Positions 1 to 60,317 of a stretch of 60,317 bases of DNA are shown piece by piece. The notes below the pieces were generated by a model. The model was not told the origin of the DNA. It saw only the letters and a program-made list of their open reading frames with translations, and did not search any database. The position numbers were made by a program, and so were the translations under genes. Each line of letters starts with the position of its first letter. Position 1 is the first letter of the stretch. Source of the DNA: Betaproteobacteria bacterium (GTDB lineage Bacteria > Pseudomonadota > Gammaproteobacteria > Burkholderiales > SG8-39); the NCBI GenBank assembly GCA_009693435.1, contig SHXF01000012.1, positions 1-60,317 on the forward strand, given 5' to 3'.

Positions 1-325
1 GTTCCATTCATTCAGATGCGCCTACTATAGCCCCCCCGTACGGAGGAACGATCCACCCACCCCGCCCCGCCGGATGTACCGGAGTCTCATGCCGTTCGGC
101 AGGCGGCGAACCGCTCTAGAAAAAAGAGAAGGGGGGGGGTGCCACCCTGCCCCCGGCCGCCGTGGGACACTGGCGGGTAAGAAGCAGGCGAAAGCCATCA
201 CAATTCCATCACACGCAACGCTTGTAAACGCGCATCAACAGGCGTATCGTTCTCCTGCCGGGGTCAAAGCGGTACTAACCCAAGTGTGTGATGTGCAAGG
301 CAAAAAGGCAGAATTAGCCCGACCC
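1..325. other. Non-coding stretch upstream of the tRNA
   Basis: No convincing gene is seen here. The stretch is rich in C and G homopolymers, including a run of nine G near 132-140. A short open frame crossing it runs into the tRNA and has no ribosome-binding site or recognisable protein family, so I do not call it. The promoter of the tRNA must lie here, but I cannot point to clear -35/-10 boxes. Confidence 0.5.
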
Positions 326-401
326 GCCCCGGTAGCTCAGTGGATAGAGCAACCCCCTCCTAAGGGGTAGGTCGGACGTTCGATTCGTCTCCGGGGCGCC
401 A
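326..401 (+). tRNA. tRNA-Arg (anticodon CCU)
   Basis: A 76-base cloverleaf can be folded by eye. The acceptor stem GCCCCGG (326-332) pairs with CCGGGGC (391-397), followed by discriminator G and an encoded CCA (399-401). The D arm GCTC/GAGC is intact. The anticodon arm has a 7-base loop CTCCTAA, giving anticodon CCT, which reads the AGG arginine codon. The T arm carries the usual TTCGATT loop. No obvious duplicated 3' end that would mark an integrated element is visible in the next few hundred bases. Confidence 0.96.
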
Positions 402-425
402 GTACAAATACTCTCGATCCCGTGC

Positions 426-453
426 AAAAAAAACCCCGGCATGACCGGGGTTT
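426..453 (-). terminator. Rho-independent terminator of the cold-shock gene (possibly bidirectional)
   Basis: The inverted repeat AAACCCCGG / CCGGGGTTT (431-453, loop CATGA) is bordered on its left by eight A. Read on the minus strand it is a strong GC hairpin followed by eight T, placed 64 bases after the stop of the cold-shock gene. On the plus strand only TTT follows, so it could also weakly end the tRNA transcript. Confidence 0.85.
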
Positions 454-516
454 CTGCAAGGCGCGTCTTCCGAAGAAAGACGACTGCCTTATGACGCAGT
501 TCTCCGTGGCGCGACC

Positions 517-720
517 TCAGACGGCCTTCAAATTCGAAGCCGCAAGCTTGCCGCGTTCCGTGACCACCTCAAAGCTGATTCTCTGACCTTCGCTCAGCGT
601 GTCCATCCCCGCCTTCTGGACGGCACTGATGTGCACGAATACATCTTTGCCACCGGTCTCCGGGGCGATGAAACCGAACCCCTTTTCGGTGTTGAAAAAC
701 TTGACTGTCCCTGTTTCCAT
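517..720 (-). CDS. csp: Cold-shock protein (CspA family)
   Basis: A 67-residue single cold-shock domain of the CspA/CspD class, a small cytoplasmic single-stranded nucleic-acid binder that melts RNA structure. RNP1 is KGFGFI (residues 13-18) and RNP2 is VFVHI (27-31), with the aromatic residues expected on the binding face. I take the ATG that gives METGTVKFF, which matches the family N-terminus, rather than an ATG four codons upstream. The gene is monocistronic, with a strong terminator downstream and about 290 bases of non-coding DNA upstream. That is enough for the long structured leader typical of cold-inducible csp genes, though no cold-shock box could be verified. Which paralogue it is cannot be decided from one sequence. 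Confidence 0.95.
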
Positions 721-963
721 TCTGTACCTCAACGTGTGTTCGAACCTGATTATAGGCCCGATACGGGTCCTTTATGCAGCTATCGATTGCATTTCAGCGG
801 AAAATCGCGGTTATGCCCTGCGCGGTCACGCACCCCGAGATCACGCCATCCAGGATTACACGCTCATCCGGCGGGACCCGCCGCGGTCCCGACCGGCCCT
901 GGATTCATCGAATATTCTTTGACTTTATTCCGTTAAAAGGCCGTCAGGACGGACCTTCATAAG

Positions 964-982
964 CAATTTTCGTACAAAATTG
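964..982. other. AT-rich palindrome between csp and the GST gene
   Basis: CAATTTT (964-970) and AAAATTG (976-982) form a perfect 7-bp inverted repeat around CGTAC, inside an AT-rich patch unusual for this GC-rich window. It lies 27 bases past the stop of the GST gene, so it could be a weak 3' hairpin. It also lies about 245 bases upstream of csp on the same strand, so it could be a protein-binding site near the csp promoter. Neither role can be shown here. Confidence 0.35.
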
Positions 983-1008
983 AAATAAATAAGGGCGGTC
1001 CATTTCGG

Positions 1009-1647
1009 TTATGTAGCATCCGGCTGACTGGACGGCTGGGCAGCCATGAACGGCTCCAGCTTCATGCAATTGTCGTGAATGGCCATCAGCAGCGGGTAGG
1101 GAGTCAAGTCGCACTCATAGCGCTGCGCGTTGTACACCTGCGGAACGAGACAGCAGTCGGCCATTGACACTGTGTCGCGATAGCAGAAGCGACCGCTCTT
1201 GCAGCTCTTGGCCAGGGTGCCTTCGAGTCCCTTGAACCCCTCGGCTATCCAGTGGCGATACCAGGCATTGATCTTGTCCTCGTCGGCATCGAAGGCTGGC
1301 TTGAGGTGGCGCAGCACCCGCAGATTGTTGAGAGGATGGATATCGCATGCAATGACCTGGGAGAGACCGCGCACATAAGCCCGGTCGAGCGCGCCATCGG
1401 GCAGCAATCGAGGCTGCGGATGCGTCTCTTCCAGGTATTCGATGATGGCGAGCGACTGCGACATCAGATTGCCACCGTCATCGAGGGTCGGCACCAGACC
1501 CTGCGGGTTGACCGAAACGTAGTCCGCCCCCAGATGGTCTTTCTTAGGGAGGCTAATGAACGTCGGATCGTAGGGCAGTCCTTTGTAGTTCATGGCAATA
1601 CGCACGCGGTACGCGGCTGAGGAACGGAAAAAAGTGTAGAGCTTCAC
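1009..1647 (-). CDS. Zeta-class glutathione S-transferase: maleylacetoacetate / maleylpyruvate isomerase
   Basis: A 212-residue cytoplasmic protein with a thioredoxin-fold N-terminal half and a helical C-terminal half. The zeta-class active-site stretch is SSAAYRVRIA (residues 9-18), followed by NPQGLVPTL (47-55) and the glutathione-binding SQSLAIIEYL (63-72). Enzymes of this group use glutathione to isomerise maleylacetoacetate (tyrosine route) or maleylpyruvate (gentisate route). I choose a GTG start because GGAGG lies six bases before it and the product then starts at the conserved strand (KLYTFFRSS). With a gentisate dioxygenase-like gene (41112) and FAH-family hydrolase (6521) in the window, a maleylpyruvate isomerase (NagL-like) role is plausible, but the two substrates cannot be told apart by motif. 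Confidence 0.88.
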   Translation of the reverse strand: MKLYTFFRSSAAYRVRIAMNYKGLPYDPTFISLPKKDHLGADYVSVNPQGLVPTLDDGGNLMSQSLAIIEYLEETHPQPRLLPDGALDRAYVRGLSQVIACDIHPLNNLRVLRHLKPAFDADEDKINAWYRHWIAEGFKGLEGTLAKSCKSGRFCYRDTVSMADCCLVPQVYNAQRYECDLTPYPLLMAIHDNCMKLEPFMAAQPSSQPDAT

Positions 1648-1752
1648 AATATGCCTCCTTTGGTTCGGGCTGTTCAATAGTAAATGCTGTCGGGGCACGG
1701 CCGCGCCGGACTCGCTCGCATCTCCAGTGATGAGAGACGGGGTCCGTCAGGC

Positions 1753-1817
1753 GTTGCGCCACTGCGTTGCGCCACTGCGCTGCGCCACTGCGTAGTTCCA
1801 CGGCGTGGTGCCACTGC
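1753..1817. repeat. 13-bp tandem repeat array (about 5 units)
   Basis: Units of GTTGCGCCACTGC run at 1753-1765, 1766-1778 and 1779-1791, then one diverged unit (1792-1804) and GTGGTGCCACTGC (1805-1817), all in exact 13-base phase. The array starts just past the stop codon of the minus-strand CMD gene (1824) and fills most of the gap to the GST gene. Confidence 0.8.
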
Positions 1818-1823
1818 GTCTCG

Positions 1824-2216
1824 TCATTTGCCGGCCGCGTCGTATTCCTGCAGCGCTTCCTTGGCGACACGGAAGCTGTCCACTGCGGCCGGCACGCCGG
1901 CATAGACCCCGACCTGCAGCAGCACCTCCCGGACTTCTTCGCGGGTGCAGCCGTTGCGCAGCGCGCCTTTGACGTGCGTCTTCAGTTCGTGCGGCCGGTT
2001 GAGTACCGACAGCAGCGCGACGTTGATCAGGCTGCGCGTCTTGCGCGGCAGGCCCTCGCGCGTCCACAGCCAGCCCCAGCAATTGGCGGTCACCAGTTCC
2101 TGCAGCGGCGCGGAGAACTCATCGACATTCTTCAGCTGGTTTTCGACGTATTCCGCACCGACCACCTCCTTGCGTACTTTCAGTCCTTTCTCGAACAATT
2201 CGCTTGTCATTGCCAT
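1824..2216 (-). CDS. Carboxymuconolactone decarboxylase (CMD/PcaC-like) family protein
   Basis: A 130-residue all-helical protein of the 4-carboxymuconolactone decarboxylase fold. The typical elements are the central LINVALLSVLNRPHELKTHV stretch (63-82), the NGCTREEVREVLLQ segment (88-101) and the VYAGVPAAVDSF signature (104-115). It has no CxxC pair, so it is not an AhpD-type peroxidase. The start is supported by AGGGAG a few bases before ATG. PcaC proper belongs to the beta-ketoadipate route, but no other pca gene is present. The many CMD-like proteins inside ring-cleavage clusters usually have no proven reaction, so the family is sure and the substrate unknown. Confidence 0.85.
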   Translation of the reverse strand: MAMTSELFEKGLKVRKEVVGAEYVENQLKNVDEFSAPLQELVTANCWGWLWTREGLPRKTRSLINVALLSVLNRPHELKTHVKGALRNGCTREEVREVLLQVGVYAGVPAAVDSFRVAKEALQEYDAAGK

Positions 2217-2346
2217 GCTCCCTGGGTTGGTTCAGAAAAATGCCTGCATCGAATGCATCGTACGGATGATCGTTGTTGCGGCACGCGAATGAAAACGCCG
2301 CCGGGATTGCCGGCGGCGCATGTTTTGGGTGCGTGACGCCTGCGAT

Positions 2347-3408
2347 CTACGAGGCTGCCGGTTGTTTGCCTGCTTCGCCCCGGGCCGCCACCAGATCAAG
2401 GGCCACGTCGACGATCATGTCCTCCTGCCCGCCCACCATACGGCGGCGGCCGAGTTCAGCGAGGATGTCGAAGGTCGGAATGCCGTATTTCTCCGACGCT
2501 GTTTCTGCATGCCGCAGAAAGCTCGAGTACACGCCCGAGTATCCCAGCGCGAGGGTCTCGCGATCGACGCGCACCGGACGGTCCTGCAGCGGCCGCACCA
2601 GATCGTCGGCTGCGTACATCAGTTTCTTCAGGTCGCAGCCGTGATCCACGCCCATGCGGTCGAGCACGCCGATCAGTACTTCGAGCGGCGTATTGCCCGC
2701 GCCCGCGCCCATGCCCGCCAGCGCGGCGTCGATGCGATACGCGCCTTCTTCCATCGCCACGATGGAATTGGCGACGCCCAGCGACAGGTTGTGATGACAA
2801 TGGATGCCGACCTGCGTTTCGGGCTTCAATGTCTGGCGCATCACGCGGGTCTTTTCGCGCGCATCGTTCATCAGCAGCGCCCCGCCCGAATCGGTGACAT
2901 AGACGCACTGCGCGCCATAGGACTCCATCAGCTTCGCCTGTTTCGCCAGGTCCGCCGCCGGTATCATGTGCGCCATCATCAGAAAGCCGACCGTGTCCAT
3001 GCCAAGCTTGCGGGCGTGCTCCATGTGCTGTTTCGAGATGTCGGCTTCGGTGCAGTGCGTGGCGATCCGCACGGTGCGCGCGCCGGCCTTGTAGGCCTGT
3101 TCCAGATCGTGCACCGTCGCAATCCCCGGAATATGCAACGTCGCCACCTGGGCATGCTTCACCACGCCGGCGACTACCTCTATCCATTCCACGTCGGTAT
3201 GCAAGCCGAAGCCGTAATTGAAGCTCGACCCGGCCAGGCCGTCGCCGTGAGAAATCTCGATCGAATCGACCTTGGCTTCGTCCAGCGCCTTGGCGATCGC
3301 CGCGACCTGCGGCAGCGTGTACTGGTGGCGGCGCGGATGCATGCCATCGCGCAGCGTGACATCCGATATGTAGACTTTCTTCGCCGCCTTGTTCGTCGCT
3401 TTTTCCAT
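2347..3408 (-). CDS. bphI: 4-hydroxy-2-oxovalerate aldolase
   Basis: A 353-residue TIM-barrel pyruvate aldolase of the DmpG/BphI/NbaI group. It splits 4-hydroxy-2-oxovalerate into pyruvate and acetaldehyde. The divalent-metal and catalytic residues are visible: LRDGMH (19-24) supplies the Arg-Asp-His set, and IHCHHN (202-207) gives the two metal histidines. It forms a channelling complex with the acylating acetaldehyde dehydrogenase, whose gene lies directly upstream in the same operon with a 30-base gap. Length is normal for the family. It finishes the meta-cleavage and aminomuconate routes encoded elsewhere in the window. Confidence 0.96.
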
Positions 3409-3438
3409 TTGGGCTCCCGCTGGTTCCGGCTGGCGGCC

Positions 3439-4389
3439 TCAGGCCGCCAGCGCGAATTTGTTGACCGCGAATTGTTCGGCGGCGGCGAGCGCGGCCGACG
3501 TCATGATGTCCAGATTGCCGGCGTAGGCAGGCAGGTAGTGTCCTGCACCCTCGACCTCGAGGTAAATCGATACCTTCAGCCCATGGCGCAAGCCGATCCC
3601 CGGAATATTGAGCGGCTTGTCCGCGGGAATCTTTTCGAACTGTACCCGCTGCTTCAGGCGGTAGCCGGGCACGTAGGTTGCGACCTGAGCCACCATCTCC
3701 TCCACGGACTTGCGGATCGCCGCTTCGTCGGCACCGTCTTCGGCGAGGCAATAGACCGTGTCCCGCATGATCAGCGGCGGCTCGGCTGGGTTGAGGACGA
3801 TGATCGCCTTGCCTTGCAAGGCGCCGCCCAGTTTGACGATGGCCTTCGAAGTGGTCTCGGTAAATTCATCGATGTTGGCGCGTGTGCCGGGACCCGCGGA
3901 CTTGCTGGCGATCGAAGCGACGATTTCCGCGTAGTAGACTTTCGCGATCCGCGAAACGGCATACACCATGGGGATGGTGGCCTGTCCGCCGCAGGTGACC
4001 ATGTTGATATTGGGGCTGTCCAGGTGCTCGTGCAGGTTCACCACCGGGATGACGTACGGCCCGATCGCTGCGGGCGTCAGGTCGATGACCTGTACGCCGT
4101 GCTTTTTCAGCACCTCGTTATGATGCGCATGCGCGCCCGCGGAGGTCGCATCGAACGCGATCTTGATGTCCCTGAAAGTGGGCATTTTCACCAGGCCCTC
4201 GACCCCTTCGGCCGTGGTCGGCACACCCATTTTGGCCGCGCGTGCAAGGCCATCCGAGGCCGGGTCGATGCCCACCATCGCACCCATGCTGAGGTGCTTC
4301 GCTTTTCGCAGCACCTTGATCATCAGATCGGTGCCGATATTGCCGGAACCGATGATAGCCACCGGCACGCGAACGTCCTGATTCATCAT
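3439..4389 (-). CDS. bphJ: Acetaldehyde dehydrogenase (acylating)
   Basis: A 316-residue NAD- and CoA-dependent enzyme (DmpF/BphJ/MhpF/NbaJ family) that turns acetaldehyde into acetyl-CoA. The Rossmann motif GSGNIGTD is at residues 14-21 and the catalytic cysteine is C133 in [10 protein letters not shown], equivalent to the BphJ active-site Cys. The partner aldolase gene follows at once, as expected for a complex that channels the toxic aldehyde. The two genes probably share a transcript with the hydratase/decarboxylase pair upstream, although the 455-base gap with the 42-bp repeat array separates them. Confidence 0.96.
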
Positions 4390-4482
4390 TTTCCCCTGCG
4401 CTGTGTACGAGTCGCGTTATTTTACTCTCGCGGACCAATGGGGCGAGGTCGCAAGTTAGTGACCTTCGGGCAGATCGCGCTA

Positions 4483-4808
4483 CGCACCCTCACCCCCGAC
4501 CCCTCTCCCGGTGGGAGAGGGGAGCGCACCCTCACCCCCGACCCCTCTCCCGGTGGGAGAGGGGAGCGCACCCTCACCCCCGACACCTCTCCCGGTGGGA
4601 GAGGGGAGTTCACCCTCACCCCCGACCTCTCTCCCGGTGGGAGAGAGGGGCGCACCCTCACCTCCGACACCTCTCCCGGTGGGAGAGGGGGGCGCACCCT
4701 CACCTCCGACACCTCTCCCGGTGGGAGAGGGAAGTTCACCTTCACCCCCGACCCCTCTCCCGGCGGGAGAGGGGAGTTCACCCTCATCCCCACCACGGGG
4801 AGAAGGAT
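4483..4808. repeat. 42-bp palindromic tandem repeat array (7 full units plus a partial)
   Basis: Seven units in exact 42-base phase start at 4483, 4525, 4567, 4609, 4651, 4693 and 4735. A worn eighth runs from 4777. Each unit holds CCCTCACCCCCGAC followed by the inverted repeat CTCTCCCGGTGGGAGAG. Because 42 is a multiple of three, all frames stay open and create long false reading frames across the gap. Single copies of the same core occur at 42245 and 60245. It fills most of the 4390-4844 gap between the acetaldehyde dehydrogenase and the oxalocrotonate decarboxylase genes. No gene is seen in that gap. Confidence 0.95.
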
Positions 4809-4844
4809 GCAAACCCTGTTACCGACGAGAGCGAGCAGCGGGCT

Positions 4845-5618
4845 CTACGCCGTGACCGAAAACCCGACCCGCCCGAGGTGCTGCACTTCGTGCTCGACCC
4901 AGGTATCGGCTTTGAGTGCCTCCGCCGCCGTCGCGCCACCCGCCATGACGATCCATCCCGGCAGAAGCGGTTCACCGGCTGCCGCGGCAAAGCGTGCGGC
5001 GGCCACCAGTGCGCGCAACGGATTGCCGAGGATGGCGGCGCTGGATCCGATCTGCACCGGCTTCCCGTTGAAACTCATCAGCATGCCAAGGTTTGAAAAA
5101 TCAAAGTTCGGACTGTGCCACTGGCCGGTAACAAAGCCCGACGAGGAAGCATTGTCGGCAACGACATCGCTCAGCGAAAACTTGAAATTCTCGTAGCGCG
5201 AATCGATGATCTCCATCGCTGGCGCAATCGCCTCGACGGCGGACAACGCCTGCAAGGGCGTGATGTTGCCGGCGAGTTCGGATTTCAGGAGAAATGCCAC
5301 CTCCGGTTCCACCCGCGGGTGCACATAACGCGCCAGGCTCAGCGGGCCACCATCCTCGACCACCATGCCGCTGGTCAGCCGGCCCCATATCAGGTCCGAC
5401 AAGCCCATCTGGATGCACTTGGCGCGGCTGGTGAACCCCATCTTGACCCCGATGCGCTTCTCGCCGCGCGAAAGGCGCAGTCCGATACTCTGCTTCTGCA
5501 CCTCGTAGGCTTCGTCGAGCGTGATCTGCACGTCATGGGAAAGCTGTGCGATGCCCTTTGCGCCGCGGGCTGCATCGTCCACGCGACTTGCGAGTTTATG
5601 GATGTCGGCCATGGTCAT
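4845..5618 (-). CDS. dmpH: 4-oxalocrotonate decarboxylase (DmpH-like)
   Basis: A 257-residue member of the FAH-like hydratase/decarboxylase family. It decarboxylates 2-oxo-3-hexenedioate to 2-hydroxypenta-2,4-dienoate with a divalent metal. The stretch from [13 protein letters not shown] to VVADNASS is the DmpH pattern, in contrast to the DmpE pattern of its neighbour. Its ATG overlaps the stop of the upstream hydratase (ATGA), so the two are translationally coupled. DmpE and DmpH are known to form a complex. This decarboxylase step is needed for the semialdehyde-dehydrogenase branch and for 2-aminomuconate degradation, which links it to the genes at 22-28 kb. Confidence 0.88.
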
Positions 5619-6406
5619 GCTCCAAATGCGGTGCGTACCGAGCCCAGGCCCGAAATTCGCACTTCGATTACGTCGCCGGGAACGACCCCGACCATCGGCC
5701 CGAGCGCCCCGCTCATGATCACGTCACCCGCCTTGAGCGGCGCGCCGACCTCCACCATGGTGCGCGCCAGCCACAGTGCTGCGTTCAGCGGATTGCCGAG
5801 GCAGGCAGCGCCGGCGCCGATAGAAATCTGGTCGCCGCGCTTTTCCATAACCATGCCGCACAGCCGCAGGTCCAGTCCGTCGAGTTTCTTCGGCTCGTTG
5901 CCGAGGACGAACAATCCGGAGGACGCGTTGTCCGCAATCGTGTCCTGGATCTTGATGTTCCAGTTCGCCACCCGGCTGCCGACGATTTCGATGGCCGGCA
6001 AAACATAGGCAACGGCACTGATGAGTTCGGTCATGCTGATGTCTTTTTTCTTCAGATCGCGTTCCAGCACCAGCGCGACCTCGCCCTCGACCTTGGGCTG
6101 CAGCACCTTCGACAAATGCACTTCCTCGCCGTCGGACATCGCCATGTCGGCGAACAGCATGCCGTAGTCGGGCTGGTCCACGCCCAGTTGCTTCTGCACC
6201 GCCTTGGAGGTGAGGCCGATCTTGCGGCCGATCAGGCGTCGCCCCTTCCTCAGCCAGTACTGCGTGTTGACTTTCTGGACAGCGTAGGCCGCGCCAAGAT
6301 CGCCTGGCGGCAACTCATCGCGCAGCGGTTCGGTGGCGACGCCGGTATCGTGCGCCTTGCGCAGCCGGTCGGCGAGCTGCTTCAATTTCAGTGCGGTGAC
6401 GGGCAT
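5615..6406 (-). CDS. dmpE: 2-hydroxypenta-2,4-dienoate hydratase (2-keto-4-pentenoate hydratase)
   Basis: A 263-residue metal-dependent hydratase of the MhpD/DmpE family. It adds water to 2-hydroxypenta-2,4-dienoate to give 4-hydroxy-2-oxovalerate, the substrate of the aldolase. Seen are [11 protein letters not shown] near residue 60, the GVDQPDYG loop, [10 protein letters not shown] and [13 protein letters not shown] start at the ATG giving MPVTALKLK, which has AGGG upstream; an in-frame ATG 31 codons earlier would add a tail not found in the family. It overlaps the decarboxylase gene by four bases. Confidence 0.9.
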
Positions 6407-6520
6407 GGTTTCCCTCGAAGAATTGACCGGATGACGTTGCGCTGTGCGCGCAGTCGTCCGGCCGGATTGCAATATCGCATTTGACGCCTGACTAACCAAC
6501 GAATAACGACCGACCTGCGG

Positions 6521-7456
6521 CTACCCCATCTTGTGGGTCAGCTCGCCGATCCCTTCGATCCACAGTTTCACGGTCTCCCCCTTCTGCAGGAAGCGTCCGC
6601 GACCGGCGCCGACACCTGCCGGTGTGCCGGTAAGTATCACATCGCCGGGATACAGCGTGACCCGCGACGACAGCATGGCGATCTGCTCGGCAATATCGAA
6701 AATCAGCTTGTCGGTATTCGAATCCTGCATCAGCGCATCGCCAACCCACAGCTTAAGACCCAGTTTGTGCGGGTTGCGGATGTCGCCGGCCGGCACGATC
6801 CACGGCCCCATCGGACAGGCGCCTTCCCAGGACTTCTGGCTGACCCAGTCCCAGTGGAACGGCGACAGCGGCGGCACCTTGGCGCGCTTGCCCGCATCGC
6901 GGCACGACAAATCGTTGCCAATGGTATAGCCCGCGACATAACTCAGTGCTTTCGCGACCGGCACGTCCTTCGCCGGTTTGCCGATCACGGCCGCCAGTTC
7001 GATCTCCCAGTCCACCGCCTTGGAGAACGCGGGAATCTTCACCGTTACGCCGGGTCCCACCACCGAAGCCCGCGAGGTCTTGACGAAGTGCCAGGGCTTT
7101 TCGCCGAGGTCTTTCATCGTCGGACCGGGCTCGCGGCCGGCAGCGCGGTCCATTTCCGCCACGTGGTCGGAATAGTTCGCGCCGGCGCAATAGATGTTGC
7201 CTGGATACAGTATCGGCGCAAGCAGCCTGGCTCGCTTCAATGGCACACCCTTCGCCCGGCTCTTGCCGCCGCCGATGCGCTTGGCCGCTTCGGTGAACGC
7301 CCGGTTGGCCTTGCTCCATTCCTGCAAGGCCCCCAGTACCGTCGCCCAACCCGATTGACCGGACACGCGCGCCGCATCGTAAATCTGGTCGCCGATAAGC
7401 AGGCCGGCACGCGCTTCGCGTCCCGATTGATACGTCAACAGCTTGTAGCCGGTCAT
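6521..7456 (-). CDS. Fumarylacetoacetate hydrolase (FAH) family protein
   Basis: A 311-residue protein with the FAH catalytic fold from about residue 80. The motifs NYSDHVAE (94-101) and DWEIELAAVIG (149-159) carry the acidic metal ligands and the catalytic His, and TGTPAGVG sits near the C-terminus. Such enzymes hydrolyse or decarboxylate beta-diketo acids (fumarylpyruvate, acylpyruvates, 5-oxopent-3-ene-tricarboxylate). The gene overlaps the FMN reductase stop by four bases and so belongs to its operon. A fumarylpyruvate hydrolase role would match the gentisate dioxygenase-like and GST isomerase genes, but this is inference. Confidence 0.88.
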   Translation of the reverse strand: MTGYKLLTYQSGREARAGLLIGDQIYDAARVSGQSGWATVLGALQEWSKANRAFTEAAKRIGGGKSRAKGVPLKRARLLAPILYPGNIYCAGANYSDHVAEMDRAAGREPGPTMKDLGEKPWHFVKTSRASVVGPGVTVKIPAFSKAVDWEIELAAVIGKPAKDVPVAKALSYVAGYTIGNDLSCRDAGKRAKVPPLSPFHWDWVSQKSWEGACPMGPWIVPAGDIRNPHKLGLKLWVGDALMQDSNTDKLIFDIAEQIAMLSSRVTLYPGDVILTGTPAGVGAGRGRFLQKGETVKLWIEGIGELTHKMG

Positions 7457-8019
7457 GTGGGCATCCCCGCTTTCATCCTGGTGATCCAGTCACGGAAGGC
7501 AACCATCTGCTCGCCCATGATCTTGCGTGTCGGCTCGTCGGTCAGCTTGAGTTCAGCGTTGAATTTTGCCGCGGAGCCCCCGATGTAGATTTCCGGGCGC
7601 AGCAGCACCAGTCCCTCCAGGCATCCCAGGATCTTGCGCAATTCGTACTGGTTGCGCGCGCCGCCCAAGGGACCGCCGGTGGCGCTGATGATGGCGATGG
7701 GCTTGTTCCTGAACGGCTGGTCAGGCACCCGCGACATCCAGTCGATGGCGTTCTTCAGCACGCCTGTGATCGAGAAATTGTACTCGGGGCTGGCGATAAG
7801 CAAGCCGTCCGCGCCGGCGATCTGGTCGCGTAGGCGGCTTACCGCCGCGGGCCAGCCCTTGTCCTGAATTTCCTGGTTGTACAGGGGGATTTCGTCGTAG
7901 CGAACGATTTCCAGCGACAGCTCGGACGGCATCACTTCTGCAGCCGCAGCCAGTGCAGCGGAATTGAAGGATTTCTGGCGCAAGCTGCCGCTGATGCCCA
8001 CTATCTTGTAGTTGCTCAT
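7453..8019 (-). CDS. NADPH-dependent FMN reductase
   Basis: A 188-residue flavodoxin-fold reductase. The flavin-phosphate loop is GSLRQKSFN (11-19), and SPEYN (77-81) and GVLKNAIDW (86-94) form the isoalloxazine pocket of the SsuE/ArsH/chromate-reductase (YieF) family. It would reduce FMN or quinones with NADPH. In ring-cleavage clusters such proteins are thought to supply reduced flavin or to detoxify quinones, but no flavin-dependent monooxygenase sits next to it. The stop overlaps the start of the FAH gene (ATGA), so the two are co-translated. Confidence 0.9.
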   Translation of the reverse strand: MSNYKIVGISGSLRQKSFNSAALAAAAEVMPSELSLEIVRYDEIPLYNQEIQDKGWPAAVSRLRDQIAGADGLLIASPEYNFSITGVLKNAIDWMSRVPDQPFRNKPIAIISATGGPLGGARNQYELRKILGCLEGLVLLRPEIYIGGSAAKFNAELKLTDEPTRKIMGEQMVAFRDWITRMKAGMPT

Positions 8020-8133
8020 ATGCCTTGTCCGGCCTTTCGGAAGTTGTGCAAAGGGATGAATTCTAGCGGGTCACAGCCGGTTCGTCCGCGAGGCCAACCC
8101 CGGGTGCGGAAATCGCAGCGGGCCGCGATTGCG

Positions 8134-8178
8134 GACGGACGACAACTCGACGGACGACAACTCGACGGACGACAACTC
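8134..8178. repeat. 15-bp tandem repeat, three perfect units, overlapping a stop codon
   Basis: GACGGACGACAACTC is repeated at 8134-8148, 8149-8163 and 8164-8178. The last unit covers the stop codon of the minus-strand dioxygenase-like gene that ends at 8177, so gain or loss of units would leave the protein end almost unchanged. The rest of the 8020-8176 gap shows nothing else. Confidence 0.85.
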
Positions 8179-9019
8179 AGGAGCGCATCAGCGCCGGTCC
8201 CCACTGGTTCAGGGTCCAGGTGCTTTTCGGCCACAGGCCCATCTTTCGATCAGGTGCGCAGTGCTCCAGTTCGGTGGACAGTTCGAACAGGTTTTCTTCC
8301 GGGTCCTTGACCATGAAGAACAGATCGTTCCCCGGCCCGTGGCGCCCCACGCCCCAGAAGATCGGCACCCGCTTGCGGCCCATGTGGTCGGCCCAGTCGC
8401 GTATGCCGTAGAAATCCGGCGTGTCGAACGAGACATGGTCGAGGCGCGATTCCGGCGCCTGGAACAGCGCCAGCGCGTGGTGTTCCGCATCGACGCGCAG
8501 GAAGGTGGCGCTCAGCACGCCATGTTCATCCTCGACCCGGTCGGAAACCACGAAACCGAGTTGCCCGGCATAAAACGGCAGCAGCGCCTCGGGACTGGGC
8601 GTGCGTATGCCCACATGCTGAATGCGCGCGGCAGGCAAGGCGTCGGGCGCACCCAGGCCGGTCTTGACTCCGAATGCGATGCGATTGCCCTCGGGATCGC
8701 GCACGGCGAATGCCCCGGCGCCGAACAACGAGGACGGGTTCGCCTCCAGTATCGTGCCGCCACGCTCCAGGCGCTGCCGGTATGCGGCGAGCGACGCCGC
8801 ATCGGCAAATGAAAAGGCGACAAAACCGATCGCGTGTTTCCGGCCGGGCGTCACCAGCATCGGGCGGTTCTGGCCGATGCACAACCAGCGCTCGCCTTCG
8901 ATCTGCCGCACGTCCATCGACAGCGCCTCGCGTGCAAACGCGGCCAGGTTTGCCGGGGCTTCCGACTCGATGCAGAGGTGATCGAGATGCGCGCCGATTT
9001 CGCTTCGTTGCTGATTCAT
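8177..9019 (-). CDS. VOC-family extradiol dioxygenase-like protein
   Basis: A 280-residue two-domain vicinal-oxygen-chelate protein like type I extradiol dioxygenases (BphC/catechol 2,3-dioxygenase). The 2-His-1-Glu iron site can be traced: H135 in QHVG, H195 in LDHVSF and E246 in LFELS. H181 and H227 match the second-shell histidines of BphC. The Tyr that BphC has nine residues after the second of these is replaced here by Met/Phe (DLFFM), unlike in the paralogues at 12467 and 13435. The next gene upstream, separated by a short gap, is an alpha/beta hydrolase, which suggests a ring-cleavage then hydrolysis pair. The substrate is unknown. Confidence 0.82.
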   Translation of the reverse strand: MNQQRSEIGAHLDHLCIESEAPANLAAFAREALSMDVRQIEGERWLCIGQNRPMLVTPGRKHAIGFVAFSFADAASLAAYRQRLERGGTILEANPSSLFGAGAFAVRDPEGNRIAFGVKTGLGAPDALPAARIQHVGIRTPSPEALLPFYAGQLGFVVSDRVEDEHGVLSATFLRVDAEHHALALFQAPESRLDHVSFDTPDFYGIRDWADHMGRKRVPIFWGVGRHGPGNDLFFMVKDPEENLFELSTELEHCAPDRKMGLWPKSTWTLNQWGPALMRS

Positions 9020-9055
9020 GTGTGCGTTCCTGCCGCTTGCGGCCTGCGTTTGCGA

Positions 9056-9904
9056 TCAGCGTGCAAGAAATTCCAGTTGCAAGCGGTTGAAGGTCGCGGC
9101 GTCCTCGAATTGCGGCCAGTGACCGCAATTGTCCATCACCACGAACCGGGCGCCGGCGATCCCGCCTGCCAGTTTCTGCCCCACCTCCACCGTGCTGCCG
9201 GGGTCGTGCGTGGTCCAGAGCACGAGCGTAGGCGCCGTGATGCGCGCCCACTCAGCCTCGGTCATGAGATTCGGCAGGCGGAATTCGGGTGTGTGCAGGC
9301 ACATGATGTTTGCCATGGCCTTCGCGAAGCCCGGCTGGATATAAACGCGATAGCGCATCTCGACCATCTCGTCGGTGACGACGGCCGGATCGAGCATCAG
9401 CCATTCCAGGCGTTTCCGTATATTTTCCCGCGTGGGGTCGCTGGCCGCGCGGATGCTCAGGTCATGCACCCGGCTGCTCACCGCCGGATCGTAATGCACG
9501 CCGGCCGCCGTGTTCAGGATGATCTTGCCGACGCGCTCGCCGTGGTAGGCCGCCATGTGCTCGGCGACCCAGCCGCCCAGGGATTCGCCGGACAGGTGAG
9601 CACGCTCAATTTGCATCGCGTCCATGAAATCGAGCAGGTGACGCGCATAGTGCTTGGGCTCGTAAGGATGGTCGGGCTTGTCGCTGTAGCCGTGCCCGAC
9701 CATGTCGATGGCGAACACCCTGTAATGCGCCGCATGCGCCGCAATATTGCGCAGGTACGCCTCCAGGTAGCCACCGCTGCCATGCAGAAAAATCAGCGTC
9801 TCACGATTGCCGAACCCGGCTTCGAGAAAACGCGTGTGAACATTGCCGGCCTGGACGAAGGCGACGCGATGCTCGCAGCCGAGCATATCGAGCCACATCG
9901 ACAT
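9056..9904 (-). CDS. Alpha/beta hydrolase (meta-cleavage product hydrolase type)
   Basis: A 282-residue alpha/beta-hydrolase. The oxyanion loop is HGSGG (41-45), the nucleophile S108 in GESLGG, the acid D234 in TTHDP and the base H262 in CGHWPQFE. The layout and length match C-C hydrolases such as BphD, MhpC and DmpD, which split ring-cleavage products into 2-hydroxypenta-2,4-dienoate and an acid. The context agrees: VOC dioxygenase genes on both sides and the hydratase/aldolase genes downstream. Esterase activity cannot be ruled out from motifs. Confidence 0.88.
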   Translation of the reverse strand: MSMWLDMLGCEHRVAFVQAGNVHTRFLEAGFGNRETLIFLHGSGGYLEAYLRNIAAHAAHYRVFAIDMVGHGYSDKPDHPYEPKHYARHLLDFMDAMQIERAHLSGESLGGWVAEHMAAYHGERVGKIILNTAAGVHYDPAVSSRVHDLSIRAASDPTRENIRKRLEWLMLDPAVVTDEMVEMRYRVYIQPGFAKAMANIMCLHTPEFRLPNLMTEAEWARITAPTLVLWTTHDPGSTVEVGQKLAGGIAGARFVVMDNCGHWPQFEDAATFNRLQLEFLAR

Positions 9905-9951
9905 CGTGTTTTCCTGAAAAGTTAAGCGGTGATCATGCTGAAAGCTGCAAC

Positions 9952-9980
9952 GCCGGCGCGCTGAGGTGCCGCGCGCCGGC
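9952..9980 (-). terminator. GC-rich hairpin between the VOC and hydrolase genes
   Basis: GCCGGCGCGC (9952-9961) pairs perfectly with GCGCGCCGGC (9971-9980) around a 9-base loop. It lies 21 bases after the stop of the minus-strand VOC gene. No T-run follows on the minus strand, so it is more likely a partial attenuator or an mRNA-stabilising structure between two operon genes than a full terminator. Confidence 0.45.
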
Positions 9981-10000
9981 TGGGTTGCACTACAACAGAC

Positions 10001-10525
10001 CTACTTCGCCGACTGGATTTCCAGTTCTTTGAGGTTGTGCAGATCGGAATCCTCGTCCATCGAGAAACGATCGCCGAAGTCATACATATCGTCGTGCTGG
10101 AAACCGTCGTAGTGCTGGACTTCCCACCAGTTGTGGTCGAGGTCCTCGAGGTAGAACGAATACACGCCGTGCTGGTCCACGACATCCAGCACCTGCTTGA
10201 TCTTGAACTTTTCCTTGTTCGCCTTGGCTTCGCGATGCACGCGATCGACTTCCTCGTGGCTGCCTACGTCCAGGCCCCAGTGGTTGAGCACGTTGCAGGG
10301 ATGGACGGCCGCGCCGACCTCGACACAGACGATGTGGAACTTCAGGCCACAGCGCACCACCATCGCCGGCTTGGCATGGCGCACGCACTCCATGCCGAGG
10401 AACTCCTCGTAGAACTTGCGCGAATCCTTCAGGCTGTAGCACTCCATGGTGCCGTGCGACATCACATACGGCCTGACCACGGAATTCTTGTTCTTCGGTT
10501 CGAATGCTGCGTCGGCAATCTGCAT
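10001..10525 (-). CDS. Single-domain VOC-family protein (putative dioxygenase)
   Basis: A 174-residue protein with one pair of beta-alpha-beta-beta-beta motifs. A metal site can be proposed at H24 (SHGTME), H82 (LNHWGLDV) and E135 (WWEVQ), the His-His-Glu pattern of VOC dioxygenases and glyoxalases. The C-terminal 40 residues are acidic (DDMYDFGDRF and onward), a tail not needed for the fold. It lies between the alpha/beta hydrolase and the iron-sulfur reductase genes in the same direction, so a role in the same ring-cleavage route is likely. The reaction is not identifiable. Confidence 0.8.
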   Translation of the reverse strand: MQIADAAFEPKNKNSVVRPYVMSHGTMECYSLKDSRKFYEEFLGMECVRHAKPAMVVRCGLKFHIVCVEVGAAVHPCNVLNHWGLDVGSHEEVDRVHREAKANKEKFKIKQVLDVVDQHGVYSFYLEDLDHNWWEVQHYDGFQHDDMYDFGDRFSMDEDSDLHNLKELEIQSAK

Positions 10526-10568
10526 TTCAACTCCTCCTAAAGAAAAATGGCCTCGGACTGGCGCACCA

Positions 10569-11612
10569 TCAGGCAGGCGCGCCGGCCCGGTCAGCCTCGG
10601 TCAAGAATGAATCGGCGAAAAACTCGTCCTCCGGCAAGCCGCACTTCCCGGTGAAATCGTTGCGGGCCGCGTCCACCATTATCGGCGCGCCACAGGCGTA
10701 GACCTGGTACCCGGACAGGTCCGGGAAATCCTGCATCACGGCACGATGCACAAAACCGGTACGTCCTGTCCACGCGTCCGAAGACAGTGCATCGGACAGA
10801 ACCGGAATGAACTTGAACCCGGGATTCTCGTTCGCCCACTGCTGCGGCAGATCGAGCATGTACAGGTCGGGTTTGGCGCGGCATCCCCAATACAGCGTCA
10901 TCGGCCGGTCAATCTTGCGGCGCAGTGCGTATTCCACAATCGATTTTATGGGGGCGAAGCCGGTGCCGCTGGCGACGAGGACGATCGGCTTCGTGCTGTC
11001 TTCGCGCAGGTAGAACGTGCCCAGCGGGCCTTCGAAGCGCAGCACTTCGCGCTCCTTCATGCCGTTGAACACGTAATCGGTGTAGGCGCCGCCCGGCATG
11101 TGGCGGATGTGGAGTTGCAGGTCGGTCACCCCTTCCGCCTGCGGCGTCGTCGCGATCGAATAGCTGCGGCGCTTGCCGTCTTTCAGCAGGAAGTCGACGT
11201 ACTGGCCGGCTGAAAACATGAAGTTCTCGTTCATCGGCAGCTTCACGTCCAGGATGGCAACGTCGGATGCGGGTTTTTGCAGTTGCTTCACCCGACAGGG
11301 AACGATTTTCGGCTTGATACCCAGCAGCGACAATTCCTTCAATTCGATGACGAGGTCGCATTCCGCGACGGCCGAGCACAGCAGCGCCAGTCCCTGAGCC
11401 TTCTGGTCTTCAGTCAGGTAGGACGCGTTAATCATGTAGGTGCCGTAATTTACCGAGCCCTCGATCAGTTTGCCGCGGCAGGTGCGGCAGGTTCCAGCGC
11501 GGCAGCTGTAAGGCATCGCATAACCCGCCTCGAGGCCGGCATCGAGGATGCGCTTGCCTGCTTCTACCTGAAATGTGTGTCCGCTCGGCTTGAGGGTTAC
11601 CTGAAACGCCAT
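10569..11612 (-). CDS. 2Fe-2S ferredoxin / FAD / NAD(P)H oxidoreductase (oxygenase reductase component)
   Basis: A 347-residue electron-transfer protein. The N-terminal plant-type ferredoxin has cysteines C37, C42, C45 and C79. The FAD-binding motif is RRSYSIA (148-154), the NAD-binding motif is SGTGFAPIKS (215-224) and a CGAP motif lies near residue 311. The domain order is that of phenol hydroxylase P5 (DmpP), benzoate dioxygenase reductase and CDP-6-deoxyglucoseen reductase. It would move electrons from NAD(P)H to a terminal oxygenase, yet no Rieske or diiron oxygenase subunit is in this window. The start fits the conserved beta strand MAFQVTLKP. Confidence 0.92.
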   Translation of the reverse strand: MAFQVTLKPSGHTFQVEAGKRILDAGLEAGYAMPYSCRAGTCRTCRGKLIEGSVNYGTYMINASYLTEDQKAQGLALLCSAVAECDLVIELKELSLLGIKPKIVPCRVKQLQKPASDVAILDVKLPMNENFMFSAGQYVDFLLKDGKRRSYSIATTPQAEGVTDLQLHIRHMPGGAYTDYVFNGMKEREVLRFEGPLGTFYLREDSTKPIVLVASGTGFAPIKSIVEYALRRKIDRPMTLYWGCRAKPDLYMLDLPQQWANENPGFKFIPVLSDALSSDAWTGRTGFVHRAVMQDFPDLSGYQVYACGAPIMVDAARNDFTGKCGLPEDEFFADSFLTEADRAGAPA

Positions 11613-11784
11613 TTCATATCTCCGAAATTGTCCGTCAGCACGGGTCGTGCCTCGGTTGGACCTAACAACCTGTCAAGATTACCGCGCCGCGCGAAGCTGA
11701 ACAACTGTGCCTGCCGACAGGTCAGCCTTGAGAAACGCCCCGAATGCGACTGCGTGGACTTCATCCTCTGTCAGCCCCGTTAGA

Positions 11785-12465
11785 TTACTCCGGATCACCC
11801 GCGGTCAGATCCTCCCACATGCGCTCGGCAATCCGTCCCTGCCAGGTCGCGCGATTTTTCGCCTGTTCCTCGTTCATGCGCGGCGCCTTCTCGGCCATGC
11901 CAGCGGCAAGCACCGCCAGTTCAACCCGTGCAGCGTCCTCGAGAAACCAGGCGAGGGTGAGCGCCTGTTCCACCGTCTCGCCCGCGGTGACCGCGCCGTT
12001 GATTGCGACCACCACGCCGGGCGCCTTGCCCATCGTTTCGGCAACCCCGATCGCGGCCGGTTCATTGCGGATCAGACCGGGGTCGGCCCAGAACGGCACC
12101 TGCGGGTAGAAATACGACCCGAAACCATGGCGCGCTTTCGGCGTAAGTCCCATCGCAGCCAGCGCCAGCACATTCGGCGACAGGAAGCGCGCAATCGCCT
12201 TTGCGTCGGGACGCCGCTTGTACACCTGCTGATGCATCCTGACTTCGCCCAGCACGCCTTCGGGCAACGGACCCTCCACCGGCACCACCGTACCCGGTTC
12301 ACCGGGTTTGATCAGGCCCATGGGCTTGGGTGCGCACACCAGAAAGGAGTGCTCATCCAGGCGCAAGCTGCAATGCCCGTAGGCGTTGACCAGTCCGCCG
12401 CGGGCCATCGCCCGGGCAAGTTTCCTGACTGTGATCTGCTGCAGTTCGCTGGGAATGGCGGCCAT
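11785..12465 (-). CDS. Class II aldolase/adducin-like protein lacking the zinc HxH motif
   Basis: A 226-residue class II aldolase/adducin-fold protein, recognisable from GGLVNAYGHCSLRL (23-36), the acid-rich turn and MHQQVYKRRPDAKAI (77-91). True class II aldolases then have an HxH zinc motif, but here the position reads ARFLSP (92-97), so two of three zinc ligands are missing. A classical aldolase reaction is therefore doubtful. The ATG used lies just after the upstream stop; a GTG four codons earlier is also possible and would overlap that gene. It sits 3' of two extradiol dioxygenase genes in one operon. Confidence 0.75.
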   Translation of the reverse strand: MAAIPSELQQITVRKLARAMARGGLVNAYGHCSLRLDEHSFLVCAPKPMGLIKPGEPGTVVPVEGPLPEGVLGEVRMHQQVYKRRPDAKAIARFLSPNVLALAAMGLTPKARHGFGSYFYPQVPFWADPGLIRNEPAAIGVAETMGKAPGVVVAINGAVTAGETVEQALTLAWFLEDAARVELAVLAAGMAEKAPRMNEEQAKNRATWQGRIAERMWEDLTAGDPE

Positions 12466-12466
12466 G

Positions 12467-13399
12467 TCAGGCCGCACTCTTCAGCAGCGCAACCGAGGTG
12501 TCGCCCTGGCTCGTCAAGGCACGGAATTCGGCGATGTCCGGGCGCGAACCCCAGATGCAAAGCGACTCCGGGGTGAACGGGAACTGGCGCGCACGATAGC
12601 TCGCCTCCTCCTCGGGCAGGATGTGCTTCACGCCGACCGAATACTCGTAAATCATCTGGTCCGGGCCCTCGAAGTACAGGAACATCGCCGACGAGGTGGC
12701 GTGGCGTCCCGGTCCGAACGTGATCTTGACGCCCTTTTCCTTGAGGAAGTACCAGGAGCGCATGATGTCGTCCACGTCCTCCACCTGGTGGTTGATGTGC
12801 TGCACACCGGGCGTTGCGGAGGGAAACAGCGCGATCGTGTGGTGTATGGTGTTGATGCGCATCAGTGGCGCCCCGCCGATCCAGTCCGAGACCCGGGCGC
12901 TCAATACCGTGGTCCAGAACGCTTCGTCCTTGGCCGGGTTGGAGGTGCGAAGCCCGATATGGCTGAAATGCGTGATGCCCGCATCGCGCGACGGAAAATA
13001 GCGCACACCACTGTGGAACGGGCGCACCACGATTTCGATCTTGTTGCCGGTCGGATCCTGGGTGCGCAGGAACTGCTTCACGCGCCGCAACTCGCACTCC
13101 TCAGCGGTGCCGTAGTGGACCGGGTGGCCGGCCTTCTCCAGTTCCGCGCCCACGGCATCGAAGTCGTCGGGGTTCTTGAGGTCGAATGCCGCCGTGTTGT
13201 CGGACGGATCGCCTTCGAAATACACCAAGGTGTGGTCACGGGTATCGCCGCGCACCGCGGTCTTGTCGGAACGGAAGTAGGCTGACTTCCCTTCCCGGCC
13301 CACCAGCTGCAGCCCGACGATGCGCGTGACGAAATCGGTGGCCGCCTCGAGATTCCGGGTGCCGATGCGCAGGTAACGAATGTCGTGCAAATTGACCAT
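12467..13399 (-). CDS. Type I extradiol ring-cleavage dioxygenase (BphC-like), copy 2
   Basis: A 310-residue two-domain VOC dioxygenase. All residues known from BphC can be aligned: iron ligands H147 (FSHIGL), H201 (VQHINH) and E252 (YEYSV), plus catalytic H187 (IHHTIA), H233 (GRH) and Y242, with the same 9-residue H-to-Y spacing as BphC. It should open a catechol-type ring beside the hydroxyls. It is a close paralogue of the next gene upstream (13435), clearly a tandem duplication. I start at the ATG giving MVNLHDIRYL, with AGGAGAG before it; a longer frame 39 codons upstream overlaps the other copy and is unlikely. Confidence 0.88.
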   Translation of the reverse strand: MVNLHDIRYLRIGTRNLEAATDFVTRIVGLQLVGREGKSAYFRSDKTAVRGDTRDHTLVYFEGDPSDNTAAFDLKNPDDFDAVGAELEKAGHPVHYGTAEECELRRVKQFLRTQDPTGNKIEIVVRPFHSGVRYFPSRDAGITHFSHIGLRTSNPAKDEAFWTTVLSARVSDWIGGAPLMRINTIHHTIALFPSATPGVQHINHQVEDVDDIMRSWYFLKEKGVKITFGPGRHATSSAMFLYFEGPDQMIYEYSVGVKHILPEEEASYRARQFPFTPESLCIWGSRPDIAEFRALTSQGDTSVALLKSAA

Positions 13400-13434
13400 G
13401 GTTCTCTCCTTTTGTATCTGTCGGCAAGTTCGGT

Positions 13435-14355
13435 TCAGGCGACGCGCATGGCGGGACGGTCTTCCGCCTTCTTCGTCTTGAATTCCGTAATGTCGGGTTT
13501 GGAACCCCACATGCACAGCGCAAACTGCTCGAAGCCAAACTGGCGCGGCCGGTAAGCGGCTTCATCGGCGGGCATGATGTGTTTCACGCCGACCGAGTAC
13601 TCGTACACCATGCCGTCCGGCCCTTCGAAGTACACCATCATGGCCGACGACAGAGGATGGCGTCCCGGCCCGAACACGATCTTCACGCCCTTTTCGCGCA
13701 GAAAATAGTACGAGCGCATGATGTCGTCGACATCCTCGACCTGGTGGTTGATGTGCTGCACGCCGGGAAAACTCGAGGGAAACAGCGCCAGCGAATGATG
13801 GCAGGTGCCGATGCGCAGCAACGGCGCGTCGCCCAGCCAGTCGGAGACGCGGGCGTTGCAGATGCGCGTCCAGTAGGCCTCGTCCCGCTTCGGGTTGGTG
13901 GTCCGCAGGCCGATGTGGCTGAAATGCGTGATGCCGGCGTCGCGCGCCGGGAAATAGCGCACGCCGCTGTGATAGGGGCGAACCACGATCTCGATCTGGT
14001 TGCCGCTGGGATCCCGGGAGGCGACAAAGGCCTTGACCCGCCGCAATTCGCATTCCTCCGGCGTGCCGTAACGCACCGGATAGCCTTCCTTTTCCATCGC
14101 CGCACCGACTGCGTCCAGATCGTCCGGGTCCACAAGGTCGAAACCGATCACGTGGTCCTTCGGATCGCCTTCGAAGTACACCAGGGTGTGGTCGCGCGTG
14201 TCGCCGCGCACATCCACCTTGTCGGAGCGGAAGTAGGCTGCCTTGCCTTCCCGCGCGACCAGTTGCAGGCCGACTATACGGGTGGAGAAATCAATGGCTG
14301 CGTCGAGATCCGGGGTACCGATGCGCAGATAGCGGATGTCCTGGAGATTGATCAT
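13435..14355 (-). CDS. Type I extradiol ring-cleavage dioxygenase (BphC-like), copy 1
   Basis: A 306-residue paralogue of the gene at 12467, starting MINLQDIRYL and of the same architecture. Iron ligands H147, H201 and E252 and second-shell H187, H233 and Y242 are kept at identical positions, so both copies look catalytically competent. Differences cluster in the C-terminal tail and in loop residues, which may mean different substrates. The two copies are separated by 35 bases and must be co-transcribed with the reductase and aldolase-like genes. The native catechol is unknown. Confidence 0.88.
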   Translation of the reverse strand: MINLQDIRYLRIGTPDLDAAIDFSTRIVGLQLVAREGKAAYFRSDKVDVRGDTRDHTLVYFEGDPKDHVIGFDLVDPDDLDAVGAAMEKEGYPVRYGTPEECELRRVKAFVASRDPSGNQIEIVVRPYHSGVRYFPARDAGITHFSHIGLRTTNPKRDEAYWTRICNARVSDWLGDAPLLRIGTCHHSLALFPSSFPGVQHINHQVEDVDDIMRSYYFLREKGVKIVFGPGRHPLSSAMMVYFEGPDGMVYEYSVGVKHIMPADEAAYRPRQFGFEQFALCMWGSKPDITEFKTKKAEDRPAMRVA

Positions 14356-14373
14356 TTTGCAGCTCCTCTATTA

Positions 14374-14409
14374 TTCGCAACCCTGTTCGCAACCCTGTTC
14401 GCAACCCTT
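14374..14409. repeat. 12-bp tandem repeat, three units
   Basis: TTCGCAACCCTG occurs at 14374-14385 and 14386-14397, and as TTCGCAACCCTT at 14398-14409. The repeat fills the short gap between the stop of the MMSDH gene (14426) and the start of dioxygenase copy 1 (14355). Confidence 0.75.
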
Positions 14410-14425
14410 GGCCGACCCGCACCCA

Positions 14426-15976
14426 CTATTTCATCAACGGCATGCCGAACTGGGCGCCCGGGTTGACGCCTTCGCGCCAGCGCGCCGTGACGGTTTTGAC
14501 GCGACTGTAGAAGCGTACACCATCCGATCCGTGCTGGTTCATGTCGCCAAACATCGAATTCTTCCAGCCGCCGAAACTGTGAAACGAAAGCGGCACCGGG
14601 ATAGGCACGTTGATGCCGACCATGCCGCAGTTGACCTTGTGGGCGAAATTGCGCGCCACGTCGCCGTTGCGCGTGAACACCGCGACCCCGTTGCCGTACT
14701 CGTGCTCGTTCGGCAGCGCCAGCGCTTCCTCGAAATTGCCTGCCCGCACCACCGACAGCACCGGTCCGAAAATCTCTTCCTTGTAGATGCGCATCGCCGG
14801 CCGCACCTTGTCGAACAGGCATCCGCCGAGGAAAAACCCTTGCGGATGGCCGGGCGCGGAAAAACCGCGTCCGTCGACCACCAGGCTTGCACCCTCCTTG
14901 GTGCCGAGATCGACGTAGCTCTTCACCTTGTCGCGGTGCTCGCGCGTGACCAGCGGGCCCATCTCCGAGGCATGGTCCGTCGACGATCCCACCTTGAGAT
15001 TCCTGATGCGCGGCACCAGCGCCTCTATCAGTTCATCCGCGGTGCGCTCGGTTACGGGCACGGCCACCGAAATCGCCATGCAGCGCTCGCCCGCCGACCC
15101 GTACGCAGCGCCCATCAACGCTTCCGCGGCGCCATCCATGTCGGCATCCGGCATGATCACCATATGGTTTTTCGCGCCGCCCATCGCCTGAACGCGTTTG
15201 CCGTTCAGGGACGCCGTGGCAAAGACGTGACGCGCGATGGGGGTCGAGCCGACGAAGCTCACGGCCTGCACCCTCGGATCGTTCAGCAAGGTATCCACCG
15301 CCTCCTTGTCGCCGTTGACCACGTTCAGCACGCCGGGCGGGGCCCCGGCTTCGAGCAGCAATTCGCCCAGGCGCAGCGGGCAGGACGGGTCTTTCTCCGA
15401 GGGTTTCAGAATGAAAGTATTGCCGCAGGCAATCGCCATGGGGAACATCCACATGGGCACCATCGCCGGAAAATTGAACGGCGTGATCCCCGCGCACACA
15501 CCCAGCGGTTGGCGCAGCGAATACACATCCATGCCGGAGGAAACACTGTCGGAATACTCTCCCTTCAGCAGGTGCGGAATGCCGCAGGCGAACTCCACCA
15601 CCTCCAGACCGCGCTGGATCGAGCCCTTCGCGTCGGAGAGCACCTTGCCGTGCTCGGAGGCGATCAGCAGCGCCAGTTCGTCCATGTTGCGTTCGATCAG
15701 CTCCTTGAAGCGGAACATCACCCGGGCGCGGATCAGGGGGGACGTCGCCGCCCATTCAGGAAACGCGGCCTGTGCATTGGCGATTGCCTGTTCGACCTCC
15801 GCCTTCGAAGCAAGCGGCACCCGCCCCGTCAACATGCCCGTGGTCGGATTGAAAACCTCGCCGTAACGTCCGCCCTGCTTTGCGTCCCGGCCGGCGACCT
15901 TCCTGCCGCCGATGAAATGCGCCAGTTCCACCACTGCCGCATTGGCCTGTGCGCTATTGGCGTCGCGTGTGTTCAT
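14426..15976 (-). CDS. mmsA: Methylmalonate-semialdehyde dehydrogenase (acylating)
   Basis: A 516-residue aldehyde dehydrogenase of the CoA-acylating MMSDH class, which oxidises (methyl)malonate semialdehyde to propionyl- or acetyl-CoA. The catalytic Cys is C299 in GERCMA. The position of the general-base Glu used by ordinary ALDHs reads MGGAKNH (265-271), as is typical for MMSDH. ITPFNFPAMVPMW (164-176) and KPSEKDP (191-197) build the NAD site. GGAGAAGC precedes the chosen ATG; another ATG seven codons upstream lacks this. Usually it belongs to valine/inositol degradation. Here it is the first gene of the minus-strand aromatic block and may oxidise a pathway semialdehyde. Confidence 0.92.
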   Translation of the reverse strand: MNTRDANSAQANAAVVELAHFIGGRKVAGRDAKQGGRYGEVFNPTTGMLTGRVPLASKAEVEQAIANAQAAFPEWAATSPLIRARVMFRFKELIERNMDELALLIASEHGKVLSDAKGSIQRGLEVVEFACGIPHLLKGEYSDSVSSGMDVYSLRQPLGVCAGITPFNFPAMVPMWMFPMAIACGNTFILKPSEKDPSCPLRLGELLLEAGAPPGVLNVVNGDKEAVDTLLNDPRVQAVSFVGSTPIARHVFATASLNGKRVQAMGGAKNHMVIMPDADMDGAAEALMGAAYGSAGERCMAISVAVPVTERTADELIEALVPRIRNLKVGSSTDHASEMGPLVTREHRDKVKSYVDLGTKEGASLVVDGRGFSAPGHPQGFFLGGCLFDKVRPAMRIYKEEIFGPVLSVVRAGNFEEALALPNEHEYGNGVAVFTRNGDVARNFAHKVNCGMVGINVPIPVPLSFHSFGGWKNSMFGDMNQHGSDGVRFYSRVKTVTARWREGVNPGAQFGMPLMK

Positions 15977-16314
15977 CCTGCTTCTCCGGTAGTTCACATT
16001 CGAATGCTTGCGTTCCGCTGCAACATCTCACAGCGTGTTTCGCGTACTTGTTGCACAGGGCGAGTACTTGTTGCACAGGTCGCGTACTTGTTGCACAGGG
16101 CGCGTACTTGTTGCACAGGGCGAGTTTACTTGCTTCGCGCGTGCCAGTCTGCGGAACTTGCGTCGCGCTCGCCGGCCTGTTCCCGACGCCGGGCTCGCCC
16201 AACGCAACAGGGCATATTGTGCACCGCCGTAAAGCGTCCCGCTTCTGCACTTATCCATTGCATACCCCCGCCAGAGACCGGCGAGAACAGACCGCAAGCT
16301 TGACATCCGAAACC
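15977..16314. other. 338-base gap holding a tandem repeat
   Basis: No gene is seen between the mmsA start and the stop of the potassium-channel gene. The gap holds the mmsA upstream region and the 20-bp tandem repeat at 16041-16120. No other structure stands out. Confidence 0.5.
16041..16120. repeat. 20-bp tandem repeat, four units
   Basis: CGCGTACTTGTTGCACAGGG occurs four times head to tail in exact phase (16041, 16061, 16081, 16101), with only one- or two-base differences (CGAG for CGCG in the second, a final T in the second). There are no spacers, so it is not a CRISPR. It lies upstream of mmsA and downstream of the K+ channel gene. Confidence 0.9.
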
Positions 16315-17370
16315 CTAGCCCAATTGTTCTTCCAGCGCGCGCCGTCCGGCTGGCGTGGCCATGGCGATAAGGGTCGCCCCGCTGGCCAGCAGGTGGTCCT
16401 CGCGCGGGTTGAACACCCAGTTGTCGGCCTCGCGCAGCGCCAGCACCACGTATTCACTGCTGCGCAGCCCGAGTTCGCCGATGGTGCGGCCCGCCAGGCG
16501 CTCCCGCACATGGACTTCCTCTACGCGCAATCCGCGGTCGGCGCGCAGCATCTCGTCGAGAAAGCTCACCACCTGGGGTCGTATCATCGATGAGGCAATG
16601 CGCATGCCGCCGGTAAAATCGGGAGACACAATGGCGTCGGAGCCTACGCGTCGAATTTTCTCCATGTAGTTCACCTCGTGGCAGCGTGCCACCACGCGCA
16701 CGGCGGGATTCAACTGCTTGGCCGAAAGCGTCACCACCAGATTCTTCGCATCGTCGCCGGTCACGGCAAACACGCCGGCGGCCCGTTCGACACCGGCATT
16801 CAGCAACGGCTCGTCGTCGCTGGAGTCTTCGTGCAGGTAGAGCACATGCGGGTAGTGCTCGCGGTAGTGGTCTATGGCCGCCTGATGCACGTCGATGACC
16901 ACGTACTGGCGGTCGGTCGCCTCGAGTTCGTGCGCCACATTCGAGCCGACGCGCCCGATGCCACAGACGATGTAGTGCCCCTTGAGGGAGTTGATTTTTT
17001 TCTGCATGCGCCTTCTCCGGAAAACCTGGTTGATCTCGCCCGCCACGATGAAGGCGGTGATGGCAGACATCATGTAGCCCAGCGTGAGGATGCCGGCAGT
17101 CGCTATCACCATGGTAAATACGCGCCCGCCCGGGCTGTTCGACAGGTCGACTATCTCGCTATAGCCGATCGAGGCAATGGTGATGAATGTCATGTAGAGC
17201 GCATCGACCGCGGTGGTGGCGGGGCCGCCGATCACCAGGTAGCCGAAGGTCCCGACATACAGAATCACGACCAGCATGAACATCGGCGCCATGAGACGGC
17301 GGGCTACTGTAAGGGTGAGGCTTTCGTCGCGATTTCGATTCGCGGCCGAATTGATTCGCCTAGGGAACAT
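16315..17370 (-). CDS. Two-TM potassium channel with RCK (TrkA-N / TrkA-C) domain
   Basis: A 351-residue inner-membrane channel subunit. Two transmembrane helices (about 27-48 and 84-110) flank a pore loop, and the cytoplasmic RCK domain starts at about residue 131 with the nucleotide loop GIGRVGS (137-143). A TrkA-C-like domain lies at about 265-350. The pore signature reads TIASIGYSE (64-72), with GYS in place of the canonical GYG, so ion selectivity may be altered. The domain order is that of MthK/YugO-type channels. It lies next to, but not obviously in an operon with, the TRAP permease genes. Confidence 0.9.
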   Translation of the reverse strand: MFPRRINSAANRNRDESLTLTVARRLMAPMFMLVVILYVGTFGYLVIGGPATTAVDALYMTFITIASIGYSEIVDLSNSPGGRVFTMVIATAGILTLGYMMSAITAFIVAGEINQVFRRRRMQKKINSLKGHYIVCGIGRVGSNVAHELEATDRQYVVIDVHQAAIDHYREHYPHVLYLHEDSSDDEPLLNAGVERAAGVFAVTGDDAKNLVVTLSAKQLNPAVRVVARCHEVNYMEKIRRVGSDAIVSPDFTGGMRIASSMIRPQVVSFLDEMLRADRGLRVEEVHVRERLAGRTIGELGLRSSEYVVLALREADNWVFNPREDHLLASGATLIAMATPAGRRALEEQLG

Positions 17371-17394
17371 GGCTCGTGCGCACTTTTGACCCGG

Positions 17395-18678
17395 TCAGCC
17401 TTTTGCCAGAAGCAGCCGCACGCCGATGAGCGAGATGTCGGGAATGTAGGTGATCAGCACCAGCGCGATCAGGTAGATGACGAGGAAGGGCATGATACCG
17501 CGGTAGATCACCCCGAGTTGCAGGCCGAGCACCGACTGCGCGACAAATATGTTCATGCCGAACGGCGGATGAAACAGGCCGATCGCCAGGTTCACCGTCA
17601 CCACGATGCCGAAATGCACCGTGTCAATCCCCACCGCCTTGACCATGGGAATCAGCAAGGGCGTGAGCAGCAGGATGGCCGAAAGCGGATCCAGAAAGCA
17701 GCCGACCACCAGCAGGCCGATATTGATGGCAAGCAGCAGCATCCAGGCACTGACGTTGAGCGAAGTAAGCCAGGACACCATCGCCGCGGGCACCTGATTC
17801 ACCGTCAGCAGCCACGCAAAAACGCTGGCGCAGGCGACGATGATGAGGATCTGCCCGGTGAACAACGCAGTCGTTGCGGCGGCATCGAGAATATCGCGCC
17901 AGCCCAGTTCGCGGTAGATGACAGCAGTGACAAATGCCGCGTAGACGCATGCGACCGCGGCGGCTTCGGTAGGCGAAAACACGCCGCCGTAGATCCCGCC
18001 GAGAATGATGAAGGGCGCGCCCAGCGCCCAGATGCCACGCCCGGCGGCACGCAGAAACAGCCGCCACTGAAACCCTTCCCCCGCGCCTATCCCGTTTCGC
18101 CGGGCGAACCAGACAACGTACAGCGCAATCATCGCGGCGATCATCAGGCCGGGCAGCACGCCCGCGGCGTACAGTCGAGGCACCGATTCTTCCGCTGCCG
18201 TACCGTAGACGATCATCGGAATACTGGGCGGAATGATGATGTCTATGGCGCCAACCGACGTGATCAGGCCGGCGCTGAATTTTTCCGGATAGCCGGCGCG
18301 CCGCATCGCGGGCAGCATCACCTTGCCGACGGTGGCCACCGTTGCAGCGCTTGCCCCGGAAATCGCGCCGAAGATCGCCGAGGTGCCGACCGTGGTGACG
18401 CCCAGGCTGCCGCGCACGGACCCGACACCGGCCTGCACGAAATCGACGATGCGCTGCGCCACGCTGCCCCGGCCCATCAGTTCGCCCGCATAGATGAAAA
18501 ACGGGATGGCCAGCAGCGCAAACGCGTCGACCGCGCCGTACAGATTCTGGTGCAGGGCGGCGAGCGGCACATTCATGAAGAACACCAGCGCCACGCTCAC
18601 GGAGGTGAGCAGGACCAGAAAGATGGGAAACCCGAGCAGCAGCAGCACGATAGGGACCACACCCAGCGCGAAGCTCAC
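17395..18678 (-). CDS. dctM: TRAP transporter large permease (DctM)
   Basis: A 427-residue very hydrophobic protein with about 12 predicted membrane helices. It carries DctM-family landmarks such as LLAIPFFIYAGELMGRG and GAISGASAATVATVG near residues 55-120. It would be the ion-coupled channel subunit of a periplasmic-binding-protein-dependent secondary carrier for organic acids. Its start overlaps the stop of dctQ by four bases. The usual third gene, the DctP/TAXI receptor, is missing from the neighbourhood. Confidence 0.95.
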   Translation of the reverse strand: MSFALGVVPIVLLLLGFPIFLVLLTSVSVALVFFMNVPLAALHQNLYGAVDAFALLAIPFFIYAGELMGRGSVAQRIVDFVQAGVGSVRGSLGVTTVGTSAIFGAISGASAATVATVGKVMLPAMRRAGYPEKFSAGLITSVGAIDIIIPPSIPMIVYGTAAEESVPRLYAAGVLPGLMIAAMIALYVVWFARRNGIGAGEGFQWRLFLRAAGRGIWALGAPFIILGGIYGGVFSPTEAAAVACVYAAFVTAVIYRELGWRDILDAAATTALFTGQILIIVACASVFAWLLTVNQVPAAMVSWLTSLNVSAWMLLLAINIGLLVVGCFLDPLSAILLLTPLLIPMVKAVGIDTVHFGIVVTVNLAIGLFHPPFGMNIFVAQSVLGLQLGVIYRGIMPFLVIYLIALVLITYIPDISLIGVRLLLAKG

Positions 18679-19280
18679 GGCGCGCCTCGGTTGCGGTCAT
18701 CGACGCCGCCAACGGTGCCTGTCGATGCAGCAGGCGGGGCTGCGGGGATCCTCGACGTTTTCTGCCTCACCATCTGGATGGCGCGCCACAGCGCGATCAG
18801 GGCTACGAGGCCGAAGCCGACCGCCACCGCGCTGTGCGGTATCCACATCGGGATGCCCGCGGTGTCGCTCTTGCGGTCCAGGGTCATCATCTGCCCCACG
18901 TAGCGGGACGACTGCAGCAGGACGAACCCTGACAGGACCAGCAAGGTCGACAATTCGACGATCCGCAGGACCGCGCGCGCCCTCTCCGGAAGATATTGCA
19001 GCAACACATCCATGCGCAGGTGCATCTGGCGCCAGGTGACCACTACCGCGCCCAGAAACGCCATCCAGACCATGATGTAAATCTGCGCTTCGTCGGCCCA
19101 GATGATGGAGATGCCCAGCACATAGCGTCCGATGACGTTGGCGAAGCTCAGGCAGACGGCGAATACGAACGCCAGCGCCAGCGTCCGCTCTATGGCCCGC
19201 GTTATCCAGTCAAATCCCCTGTCGATCAATCCGGTGCCCCGCACATGCATAGATGGAAACGCGACTTGCGGCGCACGCAA
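18675..19280 (-). CDS. dctQ: TRAP transporter small permease (DctQ)
   Basis: A 201-residue protein with four predicted membrane helices and the DctQ signature around WADEAQIYIMVWMAFLGAV followed by a basic loop (RQMHLRMDVL). It partners DctM and the two are translationally coupled. The start is uncertain: an internal ATG ten codons downstream (MHVRGTG, 19250) would also serve, and neither has a good ribosome-binding site. The C-terminal 30 residues are Pro/Ala-rich. No substrate-binding receptor gene follows, so the substrate is unknown. Confidence 0.88.
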   Translation of the reverse strand: MRAPQVAFPSMHVRGTGLIDRGFDWITRAIERTLALAFVFAVCLSFANVIGRYVLGISIIWADEAQIYIMVWMAFLGAVVVTWRQMHLRMDVLLQYLPERARAVLRIVELSTLLVLSGFVLLQSSRYVGQMMTLDRKSDTAGIPMWIPHSAVAVGFGLVALIALWRAIQMVRQKTSRIPAAPPAASTGTVGGVDDRNRGAP

Positions 19281-19420
19281 CAGCCGCAGAGCGGCGCATT
19301 ATGCGGCCTAAATCCTTCTTCAGTAGAATACGGGTTCGCTGCAGCACTACGGCATGACACCTGCCGCACCGCACCTGCCCCACTTCACACTGCTCCGCCA
19401 CACTACGGGGAATTACCCTC

Positions 19421-20200
19421 ATGGATCTCGGAATCAAGGGCCGCAAGGCCATCGTTTGCGCCTCCACGCGCGGGCTGGGGCTGGCCTGCGCCACCTCTCT
19501 CGCGCGCGAAGGCTGCCTGGTATTCATCAACGGCCGCGATGCAGGCCGCCTCGCAACCGCGGCCGCGGAGATCATGGCGGCCACCGGCGCCTCAGTAGGC
19601 ACGGTGGTTGCCGACATCAACACCGAGACGGGGCGCGCAACGCTGGCTGCTGCCTGTCCGGACGCCGACATACTCGTCAATAACAATGAAGGTCCGCCAC
19701 CCGGCAAATTCGAAGACTGGGACCATGCCGAATGGTTGCGGGCGATCGAAGCCAACATGCTGGCGCCGATATTCATGATCAAGGCGCTGCTGCCCGGCAT
19801 GCGCGCGCGTCGATTCGGCCGCATCGTCAACATCACCTCTGCCATGGTGAAGTCTCCCCGGGCCATGATGGGCCTGTCCACGTCCGCCCGGACCGGGCTG
19901 ACGGCACTCTGCAAGGCGCTGTCGCGAGAAGTCGCGGTGGACAATGTCACCATCAACAATCTCCTGCCGGAACGCGTCGACACCGGCCGGCAGCGATTCC
20001 TTGCCGAGCGGATGATGAAGGCCGACGGCATCAGCATGGAGGAAGCCCGAGCGCGCATCGCCAGCAGCATCGCCGCCAAACGCATGGGGAAGCCCGAAGA
20101 ACTCGCCGATGCCTGCGCCTACCTGTGCAGCGCGCAGGCCAGCTTCATCTCGGGCCAGAACCTCCAGATAGACGGCGGTTCCTATCCCGGGCTGATTTGA
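19421..20200 (+). CDS. SDR-family oxidoreductase without the YxxxK catalytic pair
   Basis: A 259-residue Rossmann-fold SDR. The nucleotide loop is ASTRGLGLA (14-22). The usual NNAG motif is NNNEG (87-91), catalytic S140 is present in NITS, and the C-terminal SGQNLQIDGG is standard. Where classical SDRs have YxxxK, this protein reads LSTSARTGL (152-160), so both catalytic Tyr and Lys are gone. A related subgroup annotated as 3-oxoacyl-ACP reductase shows the same loss. Binding of NAD(P) looks possible, ordinary ketoreduction doubtful. It is followed after 36 bases by a flavin reductase, probably in one operon, and is divergent from dctQ. Confidence 0.85.
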   Translation: MDLGIKGRKAIVCASTRGLGLACATSLAREGCLVFINGRDAGRLATAAAEIMAATGASVGTVVADINTETGRATLAAACPDADILVNNNEGPPPGKFEDWDHAEWLRAIEANMLAPIFMIKALLPGMRARRFGRIVNITSAMVKSPRAMMGLSTSARTGLTALCKALSREVAVDNVTINNLLPERVDTGRQRFLAERMMKADGISMEEARARIASSIAAKRMGKPEELADACAYLCSAQASFISGQNLQIDGGSYPGLI

Positions 20201-20236
20201 AGACGAAGATCCGCAACCCACCGGCTGCACCAGACA

Positions 20237-20755
20237 ATGTACGGCGATCCCGTCGATCCACGGCAACCGGCCGTCTTTGACAGCCGCGAATTTCGCAACG
20301 CACTGGGCTGCTTCGCCACCGGCGTGTGCGTCATGACCACCCGCCGTGCCGACGGCAAACGCGAGGGCCTGACGGTCAACTCGTTCAGCTCCGTCTCCCT
20401 CAATCCGCCCATGGTGTTGTGGAGTCTCGCGCGCAAGGCGACCAGCCTGCCGGCCTTCCGCGATGCGGAATTTTTTGCGATCAATGTGCTCGCAATCGAC
20501 CAGCAGGCCATTTCGGATCATTTCGCCAGGCCGGCGCCCGACAAGTTTGCCGACATTGGAAACCTGCTTACCGAAGGCGTAGGGGGATTGCCGCTGATCG
20601 AAGGCGCCAGCGCCCGCTTTCAGTGCCGTAACCAGTTCCAGAATTACGGCGGCGACCACGTCATACTCATCGGCACGGTGGAAAAATTCGAACACTGGCC
20701 GCGCGAGCCACTGTTGTTCCACCGCGGCAAGTACGCGCGCCTGGAAACCAGGTAA
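20237..20755 (+). CDS. Flavin reductase (HpaC/flavoredoxin-like family)
   Basis: A 172-residue split-barrel flavin reductase domain protein. GCFATGVCVMTT (24-35) and SFSSVSLNPPMVLW (49-62) are the FMN-contacting segments of HpaC-type reductases, which deliver free reduced flavin to a monooxygenase. It follows the SDR gene closely. The only flavin monooxygenase candidate in the window is the luciferase-like gene at 42350, far away, so its partner is unknown. Confidence 0.9.
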   Translation: MYGDPVDPRQPAVFDSREFRNALGCFATGVCVMTTRRADGKREGLTVNSFSSVSLNPPMVLWSLARKATSLPAFRDAEFFAINVLAIDQQAISDHFARPAPDKFADIGNLLTEGVGGLPLIEGASARFQCRNQFQNYGGDHVILIGTVEKFEHWPREPLLFHRGKYARLETR

Positions 20756-20827
20756 CGAAACACTGAACAAGCGTCCACTTCCGGAAAATCGCCGGGCATG
20801 TTTTCTCTGAAGCGGGGGATATACAAG

Positions 20828-20846
20828 AAGGGGGCGTCACCCCCTT
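20828..20846 (+). terminator. Possible terminator after the flavin reductase gene
   Basis: AAGGGGG (20828-20834) and CCCCCTT (20840-20846) form a perfect 7-bp stem with a 5-base loop, about 70 bases after the flavin reductase stop. The run that follows (GTTC) is poor in T, so termination would be weak. Confidence 0.5.
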
Positions 20847-20899
20847 GTTCAGCGATTCCGTGACACCACCCGCGCCGGGTAAGGCATTGCCGATTCACA

Positions 20900-22225
20900 G
20901 TGGCGGATGCCCATACCGTACTTACCCGCAATTACCGGATTCCACGATCGATGTCACAACCTGCAGGCGGCGACCCCGACGTTCAAGGACGTGGTGTTCA
21001 CACGCCGGAAATTCACGATCCATTCGCCGCGTTCCGCGTTCGCGACTACCGGTTTTACATGGGCTACGGCTTTCTCAGCGCGCTCATACAGCAGGTCCAG
21101 GCGGTGGCATTGGGCTGGGATATCTACGAGCGAACCGGGTCGGCGTGGGCGTTGGGCTGGATAGGACTGGTGCAGTTCGCGCCCGTGGTTCTGCTGTTCC
21201 TGCCGGCTGGGCAAATTGCCGATCGCTACGACAGACGCTACATCGTCGTAGTGAGCCTGGTCTTGTGGAGCGCCTCGTCCCTCGGGCTCGCGCTGGTGTC
21301 GAACGCAGGCGCTCATGTCGGCTGGATCTACGTATGCGCTGCAGCGACCGCCGCGGCGCTGATGCTGAACCGGCCCGCGCGCGATGCCTTGCTTACCCAG
21401 ATCGTGCTGAATCGCCTGCTGCCCAACGCGGTTGCGTGGAACACCACCGTGTTTCAGGTGGCCACAATCTCCGGACCGGCACTCGCCGGCATTCTGATCG
21501 CCGTCACCGGAAGCGCGACCGTCGTGTACGCCATCAACTTTGGCTGCGCGCTGGCGGCGCTGTCGCTGGCCGCCTGCATCGGGCAGTACCCGCCGGTACA
21601 CGCCCAGCCTGCGCGTTCCCTGCGCGAACTGTTCGCGGGGCTGTCCCACGTGTGGCGCCAACGGACCATACTCGGCGTGCTTACCCTGGACCTGATGGCG
21701 GTACTCTTCGGCGGTGCCACCGCGCTGTTGCCGATTTATGCAAAGGACATTCTTCAGGTCGGGCCGGCCGGACTCGGGTGGCTGGCATCCGCCCCCGCCA
21801 TCGGCGCCGTGGCCATGGCCGCCGCCCAGGGCTATCGGCCGCCGCTCGAGCGCAGTGGCCGGGCGTTTTTCCTGGGCGTTGTCTTCTTCGGCGTGGCCAC
21901 GGTGGTGTTCGGCCTGTCGACCTGGTTCTGGGTATCGATGGCGGCCCTGATCGTGCTCGGGGCGGCCGACAACATCAGCGTCGTGATTCGCCACACCGTG
22001 GTACAGCTCTACACCCCGGACGCATTGCGCGGCAGGGTGTCGGCCGTCAACCGCGTCTTCATCAGTTCCTCCAACGAACTGGGCGCATTCGAATCGGGCG
22101 CGGTTGCCGCCCTCACCAGTCCAGTATTTGCCGTGGTTTCGGGCGGTATTGCGACCATCCTGTTTGTCGCCATCGGCCTGCGCTGGTTTCCCGAACTGCG
22201 GCATCTGGGCCGATTGGGGAAATAG
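20900..22225 (+). CDS. MFS transporter (EntS-like)
   Basis: A 441-residue major facilitator protein with about 12 membrane helices. The first cytoplasmic loop carries GQIADRYDRR, the family's G-x-x-x-D-R motif, and the overall pattern is like EntS/MFS_3 exporters. I keep the upstream ATG, which has GGCGG just before it. An ATG at 20951 would remove 17 hydrophilic residues and is equally acceptable. The gene stands alone between the flavin reductase and the aldehyde dehydrogenase. Substrate and direction of transport are unknown. Confidence 0.88.
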   Translation: MADAHTVLTRNYRIPRSMSQPAGGDPDVQGRGVHTPEIHDPFAAFRVRDYRFYMGYGFLSALIQQVQAVALGWDIYERTGSAWALGWIGLVQFAPVVLLFLPAGQIADRYDRRYIVVVSLVLWSASSLGLALVSNAGAHVGWIYVCAAATAAALMLNRPARDALLTQIVLNRLLPNAVAWNTTVFQVATISGPALAGILIAVTGSATVVYAINFGCALAALSLAACIGQYPPVHAQPARSLRELFAGLSHVWRQRTILGVLTLDLMAVLFGGATALLPIYAKDILQVGPAGLGWLASAPAIGAVAMAAAQGYRPPLERSGRAFFLGVVFFGVATVVFGLSTWFWVSMAALIVLGAADNISVVIRHTVVQLYTPDALRGRVSAVNRVFISSSNELGAFESGAVAALTSPVFAVVSGGIATILFVAIGLRWFPELRHLGRLGK

Positions 22226-22402
22226 CGCTCCGCCGTTCCGTCAGGCTGCGGCTCGGATCACGCCGGATGCAGTACGCCACAGGTAAGGATAAACTGACGC
22301 CATCCGCAGGCAATTGCGAACCATCACAGGCGAACCATCGCAGTTGCGAACTGCTCGAAGTCGCGAGCAGTCAATCGCGATCCCGTCAATCAAGAGGACG
22401 AC

Positions 22403-24431
<2,029 letters not shown>

Positions 24432-24507
24432 CCCCAGCAGCAGCACCGGGCGCAACCGTCAATAGACAGACTTGACCGACCCGGGGACTGATGGCCGTTG
24501 CGCCGCC

Positions 24508-25467
24508 TCAGGCAGCCAGGCGCCCGCGCCCATCGGCCGCGAGCAGTCCCGCAGCGATCAATCCCTGCCGGATGCGTTCAATTTCAGCCGCGGACAGTTT
24601 CACCAGCGGCGGACGCACCGCGGCACAGCGCAGCTTGCCGAGCAGCAGCAGCGCCTCCTTCATGCGGTTGTGCATGTCGGTCTTCGGCTCCGCATAGAAC
24701 ACCGCCGAGGTGGCGTGCACGCGGTCATTTAGCGCTCGTGCCGCCGGCATGTCGTTGGCGCACACCGCACGGAACAGCCTTACCTGGAGATCGGCGATGA
24801 CGCTGCCGCTGCCGGACAGGAGACCATTGCAGCCGAGCACGAGCGAGCTGTACAGCCAGGCGCTGTGGGTGGAGAGCACATTCACCGGCCTGGAAAGCGA
24901 TTGCAGCGTGCGCACCTGCGTTTCGTGCTGCTCCGGGACGCCGCAACTGTCCTTGATCGCGCGCACCTTCGGACATGCCTCGAAAATCTTCAACAGCGTG
25001 GCGAGCGGATAACCCAGGCCGCCCGCAAGCGGATACTGGAACAGGATGACAGGCAGATCGCTTGCGTCGGCGATGCGGCGAAAATGCTCCAGCGCCATCG
25101 CAGGCGTCTGGCCGTAGCGGAAAACCTGCGGTGGAAATACCAGCAGGCAGGATGCCCCCGCCCTGGCCGCCATGCGCGCGATGCGCTGCGCCTCCAGGCT
25201 GCCGTCGGCGTACACGCCGTTGACAATGGGGACGCGGTCACCCACCGCATCCAGCGCGATCTCAAGCACGCGCTGCTGTTCCTCGAATGTGCAGGATGCG
25301 ACCTCGGTCGAGTGCGCGTTGAGCGTGAGCGCCGTTACGCCATCCACGGCGGCCACATCCAGCAGGTGGCTCCTGAATGCCGCAGCGTCGATCGACAGGT
25401 CTTCCTGGAACGGCAGCAGCACCGCGGGGATGACGCCCTCGGGTTTGAAGTCGGGGAACCTTGCCAT
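24508..25467 (-). CDS. DapA-family (dihydrodipicolinate synthase-like) lyase
   Basis: A 319-residue TIM-barrel class I aldolase or lyase. The Schiff-base lysine is K172 in RAIKDSCG, and Y145 in FQYPL is the family's proton relay. Residues that define real DapA (the GTTGE motif) are replaced by NAHSTE (50-55). The substrate is therefore not aspartate semialdehyde but probably another 2-oxo acid. It is convergent with the 3-hydroxyanthranilate dioxygenase gene and lies directly downstream of an MFS transporter on the same strand, which suggests uptake and cleavage of one compound. Confidence 0.9.
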   Translation of the reverse strand: MARFPDFKPEGVIPAVLLPFQEDLSIDAAAFRSHLLDVAAVDGVTALTLNAHSTEVASCTFEEQQRVLEIALDAVGDRVPIVNGVYADGSLEAQRIARMAARAGASCLLVFPPQVFRYGQTPAMALEHFRRIADASDLPVILFQYPLAGGLGYPLATLLKIFEACPKVRAIKDSCGVPEQHETQVRTLQSLSRPVNVLSTHSAWLYSSLVLGCNGLLSGSGSVIADLQVRLFRAVCANDMPAARALNDRVHATSAVFYAEPKTDMHNRMKEALLLLGKLRCAAVRPPLVKLSAAEIERIRQGLIAAGLLAADGRGRLAA

Positions 25468-25501
25468 GGGTACTCCTTGTTCCAGAGGGTCGTGCCCGCG
25501 C

Positions 25502-26716
25502 TCAGGCCGCGACGGGTCCGCGGCGGCGGATTTCGCTCAAGGTCGCGAGCGACAGCACCAGCGCGATGGCTGCGCCGAAAAACAGGTAATTCGGGTGGCC
25601 GATGTCTATCAGCCAGCCAAACAAGGTCGGCGACACCGCCGCGCCGAGTTCCATGCCGGAATAGACAAAGCCATACACCTTGCCGCGCGCGTGGGCGGGC
25701 GTGACTTCCCGCACGATGATGTCCCGCGCCGGTCCGACCGATCCAGAGCAGAATCCGGCGAGGGTCATCACCACGATCAGCAGTCCGGTGGCGAGCGACC
25801 CGGTACCGAGCAAAATCATCAAGACCGCGGTGCTGGAAATACCCACTGCCGTGATCAATCCCTGGCGCGACGACCGGGTCGAAACGAAGCCGCCGGTCAG
25901 TATGCCCGCCGCGCCCCCCAGCAGAAAGCCGGTCAGTGCGGTGCTGGCGGCCAGCAGCGGCACGCCGTAGACGGCCATCAGCGCGGTGGTGGCGAATGTC
26001 TGCAACGCCACCATGCCGGCCGCTGAAAAACAGAAGAAGGTGAAACACATCAGCACCGGCATCGCCGTCAGCACCTTGAAGTCGGCGCGCAGGCTGGTTT
26101 TCTGTTCGCGCGCGCGCGCCGCCGCCGCATCCGATTCGACCGCCAGGATCCGCTGGCTGGCGATCACCAGCGCGGCGACTACGCCTATCACGCCGGCACT
26201 GAACACCGCGGTCCGCCATCCCCAGACCGAACTGATGGCGATTGCAAACGGCGGCGCCATGGCCCAGCCGAGATTGCCGCCGATGCCGTGCACACTGAAT
26301 GCGTGGCCCAGACGCGCCGGCGAAACCCGGGCGTTGAGGATGGAATAGTCGGCGGGATGAAATACCGCGTTGCCAATGCCGAATATCATCGCCCCCAGCA
26401 CGAATACCCAGTAGGTGGGCGCGGACGCCACGACGATGAGGCCGAGTCCGACGAAACCCAGTCCGGAGGCCAGCACCGCCTTGCCGCCAAAGCGGTCGAC
26501 AGCGAAGCCGGCAGGCGTCTGCAGCACACCGGAGACCACATAGAACAGGGTGATTGCCAGGCCGAGGCCGGCATAGCCGGTGTGAAACTCCTCTTTGAGC
26601 AATGGAAACAGCGTCGGGATCACCAGCTGGAAGAAATGGCTGAACAGGTGCGCGCCACCGACGAGACTTATGATCTTCACGTCGAAACGGACGGACCCTG
26701 CCAGGACTGAACTCAT
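25502..26716 (-). CDS. MFS transporter
   Basis: A 404-residue major facilitator protein with about 12 membrane helices and a central cytoplasmic loop after helix 6. VDRFGGKAVLASG in the first half is the cytoplasmic loop motif. The start MSSVLAGSV has GGAG upstream; an ATG 14 codons earlier is not supported. It precedes the DapA-like lyase gene by 34 bases on the same strand, so the two probably share a transcript. The substrate is unknown. Confidence 0.88.
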   Translation of the reverse strand: MSSVLAGSVRFDVKIISLVGGAHLFSHFFQLVIPTLFPLLKEEFHTGYAGLGLAITLFYVVSGVLQTPAGFAVDRFGGKAVLASGLGFVGLGLIVVASAPTYWVFVLGAMIFGIGNAVFHPADYSILNARVSPARLGHAFSVHGIGGNLGWAMAPPFAIAISSVWGWRTAVFSAGVIGVVAALVIASQRILAVESDAAAARAREQKTSLRADFKVLTAMPVLMCFTFFCFSAAGMVALQTFATTALMAVYGVPLLAASTALTGFLLGGAAGILTGGFVSTRSSRQGLITAVGISSTAVLMILLGTGSLATGLLIVVMTLAGFCSGSVGPARDIIVREVTPAHARGKVYGFVYSGMELGAAVSPTLFGWLIDIGHPNYLFFGAAIALVLSLATLSEIRRRGPVAA

Positions 26717-27146
26717 GCGCGCTCCAGATTGCCGATGACCCGGGATTTTAACCGCCAATCGTCCCTGGCTGCACGCATGAAAAGAGCCTACCCGCCGAGC
26801 GCGGCGCTGTCATTGCCGCACAGCGCGGCCGTAGGGCGCAGCTTCAGCGCGCCGAATAGCGGTGATTTTCCCGCGACCATGGCGCGATGAATCCGCGCCC
26901 TACGATGGTGGTGCTCGGGTGCGATCCGGCACCGAGTCGCCTCGATAGCGCTACCAAAGGGGCAGGTCCGCGGGTCCGAAGCGCCGAACGAGTCAATCCT
27001 GATGTCCGAGTATTCGGTGTTTGACCCTTGCGCCAGCGTGTTCGTGAGCCAGCGTGTTCGTGATTGCCCTGCCCGCTGATCTGGACTAGCATTTCCCCAA
27101 CCCCACCCAACAACCACCGAGGCCGGCCCCGGCGCCGCGACAAACC
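26717..27146. other. 430-base gap holding a dispersed element and a small direct repeat
   Basis: No gene is seen between the divergent MFS gene and the amidohydrolase gene. The gap holds the 73-bp element at 26831-26903 and a 16-bp perfect direct repeat, GCCAGCGTGTTCGTGA, at 27032-27047 and 27048-27063. The promoters of both flanking genes must be here, but none is clear. Confidence 0.6.
26831..26903 (-). mobile_element. 73-bp MITE/REP-like element, copy A
   Basis: The segment begins GTAGGGCGC and ends GCGCCCTAC, a perfect 9-bp terminal inverted repeat. Its reverse complement matches the 73-bp segment at 47012-47084 along its whole length, with a few changes in the middle. Both copies lie between genes. 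It codes for nothing, so it looks like a non-autonomous miniature element or REP-type repeat moved by an enzyme encoded elsewhere. Confidence 0.75.
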
Positions 27147-28166
27147 ATGTCCATCGACCTGCATGCCCACCTGATTCCCGATGCGCTCGCCACTGCGCTG
27201 CGCTTGCGCGCCACGCCGCCCATGATCCGCCGCGGCGACGACGGCAGGGAAATCGTCCAGTGCAATTTCGGACCGCTGGGCCTGGACGATGGCTTCGCAG
27301 ACATGGACATCCGGCTGGCCGAAATGGATCGCCATGGCGTCAACCATGCCGTGCTGTCCCTCACCACGGTGTTCGGCATCGAATGCCTGCCGCTGGCCGA
27401 TTCGCTGCCCCTGTGCCGCGCCTTCAACGACGCGATCGGCGCCCTCTGCGGCAGGTATCCCGAACGCTTCTCGGGACTGGCCGCCCTGCCTGTCGCCGAC
27501 ATAGACGCGACCGTCGCCGAATTCGAGCGCGCGATGGCGCTGCCGGGCATGGTGGGCGCCCTGCTGCCGGGCGATGGATTCCTGTCGGTGCGGCGTGCCG
27601 AGAAATTCAGGCCGGTGCTGGCGGCAGCCGACAAGCGGCACGCGCTGCTGCTCGTCCACTACGGCCGCATTGCCAATGATCCGGAAGCCCCCAAGGTCGA
27701 CACCTCGGACAACGGCCACGCGCGCATCAGCACTCTCGACATGCAGTCGCGGCTGTCCTCCAACATGATCACCTTCTGCCTCACCGATTTCCTCGCGTCC
27801 TATCCCGACATCACGGTGCTGAGCCACAACCTCGGCGGCAACATCGCGTTCGAGGTCGAGCGTCTCGATCATAGAAGTATGATCGACCGTCCCGGCGACG
27901 AACTGCCTTCCGCTCGCATCCGCGCCGGGCGGGTGCTGGTCGACTGCAATTCACTCGGTGCGCGCGCCATCGAGCGCGCCGTGGAGGTCTACGGCGCCGA
28001 GCGTATCGTGTACGGCACCGACGGCACCGATTTCGGCATGAAATGGTCGAACGACGCGATTGCCGCGGCACGCATCGGCGATGCCGACAGGAACGCCATC
28101 CTTGCCGGCAACGCGGCAAGGGCGCTGGCGCGGGTGAATGCCGGTCCGGCGAGACTGGCCGCATAG
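27147..28166 (+). CDS. nbaD: ACMSD-like amidohydrolase decarboxylase
   Basis: A 339-residue metal-dependent TIM barrel of the aminocarboxymuconate-semialdehyde decarboxylase family. The zinc ligands H6 and H8 (DLHAHL), H171 (LLVHYG) and D292 (YGTDGTDFG), and catalytic H227 (LSHNLGG), sit within a few residues of the positions in the Pseudomonas enzyme (9, 11, 177, 294, 228). It would decarboxylate 2-amino-3-carboxymuconate semialdehyde from the 3-hydroxyanthranilate dioxygenase, 2.7 kb upstream on the same strand. Related gamma-resorcylate-type decarboxylases share the motif, so the substrate is inferred from context. Confidence 0.82.
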   Translation: MSIDLHAHLIPDALATALRLRATPPMIRRGDDGREIVQCNFGPLGLDDGFADMDIRLAEMDRHGVNHAVLSLTTVFGIECLPLADSLPLCRAFNDAIGALCGRYPERFSGLAALPVADIDATVAEFERAMALPGMVGALLPGDGFLSVRRAEKFRPVLAAADKRHALLLVHYGRIANDPEAPKVDTSDNGHARISTLDMQSRLSSNMITFCLTDFLASYPDITVLSHNLGGNIAFEVERLDHRSMIDRPGDELPSARIRAGRVLVDCNSLGARAIERAVEVYGAERIVYGTDGTDFGMKWSNDAIAAARIGDADRNAILAGNAARALARVNAGPARLAA

Positions 28167-28186
28167 CGCGCGTCACGGCCCAGCAC

Positions 28187-28237
28187 GGTTACGCGGATCG
28201 TAAAGATGCTGCGTCGGCTCGCCGGCGCCGCGTAACC
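28187..28237. other. Inverted repeat upstream of the Bug receptor gene
   Basis: GGTTACGCGG (28187-28196) and CCGCGTAACC (28228-28237) are perfect 10-bp arms around a 31-base loop, 20 bases after the amidohydrolase stop and 48 before the Bug gene start. It could be an mRNA hairpin or a binding site. No T-run follows. Confidence 0.4.
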
Positions 28238-28284
28238 ACGTTGCGCCACTCCCGGTCTGACACTCCCCTTCAAACGGAATCTCC

Positions 28285-29244
28285 ATGAAACGTATCTTTT
28301 CCGCACTGGCGCTGTGCGCGATTGCCGGCTCTGCCTGCGCGCAGGCCTGGCCCGCAAAGCCGATCCGGCTGATCGTGCCGTTTCCGCCGGCAGGCGGCAC
28401 CGACATCGTGGCGCGCACGGTCGCGCCGCATCTCGCGGCCGGATTGGGACAGCCGATCGTGATCGACAACCGTCCGGGCGCAGGCGGCACGATAGGCTCG
28501 GAGATGGGCGCCCGGGCGCCGAACGACGGCTACACCCTGCTCATGGCGACCACCAGCACGCACGCCGTCGCGCCCAATCTGAATCCGAAGTTGTCCTACG
28601 ATCCGCTGCGGGACTTTGCGCCGGTCAGCAACGTAAATTCCGGTCCGCTGCTGCTGGTGATAACCGCAGGCCTGCCGGTGAAATCGGTGCGCGAACTGAT
28701 CGCGCATGCCAAGGCCAATCCCGGCAAGCTGACCTTCGCCTCTTCGGGCGCGGGCACCGTCTACCATCTCACCGGAGAAATGTTCAAGACCATGACCGGG
28801 ACAAACATGGTGCACATACCTTACAAGGGCAGCGCGCAGGCCTTTCCCGATCTGATCAGCGGACAGGTCTCGCTGATGTTCGACCTGACCACGTCGGTGA
28901 TGCCGCTGGTGAAATCGGGCAAACTGCGTGCGCTTGCCGTGACCTCGACCAGTCGCAACGCCTCGGTGAGCGACCTGCCCACGGTAATCGAGGCGGGCGT
29001 GCCGGGATTCGAATCTACCCTGTGGATCGGCCTGTTCGCGCCCGCCGGCACGCCCCGGGATATCGTCATGCGTCTCAACGCCGAAGTGGCCCGGGTTCTC
29101 GCCCGCGGCGACGTGCGCGACACCTTCGCCCAACAGGGCGCGGACACCGCCGCCGGCAGCCCCGAGCAGTTTGCCGCGCAGATCAGGGCCGATCTGGCGG
29201 TTTGGGGGAAAGTGATTCGAGACGGCGGCGTGAAGCTCGAATAG
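28285..29244 (+). CDS. Bug-family tripartite tricarboxylate transporter receptor
   Basis: A 319-residue periplasmic binding protein. The Sec signal peptide (1-19, cleavage after SACA) is followed by the Bug signature WPAKPIRLIVPFPPAGGTDIVAR (first 20 residues or so of the mature part) and IDNRPGAGG. Bug proteins bind carboxylates or aromatic acids for TctAB-type carriers. The carrier genes are not here, as is common in Burkholderiales with many orphan receptors. It follows the ACMSD-like gene and could bind an aromatic acid, which is only a guess. Confidence 0.94.
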   Translation: MKRIFSALALCAIAGSACAQAWPAKPIRLIVPFPPAGGTDIVARTVAPHLAAGLGQPIVIDNRPGAGGTIGSEMGARAPNDGYTLLMATTSTHAVAPNLNPKLSYDPLRDFAPVSNVNSGPLLLVITAGLPVKSVRELIAHAKANPGKLTFASSGAGTVYHLTGEMFKTMTGTNMVHIPYKGSAQAFPDLISGQVSLMFDLTTSVMPLVKSGKLRALAVTSTSRNASVSDLPTVIEAGVPGFESTLWIGLFAPAGTPRDIVMRLNAEVARVLARGDVRDTFAQQGADTAAGSPEQFAAQIRADLAVWGKVIRDGGVKLE

Positions 29245-29255
29245 CCGCGGCCGCC

Positions 29256-30419
29256 TCACAGAATCCGGTTCGACCGCAGCACTGAAAGCAGCGCCCCGAG
29301 CAGCGCCAGCGCGGCGCCGATAGCGACGACTACCGAGGTGAGTTCGGTGGCGCGCCCCTTGGTGAGCGCCAGCCTGCCGCTCAGGCCCTGATAGATTTTT
29401 TTCAGTTCGCCGGCATTGGCGGCGCGGAAGTACTCCCCGCGGGTCATCATGGAGACTTTCTTCAGCGTCTCCTCGTCCAGGCGCACGCGCATCGACCAGC
29501 CATCCACGCTCAGTGTCGTGCCCTGCGTGGTGCCGATGCCGACGGTGTAGACGCGCACGCCGCGTTCGGCCGCGAGCTTGGCTGCCTCCAGCAATTCCGG
29601 CCCGGTGTTGCTCTGGCCGTCGGACAGCAGCACGATGGCGGTGGCGCCATTCGACCCGGGCGGGACCGGCTTGAAATTGTCGATCTGCTTCTGTCGCGCC
29701 CAGTCGCGCGTCCAGCGTTCGGCGCTCTTTCCGGAGATGATCTTCTCGACATCGATTCCCCCTTCCGGGAGCAGCGTGGACAGGGCAATGACCAGTCCGG
29801 AACCCAGCGCGGTGCCGCGCTGCAACTGGAAGCGTTCGATGGCGTTGATGATGTCCTCGCGCTTGTCGGTGGGCGCCTGCGCGAGCGACGCGGACGCGGC
29901 GATCGCGACCACGCCAATCCTGACCTCGCTGGGCTGGTCCGCGATGAAGGCCCTGGCGGCGGCCTGTGCGGCAGCCAGCCGGTTAGGCGCAATGTCGGTG
30001 GCGCGCATGCTGCCGGACACATCCATTGCGAGGATGATGGCATCGAGGCGCGAGGGCAGCATCACCACCGCCTGCGGACGCGCGACGGCGAAGATCATCG
30101 TGGTAAGCCCCAGCAGCATCAGGATGGCCGCGCCATGGACGCGCATCACGATAGCCAGCTTCGCCCATGCGCGCGCGACCCCCTTCGCTCCGCCCCCCTT
30201 CGCTCCGCCGCCCGCTGCGTCAGGCCCGCTTGCGCCTGACCCGTCGCCAGCCGGCCTCGCACCTGTTTCCTGCATCGCCAGGGCGAGGCTGGCGAATCGC
30301 GACAAGGCGTTGCGCTGCCGCGCCACCAGCCGCAGGTAGAACACCACTATCAGCGGCACGAACAGCAGCAGCCACAGCAGGGTCGGCCACAGCAGGGTCA
30401 GGTCGCGCAATGCCAGCAT
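29256..30419 (-). CDS. VWA-domain membrane protein (BatA-like)
   Basis: A 387-residue inner-membrane protein. Two helices (about 10-28 and 98-115) come before a von Willebrand factor A domain with a full MIDAS (DVSGS at 133-137 and the LLSDGQSNTG strand), and a final helix lies near 363-381. A Gly/Ala/Lys-rich linker (about 59-80, with GGAKGGGAKG) sits between the first two helices. I take the ATG giving MLALRDLTLLW. Preceding genes encode DUF58 and MoxR proteins, the classic MoxR-DUF58-VWA set thought to act in cofactor insertion or envelope stress. Exact role unknown. Confidence 0.88.
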   Translation of the reverse strand: MLALRDLTLLWPTLLWLLLFVPLIVVFYLRLVARQRNALSRFASLALAMQETGARPAGDGSGASGPDAAGGGAKGGGAKGVARAWAKLAIVMRVHGAAILMLLGLTTMIFAVARPQAVVMLPSRLDAIILAMDVSGSMRATDIAPNRLAAAQAAARAFIADQPSEVRIGVVAIAASASLAQAPTDKREDIINAIERFQLQRGTALGSGLVIALSTLLPEGGIDVEKIISGKSAERWTRDWARQKQIDNFKPVPPGSNGATAIVLLSDGQSNTGPELLEAAKLAAERGVRVYTVGIGTTQGTTLSVDGWSMRVRLDEETLKKVSMMTRGEYFRAANAGELKKIYQGLSGRLALTKGRATELTSVVVAIGAALALLGALLSVLRSNRIL

Positions 30420-30447
30420 GGTAGTTCCGATTCGATTTGCGCGGCGC

Positions 30448-31497
30448 TCAGACGGCCATGGCCTTGCGCAGCATGCCGCCACCCGCGGCAAGCTGGCTGC
30501 GGCGCTTGCGCAGTTCGGTGAAGCGCAGCAGCGCTTCTCCGACATTGTCATCGGTGGCGAGTTCGAGGCAGTCCACGCCCGCCTCGGCCAGTGTCGTGCG
30601 CAGCACCGATTCGCGCAGCGTCGCGGCCTCGGCAAAACGCCTGCGGAAGCCACGATCGTGGGTATCGATGAAAAGCTGCTCGCCGGTTTCTGAGTCCTGC
30701 AGCGAAACGAAACCCACATCCGGCAATTCCATCTCCATGGCATCGTAGAGGCGCACGGCGACCACTTCGTGCTTGCGCGCGAGCAGGTTGATCGCTTTCG
30801 TCCAGCCGGGCGTGCTGATGAAATCGGAGACGATGAACACCACCGAGCGCCGCTTCATCACCTGGTGCGCCTTTTCAAACAGTTCGTTCAGGTTGGTTTC
30901 CCTGCCGGCCGGCCCGCCCGCCCGGCGCTGCTGTTCGCCCTGGCGCAGCATGCGGTCGAGCAGATGCAGCACCTGGCGACGCCCGCCGCTCGCCGGCACC
31001 ACCTGCGTGGCGCTGTCGCCATGAAGCACGGCGCCCACCCGGTTGCCATGGCGCGTCAGGAGCCGCGCCAGCACGCCGACCAGTTCCGCCGAGACGGTGC
31101 GCTTGCGCACCTGCTGCGAGCCAAAGTCTATCGAGCCGCTGAGATCGAGCAGGAACCACGCGGTGACCTCGCGGTCCTCCTGGAACTCGCGCACGTGCGG
31201 CACCTGCATGCGTGCCGTGACATTCCAGTCGATGTAGCGCACGTCGTCGTGCCACTGGTACTCGCGCAGATCGGCGAGATCCAGGCCGAAACCGCGCAGC
31301 AGGGTCCGGTAATCGCCCTGCAGCAGTCCGTCGAGGCGCCGGATGACAGTCCACTCCAGGCGCCGCAGCAGTGTTTCCGGCTCGGCTCGACGCCGTACCT
31401 TCAACAACGGCGCCGGCTCGGGCGCAGGCACCGCTGCAGACGCAGCGTCCTGCGCCAGCGTCGCGGCTGCCTCAGGCTTCCGCCGGAACCTGAACAT
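30448..31497 (-). CDS. DUF58 domain protein (MoxR-associated)
   Basis: A 349-residue cytoplasmic protein with the DUF58 signature YQWHDDVRYIDWNVTAR (about 79-95), followed by a VWA-like fold with DLSGSID and VFIVSDF. In this family a VWA-type domain without membrane helices partners a MoxR ATPase. The first 40 residues are Ala/Pro-rich and variable. Its start overlaps the MoxR gene by 26 bases, so the two are translationally linked, and the VWA gene follows 28 bases after its stop. Confidence 0.9.
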   Translation of the reverse strand: MFRFRRKPEAAATLAQDAASAAVPAPEPAPLLKVRRRAEPETLLRRLEWTVIRRLDGLLQGDYRTLLRGFGLDLADLREYQWHDDVRYIDWNVTARMQVPHVREFQEDREVTAWFLLDLSGSIDFGSQQVRKRTVSAELVGVLARLLTRHGNRVGAVLHGDSATQVVPASGGRRQVLHLLDRMLRQGEQQRRAGGPAGRETNLNELFEKAHQVMKRRSVVFIVSDFISTPGWTKAINLLARKHEVVAVRLYDAMEMELPDVGFVSLQDSETGEQLFIDTHDRGFRRRFAEAATLRESVLRTTLAEAGVDCLELATDDNVGEALLRFTELRKRRSQLAAGGGMLRKAMAV

Positions 31498-32500
31498 GCG
31501 TGGCCAGCGGTTTATCCGGCGCGGAGATGACCTGCATGATGCGCGCTATCAACTGGTCCGCGGTCAGCGCGTCGGAAAGCGCTTCGTACGACAGCACCAG
31601 CCGGTGGCGCATCACGTCCGCGACCAGATCGGTGATGTCATCGGGCAGCACATAGCGCCGGCCGCGCAGGAACGCGAGCGCGCGGGCGCCCTCGATGAGA
31701 TTGATGGTGGCGCGTGGACTGGCGCCGTAGGTGATGTAGCGCGCAATGTCGCCCAGTCCGTAGCGCTCCGGGTCGCGTGTCGCCGCCACCAGCCTGACGG
31801 CGTGATGGATCAGCATCGGATCGACATAGACGCTGCGGCACTCGCGTTGCAGCGCGATCAGCTGCGTGGTGGTGGCCACCGCCGCCACTGCCGTGGCCGC
31901 GCCGGTGACGCGCTCCACGATCACGAATTCCTCCTCTTCACTCGGATAACCGATGAGGATCTTCATCATGAAGCGGTCGACCTGCGCCTCCGGCAGCGGA
32001 TAGGTGCCCTCGGTCTCGATCGGGTTCTGCGTCGCCATTACCAGGAACGGCTCGGGCACCTTGTGCGTCTGGCCGGCAATCGTGACCTGCCGCTCCTGCA
32101 TCACTTCGAGCAGCGCGCTCTGCACCTTGGCCGGGGCGCGGTTGATCTCGTCGGCGAGCAGCAGGTTGGTGAACACCGGGCCCAGGCTGGTGCTGAACTC
32201 GCCGGATTTCTGGTTGTACATGCGCGTGCCCGTCAGGTCGGCCGGCAACAGGTCCGGGGTGAACTGGATGCGCTTGAATTCACCGCGCAAGGTCAGCGCC
32301 AGGGTTTTCACGGTGAGCGTCTTGGCCAGCCCCGGCACGCCTTCGACCAGCAGGTGGCCCTGCGCCAGTATCGCCACCAGCACCCGCTCGAGAAAATGGT
32401 CCTGTCCCACCACGACGCGCTTCACTTCATAGAGCACGCTCTCCATCAGGGTGGCCACGTCGGTGCGCGCGGCGAGAGTGTCGGTCAGCTTGTCGTTCAT
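31472..32500 (-). CDS. MoxR-family AAA+ ATPase
   Basis: A 342-residue AAA+ ATPase of the MoxR group. Walker A is GVPGLAKT (54-61), Walker B is LLLADEIN (113-120), sensor I lies in MATQNP, and the C-terminal lid carries the ASPRATINLIEGARALAF stretch. It acts as a chaperone-like motor with the DUF58 and VWA proteins encoded next to it (MRP subfamily order). It probably starts the operon, with the HtrA-like gene 70 bases upstream in the same direction. Confidence 0.95.
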   Translation of the reverse strand: MNDKLTDTLAARTDVATLMESVLYEVKRVVVGQDHFLERVLVAILAQGHLLVEGVPGLAKTLTVKTLALTLRGEFKRIQFTPDLLPADLTGTRMYNQKSGEFSTSLGPVFTNLLLADEINRAPAKVQSALLEVMQERQVTIAGQTHKVPEPFLVMATQNPIETEGTYPLPEAQVDRFMMKILIGYPSEEEEFVIVERVTGAATAVAAVATTTQLIALQRECRSVYVDPMLIHHAVRLVAATRDPERYGLGDIARYITYGASPRATINLIEGARALAFLRGRRYVLPDDITDLVADVMRHRLVLSYEALSDALTADQLIARIMQVISAPDKPLATHVQVPAEA

Positions 32501-32570
32501 CGATTCGGTCCTTGAATATCCGCTATCCGCATTGCGGATCGATTGATCGTGGTTCGTGGAATCCCGGCGT

Positions 32571-33539
32571 TCAGAACGGCGCTATGCCCACCGCGCTGCC
32601 CGCTGCTTCTATGGTTGCCGCAAATGCTATGCCGATAAAAGTGCGCGCATCGGTGGGGTTCAGGATGGCGGTGACGATGCCGACCACCTCGCCGTCCATC
32701 GTGACCAGCGGGCCGCCGGAATTGCCCGGGTTCGCGGCGGCGTCGAACTGGATCAGCTTGGTCAGCAGGCGCTGCCCTTCGGGCGAACGGAATTCGCGGT
32801 TCAGGCCGGACACCACGCCCGCCGATACCGACGGCCCGATGCCGAACGGAAATCCGACCGCGACCACTTCGTCCCCGGGTTTGAGGTTTTGCGCCGAACC
32901 CAGCGTCGCCGACGGCAGGTCATCGGGAATATTGCGTGCGCGGATTACGGCCAGATCGTTTTCCGGGTGCGCGCCCACCAGGTCAGCCTCCGATTCGAAC
33001 CCATCGGAGAAGGTGACCATCACCCGCTTCGCGCCCATCACCACGTGCAGATTGGTCAGGATGATGCCCTCGTCGACGATGACCACGCCCGAACCGACAC
33101 CGCGTTCCTTTTCCCCGCCTTCGGGGTCCTTGGGGTCTTCGCCGAAGCCGCGCACCCGCACCACCGACTGGCGCACCGATTCCGCCGCCTTGGCGGCACG
33201 CGAGGGCAGGCTCTTGTTTTCCAGGGTGTGCAGGACTGCGGCATCGATATCCTCCTGCGTTGTTTCCGAGGGCGCCGGCTGCATCGCCCAGAACAGCAGC
33301 ACCGGCACCACGGCAAGGGTCAGCGCCGCGACGAACAGGGCGGCGCGTTCGTGGCGTGCGAGGAAGGCGCCCAGCCGCGCGCGCCATCCCGTCGCGGGCG
33401 CGGCCGCCTGAACGGCAGGCAGCGGCGCACGACCATGCGGCCGCTCGGCCCGGCTCCCGCGCCGCTGAACCTGCGGCGCGGCCCATGCGGGAATCTCGCT
33501 GGCACGGTGGGTCCTGCTATAGAGCACTGCGCGTTTCAT
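32571..33539 (-). CDS. Membrane-anchored HtrA/DegP-like serine protease without PDZ domain
   Basis: A 322-residue protein. A basic, Pro/Ala-rich cytoplasmic stretch (1-60) is followed by one membrane helix (about 67-86) and a periplasmic trypsin-like domain with triad H165 (LTNLHVV), D195 (ENDLAVI) and S274 (NPGNSGGPL). The usual C-terminal PDZ domain is absent; the protein ends shortly after the protease core. That is the layout of truncated DegS-like S1C proteases. It lies upstream of the MoxR gene on the same strand and may work with that envelope system. It is divergent from a second VWA gene. Confidence 0.88.
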   Translation of the reverse strand: MKRAVLYSRTHRASEIPAWAAPQVQRRGSRAERPHGRAPLPAVQAAAPATGWRARLGAFLARHERAALFVAALTLAVVPVLLFWAMQPAPSETTQEDIDAAVLHTLENKSLPSRAAKAAESVRQSVVRVRGFGEDPKDPEGGEKERGVGSGVVIVDEGIILTNLHVVMGAKRVMVTFSDGFESEADLVGAHPENDLAVIRARNIPDDLPSATLGSAQNLKPGDEVVAVGFPFGIGPSVSAGVVSGLNREFRSPEGQRLLTKLIQFDAAANPGNSGGPLVTMDGEVVGIVTAILNPTDARTFIGIAFAATIEAAGSAVGIAPF

Positions 33540-33984
33540 GCTGGATCAGTACAGAGAGAAAATCCGGAAGGGCCAGTCGCCGGGAGCAACCTGCAGGAGC
33601 ATGCGCAACTGGAAAACTGTGATACCTGGATTTGAAACATGACCGTAAATTGACTTTCACGCCCGCCGGCTCGTCCCCCTCGCCAATTCAAAAGGTAACA
33701 TGAGTGCGGGCTCAGGTATATGCCTCGCGATGTTGATTGTTGCGCGGCAGCTGCCACACGGTCTGCCCCACATAGGTGCACCGCATGATCTGCCATACGG
33801 TCTGCCATTTTGCGCCCGCCATTGCGGCAGCAGCGTGCGGGGAAAGCGAAATGGGGAGGTTGCCTGGAGGCGCCATCCGAAGTACCGTACGCAGGAATTG
33901 AAAAAAGGGATCCTTGGTACCCGGTCCCCGTTCGAGACAATCGGCGGCGCGTGGCATGCGCCGCCGGACCTGCAAGGAAAAGCG
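33540..33984. other. 445-base divergent promoter region
   Basis: The gap lies between the divergent protease and VWA genes. It holds a 17-bp near-perfect direct repeat, CTGCCACACGGTCTGCC, at 33751-33767 and (with one change) 33790-33806, 39 bases apart. That is the spacing of a paired binding site on one DNA face or close to it. An open frame reaching back to 33700 has no family match before the VWA start. I see no other gene. Confidence 0.45.
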
Positions 33985-35046
33985 ATGCAGTTTCTCTGGC
34001 CTGACCTGCTCTGGCTGCTACTCGCCCTGCCGGCGCTGGTCGCCGCCTATGTCTATGCGCTGCGCCGCAAGAAAAAAATGGCGGTCCGTTACGCCAGCCT
34101 GATGCTGGTGCGCTCGGCCGTCGGGCCCGGCCAGCGCTACCGGCGCCACGTCCCGCCGGCGTTGTTCCTGTTGGCCATGCTTGCCGCCATCATTGCCATC
34201 GCGCGGCCGACCGCCAATGTAGTCCTGCCGGCCGACTATCTGACCCTGATCATGGCGATGGACGTGTCGCGCAGCATGCAGGCGACCGACGTGGAACCGA
34301 ACCGCATCAGCGCCGCCCAGACCGCGGCGAGGGCGTTCATAGAGGAGTTGCCGCGCAACGTGCGCATGGGCATCGTCTCGTTCGCCGGTACGGCCATCGT
34401 GGTGCAGACCATCACCGATAAGCACGAGGACATGCTGGCGGCCATCGATCGCTTCGAACTGCAGCGCGCCACCGCCACCGGCTCCGGTCTGCTGCTGTCG
34501 CTGGCGCAATTGTTCCCGAACGACGGCATCGACCTGGAAGCGGCGGTGTACGACAGTTCGTTTTCGCGCTACGGCGGCGGCGGCGCGACCATAGACCGCT
34601 CGCGCAAGGCGCGTGTGGAAAAGAAGGATTTCAAACCGTTTGCCCCCGGATCCTATACATCGGGGGCCATCGTCCTGCTAAGCGACGGCAGGCGCACCAC
34701 CGGCCCCGACCCGCTGGAAGTGGCGAAGATGGCGGCCGACCGGGGCGTGCGTGTGTTTACCGTCGGCTTCGGCACCCACGAGGGCGGCAGCATCGGCTTC
34801 GGCGGCATGTCCTTCTACGTGCGGCTCGACGAGGAAACGCTCAAGGCCATCGCCCACATCACCGGCGGCGAATACTTCCACGCCGGCACCGCCGCCGACC
34901 TGCGCAAGGTCTATCAGAGCCTGAACTCCAAATTCGCCATGGAGCGCCAGGAAACCGAAATCAGCGCCCTCCTGAGCATCGCGGCGGTGATACTGGTGAT
35001 TGCCGCATCGGTGCTGTCGCTGCTTTGGTTCCATCGCGCCTCATGA
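33985..35046 (+). CDS. Second VWA-domain membrane protein (BatA-like)
   Basis: A 353-residue paralogue in layout of the VWA gene at 29256. Two N-terminal helices (about 6-26 and 58-74) are followed by a VWA domain with MIDAS DVSRS (93-97) and the LLSDGRRTTGP strand, and a C-terminal helix (about 328-348). The start has AAGGA upstream and removes a 95-codon extension without coding character. It is transcribed away from the protease-MoxR operon but belongs to the same functional set. Its 3' end overlaps the convergent hydrolase gene by six bases. Confidence 0.88.
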   Translation: MQFLWPDLLWLLLALPALVAAYVYALRRKKKMAVRYASLMLVRSAVGPGQRYRRHVPPALFLLAMLAAIIAIARPTANVVLPADYLTLIMAMDVSRSMQATDVEPNRISAAQTAARAFIEELPRNVRMGIVSFAGTAIVVQTITDKHEDMLAAIDRFELQRATATGSGLLLSLAQLFPNDGIDLEAAVYDSSFSRYGGGGATIDRSRKARVEKKDFKPFAPGSYTSGAIVLLSDGRRTTGPDPLEVAKMAADRGVRVFTVGFGTHEGGSIGFGGMSFYVRLDEETLKAIAHITGGEYFHAGTAADLRKVYQSLNSKFAMERQETEISALLSIAAVILVIAASVLSLLWFHRAS

Positions 35047-35823
35047 CCGGCTTTCCGCCAATGAGCGCACGAAGCGCGTCATCGCCTCCAGCGTCCGCTC
35101 GGGCTGATCGCGGTGCGGGGAATGCTTGCAGTCCGGCAGCCTGAGTTGACGCAGCGGGCCCGACACGCGCGCCGCGATGGCATCGAGTTGCGCCAGCGTG
35201 CCGTACTCGTCGTCCAGACCCTGAATCGCTAACACCGGGCAGGTCACGCCGGGCAGGCACGCCTCGATGTTCCACGCGCGGAAATCCGCATGCTGCCAGA
35301 TGTCGTTCCAGCCGGTGAAGGTGCGCCCCGCGTCACGGTGATGGCGGGCGAGTTTCTGCGGCAGGTCGGTGGTTTCGAACGCGGTCTTCGCCGCGACGAT
35401 GCTGGAGATGCTGATGTCCTCGACGAACACGTGCGGCGCTTCGGCAATGATGCCGAGCGCACGCCGGCCCGAACCGGCGTAGATCAGCGCGATCGACGCG
35501 CCATCGCTGTGACCGATCAACACCGGATCGGCGACACCCAGGGCCTCCAGCAATTGCGGCAGCACCAGCAGCGCCTCGTCGTGCATGTAGCCGGTTTCGC
35601 GCGGCTCCGCCAGCACCGCCGACTGGCCGTAGCCGTAGCGCGAATAGACGATGGTCTCGCAGCCGGTGGACGCCGCCAGCCGCGCCGGAAAATCGCGCCA
35701 CAACGAAATCGACCCGAGTCCTTCGTGCAGAAACACCAGTTGCGGCGCCGATCCGGCCAGCCGCAGGTATTCGAGCCTACGGCCCTGTATGGTTGCGAAT
35801 TGCGTTGCGTATTCCGTCGCCAC
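35041..35823 (-). CDS. Alpha/beta hydrolase
   Basis: A 260-residue alpha/beta-hydrolase. The oxyanion loop is HEGLGS (33-38), nucleophile S106 lies in GHSDGA, an acid is found in QGLDDEYG, and the His in CKHSPHRDQ is the likely base. The GHSDGA nucleophile elbow is found in 3-oxoadipate enol-lactonase-like and other esterases. The start codon is GTG with only a weak upstream GAGTGA, so the N-terminus is uncertain. It is alone, convergent with the VWA gene. Substrate unknown. Confidence 0.82.
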   Translation of the reverse strand: MATEYATQFATIQGRRLEYLRLAGSAPQLVFLHEGLGSISLWRDFPARLAASTGCETIVYSRYGYGQSAVLAEPRETGYMHDEALLVLPQLLEALGVADPVLIGHSDGASIALIYAGSGRRALGIIAEAPHVFVEDISISSIVAAKTAFETTDLPQKLARHHRDAGRTFTGWNDIWQHADFRAWNIEACLPGVTCPVLAIQGLDDEYGTLAQLDAIAARVSGPLRQLRLPDCKHSPHRDQPERTLEAMTRFVRSLAESRS

Positions 35824-35961
35824 CGTCTAATCACTCATAAAAGTCACACTTTAATTGTTCAAAGTCCACTATCGGCGGATGCTTACAGCCAGTCTTGATA
35901 CCATTTTTTATATGGTACCTAGCGCCGTACGATCGCCGTGCGCCTGTAAATCCCGTCGCAG

Positions 35962-36058
35962 TTTCCGCATCGCAGCTTCCGCATCACAGTTTCCGCATCG
36001 CAACTTCCGCATCACAGCTTCCGCATCACAGCTTCGCATAACAGTTTCCGCATCAGAG
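35962..36058. repeat. 14-bp tandem repeat, about seven units, overlapping a stop codon
   Basis: Units of CTTCCGCATCACAG or TTTCCGCATCGCAG run from 35962 in 14-base phase (one unit is 13). The array enters the last codons of the minus-strand AttH/CrtC-like gene, whose stop is at 36053-36055. The remaining part of the 35824-36052 gap is unremarkable and slightly AT-rich near the hydrolase start. Confidence 0.9.
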
Positions 36059-37225
36059 CTTCAGCGGTTTCCAGTATCCCGTCAGTTCCAGATAACCGCG
36101 GCCGATTACCTTGCCCGCGCTGCGCGCGCGCACTGCGCCCTCCCAGTACACGGTGCCGGTGCTCGCACGGGAATCCAGTTCCTGATCGTTCATCAGGGGC
36201 TCCAATTCCACGCTCATGGCGTCCGCGGCAGCCTTGCCCGGCGCCGCGCCGCCGATGTCCACGCGCATCGCCACCGGGTATTCCGCCCCGGTGCGTGGCG
36301 ACTGCCAGCGTCGCAGCGGCGTGAAATGTACCTCATCGGGACGCAACGCCCGCAGCTTGCCCGCCGCGGATCGATGCGTGCCGCCCGCCCAGAATGCCCC
36401 GCCCGCGGCATCGCGCATGCGAAACGCCATCAGCGCGCCGCCATCGTCGAGATTGATGCCGATCCAGTCCCAGCCGACCGCCTCCTTCGCCATGGCCTGA
36501 CTGGACCACTCATGGTCGAGCCAGGCGCGCCCTTCGACTGCCACCTTCCTGCCCCCGGCGCGCGAGGTCACCGTGCCTGTCACGGCCAGCTGCGGCCGGC
36601 TGTAGTAGTAGCTCGACTGTCCTGCCAGCGGGCCCTTGCGGCTGTAGCCATTGCGTCCCTGCAGCAGCACCGCCTGCGTTGCGGAGAAGCGCAGATCCAG
36701 CTCGAATTCGCGCGCCGGAATCCGCGCCGCGTAGCTGTCCCCTTGCAGCACCAGCGACCAGTCGTCAATGCGCACATCGGTGCGGCCTTCCGCCGCATCG
36801 GCGATGCCGAACCCGGCGCGCGCCGAACGTTGGTCGTGCAGCAGCCGACCCGTCCCGGGATCCGCCAGCGCGGCATGGGCAAACAGCAGTTGCCTGGGTG
36901 CAAAGCGGCTCTTGCTGTCCTCGCCGATGCCCGGACGATTGCGGAAAAACGTGATCTGCATCCCCATTTCCTCGCCACCTGCCGCCTTCACCCAGCCGGT
37001 GACGTACCACCACTCCGTGCGGTACGCCGGATGGCTGCCGTGATCGCGCGGCAGTTCGATGCGATGCCTGCCGGTCACCTCCGGGTAGACCTGCGAGTGC
37101 GCAGACGGCGTGGCCGCGCCGCACACTGCGCTGAGCAAGAAGGCGATGCGCAATGTGTCGAGGGACAGGCGGAGGGACAGGCGGAGCGACAGGCGGAGCG
37201 ACAGGCGGAGAGACATGCGGCGCAT
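36053..37225 (-). CDS. AttH/CrtC-like lipocalin-domain protein
   Basis: A 390-residue exported protein of the carotenoid 1,2-hydratase (CrtC) / AttH family. Conserved features include YRTEWWYVTGWV, FFRNRPG, GRAWLDHEWSSQ and WDWIGINLDDGGALMAFRMR. No carotenoid genes are near, so the AttH role is preferred: such proteins usually accompany an FtsX-type permease and ATPase, and that pair lies at 43548-46932. The N-terminus is odd: before the hydrophobic signal segment there are four SLRL repeats coded by a 12-bp tandem repeat. Start at 37225 or 37216. Confidence 0.85.
   Translation of the reverse strand: MRRMSLRLSLRLSLRLSLRLSLDTLRIAFLLSAVCGAATPSAHSQVYPEVTGRHRIELPRDHGSHPAYRTEWWYVTGWVKAAGGEEMGMQITFFRNRPGIGEDSKSRFAPRQLLFAHAALADPGTGRLLHDQRSARAGFGIADAAEGRTDVRIDDWSLVLQGDSYAARIPAREFELDLRFSATQAVLLQGRNGYSRKGPLAGQSSYYYSRPQLAVTGTVTSRAGGRKVAVEGRAWLDHEWSSQAMAKEAVGWDWIGINLDDGGALMAFRMRDAAGGAFWAGGTHRSAAGKLRALRPDEVHFTPLRRWQSPRTGAEYPVAMRVDIGGAAPGKAAADAMSVELEPLMNDQELDSRASTGTVYWEGAVRARSAGKVIGRGYLELTGYWKPLKL
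37164..37211. repeat. 12-bp tandem repeat inside the AttH-like gene start
   Basis: GACAGGCGGAGC is repeated four times in exact phase (37164, 37176, 37188, 37200, with last-base variants). Read on the minus strand it encodes SLRL repeats directly in front of the signal sequence, so copy number would change the length of the positively charged leader. Confidence 0.85.
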
Positions 37226-37404
37226 CGTGCCACAAGTCTTGCGCGGTCTGGTTCTCCCGTTTGAAACTGGCTGCTTGCGCGGCGACAGTATCAACTCGAC
37301 AATGCGCGCCAATGGCGCAAAACACCGAAGCCGGTTCGGTTACCGGCTCGCCTCGCTGCAAATTCGCGGATGCCATTCGCGAAACCCATCTGACTAGGAC
37401 TGGC

Positions 37405-38391
37405 ATGGCCAATCTTCCGCTTACCCTCGCCATCGGCAACTACGAGCATACCCGCGACATCGTGAGCGGCGACGTGCGCGCCGAGGGCATCGACCTCACG
37501 GGGCTACGCCTACCCATAGAGGAACTGCTGTTCCGCTTCATTCGCCATCGTGAGTGGGGCGTGTCCGAGATGGGGCTGGGACCGCACGCCACGCTGATAT
37601 CGCGCGGCGACGATGGCATGGTGGGCATCCCCGTATTCACCTCGCGGGTGTTCCGCCAGTCCTCCCTCTACCTGCGCACGGACGCCGGCATCCGCTCGCC
37701 CGCCGACCTGGCCGGCAAGCGCATCGGCGTTCCCGAATGGGCGATGACCGCGGTGATCTACGCGCGCGCCCTGCTGCAGCACGGCCACGGCGTGGACCTG
37801 CGCTCGATCGAATGGACCCAGGCCGGCGTCAACGAACCCGGGCGGGTCGACAAGATGAAGCTGCAGCCGCCCGGCTTTTCGCTCACCCCGGAGCCCGCGC
37901 GTTCATTGTCGGAGATGCTGCTCGCGGGCGATCTCGACGCCATTATCAGCGCGCGCCCGCCCACCGCTTTTGACGCACGGGACCGGCGCATCCGGCGCGC
38001 CTGGGACGACCTGTTCGGCGAGGAAGTGGCGTACTGGAAGGCGACGCGCATCTTTCCCATCATGCACCTGGTGGTGATACGCCGCGATGTGTACGAGCGC
38101 AACCCGTGGGTAGCGCTCAACCTGTTCAAGGCGTTCGACGAAGCGAAACGCCGCGCCCTCGAGCGCATCGGCGAGATGGCGGCGTCCCATTTCCCCATCC
38201 CCTGGCTGCCGCACCACGTGGCGCTCGCCGAAGAACAGATGGGGAAGGACTACTGGCCGTACGGCATCGAAGCCAACCGCGCCACGCTGGATGCGTTCTG
38301 CCAGTACGCCTACGAACAGGGCGCGTGCCAGCGGCTGCTGAAGGTGGAGGAATTATTCGCCCCGCAGATGCAGGGCGTCTCCCGGGTGTGA
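37405..38391 (+). CDS. 4,5-dihydroxyphthalate decarboxylase (Pht5)-like / substrate-binding-fold protein
   Basis: A 328-residue protein with the two-lobe periplasmic-binding fold of the Pht5/NMT1-like group. LTLAIGNYEHTRDI, the RIGVPEWAMTAVIYARALL segment (about 113-131) and GDLDAIISARPP (about 176-187) are family marks. There is no signal peptide from the ATG used, so it is probably cytoplasmic, as in Pht5, and may be an enzyme (decarboxylase) rather than a receptor. An extended reading frame upstream has no coding character. It is divergent from the AttH-like gene and near Bug and LivK-type receptor genes. Confidence 0.8.
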   Translation: MANLPLTLAIGNYEHTRDIVSGDVRAEGIDLTGLRLPIEELLFRFIRHREWGVSEMGLGPHATLISRGDDGMVGIPVFTSRVFRQSSLYLRTDAGIRSPADLAGKRIGVPEWAMTAVIYARALLQHGHGVDLRSIEWTQAGVNEPGRVDKMKLQPPGFSLTPEPARSLSEMLLAGDLDAIISARPPTAFDARDRRIRRAWDDLFGEEVAYWKATRIFPIMHLVVIRRDVYERNPWVALNLFKAFDEAKRRALERIGEMAASHFPIPWLPHHVALAEEQMGKDYWPYGIEANRATLDAFCQYAYEQGACQRLLKVEELFAPQMQGVSRV

Positions 38392-38452
38392 CACCGCGCC
38401 GACGAAACATCACATACAACATTCACCGAACTACAACCTCAGGAAACAGCTC

Positions 38453-38893
38453 ATGAACCCACATACCGCAACCGCTGCCTTGATCGCCCTGTCGGGCGCG
38501 CTCGCCGGCCTTCCGGTCCAGGCGGCCGATCCGTCGCCGGGCAAATGGGAATTTTCAATGGAAACCCGGGTGCCGGCCCAGCCCGGCTTCGCGCCCCCGC
38601 CGTTCCAGCTCTCGCAATGCCTCAGCGCGGCCGACGCGAAAGATCCGAGCAAGGTGCTGGGCGGCATCGCCAATCCGGGCGCAACCGGCTGCACCTACGG
38701 CGACAAATCCTACTCCGGCAACACTTTCCGCTTTACGATTAGCTGCGAAGGCACCTTCGGCATCAAGTCGAAGGGCCAGGTAACTTTCGACGCCAATACG
38801 ATCAACGGCACCATCGATGCGGTCGCCATGGTTGCCGGCGAGAAAACCGAACTGGTCAACAAGATTTCGGCGCGCCGCCTCGGCGGCTGCTGA
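38453..38893 (+). CDS. DUF3617 domain periplasmic protein
   Basis: A 146-residue exported protein. The signal peptide (about 1-24, ending VQA) is followed by the DUF3617 start DPSPGKWEFSMETRV, and paired cysteines (C56, C80, C98, C146) probably form disulfides. This family is common in Burkholderiales and Xanthomonadales and has no known function. It lies 61 bases after the Pht5-like gene and may be in the same transcript. It is convergent with a Bug receptor gene. Confidence 0.88.
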   Translation: MNPHTATAALIALSGALAGLPVQAADPSPGKWEFSMETRVPAQPGFAPPPFQLSQCLSAADAKDPSKVLGGIANPGATGCTYGDKSYSGNTFRFTISCEGTFGIKSKGQVTFDANTINGTIDAVAMVAGEKTELVNKISARRLGGC

Positions 38894-38915
38894 AGCGGCA
38901 CCTGCGACGCGCTGC

Positions 38916-39881
38916 TTACTGGGGTTTGATGCCGGCGTCGGTGACAAACCTTGTGTAGGTCACCGTGTGCTTCGCTATGATTTCGGCAAATTCACCGGGC
39001 GTGTTCGCGGCGACTTCAAAACCCGCGCCTTCCAGCCGCGACCTTGCGTCCGCCGATGCGCTTGCCTTGTTCATCTCCGCGTTGAGCAGCGCTACCGTGG
39101 CCGGAGCCATGCCGGCCGGACCGACGACGGCAAAATACAGTTCAGGCACGTCGAAATTCGGAAAGCCGCCTTCCGCGACCGATGGCACATCCGGCGCGGA
39201 CCTGGCGCGCCTCGCCTGCAACACACCCAGCAGGCGCAGCTTGCCTGCTCGCACGTGCGGTATGACATTGGAAAACGCCACGATGCCCACCTGAACCTGT
39301 CCGCCGAGGACATCGTTCAAGGCGGGCGCGCCGCCCTTGTACACGATGTGCACCATATCGGTACCGGCCATTTTGTTGAACAGTTCACCGCCCACGTGCG
39401 CGGTCGTTCCCACGCCAGAGCTCGCATACGAGGTCCTGCCCGGATTGCGCTTCGTGTATTCGATGAGGTCACGGACCGAGTTCACACCCAGCGCCGCGTT
39501 GACCACCAGCGCCTGCGGTACCGTCACCACCGGGCCGATTGGAATGAATTCCTTCACCGAATCGAACGGAACATTTCGATAAAAGAGCGGGTAGACGTTG
39601 TGCGGCGGGTAGGCGGTGAGCAGCAGGGTGTGGCCATCGGGCGCCGACTTCGCCACGAAATCCGTGCCTATCATGCCGGTGCCGCCGCCCCGGTTGTCGA
39701 TGATCAGGGGCTGGCCCAGCGACTCTCCCCATTTCGGCGCGATGGCGCGGGCGACGATGTCGACTGCACCGCCCGCAGGATAAGGCACGACCAGCCGGAT
39801 CGGTCTGGAAGGATAGCTCTGCGCTGCCGCCAGCAGCGGGACGACCAGTGCCGCGGTTGCGATGCAGCGGAGCACGTTCAT
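38916..39881 (-). CDS. Bug-family tripartite tricarboxylate transporter receptor (second)
   Basis: A 321-residue periplasmic binding protein with a signal peptide (about 1-20, LLAAAQ) and the Bug signatures YPSRPIRLVVPYPAGGAVD and IDNRGGGTGMIG. YASSGVGTTAHVGGELF and PDVPSVAEGGFP are also typical. It is only distantly similar to the Bug protein at 28285, so the ligand probably differs. A LivK-type receptor gene lies directly upstream on the same strand (20-base gap), followed by the gentisate dioxygenase-like gene. Together they may serve uptake of a hydroxybenzoate. Confidence 0.94.
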   Translation of the reverse strand: MNVLRCIATAALVVPLLAAAQSYPSRPIRLVVPYPAGGAVDIVARAIAPKWGESLGQPLIIDNRGGGTGMIGTDFVAKSAPDGHTLLLTAYPPHNVYPLFYRNVPFDSVKEFIPIGPVVTVPQALVVNAALGVNSVRDLIEYTKRNPGRTSYASSGVGTTAHVGGELFNKMAGTDMVHIVYKGGAPALNDVLGGQVQVGIVAFSNVIPHVRAGKLRLLGVLQARRARSAPDVPSVAEGGFPNFDVPELYFAVVGPAGMAPATVALLNAEMNKASASADARSRLEGAGFEVAANTPGEFAEIIAKHTVTYTRFVTDAGIKPQ

Positions 39882-39901
39882 CGCAGCTGCCCCGCAAAAC
39901 C

Positions 39902-41038
39902 CTACTTCACCAGCTGCCAGTCCCCGTTCGCCACCTGCACCAGTACGCGGGCGCGCTTGTCGATGCCGTTGTGATCGGTGGCGCTCATGTTGTAGATGGC
40001 ATGCGTGCCGACCACCTCGCGCACCGATTCGATCGATTCGCGCATCGCCTGGCGGAATTCCGGCGTGCCCGGTTTGGCCTTCTTCAGCGCAGCGGGAATG
40101 GCTGCTGCAATAACGAGGTAGGCATCGTAGGCGTAGCCGGCGAAGGCATTGCGGCTGCCCGCGCCGTAGACCGCTTCGTAGCGCTTGATGAATTCCACGC
40201 CAACCGCCTTCAGCGGACTGGAATCGGGCAACTGGTCGGCGACGACGATGGAGCCGGTGGCGGCGTACCCGCCTTCCACGTTCTTGCCGCCGACCCGGAT
40301 GAAGTCCTTTCCGACCACGCCGTGCGAATGGTAGATCTTGCCCTTGTAGCCGCGCTCGATGAGGGTGACGTGCGGCAATGCGCCCGGCGTGCCGGCGTCG
40401 CCGAGGAACATCACGTCGGGATTGGTCGCCATCACCTTGATGACCTGCGCGTTGACCGAGGTATCGGTGCGCGCGAAGCGCTCCTGGGCGGTGATCCTGA
40501 TGCCCGCCGGCCCCGCCTCATTGGTGAGCGCGCGCAACGTCAGATCGCCCCAGGCATCGGAGAAACCGATGAAGCCGACGCTCTTCGCGCCGTTGGCTTT
40601 CATGTGCTCCACCATGGCCGCCACCATCATCTGCGCCGACTGCGGCACGGCAAAGACGAACGGCATCTTGGCCGGGTCCAGCGGTATCGGGCACAGGGCT
40701 ATCATCGGCACGCGCACTTCGGTCACTGCCGCGGACTGTGCCACCGCCACCGGCACCGAACTTGAACCCATGATGACATCGGCGCGCGATTCGGTGGCGA
40801 ACTGGCGCACGATCTTGTTGCCCGCCGCAGGATCGCTGGCGTCATCCAGCACCACGTAACGGATGGCTTCGCCGGCTATCGTTTTCGGCAACAATTCGAT
40901 GGTATTGCGCACCGGAATGCCGAGCGCCGCGCCCGGTCCGGTGCCGCTGACCGACACGCCGATGACTATCTCCGCGTTGGCCAGCAGCGCAACGCCCATC
41001 AATACCCATCCTGCCGCCAATACGCCGATCTTCTGCAT
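39902..41038 (-). CDS. ABC transporter substrate-binding protein (LivK / branched-chain amino acid type)
   Basis: A 378-residue periplasmic binding protein with signal peptide (about 1-22, LLANA). Start of the mature part (EIVIGVSVSGTGPGAALG) and the SSSVPVAVAQSAAVTEVRVPMI segment match peripla_BP_6 receptors. In soil bacteria many such receptors bind aromatic acids instead of amino acids. No permease or ATPase of this class lies nearby, so it is an orphan receptor. It sits between a Bug receptor and the gentisate dioxygenase-like gene in the same direction. Confidence 0.93.
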   Translation of the reverse strand: MQKIGVLAAGWVLMGVALLANAEIVIGVSVSGTGPGAALGIPVRNTIELLPKTIAGEAIRYVVLDDASDPAAGNKIVRQFATESRADVIMGSSSVPVAVAQSAAVTEVRVPMIALCPIPLDPAKMPFVFAVPQSAQMMVAAMVEHMKANGAKSVGFIGFSDAWGDLTLRALTNEAGPAGIRITAQERFARTDTSVNAQVIKVMATNPDVMFLGDAGTPGALPHVTLIERGYKGKIYHSHGVVGKDFIRVGGKNVEGGYAATGSIVVADQLPDSSPLKAVGVEFIKRYEAVYGAGSRNAFAGYAYDAYLVIAAAIPAALKKAKPGTPEFRQAMRESIESVREVVGTHAIYNMSATDHNGIDKRARVLVQVANGDWQLVK

Positions 41039-41111
41039 GCTAGTTTCTCCTGAATGTTCCTGAATGAACTTGCCGATTTTTTTTCATTTGAAATTGAACC
41101 CGAAACGCCGC

Positions 41112-42161
41112 TCAGGCGCGCTCTTCGCGATAAAGGCCCACGCCTTCGCGCACGCCGCGATCGCTGACCAGCAACAGCCTTGCCGTATCGCTGGCTGCCG
41201 TGTGCTGCAGCCACTGCCATTCCGGCACGGTGAAGATGTCGCGCGCCTGCCACTGATGGGTCGCGTCACCGACTTTGCTCGAGCCGCTGCCTTCGATCAC
41301 CACGCACAACTGCGACGCCGTGGAGCGGATGCGCCGGGTGGGCATGCCTTTGGCGATCTCGGTCACGGTGGCGTCCAGGGTCGCAATCACCGCACCGCCA
41401 CGTAGCGGATTGGAGTAGCGGACGGCACGCGATCCGTCCGCCGCGGCCGGCATGGTCGCCAGCAGCGCGAGCACATCCTGCCAGGCGTAGTGGAAACGCG
41501 GCGAGTACGGCACTGCCGGACGATCCGTGACCGGCTCCAGACCGCCGCGCACGAACAATTCGTCCGGCAGCGTGCCGGTGTTCTCCGGATACGCGGCCGG
41601 GCCGTTTTCGCCGCTGTATTCGCCGAAGACGGCATTGGCGTGCTGCACCAGCGGCACGTCGAGTATGTCCACCCAGATCACCGGGCTGTCGCTGTCGTTG
41701 TGGTGTCCGTGCCAGGTCCAGTTCGGCGTGATGATGAAATCGCCGGTGTGCATGGCGCAGCGCTGGCCGTCGACGAAGGTGCCGCCGCCCTTGCCTTCGA
41801 GCACGAAACGCACCGCGGCCGGGGTGTGCCGGTGCGGCGAAGTCTTCTCGCCGGGCATCACGCATTGCACCGCGCCTATCATGTTGGTCGCGGTCGCCGG
41901 CTTCCCCTGCATCGCGGGATTCTTCAGCACCAGCACGCGGTGATCGGCATCCTTGCCGTGCACCGTCTTGACCGTCAGCGCCACCGCTTCCTTCAGCTCC
42001 TCCCATTTCCAGATATGCGAGGGCACCGCCATCGACGGCTCGCGCGTGACGATCTTTTCGTACACTTCCCAGAGCGGAATCAGCGACTGCTTTTCCATGG
42101 CGCCGCGCAACGCGGCTTTTTCCGTCGCCATGTTCTCTGCTGCGGATGCGGGTTGGTTCAT
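41112..42161 (-). CDS. Gentisate 1,2-dioxygenase-like bicupin
   Basis: A 349-residue protein with two cupin domains. The N-terminal one has metal ligands H110 and H112 (SPHRHTPAA) and H151/H153 (WHGHHN), as in gentisate 1,2-dioxygenase and 1-hydroxy-2-naphthoate dioxygenase, which open the ring between carboxyl and hydroxyl groups with Fe(II). The C-terminal cupin lacks a His set and is structural, as usual. A gentisate role would give maleylpyruvate for the GST isomerase at 1009 and the FAH hydrolase at 6521. Salicylate or naphthoate substrates are possible too. Confidence 0.88.
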   Translation of the reverse strand: MNQPASAAENMATEKAALRGAMEKQSLIPLWEVYEKIVTREPSMAVPSHIWKWEELKEAVALTVKTVHGKDADHRVLVLKNPAMQGKPATATNMIGAVQCVMPGEKTSPHRHTPAAVRFVLEGKGGGTFVDGQRCAMHTGDFIITPNWTWHGHHNDSDSPVIWVDILDVPLVQHANAVFGEYSGENGPAAYPENTGTLPDELFVRGGLEPVTDRPAVPYSPRFHYAWQDVLALLATMPAAADGSRAVRYSNPLRGGAVIATLDATVTEIAKGMPTRRIRSTASQLCVVIEGSGSSKVGDATHQWQARDIFTVPEWQWLQHTAASDTARLLLVSDRGVREGVGLYREERA

Positions 42162-42203
42162 CTATCGGCTCCTTGGGACGATACTGCGGATGCAGCCTTA
42201 TTT

Positions 42204-42345
42204 ATCGCACACTTCCTTGTCATCGCACACTTCCTTGTTTTTCTCCCCTCTCCCCCCGGGAGAGGGGCCGGGGGTGAGGGAACACTCGGGGGTTAGGGAA
42301 CACCCGGGTGAGGGAACACCGGGTGACGGCACTCCCGTGCTGAGG
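42204..42345. repeat. 18-bp doublet and a dispersed palindromic repeat copy
   Basis: The gap upstream of the gentisate dioxygenase-like gene contains ATCGCACACTTCCTTGTC twice (from 42204 and 42222). Next comes one reverse-oriented copy of the repeat seen at 4483 (CCCCTCTCCCCCCGGGAGAGGGG near 42245, trailed by GGGGGTGAGGG), then GTGAGGGAACACC-type short repeats up to about 42330. Confidence 0.8.
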
Positions 42346-42349
42346 AAAT

Positions 42350-43417
42350 CTATCGCGCCCGCTCCAATGCAAAGTGCGGCATCACCTTTTCCCCGAACAG
42401 GCGCACCGAGCGTTCCGCATCATGGTACGACATGTCGTTGAAGTTGACCTGCAGCGAGGCGTGGTCCACACCTCCCATGACGCGGTCGAACTCGTGCAGC
42501 TGTTCGATCACATCGGCCGGCGTGCCGACGAACGCGGCATGGTGATGAATTTGCGACTCGAACGTTTCGGCGCGCACCTTCTCTATCATCTTGTCGTAGT
42601 TCCTGTAGTCCGGCGAGATCTGCCTGCCCGCATGTTCCGCCATCGCATCGGCGATGGAATTGAAGTGCCGCTCGATGCGCGGTTTGGCAATGGCGATCGC
42701 CTGCTCGCGGTCCTCGTGGCAATACATGAAGTTGGCGAGCATCAGGCGCGGCTTGTCGGGATGTCCGGCCTTGCGCCACGCCTCGCGATAAATCCCCACC
42801 AGTTCCGCGGGAGAGGAACCCACGCCCGGTATCGCCATCAGCCCGTAGCCCAGAGCACCGGCGCGCTCGAATGACTGCGGCGTGCCAACCGCGGCGATAT
42901 AGAACGCCGGTCGCGGCTGCTGCGTCGGGCGCGGCAGCGAGGTGACATGCTCGAAGCTGTGGAATTTACCCTGGTGGCTGACGTCCTCGCCTTCGAGCAG
43001 CAGGCGCACCTGTTCGATGCCTTCCTCGAAGCGCGCCACGCTCTCATCCATGCTCACGCCGAAATGGCGGAATTCATAGGGCAGGAAAGCGCGCGCGAAG
43101 CCCACATCCAGGCGCCCGCCCGAGATCGCGTCCAGCATGGCGATTTCGCCGGCGAGCTTGAGCGGATGGTTGAACACCGGCAGCAGCGCACCGGTCACCA
43201 GGCGCGCGCGCCGGGTGCGCTGCGAGGCAGCGGTGAGAAAGACGATGGGATTCGGGCTGTAACCGCCCCAGTGATGAAAGTAATGCTCGACGATGCGGAT
43301 GTGGGAGTAACCATAGATGTCGCACCAGTCGACCAGGCGCAACGATTCGTCGAAATACTGCGCCGCCGATCTCTGCGCCGGCTTGACGTCGGGGAAAAAC
43401 TGCATCCCGAATTCCAT
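42350..43417 (-). CDS. Luciferase-like (LLM class) flavin-dependent oxidoreductase
   Basis: A 355-residue TIM-barrel bacterial-luciferase family protein. MEFGMQFFPDV starts the first strand, DISGGRLDVGFARAF lies in the middle (about 95-110) and PAELVGIYREAWRKAGH is a typical later helix. The group includes FMNH2-dependent monooxygenases and F420 enzymes. With free-flavin reductase genes elsewhere in the window (7453, 20237), an FMNH2-dependent monooxygenase is likely. The substrate is not identifiable. The next gene on this strand is the ABC permease upstream, across a tandem repeat. Confidence 0.9.
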   Translation of the reverse strand: MEFGMQFFPDVKPAQRSAAQYFDESLRLVDWCDIYGYSHIRIVEHYFHHWGGYSPNPIVFLTAASQRTRRARLVTGALLPVFNHPLKLAGEIAMLDAISGGRLDVGFARAFLPYEFRHFGVSMDESVARFEEGIEQVRLLLEGEDVSHQGKFHSFEHVTSLPRPTQQPRPAFYIAAVGTPQSFERAGALGYGLMAIPGVGSSPAELVGIYREAWRKAGHPDKPRLMLANFMYCHEDREQAIAIAKPRIERHFNSIADAMAEHAGRQISPDYRNYDKMIEKVRAETFESQIHHHAAFVGTPADVIEQLHEFDRVMGGVDHASLQVNFNDMSYHDAERSVRLFGEKVMPHFALERAR

Positions 43418-43465
43418 GTTCTCTCCTTGTATGGGCGCGGCGATTATACCGGCGGTCCTGCGAGT

Positions 43466-43555
43466 CTTCCTCCTGCCGGTCTTCCTCCTGCCGGTCCTCC
43501 TCCTGCCGGTCCTCCTCCTGCCGGTCCTCCTCCTGCCGGTCCTCCTCCTACCAGT
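43466..43555. repeat. 15-bp tandem repeat, six units, overlapping a stop codon
   Basis: CTTCCTCCTGCCGGT or CCTCCTCCTGCCGGT units start at 43466, 43481, 43496, 43511, 43526 and 43541 in exact 15-base phase. The stop codon of the minus-strand ABC permease gene (43548-43550) lies inside the last unit. The array fills most of the gap to the luciferase-like gene. Confidence 0.92.
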
Positions 43556-46247
43556 CTTCCTTCACCGCCCTCACGGCGTCACCGCCCATCGCCTGGCGCC
43601 CGCTCGCCACGGCGGTCAGCGTAGAGAGCACCAGCATCACCGTGACGAAGGCAGCCAGCCCCGCCCAGGGCATGTGCACTTCCATGCTCCAGTGGAAGGA
43701 CTGCCGGTTGACCACATGTATCAGCACCAGGCTGATGAGCCAGCCAAGGGCGAGCCCGACCGCCAGGCCGAGCGCGGACACCATCGCGCCTTCGGCCGCC
43801 AGCATCACGCCGATCTGGCGGCGCGTCATGCCCAGATGGCGCAGCACGCCGAATTCCCGGCGACGCGCCAACACCAGCGCACCGAAACTCGCCGACAGGC
43901 CGAACAGTCCGATGAGCACCGCGACCGCTTCCAGGCCGTAGGTGACGGCGAAGGTGCGGTCGAATATCTTCAACGACAGCGCGCGGATCTCGCCGGGCTC
44001 CGCCAGAGCCAGCGCTTCGCCGCCAGGCAGGGCCCGTATCGCGCGCCGCAACTGGACGCGGGCGCTCTGACCATCGCCGTGACTCGACCCACCTTGACTC
44101 GACCCACCTTGAATCGACCCACCTTGACTCGATCCACTGTGACTCGATCCACTGTGACTCGATCCACCTTGCCTCGATCCATTTTGTGCGCTGTCCGCTG
44201 TCAGCCAGAACGCCGCGTCGTTGGCCAGCGCGTCGCCGGTCAGGTCCCGGTACACGCTGCGCTCGATCAGGATCGCCCCCTGCTGGCGCACGTAATCGCG
44301 CCACACCCCCGCGACGAAAAACGGCGCCTGCTTGCCCGCCAGCGGCACGCTTACGGTCTGCCCCGCCCGCCAGCCGTAGAGGTCGGCAACGCCTTCGGTG
44401 ATCCATGCGGACGGTGCAGCACCCGCAGGACGCTTGACCTCGGACAGCAGCGGCACCACCGCGCCTGCGCCGGACTCGTTGATGTCGCGCGCGATGACCA
44501 GCACCGGCGGACGATCCTGGGCCAGCAAAATGCGCTGGCTGCGCATGAAATCGACGCGGCGCACGCCGGGCAGCGCCGCCAGGCGCGCCTGATCGGCCGG
44601 CGTGAGGAATGTGGTTTCGCTGCCGCCCGCCCCGCGCAGGTACAGGTCGGCCGGCAATACCTGTTCCAGCCACTGATCGAGCGAAGTACGGAATGACGCC
44701 ACCATGATGGCCATGGATACCATCAGCGACACGCTGGCCACACTGGCGGCGAGGCTCACCATGGTCTGACCCGGCGCGCCGGCGATGCTCCGTACCGCGA
44801 GCATCAGTTCGGGCCCGGCTTGCATCACCCGGCCCGCGCCGCGAGCCGGGCGAAACTCCGAAATTGCGCGCGACAGCGCGCCGAACACCAGCAGCGACAG
44901 GCGCGGCATCAGCACGATGCTGCCGATCAACAACAGGGCTATGGCGACATAGCCGGGCAGCGGCAGGCCAGCGACGGGCCCGGCCTGCGTAAGCACCGCA
45001 CCCAGCGCCAGTAGCGTCATTCCCGGCCATGCCGGAGCCAGACGCTCGAACAATCGCTGCTCGTCCCCTGCCTTGAGCGCGTGCGCCGGCGGGGTGCGCC
45101 CGGCCTCGAACGCAGCGGCAACGCTACCCGCGACGGTCACCGCAATGCCCAGGCAGAAAAACAACAGCGCGGACCAGGGCTCAAAGCGCGCCTCGGGCGC
45201 GAGCCCTCGGAAATGTCCGGCGCCCAGGTCGGCGCCGAAGCGGGCAAGCGCCTCGCTGGCGAGCAGATAGCCCGCGCACAGGCCGAGCGCGGCGCCCAGC
45301 GCGCCCAGCGCCACGCTCTCCCCCAATGCCTGGCGCAGCAAGGCGCCGCGCTTCACCCCCAGCACGCGCAACAATGCGAGATGGGGGCGCCGCCGCACCA
45401 CCGCCAGCGACTGCGTGGAAAACACCAGCAGCCCGCCGGTGAACAGCGCCACCAGCGCGAGCACGTTGAGATTGACGCGATAGGAACGCGACAGTCCCGC
45501 CGCGCGATCGATGCTCGCCTGCGGCGGTTCCAGCCACACGCCCGCCGGCAGCAGCGGGCTCACCTGCGCCATGAAGCGCGCTGCATCGGCGCCGGGGCGC
45601 AGGCGCAGATCGATGCGGTTCACCCGGCCCAGGCGCCCGGACGCCGCCTGTGCCGCAGCGATGTCGAGTACCGCCAGCGGTTGGCGAAAGGCAGCCCCCG
45701 AAAGCAGGCCGGCAATCCTGAACTGCGTCTCCGTAAGGCCCAACTGGACCAACAGCACATCGCCTGCCGCCACCTCCAGCAGAGCCGCGGCGGACTCCGA
45801 CAGGAATACGCGATCCGGGCGCAGGTAGTCGAGCGAATCGAATGCGCCGCGCACCGCCTCGGCCGCCGCATATCCCGGCTGCAGCGCCGCGGCGCGAAAA
45901 ATGTCGATGCCGACGGCCTTCAGCGTTTCGTGCGCCTTCGCCCCCGGGGCACGCACGCGAATTTCCAGTTCGATCGCAGGGCTCGCCAGCGCCACTTCCG
46001 GACGTGCCACCAGCAAGGGATATAACGATTCATCGAAACCCGCGCGCGGACCGAGCACTGCCAGGTCCGCGTCGCCGGCGAGGGTCTGCACCGCGCGCGC
46101 CATTTCGCCTATGGCCACGGCATTGATGAGTTGCACCGCGTAGCCGAGCGCCACGCCGAGCGCAATCGCGGCGATGGACAGCGCGAGCCGCCCCTTGTAT
46201 TGCGCGAGCGGCGCGAACAACAGGCGGCGCCGGATGGCGGCGATCAT
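43548..46247 (-). CDS. FtsX-family ABC transporter permease (AttF/LolC/MacB type)
   Basis: An 899-residue inner-membrane protein. An N-terminal helix and a large periplasmic domain are followed by two FtsX domains (around 270-380 and 770-890) with a second periplasmic domain between them; about eight to ten helices in all. It pairs with the ATPase encoded seven bases upstream. Such permeases extrude or mobilise lipids, lipoproteins or small molecules, and with a CrtC/AttH-like periplasmic protein (36053) form the Att-type set. A 35-residue Gly/Ser/His/Gln repeat (about 688-722) interrupts the second periplasmic domain, coded by a 15-bp tandem repeat. Confidence 0.9.
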   Translation of the reverse strand: MIAAIRRRLLFAPLAQYKGRLALSIAAIALGVALGYAVQLINAVAIGEMARAVQTLAGDADLAVLGPRAGFDESLYPLLVARPEVALASPAIELEIRVRAPGAKAHETLKAVGIDIFRAAALQPGYAAAEAVRGAFDSLDYLRPDRVFLSESAAALLEVAAGDVLLVQLGLTETQFRIAGLLSGAAFRQPLAVLDIAAAQAASGRLGRVNRIDLRLRPGADAARFMAQVSPLLPAGVWLEPPQASIDRAAGLSRSYRVNLNVLALVALFTGGLLVFSTQSLAVVRRRPHLALLRVLGVKRGALLRQALGESVALGALGAALGLCAGYLLASEALARFGADLGAGHFRGLAPEARFEPWSALLFFCLGIAVTVAGSVAAAFEAGRTPPAHALKAGDEQRLFERLAPAWPGMTLLALGAVLTQAGPVAGLPLPGYVAIALLLIGSIVLMPRLSLLVFGALSRAISEFRPARGAGRVMQAGPELMLAVRSIAGAPGQTMVSLAASVASVSLMVSMAIMVASFRTSLDQWLEQVLPADLYLRGAGGSETTFLTPADQARLAALPGVRRVDFMRSQRILLAQDRPPVLVIARDINESGAGAVVPLLSEVKRPAGAAPSAWITEGVADLYGWRAGQTVSVPLAGKQAPFFVAGVWRDYVRQQGAILIERSVYRDLTGDALANDAAFWLTADSAQNGSRQGGSSHSGSSHSGSSQGGSIQGGSSQGGSSHGDGQSARVQLRRAIRALPGGEALALAEPGEIRALSLKIFDRTFAVTYGLEAVAVLIGLFGLSASFGALVLARRREFGVLRHLGMTRRQIGVMLAAEGAMVSALGLAVGLALGWLISLVLIHVVNRQSFHWSMEVHMPWAGLAAFVTVMLVLSTLTAVASGRQAMGGDAVRAVKEDW
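44081..44185. repeat. 15-bp tandem repeat coding a pentapeptide repeat in the ABC permease
   Basis: Seven units of GACTCGACCCACCTT-type sequence in exact phase (44081 to 44185). Read on the minus strand they give seven five-residue repeats such as QGGSS and HSGSS inside the permease. The frame stays open whatever the copy number. Confidence 0.95.
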
Positions 46248-46254
46248 GACGCGA

Positions 46255-46932
46255 TCAGGCCGGGCGCAGCGCAGCGCCGGTCAGCAGCACCGTCCGGTCC
46301 GCGGTCGCCGCCGCCGCCATGGAATGCGTCACCAGGATCCCCGCCGCGCCCTGGCGCTTGACACAGTCGCGCAGCAGCGCGAGCACCAGCGCGGCGCTCT
46401 CCGGATCGAGATTGCCGGTGGGCTCGTCGGCAAGAACCAGTTGCGGGCGGTGCACCACGGCGCGCGCGATGGCCACGCGCTGCAGTTCTCCTCCGGACAA
46501 TTCGCGCGGCAGGCTGTCGGCACGATCACCCATGCCGACGGCCGCCAGGACGTCCTTGACCCGCTGCGTCGCGTCACCATCGTCGATGCCGTTCAGCACC
46601 AGCGGCAAGCCCACGTTCTGCGCCACCGTGAGATACGGCAGCACGTGAAACGCCTGAAACACGAAGCCGATGCGCTGGCGACGCAACAGCGTGAGCGCGT
46701 CGTCATCCAGACGGCTCATGTCGATGCCGTCCAGTTCGATGCTGCCCGTGTCGGGCTGGTCCAGCCCCGCGACGAGGTTCAACAGGGTCGATTTGCCGAT
46801 GCCCGATTCACCCATGACAGCGATGTACTCGCCCGCTGCCACGTCGAAGCTGAGATCGCGCAGCACGCGCCGCGCGCGCGCGCCGGCAAACGATTTGCCG
46901 AGATTGCGGACGGACAGGACGGATGGCGGCAT
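46255..46932 (-). CDS. ABC transporter ATP-binding protein (LolD/MacB/AttE type)
   Basis: A 225-residue ATPase. Walker A is GESGIGKST (41-49), the signature LSGGELQR (145-152), Walker B and D-loop [12 protein letters not shown] (165-176), and the switch His sits in VTHSM. Length and motifs are those of the LolD/MacB class that works with FtsX-type permeases. I start at [10 protein letters not shown]; other in-frame ATGs 8 and 32 codons upstream would add unconserved residues and reach the 73-bp element. It is seven bases from the permease gene. Confidence 0.93.
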
Positions 46933-47011
46933 GGCGCGCAGGGTAGCCTGCGCCATGCATCGCGGCAACCCGGGGCGGGACGGCCATGGCGGGACATCCG
47001 GGTGCAATTCG

Positions 47012-47084
47012 GTAGGGCGCGGATTCATCGCGCCATGGTCACGAGAAGAACCACCGTATTCGGCGCGCTGAAGCTGCGCCCTGC
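47012..47084 (+). mobile_element. 73-bp MITE/REP-like element, copy B
   Basis: Starts GTAGGGCGC and ends GCGCCCTGC, so one terminal base pair is mutated compared with copy A (26831-26903), which lies in the opposite orientation. The outer thirds are identical in the two copies and the middle differs by a few bases and small shifts. It lies between the ABC ATPase and HDOD genes. Confidence 0.75.
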
Positions 47085-47098
47085 GGCAGCGAAGCGTT

Positions 47099-47947
47099 TC
47101 AGGCTTCGGCCGGCGACTCCCGCTCGCTCATTGCAAGCATCTGCTCGGGTTCCATTTTCAGCGTTTCCAGTACGAAGGCCTCACCGCCGATCCAGTCGGG
47201 ACACAGCCCGCGTCCGGCGCGCAAGGCAATGATCTGCTCGGTAAAGAGGCCAAACGCAACCAGCCGCGGATTGGCGGGTCCGGCTGCGGCACGGCCGTTG
47301 TCGTGGTGAAACAGGATGGCTTTGCATAACGGCTCGGGCAACAGCCAGCTGCGCGCCAGCGCGTGGCCGATGAGCGCATGATTGAAGCGATAACGGGCGT
47401 CTTCCGCCGCCACCAGGCGGGCGCCGGAACTGTCGGCGTGGTCGGCTAGAAATTCTCCATAGTCTTCGAACTTGGCGATCATCACTGCCACCCCGCAGTC
47501 CCGGAACAGGGCGTAGGTCTGCGCCTCATCGCGGTCGATGTGCTCGACATGCACGGCAAGATCCGCCGCGGTCCCGGCCAGATGGATGGAGTCGTTCCAG
47601 AAGCGCTGCATCGACGGGCCCGAGGCTGCCGGAAAGGCATTGCGCAGCAGCAGTCTCGCTATCAGATTGGCCGCCACGCGCAGACCCAGCAGGGACAGCG
47701 CCTGCCGCACATTGGCCGCCTTGCGGTTCAGCCCGAAAAAAGGCGAGTTGACGGTGCCCAGCATCGCCGCGGAGAGCGCCACATCGCTGCCGATGCAGCG
47801 CGCGAGCTCGAGCGGGTCCGGGTCTTCCTTGTTCATCTCCACGGAAAAGCGCGCGAGTATGTCCGGGCAGGGCGGGATCACCAGTTCGCGCGAAAAGCGT
47901 TCAGCCCGGTCTTCCAGGGATTCGGCGGATGCGGAGGGTTCTGTCAT
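47099..47947 (-). CDS. HDOD-domain protein
   Basis: A 282-residue cytoplasmic protein of the HDOD class (an HD-related domain without the catalytic residues) used in bacterial signalling. Near the N-terminus, IPPCPDILARFSVEMNKEDPDP is the usual HDOD opening, followed by GSDVALSAAMLGTVNSPFFG. The third segment NHALIGHALARSWLLPEPLCKAILFHH keeps the HD-like helices. The start at MTEPSASAES drops 31 upstream codons without coding character. It is divergent from the NYN gene across 221 bases. Partner proteins are not known. Confidence 0.9.
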   Translation of the reverse strand: MTEPSASAESLEDRAERFSRELVIPPCPDILARFSVEMNKEDPDPLELARCIGSDVALSAAMLGTVNSPFFGLNRKAANVRQALSLLGLRVAANLIARLLLRNAFPAASGPSMQRFWNDSIHLAGTAADLAVHVEHIDRDEAQTYALFRDCGVAVMIAKFEDYGEFLADHADSSGARLVAAEDARYRFNHALIGHALARSWLLPEPLCKAILFHHDNGRAAAGPANPRLVAFGLFTEQIIALRAGRGLCPDWIGGEAFVLETLKMEPEQMLAMSERESPAEA

Positions 47948-48090
47948 TGATAGTGACCGGATATCCAAACGAAAATGCGACAAGATCGCCACAAGAGCGC
48001 ACCGAACGGTAAGCGGGCACTCCGACCCTGCTATCGGCAAAGCCCGCCTTTACTTGAGGGAACGTTCCGGCGTCGCTATCACTTGCCATG

Positions 48091-48114
48091 CAACCGGCCG
48101 GAACCGGCCGGTTG
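48091..48114. promoter_or_regulatory. 24-bp palindrome in the HDOD/NYN divergent promoter
   Basis: CAACCGGCCGG and CCGGCCGGTTG are perfect 11-bp inverted arms separated by AA. The site lies 55 bases upstream of the NYN gene start and about 145 upstream of the HDOD gene. Its position and symmetry fit an operator for a dimeric regulator. A transcript hairpin is an alternative. Confidence 0.5.
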
Positions 48115-48168
48115 GGGCAAAATGGGCCCCTGCGCGCAAAGCGCCAATCGGGAGTACAGGGAGTACAC

Positions 48169-49146
48169 ATGGCAGGACAATCCGAAGTAACCAACATGGC
48201 GGTGTTCTGCGATTTCGAGAACGTTGCCCTCGGCGTGCGCGACGCCAAGTACGACAAGCTGGACATCAAGCGCGTGCTGGAGCGGCTGCTGCTGAAGGGC
48301 AGCATCGTCGTCAAAAAGGCCTACTGCGACTGGGACCGCTACAAGGAGTTCAAGGCGCCGATGCACGAAGCTTCGTTCGAGCTGATCGAAATCCCGCACC
48401 GCCGCCAGTCCGGCAAAAACTCCGCCGACATCCGCATGGTGGTGGACGCACTGGACCTGTGCTACACCAAGGCGCACGTCGAAACCTTCGTCATCATCAG
48501 CGGCGATTCCGATTTCTCGCCGCTGGTGTCGAAACTGCGCGAGAACAACAAGAGCGTGATCGGCGTCGGGGTGAGGAACTCGACCTCCGACCTGTTGATC
48601 GCCAATTGTGACGAATTCATCTTTTACGACGATCTGGTGCGCGAATCGCAGCGCACGCGCCGGGTGGCGAAGAAGGCCGTGGAAGCCCCCGCCCCCGTCC
48701 CCGCCCCCGTCCCCATTGCGGCCGTCGTTGCCGTCGTTGCCGTGGAGAAACCCGCGGACAAGCCCAAGGCCAAGCGCGGCAGGATGAAGAGCGCAAAGAA
48801 AGTTGCGGAAGCAATGCCTGCGGAGAAAAAGAAGGACGACGAGAAGATTGACGAAGAAAAAAAAGCCGAAGAAAGGAAAGACGAGGACCTGAAACAGAAG
48901 GCGCTCGAGTCCGTGATCGAGACCGTAGAAGCGCTGGTTGCCGAGCGCGGCGAAGGCGAGAAAATCTGGGGCTCGATGGTGAAGCAGGCGCTGAAGCGCC
49001 GCCAGCCGGGCTTCAACGAGGCCTCCTACGGCTTCCGCTCCTTTGGCAAGCTGCTCGAGGAGGCGGAGAAACGCAAGCTCATCGACATGGAGCGCGACGA
49101 CAAGTCGGGCGGCTACGTCATACGGCTGCATGCGCGCGAGGACTGA
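48169..49146 (+). CDS. NYN-domain ribonuclease-like protein with C-terminal LOTUS (OST-HTH) domain
   Basis: A 325-residue protein. The N-terminal NYN/PIN-like domain (about 10-155) has the acidic active-site residues in CDFEN (14-18), SADIRM (85-90) and SGDSDF (111-116), predicting metal-dependent RNase activity. A low-complexity linker follows: a Pro/Ala/Val stretch (172-192), then a Lys/Glu-rich charged stretch (193-245, likely coiled or disordered). The C-terminal winged-helix LOTUS domain (about 248-322) is an RNA- or G4-binding module. It is the LabA/DUF88 plus OST-HTH architecture. GGAG lies before the ATG. Confidence 0.92.
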   Translation: MAGQSEVTNMAVFCDFENVALGVRDAKYDKLDIKRVLERLLLKGSIVVKKAYCDWDRYKEFKAPMHEASFELIEIPHRRQSGKNSADIRMVVDALDLCYTKAHVETFVIISGDSDFSPLVSKLRENNKSVIGVGVRNSTSDLLIANCDEFIFYDDLVRESQRTRRVAKKAVEAPAPVPAPVPIAAVVAVVAVEKPADKPKAKRGRMKSAKKVAEAMPAEKKKDDEKIDEEKKAEERKDEDLKQKALESVIETVEALVAERGEGEKIWGSMVKQALKRRQPGFNEASYGFRSFGKLLEEAEKRKLIDMERDDKSGGYVIRLHARED

Positions 49147-49152
49147 GGCCTG

Positions 49153-50403
49153 TCAGGCAGCGCGGCGTTTCGACCGCGCTGAGGATTTCGACGCCGGCTT
49201 GCGCACCGGCTTCCGAATTCCGGCCTTTGCCGCACGCGGCCAAAGCTGCTTTGTCGCAAGCCGTGCGCCCTCCACCAGGGAGCGCAGCTTCGCCCACTGA
49301 ATGCTCGGGTGCACGCGCGAGAGGAACGGCCCCTGCTGCGCGAATCCGCAATCGGTTCCGGCCATGATGTTGTCGCGGCCCACCAGCTTCGCGAGGCGCA
49401 CGATGCGCTCGGCGACAAGCTCCGGGTGCTCGACGATGTTGGTCGCATGGGTGATGGTCCCGGGCACCAGTATTCGTCCGGGAGGCAGCTTGACGTCCTT
49501 CCACACCTGCCATTCGTGCTCGTGGCGCGGATTGGCCATCTCGATCAGATAGGCGCCGGCCTTGATCCTCAGCATCAGGTCGACCACGTGCTTCGCCGGC
49601 ACGTCATTCGAATGCGGTCCGTTCCAGCTGCCCCAGCAGATATGGAAGCGCACCTTCTCTTCGGGAATGCCCTTGAGCGCGTAATTGATGACTTCCACCT
49701 GCTGCGCCGCCCACCTGCGGTAGTCTCTCAGCGTGCCGGGCGGCACGATCACGTCGTACATGCTCGGAAAATACGAGTCGTCGACCTGCAGCGTGATGCC
49801 TGCGTCCGCGATTGCGCGATATTCCCCGCGCAAAGCGTCCGCGATGGCCTGCAGCGCGTCATCCTTGTTCGCGTAGAACTCGTCCTTGCGGTCGGGAGCC
49901 ACGCTCGCCGGCGACACCGCGCACATGAAAGCGCCACCGGTCTTCACCCTGGCCAGGGCCGCCTTGAACATGCGCACATCCTCGCGGATTGCTGCGGGCT
50001 TGTAGGAGATCGGTCCCGTCACCGTCCAGCCGCGCATTCCGGCCGTCGGCACTGAGGCGTCGTATTCCTTGTAAAACTCGGCGAAGTCGCGGCGGTCCTT
50101 GCCGGTCACACTCATCGGCATGCCCGATTCTTCGACCGGGCGCCGCTCGAACCCTGCCATGCGAAACAGAATGTAACGCGACCAGGTGATGGGCTTGCCG
50201 AGTTCGCCGTCGCTGACGATGTCGATGCCCGCTTCGGCCTGGAGTCGCACGATTTCGGCAACGGCATTCTCCAGGGTGTCGGTGTATTCCCGGTCGCTCA
50301 CGGCCTCGCCGCGCTCCTTTCTTTTCATCAAATCGATGAACGCCTGCGGGCGTGCAAGGCTGCCGACGTGGGTGGTCAGGATGCGTTTGGCGTTTGCGGG
50401 CAT
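49153..50403 (-). CDS. MetE C-terminal-like (cobalamin-independent methionine synthase II) family protein 1
   Basis: A 416-residue TIM barrel of the core-MetE/YxjG family. The zinc site is complete: H254 and C256 (FHICWGSW), E288 (LIEMAN) and C352 (GTDCGF). The N-terminal half of true MetE is lacking, as in all members of this group. Methyl-group or thiol chemistry is expected; methionine synthesis itself is not proven. The last 30 residues are Lys/Arg/Ala-rich, like a nucleic-acid-binding or histone H1-type tail, which is unusual. It is followed upstream on the same strand by a relative at 50417 and is convergent with the NYN gene. Confidence 0.88.
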   Translation of the reverse strand: MPANAKRILTTHVGSLARPQAFIDLMKRKERGEAVSDREYTDTLENAVAEIVRLQAEAGIDIVSDGELGKPITWSRYILFRMAGFERRPVEESGMPMSVTGKDRRDFAEFYKEYDASVPTAGMRGWTVTGPISYKPAAIREDVRMFKAALARVKTGGAFMCAVSPASVAPDRKDEFYANKDDALQAIADALRGEYRAIADAGITLQVDDSYFPSMYDVIVPPGTLRDYRRWAAQQVEVINYALKGIPEEKVRFHICWGSWNGPHSNDVPAKHVVDLMLRIKAGAYLIEMANPRHEHEWQVWKDVKLPPGRILVPGTITHATNIVEHPELVAERIVRLAKLVGRDNIMAGTDCGFAQQGPFLSRVHPSIQWAKLRSLVEGARLATKQLWPRAAKAGIRKPVRKPASKSSARSKRRAA

Positions 50404-50416
50404 GGCGCTGCTCCGC

Positions 50417-51547
50417 TCAGATCGGATACAGGTCGCGGAGAACCTTCACCGCCGCGACGTGATCCTCGATGACGTTCTTCATGATCATGTCCACCGGCGC
50501 CGGCCCCTTGTGTGCAAGAAGGCTGCCCGGGCGTTCAGGGGCTCTGCCGAAACCGCATGGCGCGGCGATGCCGAAGTCCTTGAGATACCTGCCTGCGAGG
50601 GCGAGTTGACGGCGCAGGCCGTCGGCGCCGTGCAGGTGGTGAATTGCACCCAGGTACACGCGGGCGTCGCCGGCCTTCAGCCTTGCAAGGGGCGCAAAGA
50701 ATGCTTCGTCGGCCGAGCCCAGGGTCGGAAAGTGCAGGAACTCGACCTTGCGGCCCGAGGCGACAACCGCTGCATTCAGCAGCATGACGGTGCCCTCCAG
50801 GCTGGCCGGCTGGCGGGAAGGCCAGCCGTTGAGCGTGCCGAAACAGGAGTGGTAGCCCAGCTCGACTTCCTTCGGAATATGCGGGCAGATGTCTTTCGCG
50901 GGCGCCATCAGGCGTTCGGCTTCGCGCTCGGCCGCGGCCGGCCCCTCCTTTTCCATCATTGCCTCGAGATAGCGGTTTTCCACCGCGAGGTCCCACTGGA
51001 TCGCGAGTTCCGAGGGTGGGATTTTCTGCACCATCTTCCCGATTTCGTCCCGGAATGCCCGGGTAACGCCGGGCACGATGCGCGCGTGGTCGGCGGCATC
51101 GGGAAAGAATGACGTGACGGCGCTGTAGGTCAGCGGCAGGCAGACCTGGAATTTCACGTGCGCGGGAATGACGCCCTCCTTCTTCAGGGTCTTGAAGACG
51201 AAGTAGGAATTGATGGCGTCCCGTGTGTAGCCGAGGCGCCAGCCGGGATCGCCGAACTGCACCTCTGTCACGCCGGGCTTCACGCGAAAATTGAACTCAT
51301 CGTGCAGACCGCGCGGCTTCCAGCGCTCTACGCCGCCTTCGTCGGGTGCCGGCCGCTTGATGGTTTCGAGATCCTGGTGACCGTTCAGCACGCGATAGGC
51401 GAAACCGTCCACCCAGTACTGGCGCTCGGCGATCTCGCCGTCCGGAATGTAGGCCAGCCATTGGCCCAGCGGGCCAGCGAGCGCGCGGAACACCTCCTCG
51501 GCGGTCTCCATGGGCACGCTTCCGACCAGAAGCAGTTCCTTGCTCAT
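50417..51547 (-). CDS. MetE/UroD-superfamily barrel with altered zinc site (family unknown), copy A
   Basis: A 376-residue protein I cannot assign to a known enzyme. It has the MetE-like start KELLLVGSVP and IPDGEIAER (34-42), and later motifs in MetE order: H233-x-C235 (YHSCFG), then H272 (EFLHFP) where MetE has the zinc Glu, and C331 (PCGFGR). So a zinc site is likely, but with His in place of Glu. GGAGG directly precedes the ATG. It shares this pattern with the gene at 52870 and lies 13 bases from the MetE-like gene downstream. Function unknown. Confidence 0.78.
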   Translation of the reverse strand: MSKELLLVGSVPMETAEEVFRALAGPLGQWLAYIPDGEIAERQYWVDGFAYRVLNGHQDLETIKRPAPDEGGVERWKPRGLHDEFNFRVKPGVTEVQFGDPGWRLGYTRDAINSYFVFKTLKKEGVIPAHVKFQVCLPLTYSAVTSFFPDAADHARIVPGVTRAFRDEIGKMVQKIPPSELAIQWDLAVENRYLEAMMEKEGPAAAEREAERLMAPAKDICPHIPKEVELGYHSCFGTLNGWPSRQPASLEGTVMLLNAAVVASGRKVEFLHFPTLGSADEAFFAPLARLKAGDARVYLGAIHHLHGADGLRRQLALAGRYLKDFGIAAPCGFGRAPERPGSLLAHKGPAPVDMIMKNVIEDHVAAVKVLRDLYPI

Positions 51548-51679
51548 GATTCCTCCCGTCAAGGACATTCAACATGCATGCAGGCGAACGATATAACGAC
51601 TAGCATAACCCCGCACGATTAGCATAACGCCGGCTTCGGCGACGCATTTCGCATATTTCGAATAATCAAGGAAGAGATC

Positions 51680-52801
51680 ATGCCGGCAACAAAACACAAC
51701 CCACCCTTTCGCGCCGAACATCTGGGCAGCCTGATCCGTCCAGCGCGGCTCATCAAGGCGCGCGAAGACTGGCGCGCAGGAACGCTCGCGCGCGAGGCGC
51801 TGCGCGCAATAGAGGACGAATGCGTGCGCGACGTGATTGCGCTGCAGGAACGCGCCGGCATGCAGTTCGTCTCCGACGGTGAATTCCGTAAATCGGGCTG
51901 GCGCGACCTGCTGATAGACGCGAGCGACGGATTCAGCAAGGAACTGCAGCCCAGCGATTTCACCTTCACGGAATTTTCCGGCGAGCGCCGCAGGGGCGTG
52001 TCCGTGCCCGATGTGGTCGCAACAATCCGCCGCCGCGAACCGCTTGCGGCCGGGTTCGATTTCGTCAGCAAGCTGACGAAAAAAATCGTCAAGGCGACAC
52101 TGCCCGCCCCCTCGGTCAACCAGTTCTTCCGCGGCGACCGGATGCTGCAAAACGGGCCTTACAAGGGTGATCGCAGCGCGTATCTGGCGGATGTAGCGAC
52201 CATCTACCGCCAGGAAATTGCCGATCTCGTTGCGCAAGGGTGCACCTATCTGCAGATAGACGACGTGCCGAGCGCGGTGCTGTGCGACCCGCGGAACCAG
52301 CAACTGGTGCGCGATCGCGGCGAGGATCCGCAGCAGTTGATCGACCAGTATTTCGCACTGTTCAACGACGCCCTGCGCGAGCGGCCCGCCAACATGACCG
52401 TCGGTGTGCACCTGTGCAAGGGCAACATGGGATACGGACAGGGCAGCGGCGACTACGAGCCGGTGGCCGAGCGCCTATTCCAGAAACTCGATGCCGACGT
52501 GTACTTCCTCGAATACGACGACGAGCGCGCCGGCGGCTTCGAGCCGCTGCGCCATCTGCCCAAAGATCGAAGCGCGATCCTCGGCATCATCAGCACCAAG
52601 CTGCCGGCGCTGGAACCCGCGGACGACGTGTGCCGGCGCATCGAACAGGCATCGAAGTATGTCGACCTCGACCGCCTCGGCTTGAGCCCGCAGTGCGGCT
52701 TCGCATCCACCTACAACACCACGCGTTTTACCGAGGACGACCAGGAGCGGAAGCTCACCCACCTCGTGGCAATTGCGCAAAGAGTCTGGGGTCAGGCGTA
52801 G
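51680..52801 (+). CDS. MetE C-terminal-like (YxjG-type) family protein 2
   Basis: A 373-residue core-MetE barrel. FRAEHLGSLIRP (10-21) is the family start and VSDGEFRKSGW lies at 64-74. The zinc site is complete: H244 and C246 (GVHLCKGN), E278 (FLEYDD) and C339 (SPQCGF). AAGGAAGAG precedes the ATG. It is divergent from the unknown barrel at 50417 and followed 68 bases later by the second unknown barrel, so four related proteins lie together, two by two. A methyl- or thiol-transfer role is the family expectation; the substrate is unknown. Confidence 0.88.
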   Translation: MPATKHNPPFRAEHLGSLIRPARLIKAREDWRAGTLAREALRAIEDECVRDVIALQERAGMQFVSDGEFRKSGWRDLLIDASDGFSKELQPSDFTFTEFSGERRRGVSVPDVVATIRRREPLAAGFDFVSKLTKKIVKATLPAPSVNQFFRGDRMLQNGPYKGDRSAYLADVATIYRQEIADLVAQGCTYLQIDDVPSAVLCDPRNQQLVRDRGEDPQQLIDQYFALFNDALRERPANMTVGVHLCKGNMGYGQGSGDYEPVAERLFQKLDADVYFLEYDDERAGGFEPLRHLPKDRSAILGIISTKLPALEPADDVCRRIEQASKYVDLDRLGLSPQCGFASTYNTTRFTEDDQERKLTHLVAIAQRVWGQA

Positions 52802-52869
52802 GGTTCGCGCCAAAAAGAAGAGGATACTGCACCTCTTGTCGAAAGCCGCACTGAAAGAGGTGTAGCGCC

Positions 52870-53913
52870 ATGCCGGGTCACAATATTTATCTGGTCGGCA
52901 GCGTGCCGCTGGCCGACGCGCAACAGGTGTTCGAGACGGTGAGCAACGCGCTGGGCTCGCGGCTCAAGCGCATCCCCGATGGCGAGACCGGCGAGCGCAT
53001 CGACTGGATCGGCCACCTGGAACGCGTCTTCGCCGCGAACGCCGCCTTGATGAAATCCGATGAGATCTTCCGTGTGCACGCGGACGCCAAGGGCTGGCAC
53101 CGCTACCAGCTGCGACCCGGCAAGACGGTCAAGGACCTGCATTTCGACAACTTGCTGTATGCCGACACCGCGATAGCGTCGTACGCGGTGTTCAAGCGCC
53201 TCAAGGCGGACGGGAAAATCCGCGCCGGCACGCGCTTTCAGGTCGACCTGGTGCCCGCCCACTCGGTGCTGTGGCTGTTCCTCGGGGACGAGTTGCATGT
53301 TCCCGCCGATCCCCTATACAACGAGGCGCTGAAGCGCGAGATCGACAGGATCGCGCTGGCGATTCCCCACCGGGAACTTGCGATCCAGTTCGACGTCGCC
53401 TCGGCGGTGTTCGCGCGCCTGGAGCGCGCGCAGGTGAGCGACTACGGGCGCACCAAGGAAGAGACGCAGGAGACCTTCAGCAACATCCTCGTCGACCTCG
53501 GCAATCGCGTGCCCCCGGACATCGAACTGCTGTACCACCTGTGCTACGGCGACAACAACCACAAGCACGTGGTCGAGCCCAGCGACATGGGCGACATGGT
53601 GGAATTCTCCAATCGCGTGTCGCAGCGGATCGCCCGACCTGTCAACCTGGTCCACATGCCGGTGCCGCGCAACCGTGCCGACGATGCCTATTTCGAACCG
53701 CTGCGCAGGCTGAAACTGCGGCCGGAGACCGAACTGTGCCTCGGCCTCGTCCACTACACCGACGGACTGGAAGGCACGCGCAAGCGCCTGGCAACGGCGA
53801 ACAAATACGCCAGCGGATTTTCCGTAGGCACCGAGTGCGGCCTGGGCCGCCGGCCGCCCGAGACCATAGCGGCGCTGCTGAAAATCCACTCGGAGATCGC
53901 CGAGATCGACTGA
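52870..53913 (+). CDS. MetE/UroD-superfamily barrel with altered zinc site (family unknown), copy B
   Basis: A 347-residue relative of the gene at 50417. NIYLVGSVPL (5-14) and RIPDGETGER (34-43) match its N-terminus. The presumed metal site is H223-x-C225 (YHLCYG), H262 (NLVHMP) and C323 (TECGLGR). The spacing is nearly identical to copy A (39 residues between the two His; 59 to the second Cys). AGAGG precedes the ATG. It follows the MetE-like protein 2 gene and is itself followed 94 bases later by an ABC import operon on the same strand. No family name can be given. Confidence 0.78.
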   Translation: MPGHNIYLVGSVPLADAQQVFETVSNALGSRLKRIPDGETGERIDWIGHLERVFAANAALMKSDEIFRVHADAKGWHRYQLRPGKTVKDLHFDNLLYADTAIASYAVFKRLKADGKIRAGTRFQVDLVPAHSVLWLFLGDELHVPADPLYNEALKREIDRIALAIPHRELAIQFDVASAVFARLERAQVSDYGRTKEETQETFSNILVDLGNRVPPDIELLYHLCYGDNNHKHVVEPSDMGDMVEFSNRVSQRIARPVNLVHMPVPRNRADDAYFEPLRRLKLRPETELCLGLVHYTDGLEGTRKRLATANKYASGFSVGTECGLGRRPPETIAALLKIHSEIAEID

Positions 53914-54007
53914 CGCAGGATCAGGCTATCGCGGCGGCGGACGCCCGCGATTGCGATACGTGCTAAAAACCCGCGTGTACAGATGCAAACCACCCCAAGG
54001 AGAGGTC

Positions 54008-55027
54008 ATGCTGAAACGAAGCTTGTTGTCGAAATCGCTCGTCGCGCTGTGCGTCGTCGGCGCGTTTGTCGCGGGTGCGGGCAGCGCTGCCGCCGAGCCG
54101 GTCAAGCTGCGCGCGGGATGGGTGCTGACGCCTGCCTCGCTGCTGCCGCTGATGCTGGAAAAGCAGGGCCTGGCGAAGCACAACGGCGTGTCCTACCAGC
54201 TGGAGCCCGTCCGGGTACAGGCTTCGCCGCTGCAGATCACGGGCCTCGCCAGCGGTGACCTCGATATCGGCACGCTCGGCTATTCCAGCCTGAGCTTCGC
54301 CATCCTCAACGCCGGCCTGAAGGACATCAAGGTGCTTGCCGACGAGATCCAGGACGGCTACCAGGATTACGCCTCCTTCAAGTTCGTGGTGAAAAAGGAT
54401 TCGCCCATGCAGAAGGTTGCGGACCTGAAGGGCAAGGTGCTGGCCGTCAACGGCATCGGCACCGGCGTCGACATGGCCATGTCCGCCATGCTGCGCAAGC
54501 ACGGCCTGCAGAAAAAAGACTACACCACCCTGGAGATCGGCTTCCCCAACATGAAAACGGTGCTCGCCGAAGGCAAGGCCGACATGGTGACGGCGGTGGT
54601 GCCCTTCAGCGAGGATCCCGAGTTGCAGGCCATGAGCCGCATCCTCTTCAGCTCCAAGGATTCCATGGGCACCTCCGCGCTGTCGTTCATGGTGGCGCGC
54701 TCGGGGTTCATCGCCAAGAACCGCAAGGCGCTGGTCGATTTCATGGAGGACTACCTGCGCGTGGTGCGCTGGTATTCCGACCCGGCCAACCACAAGGAAG
54801 CCGTGGAGATCGTGTCGCGCGTGACCAAGATCCCGCCGGAGCGCTTCGACAGCTGGCTGTTCACGAAAAAGGATTACTACCGCGACCAGGACGGGCTGCC
54901 CAATCTGGTCGACCTGCAGCGCAATATCAAGGTGCAGAAAAGCCTGGGGCTGATCAAGGCCGACGTGGATGTGCCGAAGTTCGCCGATCTGAGCCTGGTA
55001 AAAGAAGCCGCCAAGCGGCTCAAATAA
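54008..55027 (+). CDS. ABC transporter substrate-binding protein (NMT1/TauA-like)
   Basis: A 339-residue periplasmic binding protein. The signal peptide is 1-28 (AGSAAAEP), followed by KLRAGWVLTPASLLPLML and the two-lobe pattern of NMT1/SsuA/TauA receptors for sulfonates, nitrate, taurine or pyrimidine precursors. The ATG chosen has GGAGAGG upstream and gives a clean signal peptide. It heads an operon with an ATPase and two permeases, downstream of the MetE-like barrels. The ligand is unknown, but the link with an isochorismatase-fold amidase and the barrels may point to it. Confidence 0.93.
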   Translation: MLKRSLLSKSLVALCVVGAFVAGAGSAAAEPVKLRAGWVLTPASLLPLMLEKQGLAKHNGVSYQLEPVRVQASPLQITGLASGDLDIGTLGYSSLSFAILNAGLKDIKVLADEIQDGYQDYASFKFVVKKDSPMQKVADLKGKVLAVNGIGTGVDMAMSAMLRKHGLQKKDYTTLEIGFPNMKTVLAEGKADMVTAVVPFSEDPELQAMSRILFSSKDSMGTSALSFMVARSGFIAKNRKALVDFMEDYLRVVRWYSDPANHKEAVEIVSRVTKIPPERFDSWLFTKKDYYRDQDGLPNLVDLQRNIKVQKSLGLIKADVDVPKFADLSLVKEAAKRLK

Positions 55028-55100
55028 AGCGGCTCGGCGGGCGGTTTGTGATGGGAGCCGCCTCGCCGCGGGTGACGCGAGCGACGCGGCCTCTCCGCGC

Positions 55101-55180
55101 GCTTGCGCAGCGCGCCGTGACGCTGCGCATCGCGCCATGACGCTGCGCATCGCGCCATGACGCTGCGCACCGCGCACTGA
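55101..55180. repeat. 20-bp tandem repeat, four units, after the receptor gene
   Basis: CGCTGCGCATCGCGCCATGA occurs at 55121-55140 and 55141-55160. A diverged copy precedes it (55101) and one follows (55161-55180), in exact 20-base phase. It fills the gap between the receptor stop (55027) and the ATPase start (55188). Confidence 0.92.
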
Positions 55181-55187
55181 CTGCCGC

Positions 55188-56006
55188 ATGCCGAAACAAG
55201 CACAGGAGAAACATTTGCCGGGCGCATCGCAAATACGCATTGACGCAGTAAGCCATGTCTACCGGCCGCCGCGAGGCCGGGAAGTGCTGGCGCTCGACGA
55301 GATTTCGCTCGAGGTTCGCGAACGCGAGTTCATCGCGCTGCTCGGTCCCTCGGGCTGCGGCAAGTCCACGCTGCTCTACCTCATCGGCGGATTCCTGCAG
55401 TCCGCCAAAGGGACGATCACGGTCAACGACAAGGTGGTGACGGGACCGGGACGGGATCGCGGCATCGTGTTCCAGCATTTCGCGCTGTTTCCCTGGAAAA
55501 CGGTGCGCAACAATGTGCTCTACGGCCTGGAGAAAGCCAACCTGCCGCGCGCCGAGTGCCTGGCTCGGGCGCAGAGCTTCATCGACCTCGTGGGATTGCA
55601 CGGCTTCGAGGACAGCTACCCCTCGCAACTGTCCGGCGGGATGAAGCAGCGCGCCGCCATCGCCCGCACCCTCGCCTTCGATCCGGAAATCCTGCTGATG
55701 GACGAGCCCTTCGGGGCGCTCGATTCGCAGACCCGCAGCCTGATGCAGACCGAACTGCTCGCCATCTGGCGGCGCTCGCCCAAGACGGTGATATTCGTCA
55801 CCCATGACGTGCAGGAAGCCGTCTATCTCGCCGAGCGCGTGGTGGTCATGTCGGCGCGGCCGGGCAAGGTCAAGGCCGTCATAGCGTCGGACTTTGACCG
55901 CGGCAACCCGGGCCTGTTCAAGACCAAGGCCTTCGTCGAGAAAGTGGACGAAATCTGGACCCTGGTGCGCGAGGAAGCCCTGAAGGCGCAGGGGCAACGC
56001 GCGTGA
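55188..56006 (+). CDS. ABC transporter ATP-binding protein (TauB/SsuB-like)
   Basis: A 272-residue importer ATPase. Walker A is GPSGCGKST (53-61), the signature LSGGMKQR (148-155), Walker B and D-loop LLMDEPFGALD (169-179), and the switch His in FVTHDV. The Q-loop region FQHFALFPWKTV is typical of nitrate/sulfonate/taurine systems. Its stop overlaps the first permease gene by four bases. It completes the importer whose receptor is encoded 160 bases upstream, across the 20-bp repeat. Confidence 0.95.
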   Translation: MPKQAQEKHLPGASQIRIDAVSHVYRPPRGREVLALDEISLEVREREFIALLGPSGCGKSTLLYLIGGFLQSAKGTITVNDKVVTGPGRDRGIVFQHFALFPWKTVRNNVLYGLEKANLPRAECLARAQSFIDLVGLHGFEDSYPSQLSGGMKQRAAIARTLAFDPEILLMDEPFGALDSQTRSLMQTELLAIWRRSPKTVIFVTHDVQEAVYLAERVVVMSARPGKVKAVIASDFDRGNPGLFKTKAFVEKVDEIWTLVREEALKAQGQRA

Positions 56007-56746
56007 AAGACGCCCTGCTGCGTTACCTGCCGCTCGCGATACTCGCGGCGGCGTGGGAAGCGGCGGCGCGCTTCAAATTGATCGGTGGCGGCGCCCTGCC
56101 TCCGCTCACCGAGGTGTTTGCCGCCTGGCTGCGCCTCACCGAAGACGGCGAACTGTGGTCGCACGCCGCCTCCTCGCTCTATCGAGCCGCCACCGGCCTC
56201 GCCCTGTCCATTGTGCTGGGCGGCGCGCTCGGCATCGCCATGGCCTGGTGGCGCCCCGTGAACACCTTCATGAGCCCGGTGGTAGAGATGCTTTATCCGC
56301 TGCCGAAATCGGCGCTGATACCGGTGACGGCGTTGTGGCTGGGCTTCGGCGACGGCTCCAAGATCCTGGTGATCTTCCTCGCCTGCATGCTGCCGGTGAC
56401 CCTGGCGGCATTCAATGGCGCGCGCGGCTGCGAGCAGGTGCTGGTGTGGTCGGCGCGCAGCATGGGCGCGAGCCGGCTGCGCACCCTCTGGGACGTGGTG
56501 ATACCGGCAGCGATGCCCGACCTGCTGAACGGCGTGCGCACCGCCCTCGCCTTCTCCTTCGTGGTGCTGGTGACCTCCGAATTGCTGGTGTCGCGCAAGG
56601 GCCTCGGTTACCTCATCGGCTTCCTCGGCGAGAGCGGCGCCTACGACGCCATGTTCGCCGTCGTGCTCACGGTGGCGCTGCTCGGTTTTGTCGCCGACCG
56701 CCTGTACATGCTGGGGACGCGCCGGGTGTTGCAATGGCGGGAGTAG
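56003..56746 (+). CDS. ABC transporter permease 1 (TauC/SsuC-like)
   Basis: A 247-residue permease with about six helices. The EAA-type cytoplasmic loop near the middle (ARSMGASRLRTLWDVVIPAAMPDLLNG) contacts the ATPase. It begins at an ATG or near equivalent overlapping the ATPase stop (GTGA context) and overlaps the second permease by 13 bases. Two different permease genes in one such operon suggest a heterodimeric channel; single-permease systems are more usual in this class. Confidence 0.93.
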   Translation: MKDALLRYLPLAILAAAWEAAARFKLIGGGALPPLTEVFAAWLRLTEDGELWSHAASSLYRAATGLALSIVLGGALGIAMAWWRPVNTFMSPVVEMLYPLPKSALIPVTALWLGFGDGSKILVIFLACMLPVTLAAFNGARGCEQVLVWSARSMGASRLRTLWDVVIPAAMPDLLNGVRTALAFSFVVLVTSELLVSRKGLGYLIGFLGESGAYDAMFAVVLTVALLGFVADRLYMLGTRRVLQWRE

Positions 56747-57564
56747 CGCGCACGCCCGCATCGCTGCCCGAAGTCGCGCGGGCGGCGGCGAACCTGCTCG
56801 GCCGCGCCTCGGTGCGCTGGGCCTCGGTGATCCTGATCATCATCGTGTGGGAAGGCGCGGCACTCAGCGGCGCGGTGACCGAATTCATGCTGCCGCAATT
56901 CAGCACGGTGCTGGAGCGCATCTGGGATGACGCGGTGTCCGGGGAGTTGCCCGGCCAGATCGTGCTCACCCTGTATCGCTGCCTGAGCGGCTTCGCCATC
57001 GCCGCGGTCGCCGGCGTGGTGCTGGGACTCGCGATACCGCGCAGCCGCGGCGTGTCCTGGTTCCTCGATCCCGTCATTTCGGTTGCGCTGCCGATGCCGA
57101 AAATCGTGTTCCTGCCCATCGTCACATTGTGGCTGGGATTCGGCGACGTCTCGAAAATCTTCATGGTGGTGATCGACTCGGTGTTTCCGGTGATCACCGC
57201 CACGGTCGCCGGCACGCAGGCGGTGGAAAAGGAATTGCTGTGGTCGGCGCGCAGCATGGGTGCGAGCGAGCGCCAGGTGTGGCGCGAAATCGTGCTGCCC
57301 GCGGCGCTGCCGCAAGTGCTCACCGGGCTGCAGGTGGCGCTGCCGATCGCGCTCATCGTCGGCATCGTCACCGAGATGCTCACCGGCGCCGACGGCCTGG
57401 GCGGCACCATGATCCAGGCGTCACGCATCGCCGATTCGCCGGGCGTATTCGCCGGGCTGCTGGAGATGGGGGTGATCGGCTATTGCGTGCTCAAGGCAAT
57501 GAGCGCGCTCCGGCGCCGGCTGCTGCTTTGGCACCAGGAATCGCTGGCGCCGACCACGGCGTAG
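56734..57564 (+). CDS. ABC transporter permease 2 (TauC/SsuC-like)
   Basis: A 276-residue permease with about six helices and its own EAA loop (ARSMGASERQVWREIVLPAALPQVLTG). The start MAGVARTPASL lies inside the 3' end of permease 1, so translation is coupled. The two permeases are similar, mainly across the EAA loop. A longer open frame upstream in this phase covers permease 1 and is a shadow. The isochorismatase-fold gene follows after 190 bases. Confidence 0.93.
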   Translation: MAGVARTPASLPEVARAAANLLGRASVRWASVILIIIVWEGAALSGAVTEFMLPQFSTVLERIWDDAVSGELPGQIVLTLYRCLSGFAIAAVAGVVLGLAIPRSRGVSWFLDPVISVALPMPKIVFLPIVTLWLGFGDVSKIFMVVIDSVFPVITATVAGTQAVEKELLWSARSMGASERQVWREIVLPAALPQVLTGLQVALPIALIVGIVTEMLTGADGLGGTMIQASRIADSPGVFAGLLEMGVIGYCVLKAMSALRRRLLLWHQESLAPTTA

Positions 57565-57754
57565 CGATAATTCTTCAAGATTTATGCGACCGGACAGCCA
57601 ATCGGCGGTAGCCTACGAGCATATCGCTTATTGTTTTTTGAATAGCAGCACGCGGCAAGAAAGAGCCGGGCCCGCATGACACTACCTTTGCATCATCACC
57701 AGTCGCAGGTTGGCGGTGAGCGCGGCAAACCCCAACATGAACAGGAGGAGCAAC

Positions 57755-58441
57755 ATGACTGCATCGGATTCCATTTCAGTTTCCGCACGGCCCGAAGCCA
57801 TGTCGCTGGATCCGCAGCACGCCGCGGTGATCGTCGTCGACATGCAGAACGGCTTCGCCAAACCGGGCGGTTTTCTGGAGCGGCGCGGCATGGACATTTC
57901 GGGCGCGCCGGCGGTCATAGCCAACTGCAGCCGCGTCATCGCCACGGCGCGCCAGCGCGGCATGCGCATCATCCACCTGCAGATGGGATGGCATCCGCAG
58001 ATGTACGAGATGGGCGCGCCGCGCGGCGGCAACTGGCACAAGTCCATGGCCTGGCGCTTCATGCGCGATCGCCCGGAGAACGCGGGCACCGCCATCACCC
58101 GCGGAACCTGGGACTACGCGATCATCGACGAACTCGCGCCGCAGCCGGGCGACATCGTCATCCCGAAAACGAAACAGAGCGGTTTCTTCGACACCAACCT
58201 CGACTCGGTGCTGCGCAACCTCGGCATCAGGACGCTGGCCTTCGTCGGCATCGCCACCAACGTCTGCGTGGAAGCCACGCTGCGGGACGCCTCGTACCGC
58301 GACTACCTGTGCCTGCTGGTGGCGGATGCCAGCGACGCCACCGGCCCCGACTATGTCAAGCAGGCGACGATGTTCAACGTCGAGATGATCCTCGGCTGGG
58401 TCACCACCACCGACGAATTCGTGGCGGCGCTCGCGCCATAA
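57755..58441 (+). CDS. Isochorismatase-fold cysteine hydrolase (RutB / N-carbamoylsarcosine amidase-like)
   Basis: A 228-residue cytoplasmic hydrolase. The catalytic triad is D29 (VVDMQNGF), K138 (IPKTKQSGF) and C171 (ATNVCVEAT), with the ATNVC cis-peptide motif. True isochorismatase lacks the Cys, so an amide or carbamoyl hydrolase (RutB, nicotinamidase, N-carbamoylsarcosine amidase type) is indicated. AGGAGGAG, an ideal ribosome-binding site, precedes the ATG; upstream ATGs lack one. It follows the ABC importer, so it may act on the imported compound. Confidence 0.92.
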   Translation: MTASDSISVSARPEAMSLDPQHAAVIVVDMQNGFAKPGGFLERRGMDISGAPAVIANCSRVIATARQRGMRIIHLQMGWHPQMYEMGAPRGGNWHKSMAWRFMRDRPENAGTAITRGTWDYAIIDELAPQPGDIVIPKTKQSGFFDTNLDSVLRNLGIRTLAFVGIATNVCVEATLRDASYRDYLCLLVADASDATGPDYVKQATMFNVEMILGWVTTTDEFVAALAP

Positions 58442-58617
58442 AACGTGCCGGCATTCGTGCCGCCGGTCACAGCGGCGAGATATCCGGCAGGTCGGGCTGA
58501 GCGCAGCGATGCCCGACGTCGAACGATGCACCGCCGAGTCAGGGTTCGCGACGCTCGCCGCCCACCGGCACCTTGCGGTAACGGCAAAGGTCGCCATGGG
58601 CCGGCGGCAGGCACGTA

Positions 58618-60186
58618 TTACTTCTTGCCCGGCGGGATCCCGTCGTCGAACGCGCTCATCACCGGCGGCGTGCCATCGAGTCCGAATTCCTGCCAGCGGC
58701 TCGCCACGCGCTCGTAGACCTTTTTGTCCAGCATGGTGGCCTTGGGGAAATCCTTCAGGTGGCGATGCGGCTTGCAGGCGTCGATCAGCGCTTTGGATCC
58801 GTAGGGACGCAGTTCGCGCGGCACCTGGCTGGGGTCCAGGCCGGTCGACCAGGTGTTGCGCAGGATGTCGATGTTCTCGATCGGATTGCATCGCGTCGAG
58901 AGCGCCCACAGCACCTGGTTGAAGTCGGTGGGATCGACATCGTCGTCGACTGCGATGATCCACTTGGTGTAGTACGCCGCGGCCGGACACTGCGCGGTGA
59001 GCGACAGCACCTGCGAGACATGGCCGGCGAACTGCTGCTTCAGCGACACCACCACCATGCCCCAGCCCGAGGCCGCGGCCGGATGCGCATATACGCCGCG
59101 GATGCCGGGCACGCCCAGCAGGTCCAGGCTGTCCCAGATGCGCGCCGAGCGCATGATGGCGTAGTAGGCGCCGATTTCGCAGGCCGGATAACGCGCCATC
59201 AGCGATGCGGTGAGGATGGGGTTGCGGCGCATGTGCAGCGCCTTCACGTCGATCACCGGCTGCGGCGCGCGCTCGTTGCCGTAGTAGCCGGTGAATTCGC
59301 CCAGCGGCCCCTCCATCTGGCGCTCGTCGGGATGCAGGTAACCCTCGATCACGATCTCGGCATGCGCCGGTATCGGCAGGTCCACGACCACGCCCTTGGT
59401 CAGTTGCACCCCTTCGCCGAGCAGGCCGCCCGCCACATCCAGTTCCGATTCCTGCGAGCCGAACACCTGCGCGCCCACCATGAAGAGAATGGGATCGATG
59501 CCGAAGGCGACCACCACCGGACAGGGCGCTTTCTTCGCCCACCAGGCATCGCGGTCCAGGCCGCCGTGCTTGCCGGGCGAGGTGTACATGCCGACCTTGC
59601 GCGGCCCGTGCAGCATCTGGCGGTACACACCGACATTGATGCGCGAGGTATCGGGGTCGCGGGTGAAGGTGATGTCGCCGGTGCCGATGTAGCGCCCGCC
59701 GTCGCCGGGCCAGAATTTCGGCACCGGCAGCCGCGTGAGGTCGATGTCCTCGCCGGTCAGCACGATTTCATTCACCGGCGCCTTGTCCGGGGCGATCTCC
59801 ACCGGGGCAATCTTGCGGCCCATGATGCGGCGGCTCTCGGTGATGAGCTCGGTGGTCGAGAGCGTCGGATCCAGTCCCACCGATATCGCATAGCGGCTGG
59901 CGCTCGCGCCCAGCATGTTGATGAGCACCTGCCCCTCGGCACGCTCGGTGAAATTCGAGAACAAGAGCGCCGGCGCGTCTTCGCGCTGCGCCGCCATGCA
60001 GGCGATGGCGGACAGTTCCTGATCCAGATCGACCCTGGCATCGATGCGCTTGAGTTCTCCTGCCGCGTCCACCCGCTGCAGCCAGTCGCGCACATCGCGC
60101 GGCGGGCGAGCACCGGCAGTTTCGTTGTCCGCCAGTTTCCTGCCGGGGCTTACGCGCACAACTTCTTTTGTCGAGGTCTCTTCCAT
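58618..60186 (-). CDS. UbiD-family (prenylated-FMN) decarboxylase
   Basis: A 522-residue decarboxylase of the UbiD/Fdc1 superfamily. The catalytic trio is R189 (NVGVYR), E292 and E297 (MEGPLGEFTGYYG), as in R173/E277/E282 of Fdc1, and N184 sits in the Mn/prFMN-binding position. It reversibly decarboxylates aromatic or unsaturated acids using prenylated FMN. No UbiX prenyltransferase gene is in the window, so that must be elsewhere. It is convergent with the amidase gene. Length is normal; the first 30 residues are not conserved. Aromatic-acid substrates are likely given the window. Confidence 0.93.
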   Translation of the reverse strand: MEETSTKEVVRVSPGRKLADNETAGARPPRDVRDWLQRVDAAGELKRIDARVDLDQELSAIACMAAQREDAPALLFSNFTERAEGQVLINMLGASASRYAISVGLDPTLSTTELITESRRIMGRKIAPVEIAPDKAPVNEIVLTGEDIDLTRLPVPKFWPGDGGRYIGTGDITFTRDPDTSRINVGVYRQMLHGPRKVGMYTSPGKHGGLDRDAWWAKKAPCPVVVAFGIDPILFMVGAQVFGSQESELDVAGGLLGEGVQLTKGVVVDLPIPAHAEIVIEGYLHPDERQMEGPLGEFTGYYGNERAPQPVIDVKALHMRRNPILTASLMARYPACEIGAYYAIMRSARIWDSLDLLGVPGIRGVYAHPAAASGWGMVVVSLKQQFAGHVSQVLSLTAQCPAAAYYTKWIIAVDDDVDPTDFNQVLWALSTRCNPIENIDILRNTWSTGLDPSQVPRELRPYGSKALIDACKPHRHLKDFPKATMLDKKVYERVASRWQEFGLDGTPPVMSAFDDGIPPGKK

Positions 60187-60244
60187 GTCGTCTCCGTGTA
60201 TTAGTGCGTTACATGCGCAAGGGTGTGGATGTCATATTGAATTC

Positions 60245-60317
60245 CCCTCACCCTCAATCCCTCTCCCGGAGGGAGAGGGAAGCAAATCGATCCTCTCCCG
60301 GTGGAGAGGGAAGCAAA
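60245..60317. repeat. Dispersed CTCTCCCGG palindromic repeat at the window end
   Basis: CCCTCACCCTCAATCCCTCTCCC continues into GGAGGGAGAGGG, then a second diverged unit (CTCTCCCGGTGGAGAGG) just before the window ends. These are further copies of the repeat family of the array at 4483, about 60 bases upstream of the UbiD gene start. The array may extend beyond the window. Confidence 0.85.

Follow-up and report, generated by a model that had tools for sequence, protein, structure and literature searches.

Four adjacent genes in the window (the whole stretch of 60,317 nucleotides analysed here) encode single barrels of the MetE superfamily, and they fall into two types. When the four genes, termed A, B, C and D in order, are checked for the zinc ligands of MetE (His, Cys, Glu and Cys), A and C keep all four, while B and D keep His, Cys and Cys only and share a further His. 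The question raised by this locus is what B and D are, how their metal site would be built and which reaction they would carry out.

A (49153..50403) and B (50417..51568) lie on the minus strand with a gap of 13 bp, and C (51680..52801) and D (52870..53913) lie on the plus strand with a gap of 68 bp; by ORF coordinates, the divergent intergenic region between B and C measures 111 bp (51569..51679). The earlier note described two head-to-head pairs with one barrel of each type per pair, and the strands and ORF coordinates bear this out; the four reading frames are confirmed by the ORF list and by a third-position GC of 0.79–0.87 across A, B, C and D. Each product is a single barrel of 347–416 amino acids (aa). 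Residue checks of the translations give the zinc patterns H254-x-C256/E288/C352 for A, which matches PF01717 (E 2.6e-12, 47.1 bits), and H244-x-C246/E278/C339 for C, which matches both PF01717 (E 2.6e-14, 53.7 bits) and NCBIfam NF005085 (316.2 bits, cut-off 313). D has H223-x-C225, H262, H295 and C323. B has H233-x-C235, H272, H303 and C331 when numbered from a 376-aa start (MSKELLLVGS) that lies 7 codons inside the listed 383-aa ORF, where the same residues are H240/C242/H279/H310/C338; the database copy P0121 uses the 376-aa start, and it is for this start that the numbering of B in the earlier note is right, its residues for A, C and D being correct as they stood.

Beyond D lie the genes of an ABC importer, all on the plus strand: an NMT1/SsuA-like substrate-binding protein (53951..55027; PF09084 E 2.6e-14; SsuA_fam 110.9 bits, under the cut-off of 163.5), an ATPase (55188..56006; PF00005 E 1.8e-31) and two permeases, the first at 56003..56746 (PF00528 E 3.6e-18) and the second at 56746..57564 (PF00528 E 2.1e-22, at residues 319–490 of a longer frame from 56053; start approximate). 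They are followed by an isochorismatase-fold, RutB-like amidohydrolase (57710..58441, plus strand; PF00857 E 1.1e-42; RutB 281.3 bits, under the cut-off of 377.95) and a UbiD-family decarboxylase (58618..60186, minus strand; PF01977 E 1.1e-64; TIGR00148 273.6 bits, cut-off 244.85).

The clade that holds B and D, termed H-type here, is large, has no name and is sister to the MetE catalytic barrel. MetE-like and H-type barrels form separate clades in a tree, with A on the MetE-like side, as expected from the proposal that the locus holds two distinct barrel types. At the PF01717 cut-off of 21, A and C pass and B and D fail; the earlier note could name no family for B and D, and profile searches at E 0.1 likewise return zero Pfam or NCBIfam families for them. 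B and D are 34% identical over their length (E 2e-47), and A and C only 24%. The closest database relatives reach 87% identity for B, the best named ones being from betaproteobacterial assemblies, and 75% for D; since both have closer relatives elsewhere, a recent tandem duplication did not give rise to B and D. In a wider sampling of genomes, with at most 5–6 candidates scored per genome in the rows shown, B relatives appear in 2/385 genomes at E 1e-130 and in 2/300 at E 1e-60, all four previously found; within the families of G001, G002 and G005 the counts are 7/98, 7/39 and 5/7 at E 1e-100. Among 32 genomes chosen for holding a B relative, there are 1 to 12 H-type matches and 1 to 43 PF01717 matches per genome. 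Plasmid records contain 2 distant matches for B and 6 for D, all annotated 'hypothetical protein', and an open-access literature search did not find the H-type family treated in any title or abstract start among the matches listed. Clusters related to D number 5,847 among 8,000 scored candidates, and all 120 of those listed bear the name 'hypothetical protein'; for this reason, naming the H-type reaction would annotate very many genes, as many as 12 in a single genome among the 32.

Which residues does this family conserve? The alignment comprises 147 H-type rows, namely B and D plus 145 of a further 150 H-type ORFs from the loci surveyed below; ORFs with domains of 300 residues or fewer were left out, and two genes of one contig are counted twice, as L001 and L088. 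Residue roles were taken from the accessible parts of PMC7857596 for E. coli MetE and of PMC539065 for T. maritima MetE. In the numbering of B, His233, Cys235 and Cys331 are invariant (147/147), and position 272 is His in 146 rows and Gln in 1. With this conservation and the similarity between B and D, the shared pattern lies beyond chance. The column of Glu665 of E. coli MetE holds Pro in 129 H-type rows, Ala in 17 and Thr in 1, and the apparent loss of the Glu ligand from the H-type barrels is well supported. Counterparts of the homocysteine residues of MetE (Ser433, Glu484 and Asp599) are present in B and D: Ser10 (146/147) and Glu38 (147/147) are aligned with MetE homocysteine residues by both MAFFT and HHalign, and Asp186 (Asp in 141 rows, Glu in 6) falls on Asp599 in HHalign and is placed elsewhere by MAFFT. 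His303 is conserved in 127 of the 147 rows, with Leu in 16. It was considered as the direct equivalent of T. maritima His672, a candidate proton donor of MetE, and rejected, because both alignments pair it with the Asp of DIHSP, two residues before that His.

The AlphaFold model of B is a MetE-type TIM barrel whose best structural match is 3rpd, in keeping with the superfamily fold put forward earlier, and homology with B extends this fold to D by computation. By sequence, B has no match in the PDB, and a B/D profile finds one weak match there, 1ypx (E 0.013). In the full model, strand 5 (229–233) ends at H233, as it likewise ends at the first His ligand in T. maritima MetE, and strand 6 spans 270–274; loops near the site (239–243 and 336–347) have a pLDDT below 50. 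A fragment model of B, cut at residue 277 and built from 52 rows, reaches a pLDDT of 92 and has strand 5 at 229–234, one past H233, and strand 6 at 270–272, ending at H272; Foldseek with this fragment gives no match at E 0.001.

The earlier note read the site as a His-for-Glu exchange, of which the loss of Glu and the near-invariant His stand, while the position of the His as a substitute for Glu is unsettled. H272 is possibly a fourth metal ligand. With about equal probability, in our estimate, it instead acts from the second shell, as a base or acid deeper in the barrel, and His, Cys and Cys hold the metal together with water or substrate. In both MAFFT and HHalign, H272 falls two residues before Glu665, an offset that within a strand would put it on the same face, one layer deeper; two residues below the Glu position, it may miss the metal. 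The structural alignment of the fragment ends at T. maritima residue 645 in 3bq5, 3bq6 and 1t7l, and if it is ungapped, Glu642, at an offset of 3 from that end, corresponds to residue 274; in the C. albicans rows, however, the end falls anywhere from 682 to 691, a spread that makes a gap possible. On the side of a ligand, visual comparison of the motifs in this strand, VYFLEY in C, VEFLHF in B and VNLVHM in D, puts the His on the Glu, strand 6 of the fragment model stops at H272 itself, and strand 6 is followed in B and D by a longer loop, at which the alignments may slip. A second-shell H272 is compatible with any of the functional readings considered below.

The genomic setting of the family was surveyed in loci from two sources. 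A scan of species genomes turned up 106 encoded B relatives, of which the best 80 served as loci; with a model of D, 32 of those genomes yielded 144 matches, and 60 regions around the better-scoring matches, from 22 genomes, were added. Without L088, which duplicates L001, and with L142–L167 outside the counts, the survey covers 139 loci and 1.96 Mb. A MetE-like gene lies within 2.5 kb of an H-type gene in nine loci (L002, L004, L005, L026, L057, L082, L085, L111 and L141), against 2.5 expected from 513 PF01717 matches in 138.6 Mb; the nominal Poisson P of 0.001 is only indicative, as the background genomes are not exactly those of the loci and related loci are not independent. These counts support the view that H-type and MetE-like barrels are near neighbours more often than expected. 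In the other 130 loci, no MetE-like gene occurs within 2.5 kb of an H-type gene, and a broader local model for which E. coli MetE was the seed finds no additional MetE-like ORF in the surveyed loci. The proposal that the two types co-occur therefore holds as an enrichment, and is weakened as a statement about an obligate set. Pairs of H-type genes within 2.5 kb are found in 8/139 loci against 0.7 expected (nominal P 8e-7), with partners 30–45% identical, a count in which three of the eight loci are orthologous and of a kind that tandem duplication inflates.

Several loci resemble the window closely. The A–B pair has a counterpart in L005, with A 61% and B 60% identical, and in L002 and L004 B is flanked on either side by more distant A genes. 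A looser counterpart of C and D occurs in L085, where a C homologue (68% identical in its main piece, with a reading frame that looks interrupted) lies two ORFs from a D-clade gene, with another H-type gene between. L082 holds the closest relative of D among the loci (70% identical); directly beside it is the gene for an SsuA-like binding protein that shares 54% identity with the product of 53951..55027 in the window, a MetE-like gene lies 2.4 kb away, and a nicotinamidase-type hydrolase passes its cut-off. On plasmids, three of the four members looked at have settings without a catabolic theme, lying after a pst phosphate operon in Arthrobacter, by a peptidase and transposases in Rhodococcus and by sugar ABC permeases in Streptomyces; in Bosea, the run around the H-type gene comprises ring hydroxylase, VOC, cupin and FAH genes.

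Two other neighbours were weighed. UbiD, a partner in the earlier note, is not supported as part of the system: an iterated local model finds 8 genes near H-type genes in 7/139 loci, against 4.8 genes expected from 342 PF01977 matches in 138.6 Mb (nominal P 0.12), which is not clearly above background. A tblastn search with the UbiD of the window finds six of these loci (L051, L087, L090, L111, L122 and L130), to which the iterated model adds L052. A folate link via MTHFR was promising at first and is weak at 2/139 loci, with 0.3 expected from a background of 60 matches (nominal P 0.035); this frequency neither excludes nor shows such a link. MTHFR adjoins a B relative in L003, and in L026 an MTHFR domain is found in a 1631-aa gene near the pair. 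P0239, a one-ORF MTHFR–B fusion whose MTHFR half begins at profile position 77, may be an artefact of a frameshift.

The function that we favour, with chances that we judge to be evenly balanced, is that B and D are metal-thiolate alkyl- or methyltransferases with an imported donor. The ligands of the metal, most likely zinc, would be His, Cys, Cys and perhaps the extra His; the metal would activate an amino-acid thiol (homocysteine or similar), to which an alkyl group such as methyl would then pass from a small compound taken up by the importer, which may or may not be the methylated or sulfur-containing one of the earlier note. A and C, as core-MetE-like barrels, would carry out related chemistry in the same cluster. 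Retention of His-x-Cys...Cys together with Ser, Glu and Asp suggests that an amino-acid thiol is activated on the metal, and since the N-terminal folate-binding barrel is absent, methylfolate bound in the manner of MetE is not the expected donor. The H-type family has a catabolic look: many searched genomes contain multiple copies, usually without an adjoining MetE-like gene, and several of the examples read, though not all, lie beside importers and ring-attacking or C–S lyase genes. Judging by copy number per genome and by some of the neighbours, its role is more likely to be the breakdown of varied compounds than the supply of methionine. Weighing against the favoured function are the 130 loci that lack a nearby MetE-like gene and the three plasmid settings that show no catabolic theme.

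The main alternative is that B and D join a thiol to some electrophile that is not a methyl donor, forming or cleaving a C–S bond on a xenobiotic in the manner of epoxyalkane:CoM transferase (EaCoMT), with a C–S lyase acting downstream. We regard this as tentative and on balance unlikely. It would suit the Zn-thiolate type of residues kept in B and D, the many H-type paralogues per genome, and the content of L082, which includes a PatB-family C–S lyase (387.3 bits against a cut-off of 340) and, scoring below its cut-off, a gamma-glutamyl-GABA-hydrolase-like gene. PatB, however, occurs in that one locus only, with none identified by Pfam and NCBIfam among the 20 window ORFs scanned, and the term EaCoMT is absent from the open-access literature matches listed. 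We consider it highly improbable that B and D add to the folate-independent methionine synthases and serve methionine supply only: homocysteine-binding residues are largely conserved and the nearest named structures and families are methionine synthases, but the H-type and PF01717 copy numbers of the 32 genomes far exceed that need, and some loci have catabolic-looking settings.

In its boldest form, the transferase reading would hold that thousands of unannotated bacterial enzymes have rebuilt the MetE zinc site as His-Cys-His-Cys, with the fourth ligand and a loop-7 His one layer down, and pass methyl or alkyl groups to an amino-acid thiol, with imported catabolites as the source, no use of folate and, in some genomes, MetE-like partners. 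This is speculative and decidedly unlikely in our view; if true, it would amount to a general demethylation or dealkylation route not yet described.

Among known systems, the MetE catalytic barrel (PF01717) shares with B and D its TIM-barrel fold, its His-x-Cys and Cys zinc ligands and its Ser/Glu/Asp homocysteine residues, whereas B and D differ in lacking a Pfam or NCBIfam match, in the apparent loss of the Glu ligand and in the fixed His on strand 6. Unlike full-length MetE (753 aa in E. coli), they have no N-terminal folate barrel. MtaA-type CoM methyltransferases and UroD give structural Z scores with B below that of MetE, and neither B nor D matches the Pfam UroD family, which we take to be PF01208, at E 0.1. 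The MesA–MesD core methionine synthases resemble B and D in being single barrels of similar size, as far as the accessible part of their description goes (PMC7857596), and 3rpd is MesD of Shewanella. The same part of that paper reports Asp for Glu665 in MesB, Asn for Cys726 in two MesB, His or Tyr for Cys643 in MesC and Gly for Glu665 in MSBL-1 MesC, as well as FSHG, YCDQ or YREQ for HCEC in Chloroflexales MesB-like proteins. FSHG places a His at the Glu column with the other three ligands lost; a His at that column with His, Cys and Cys all kept is not among the zinc-site variants in the accessible part (PMC7857596). What appears to be new here, judged from sequence, is the combination of a lost Glu, retained His, Cys and Cys, and a fixed His nearby, in a MetE-superfamily barrel that is known otherwise. 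The Glu ligand of MetE is tied to an unusual inversion at zinc, according to the accessible part of PMC539065, and a natural family without Glu but with the other ligands and the homocysteine residues would allow a comparative test of this inversion.

Tandem pairs of H-type genes, which belong to a Pfam-less sister clade of the MetE catalytic barrel, are found at L095, L097 and L103 and are orthologous across these three loci. Identity is 45% inside a pair and 92–97% across genomes, which suggests a retained two-subunit or two-step unit.

In three cases an H-type barrel is linked with MTHFR, a possible marker of a folate link. The two are fused in one ORF in P0239 (601 aa), a database protein that may be a frameshift artefact; their genes adjoin each other at L003:8932-11128, and at L026:3946-8841, near H-type barrel genes, an MTHFR domain occupies residues 752–995 of a 1631-aa protein. 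On two actinobacterial plasmids, the H-type gene directly follows importer operons of other kinds, with sugar ABC permeases in Streptomyces (L171) and pstSCAB in Arthrobacter (L168).

Both PF01717 and UbiD are greatly expanded in some genomes, with 35, 41 and 43 PF01717 matches in genomes G011, G020 and G026, respectively, and 35 UbiD matches in G027.

Within the window, positions 22403-24431 hold two adjoining ring-cleavage genes, encoding a 2-hydroxymuconic semialdehyde dehydrogenase (TIGR03216) and a 3-hydroxyanthranilate 3,4-dioxygenase, both over cut-off. A gentisate-1,2-dioxygenase-like cupin (283.6 bits, below cut-off) adjoins a luciferase-like flavin monooxygenase within 41112-43417, approximately 6 kb from the barrel cluster (49153..53913). 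The translation of 43548-46247 reads as a long transporter-permease-like protein with a repeated Gly/Ser/Gln/His-rich insert, encoded by a short DNA repeat.
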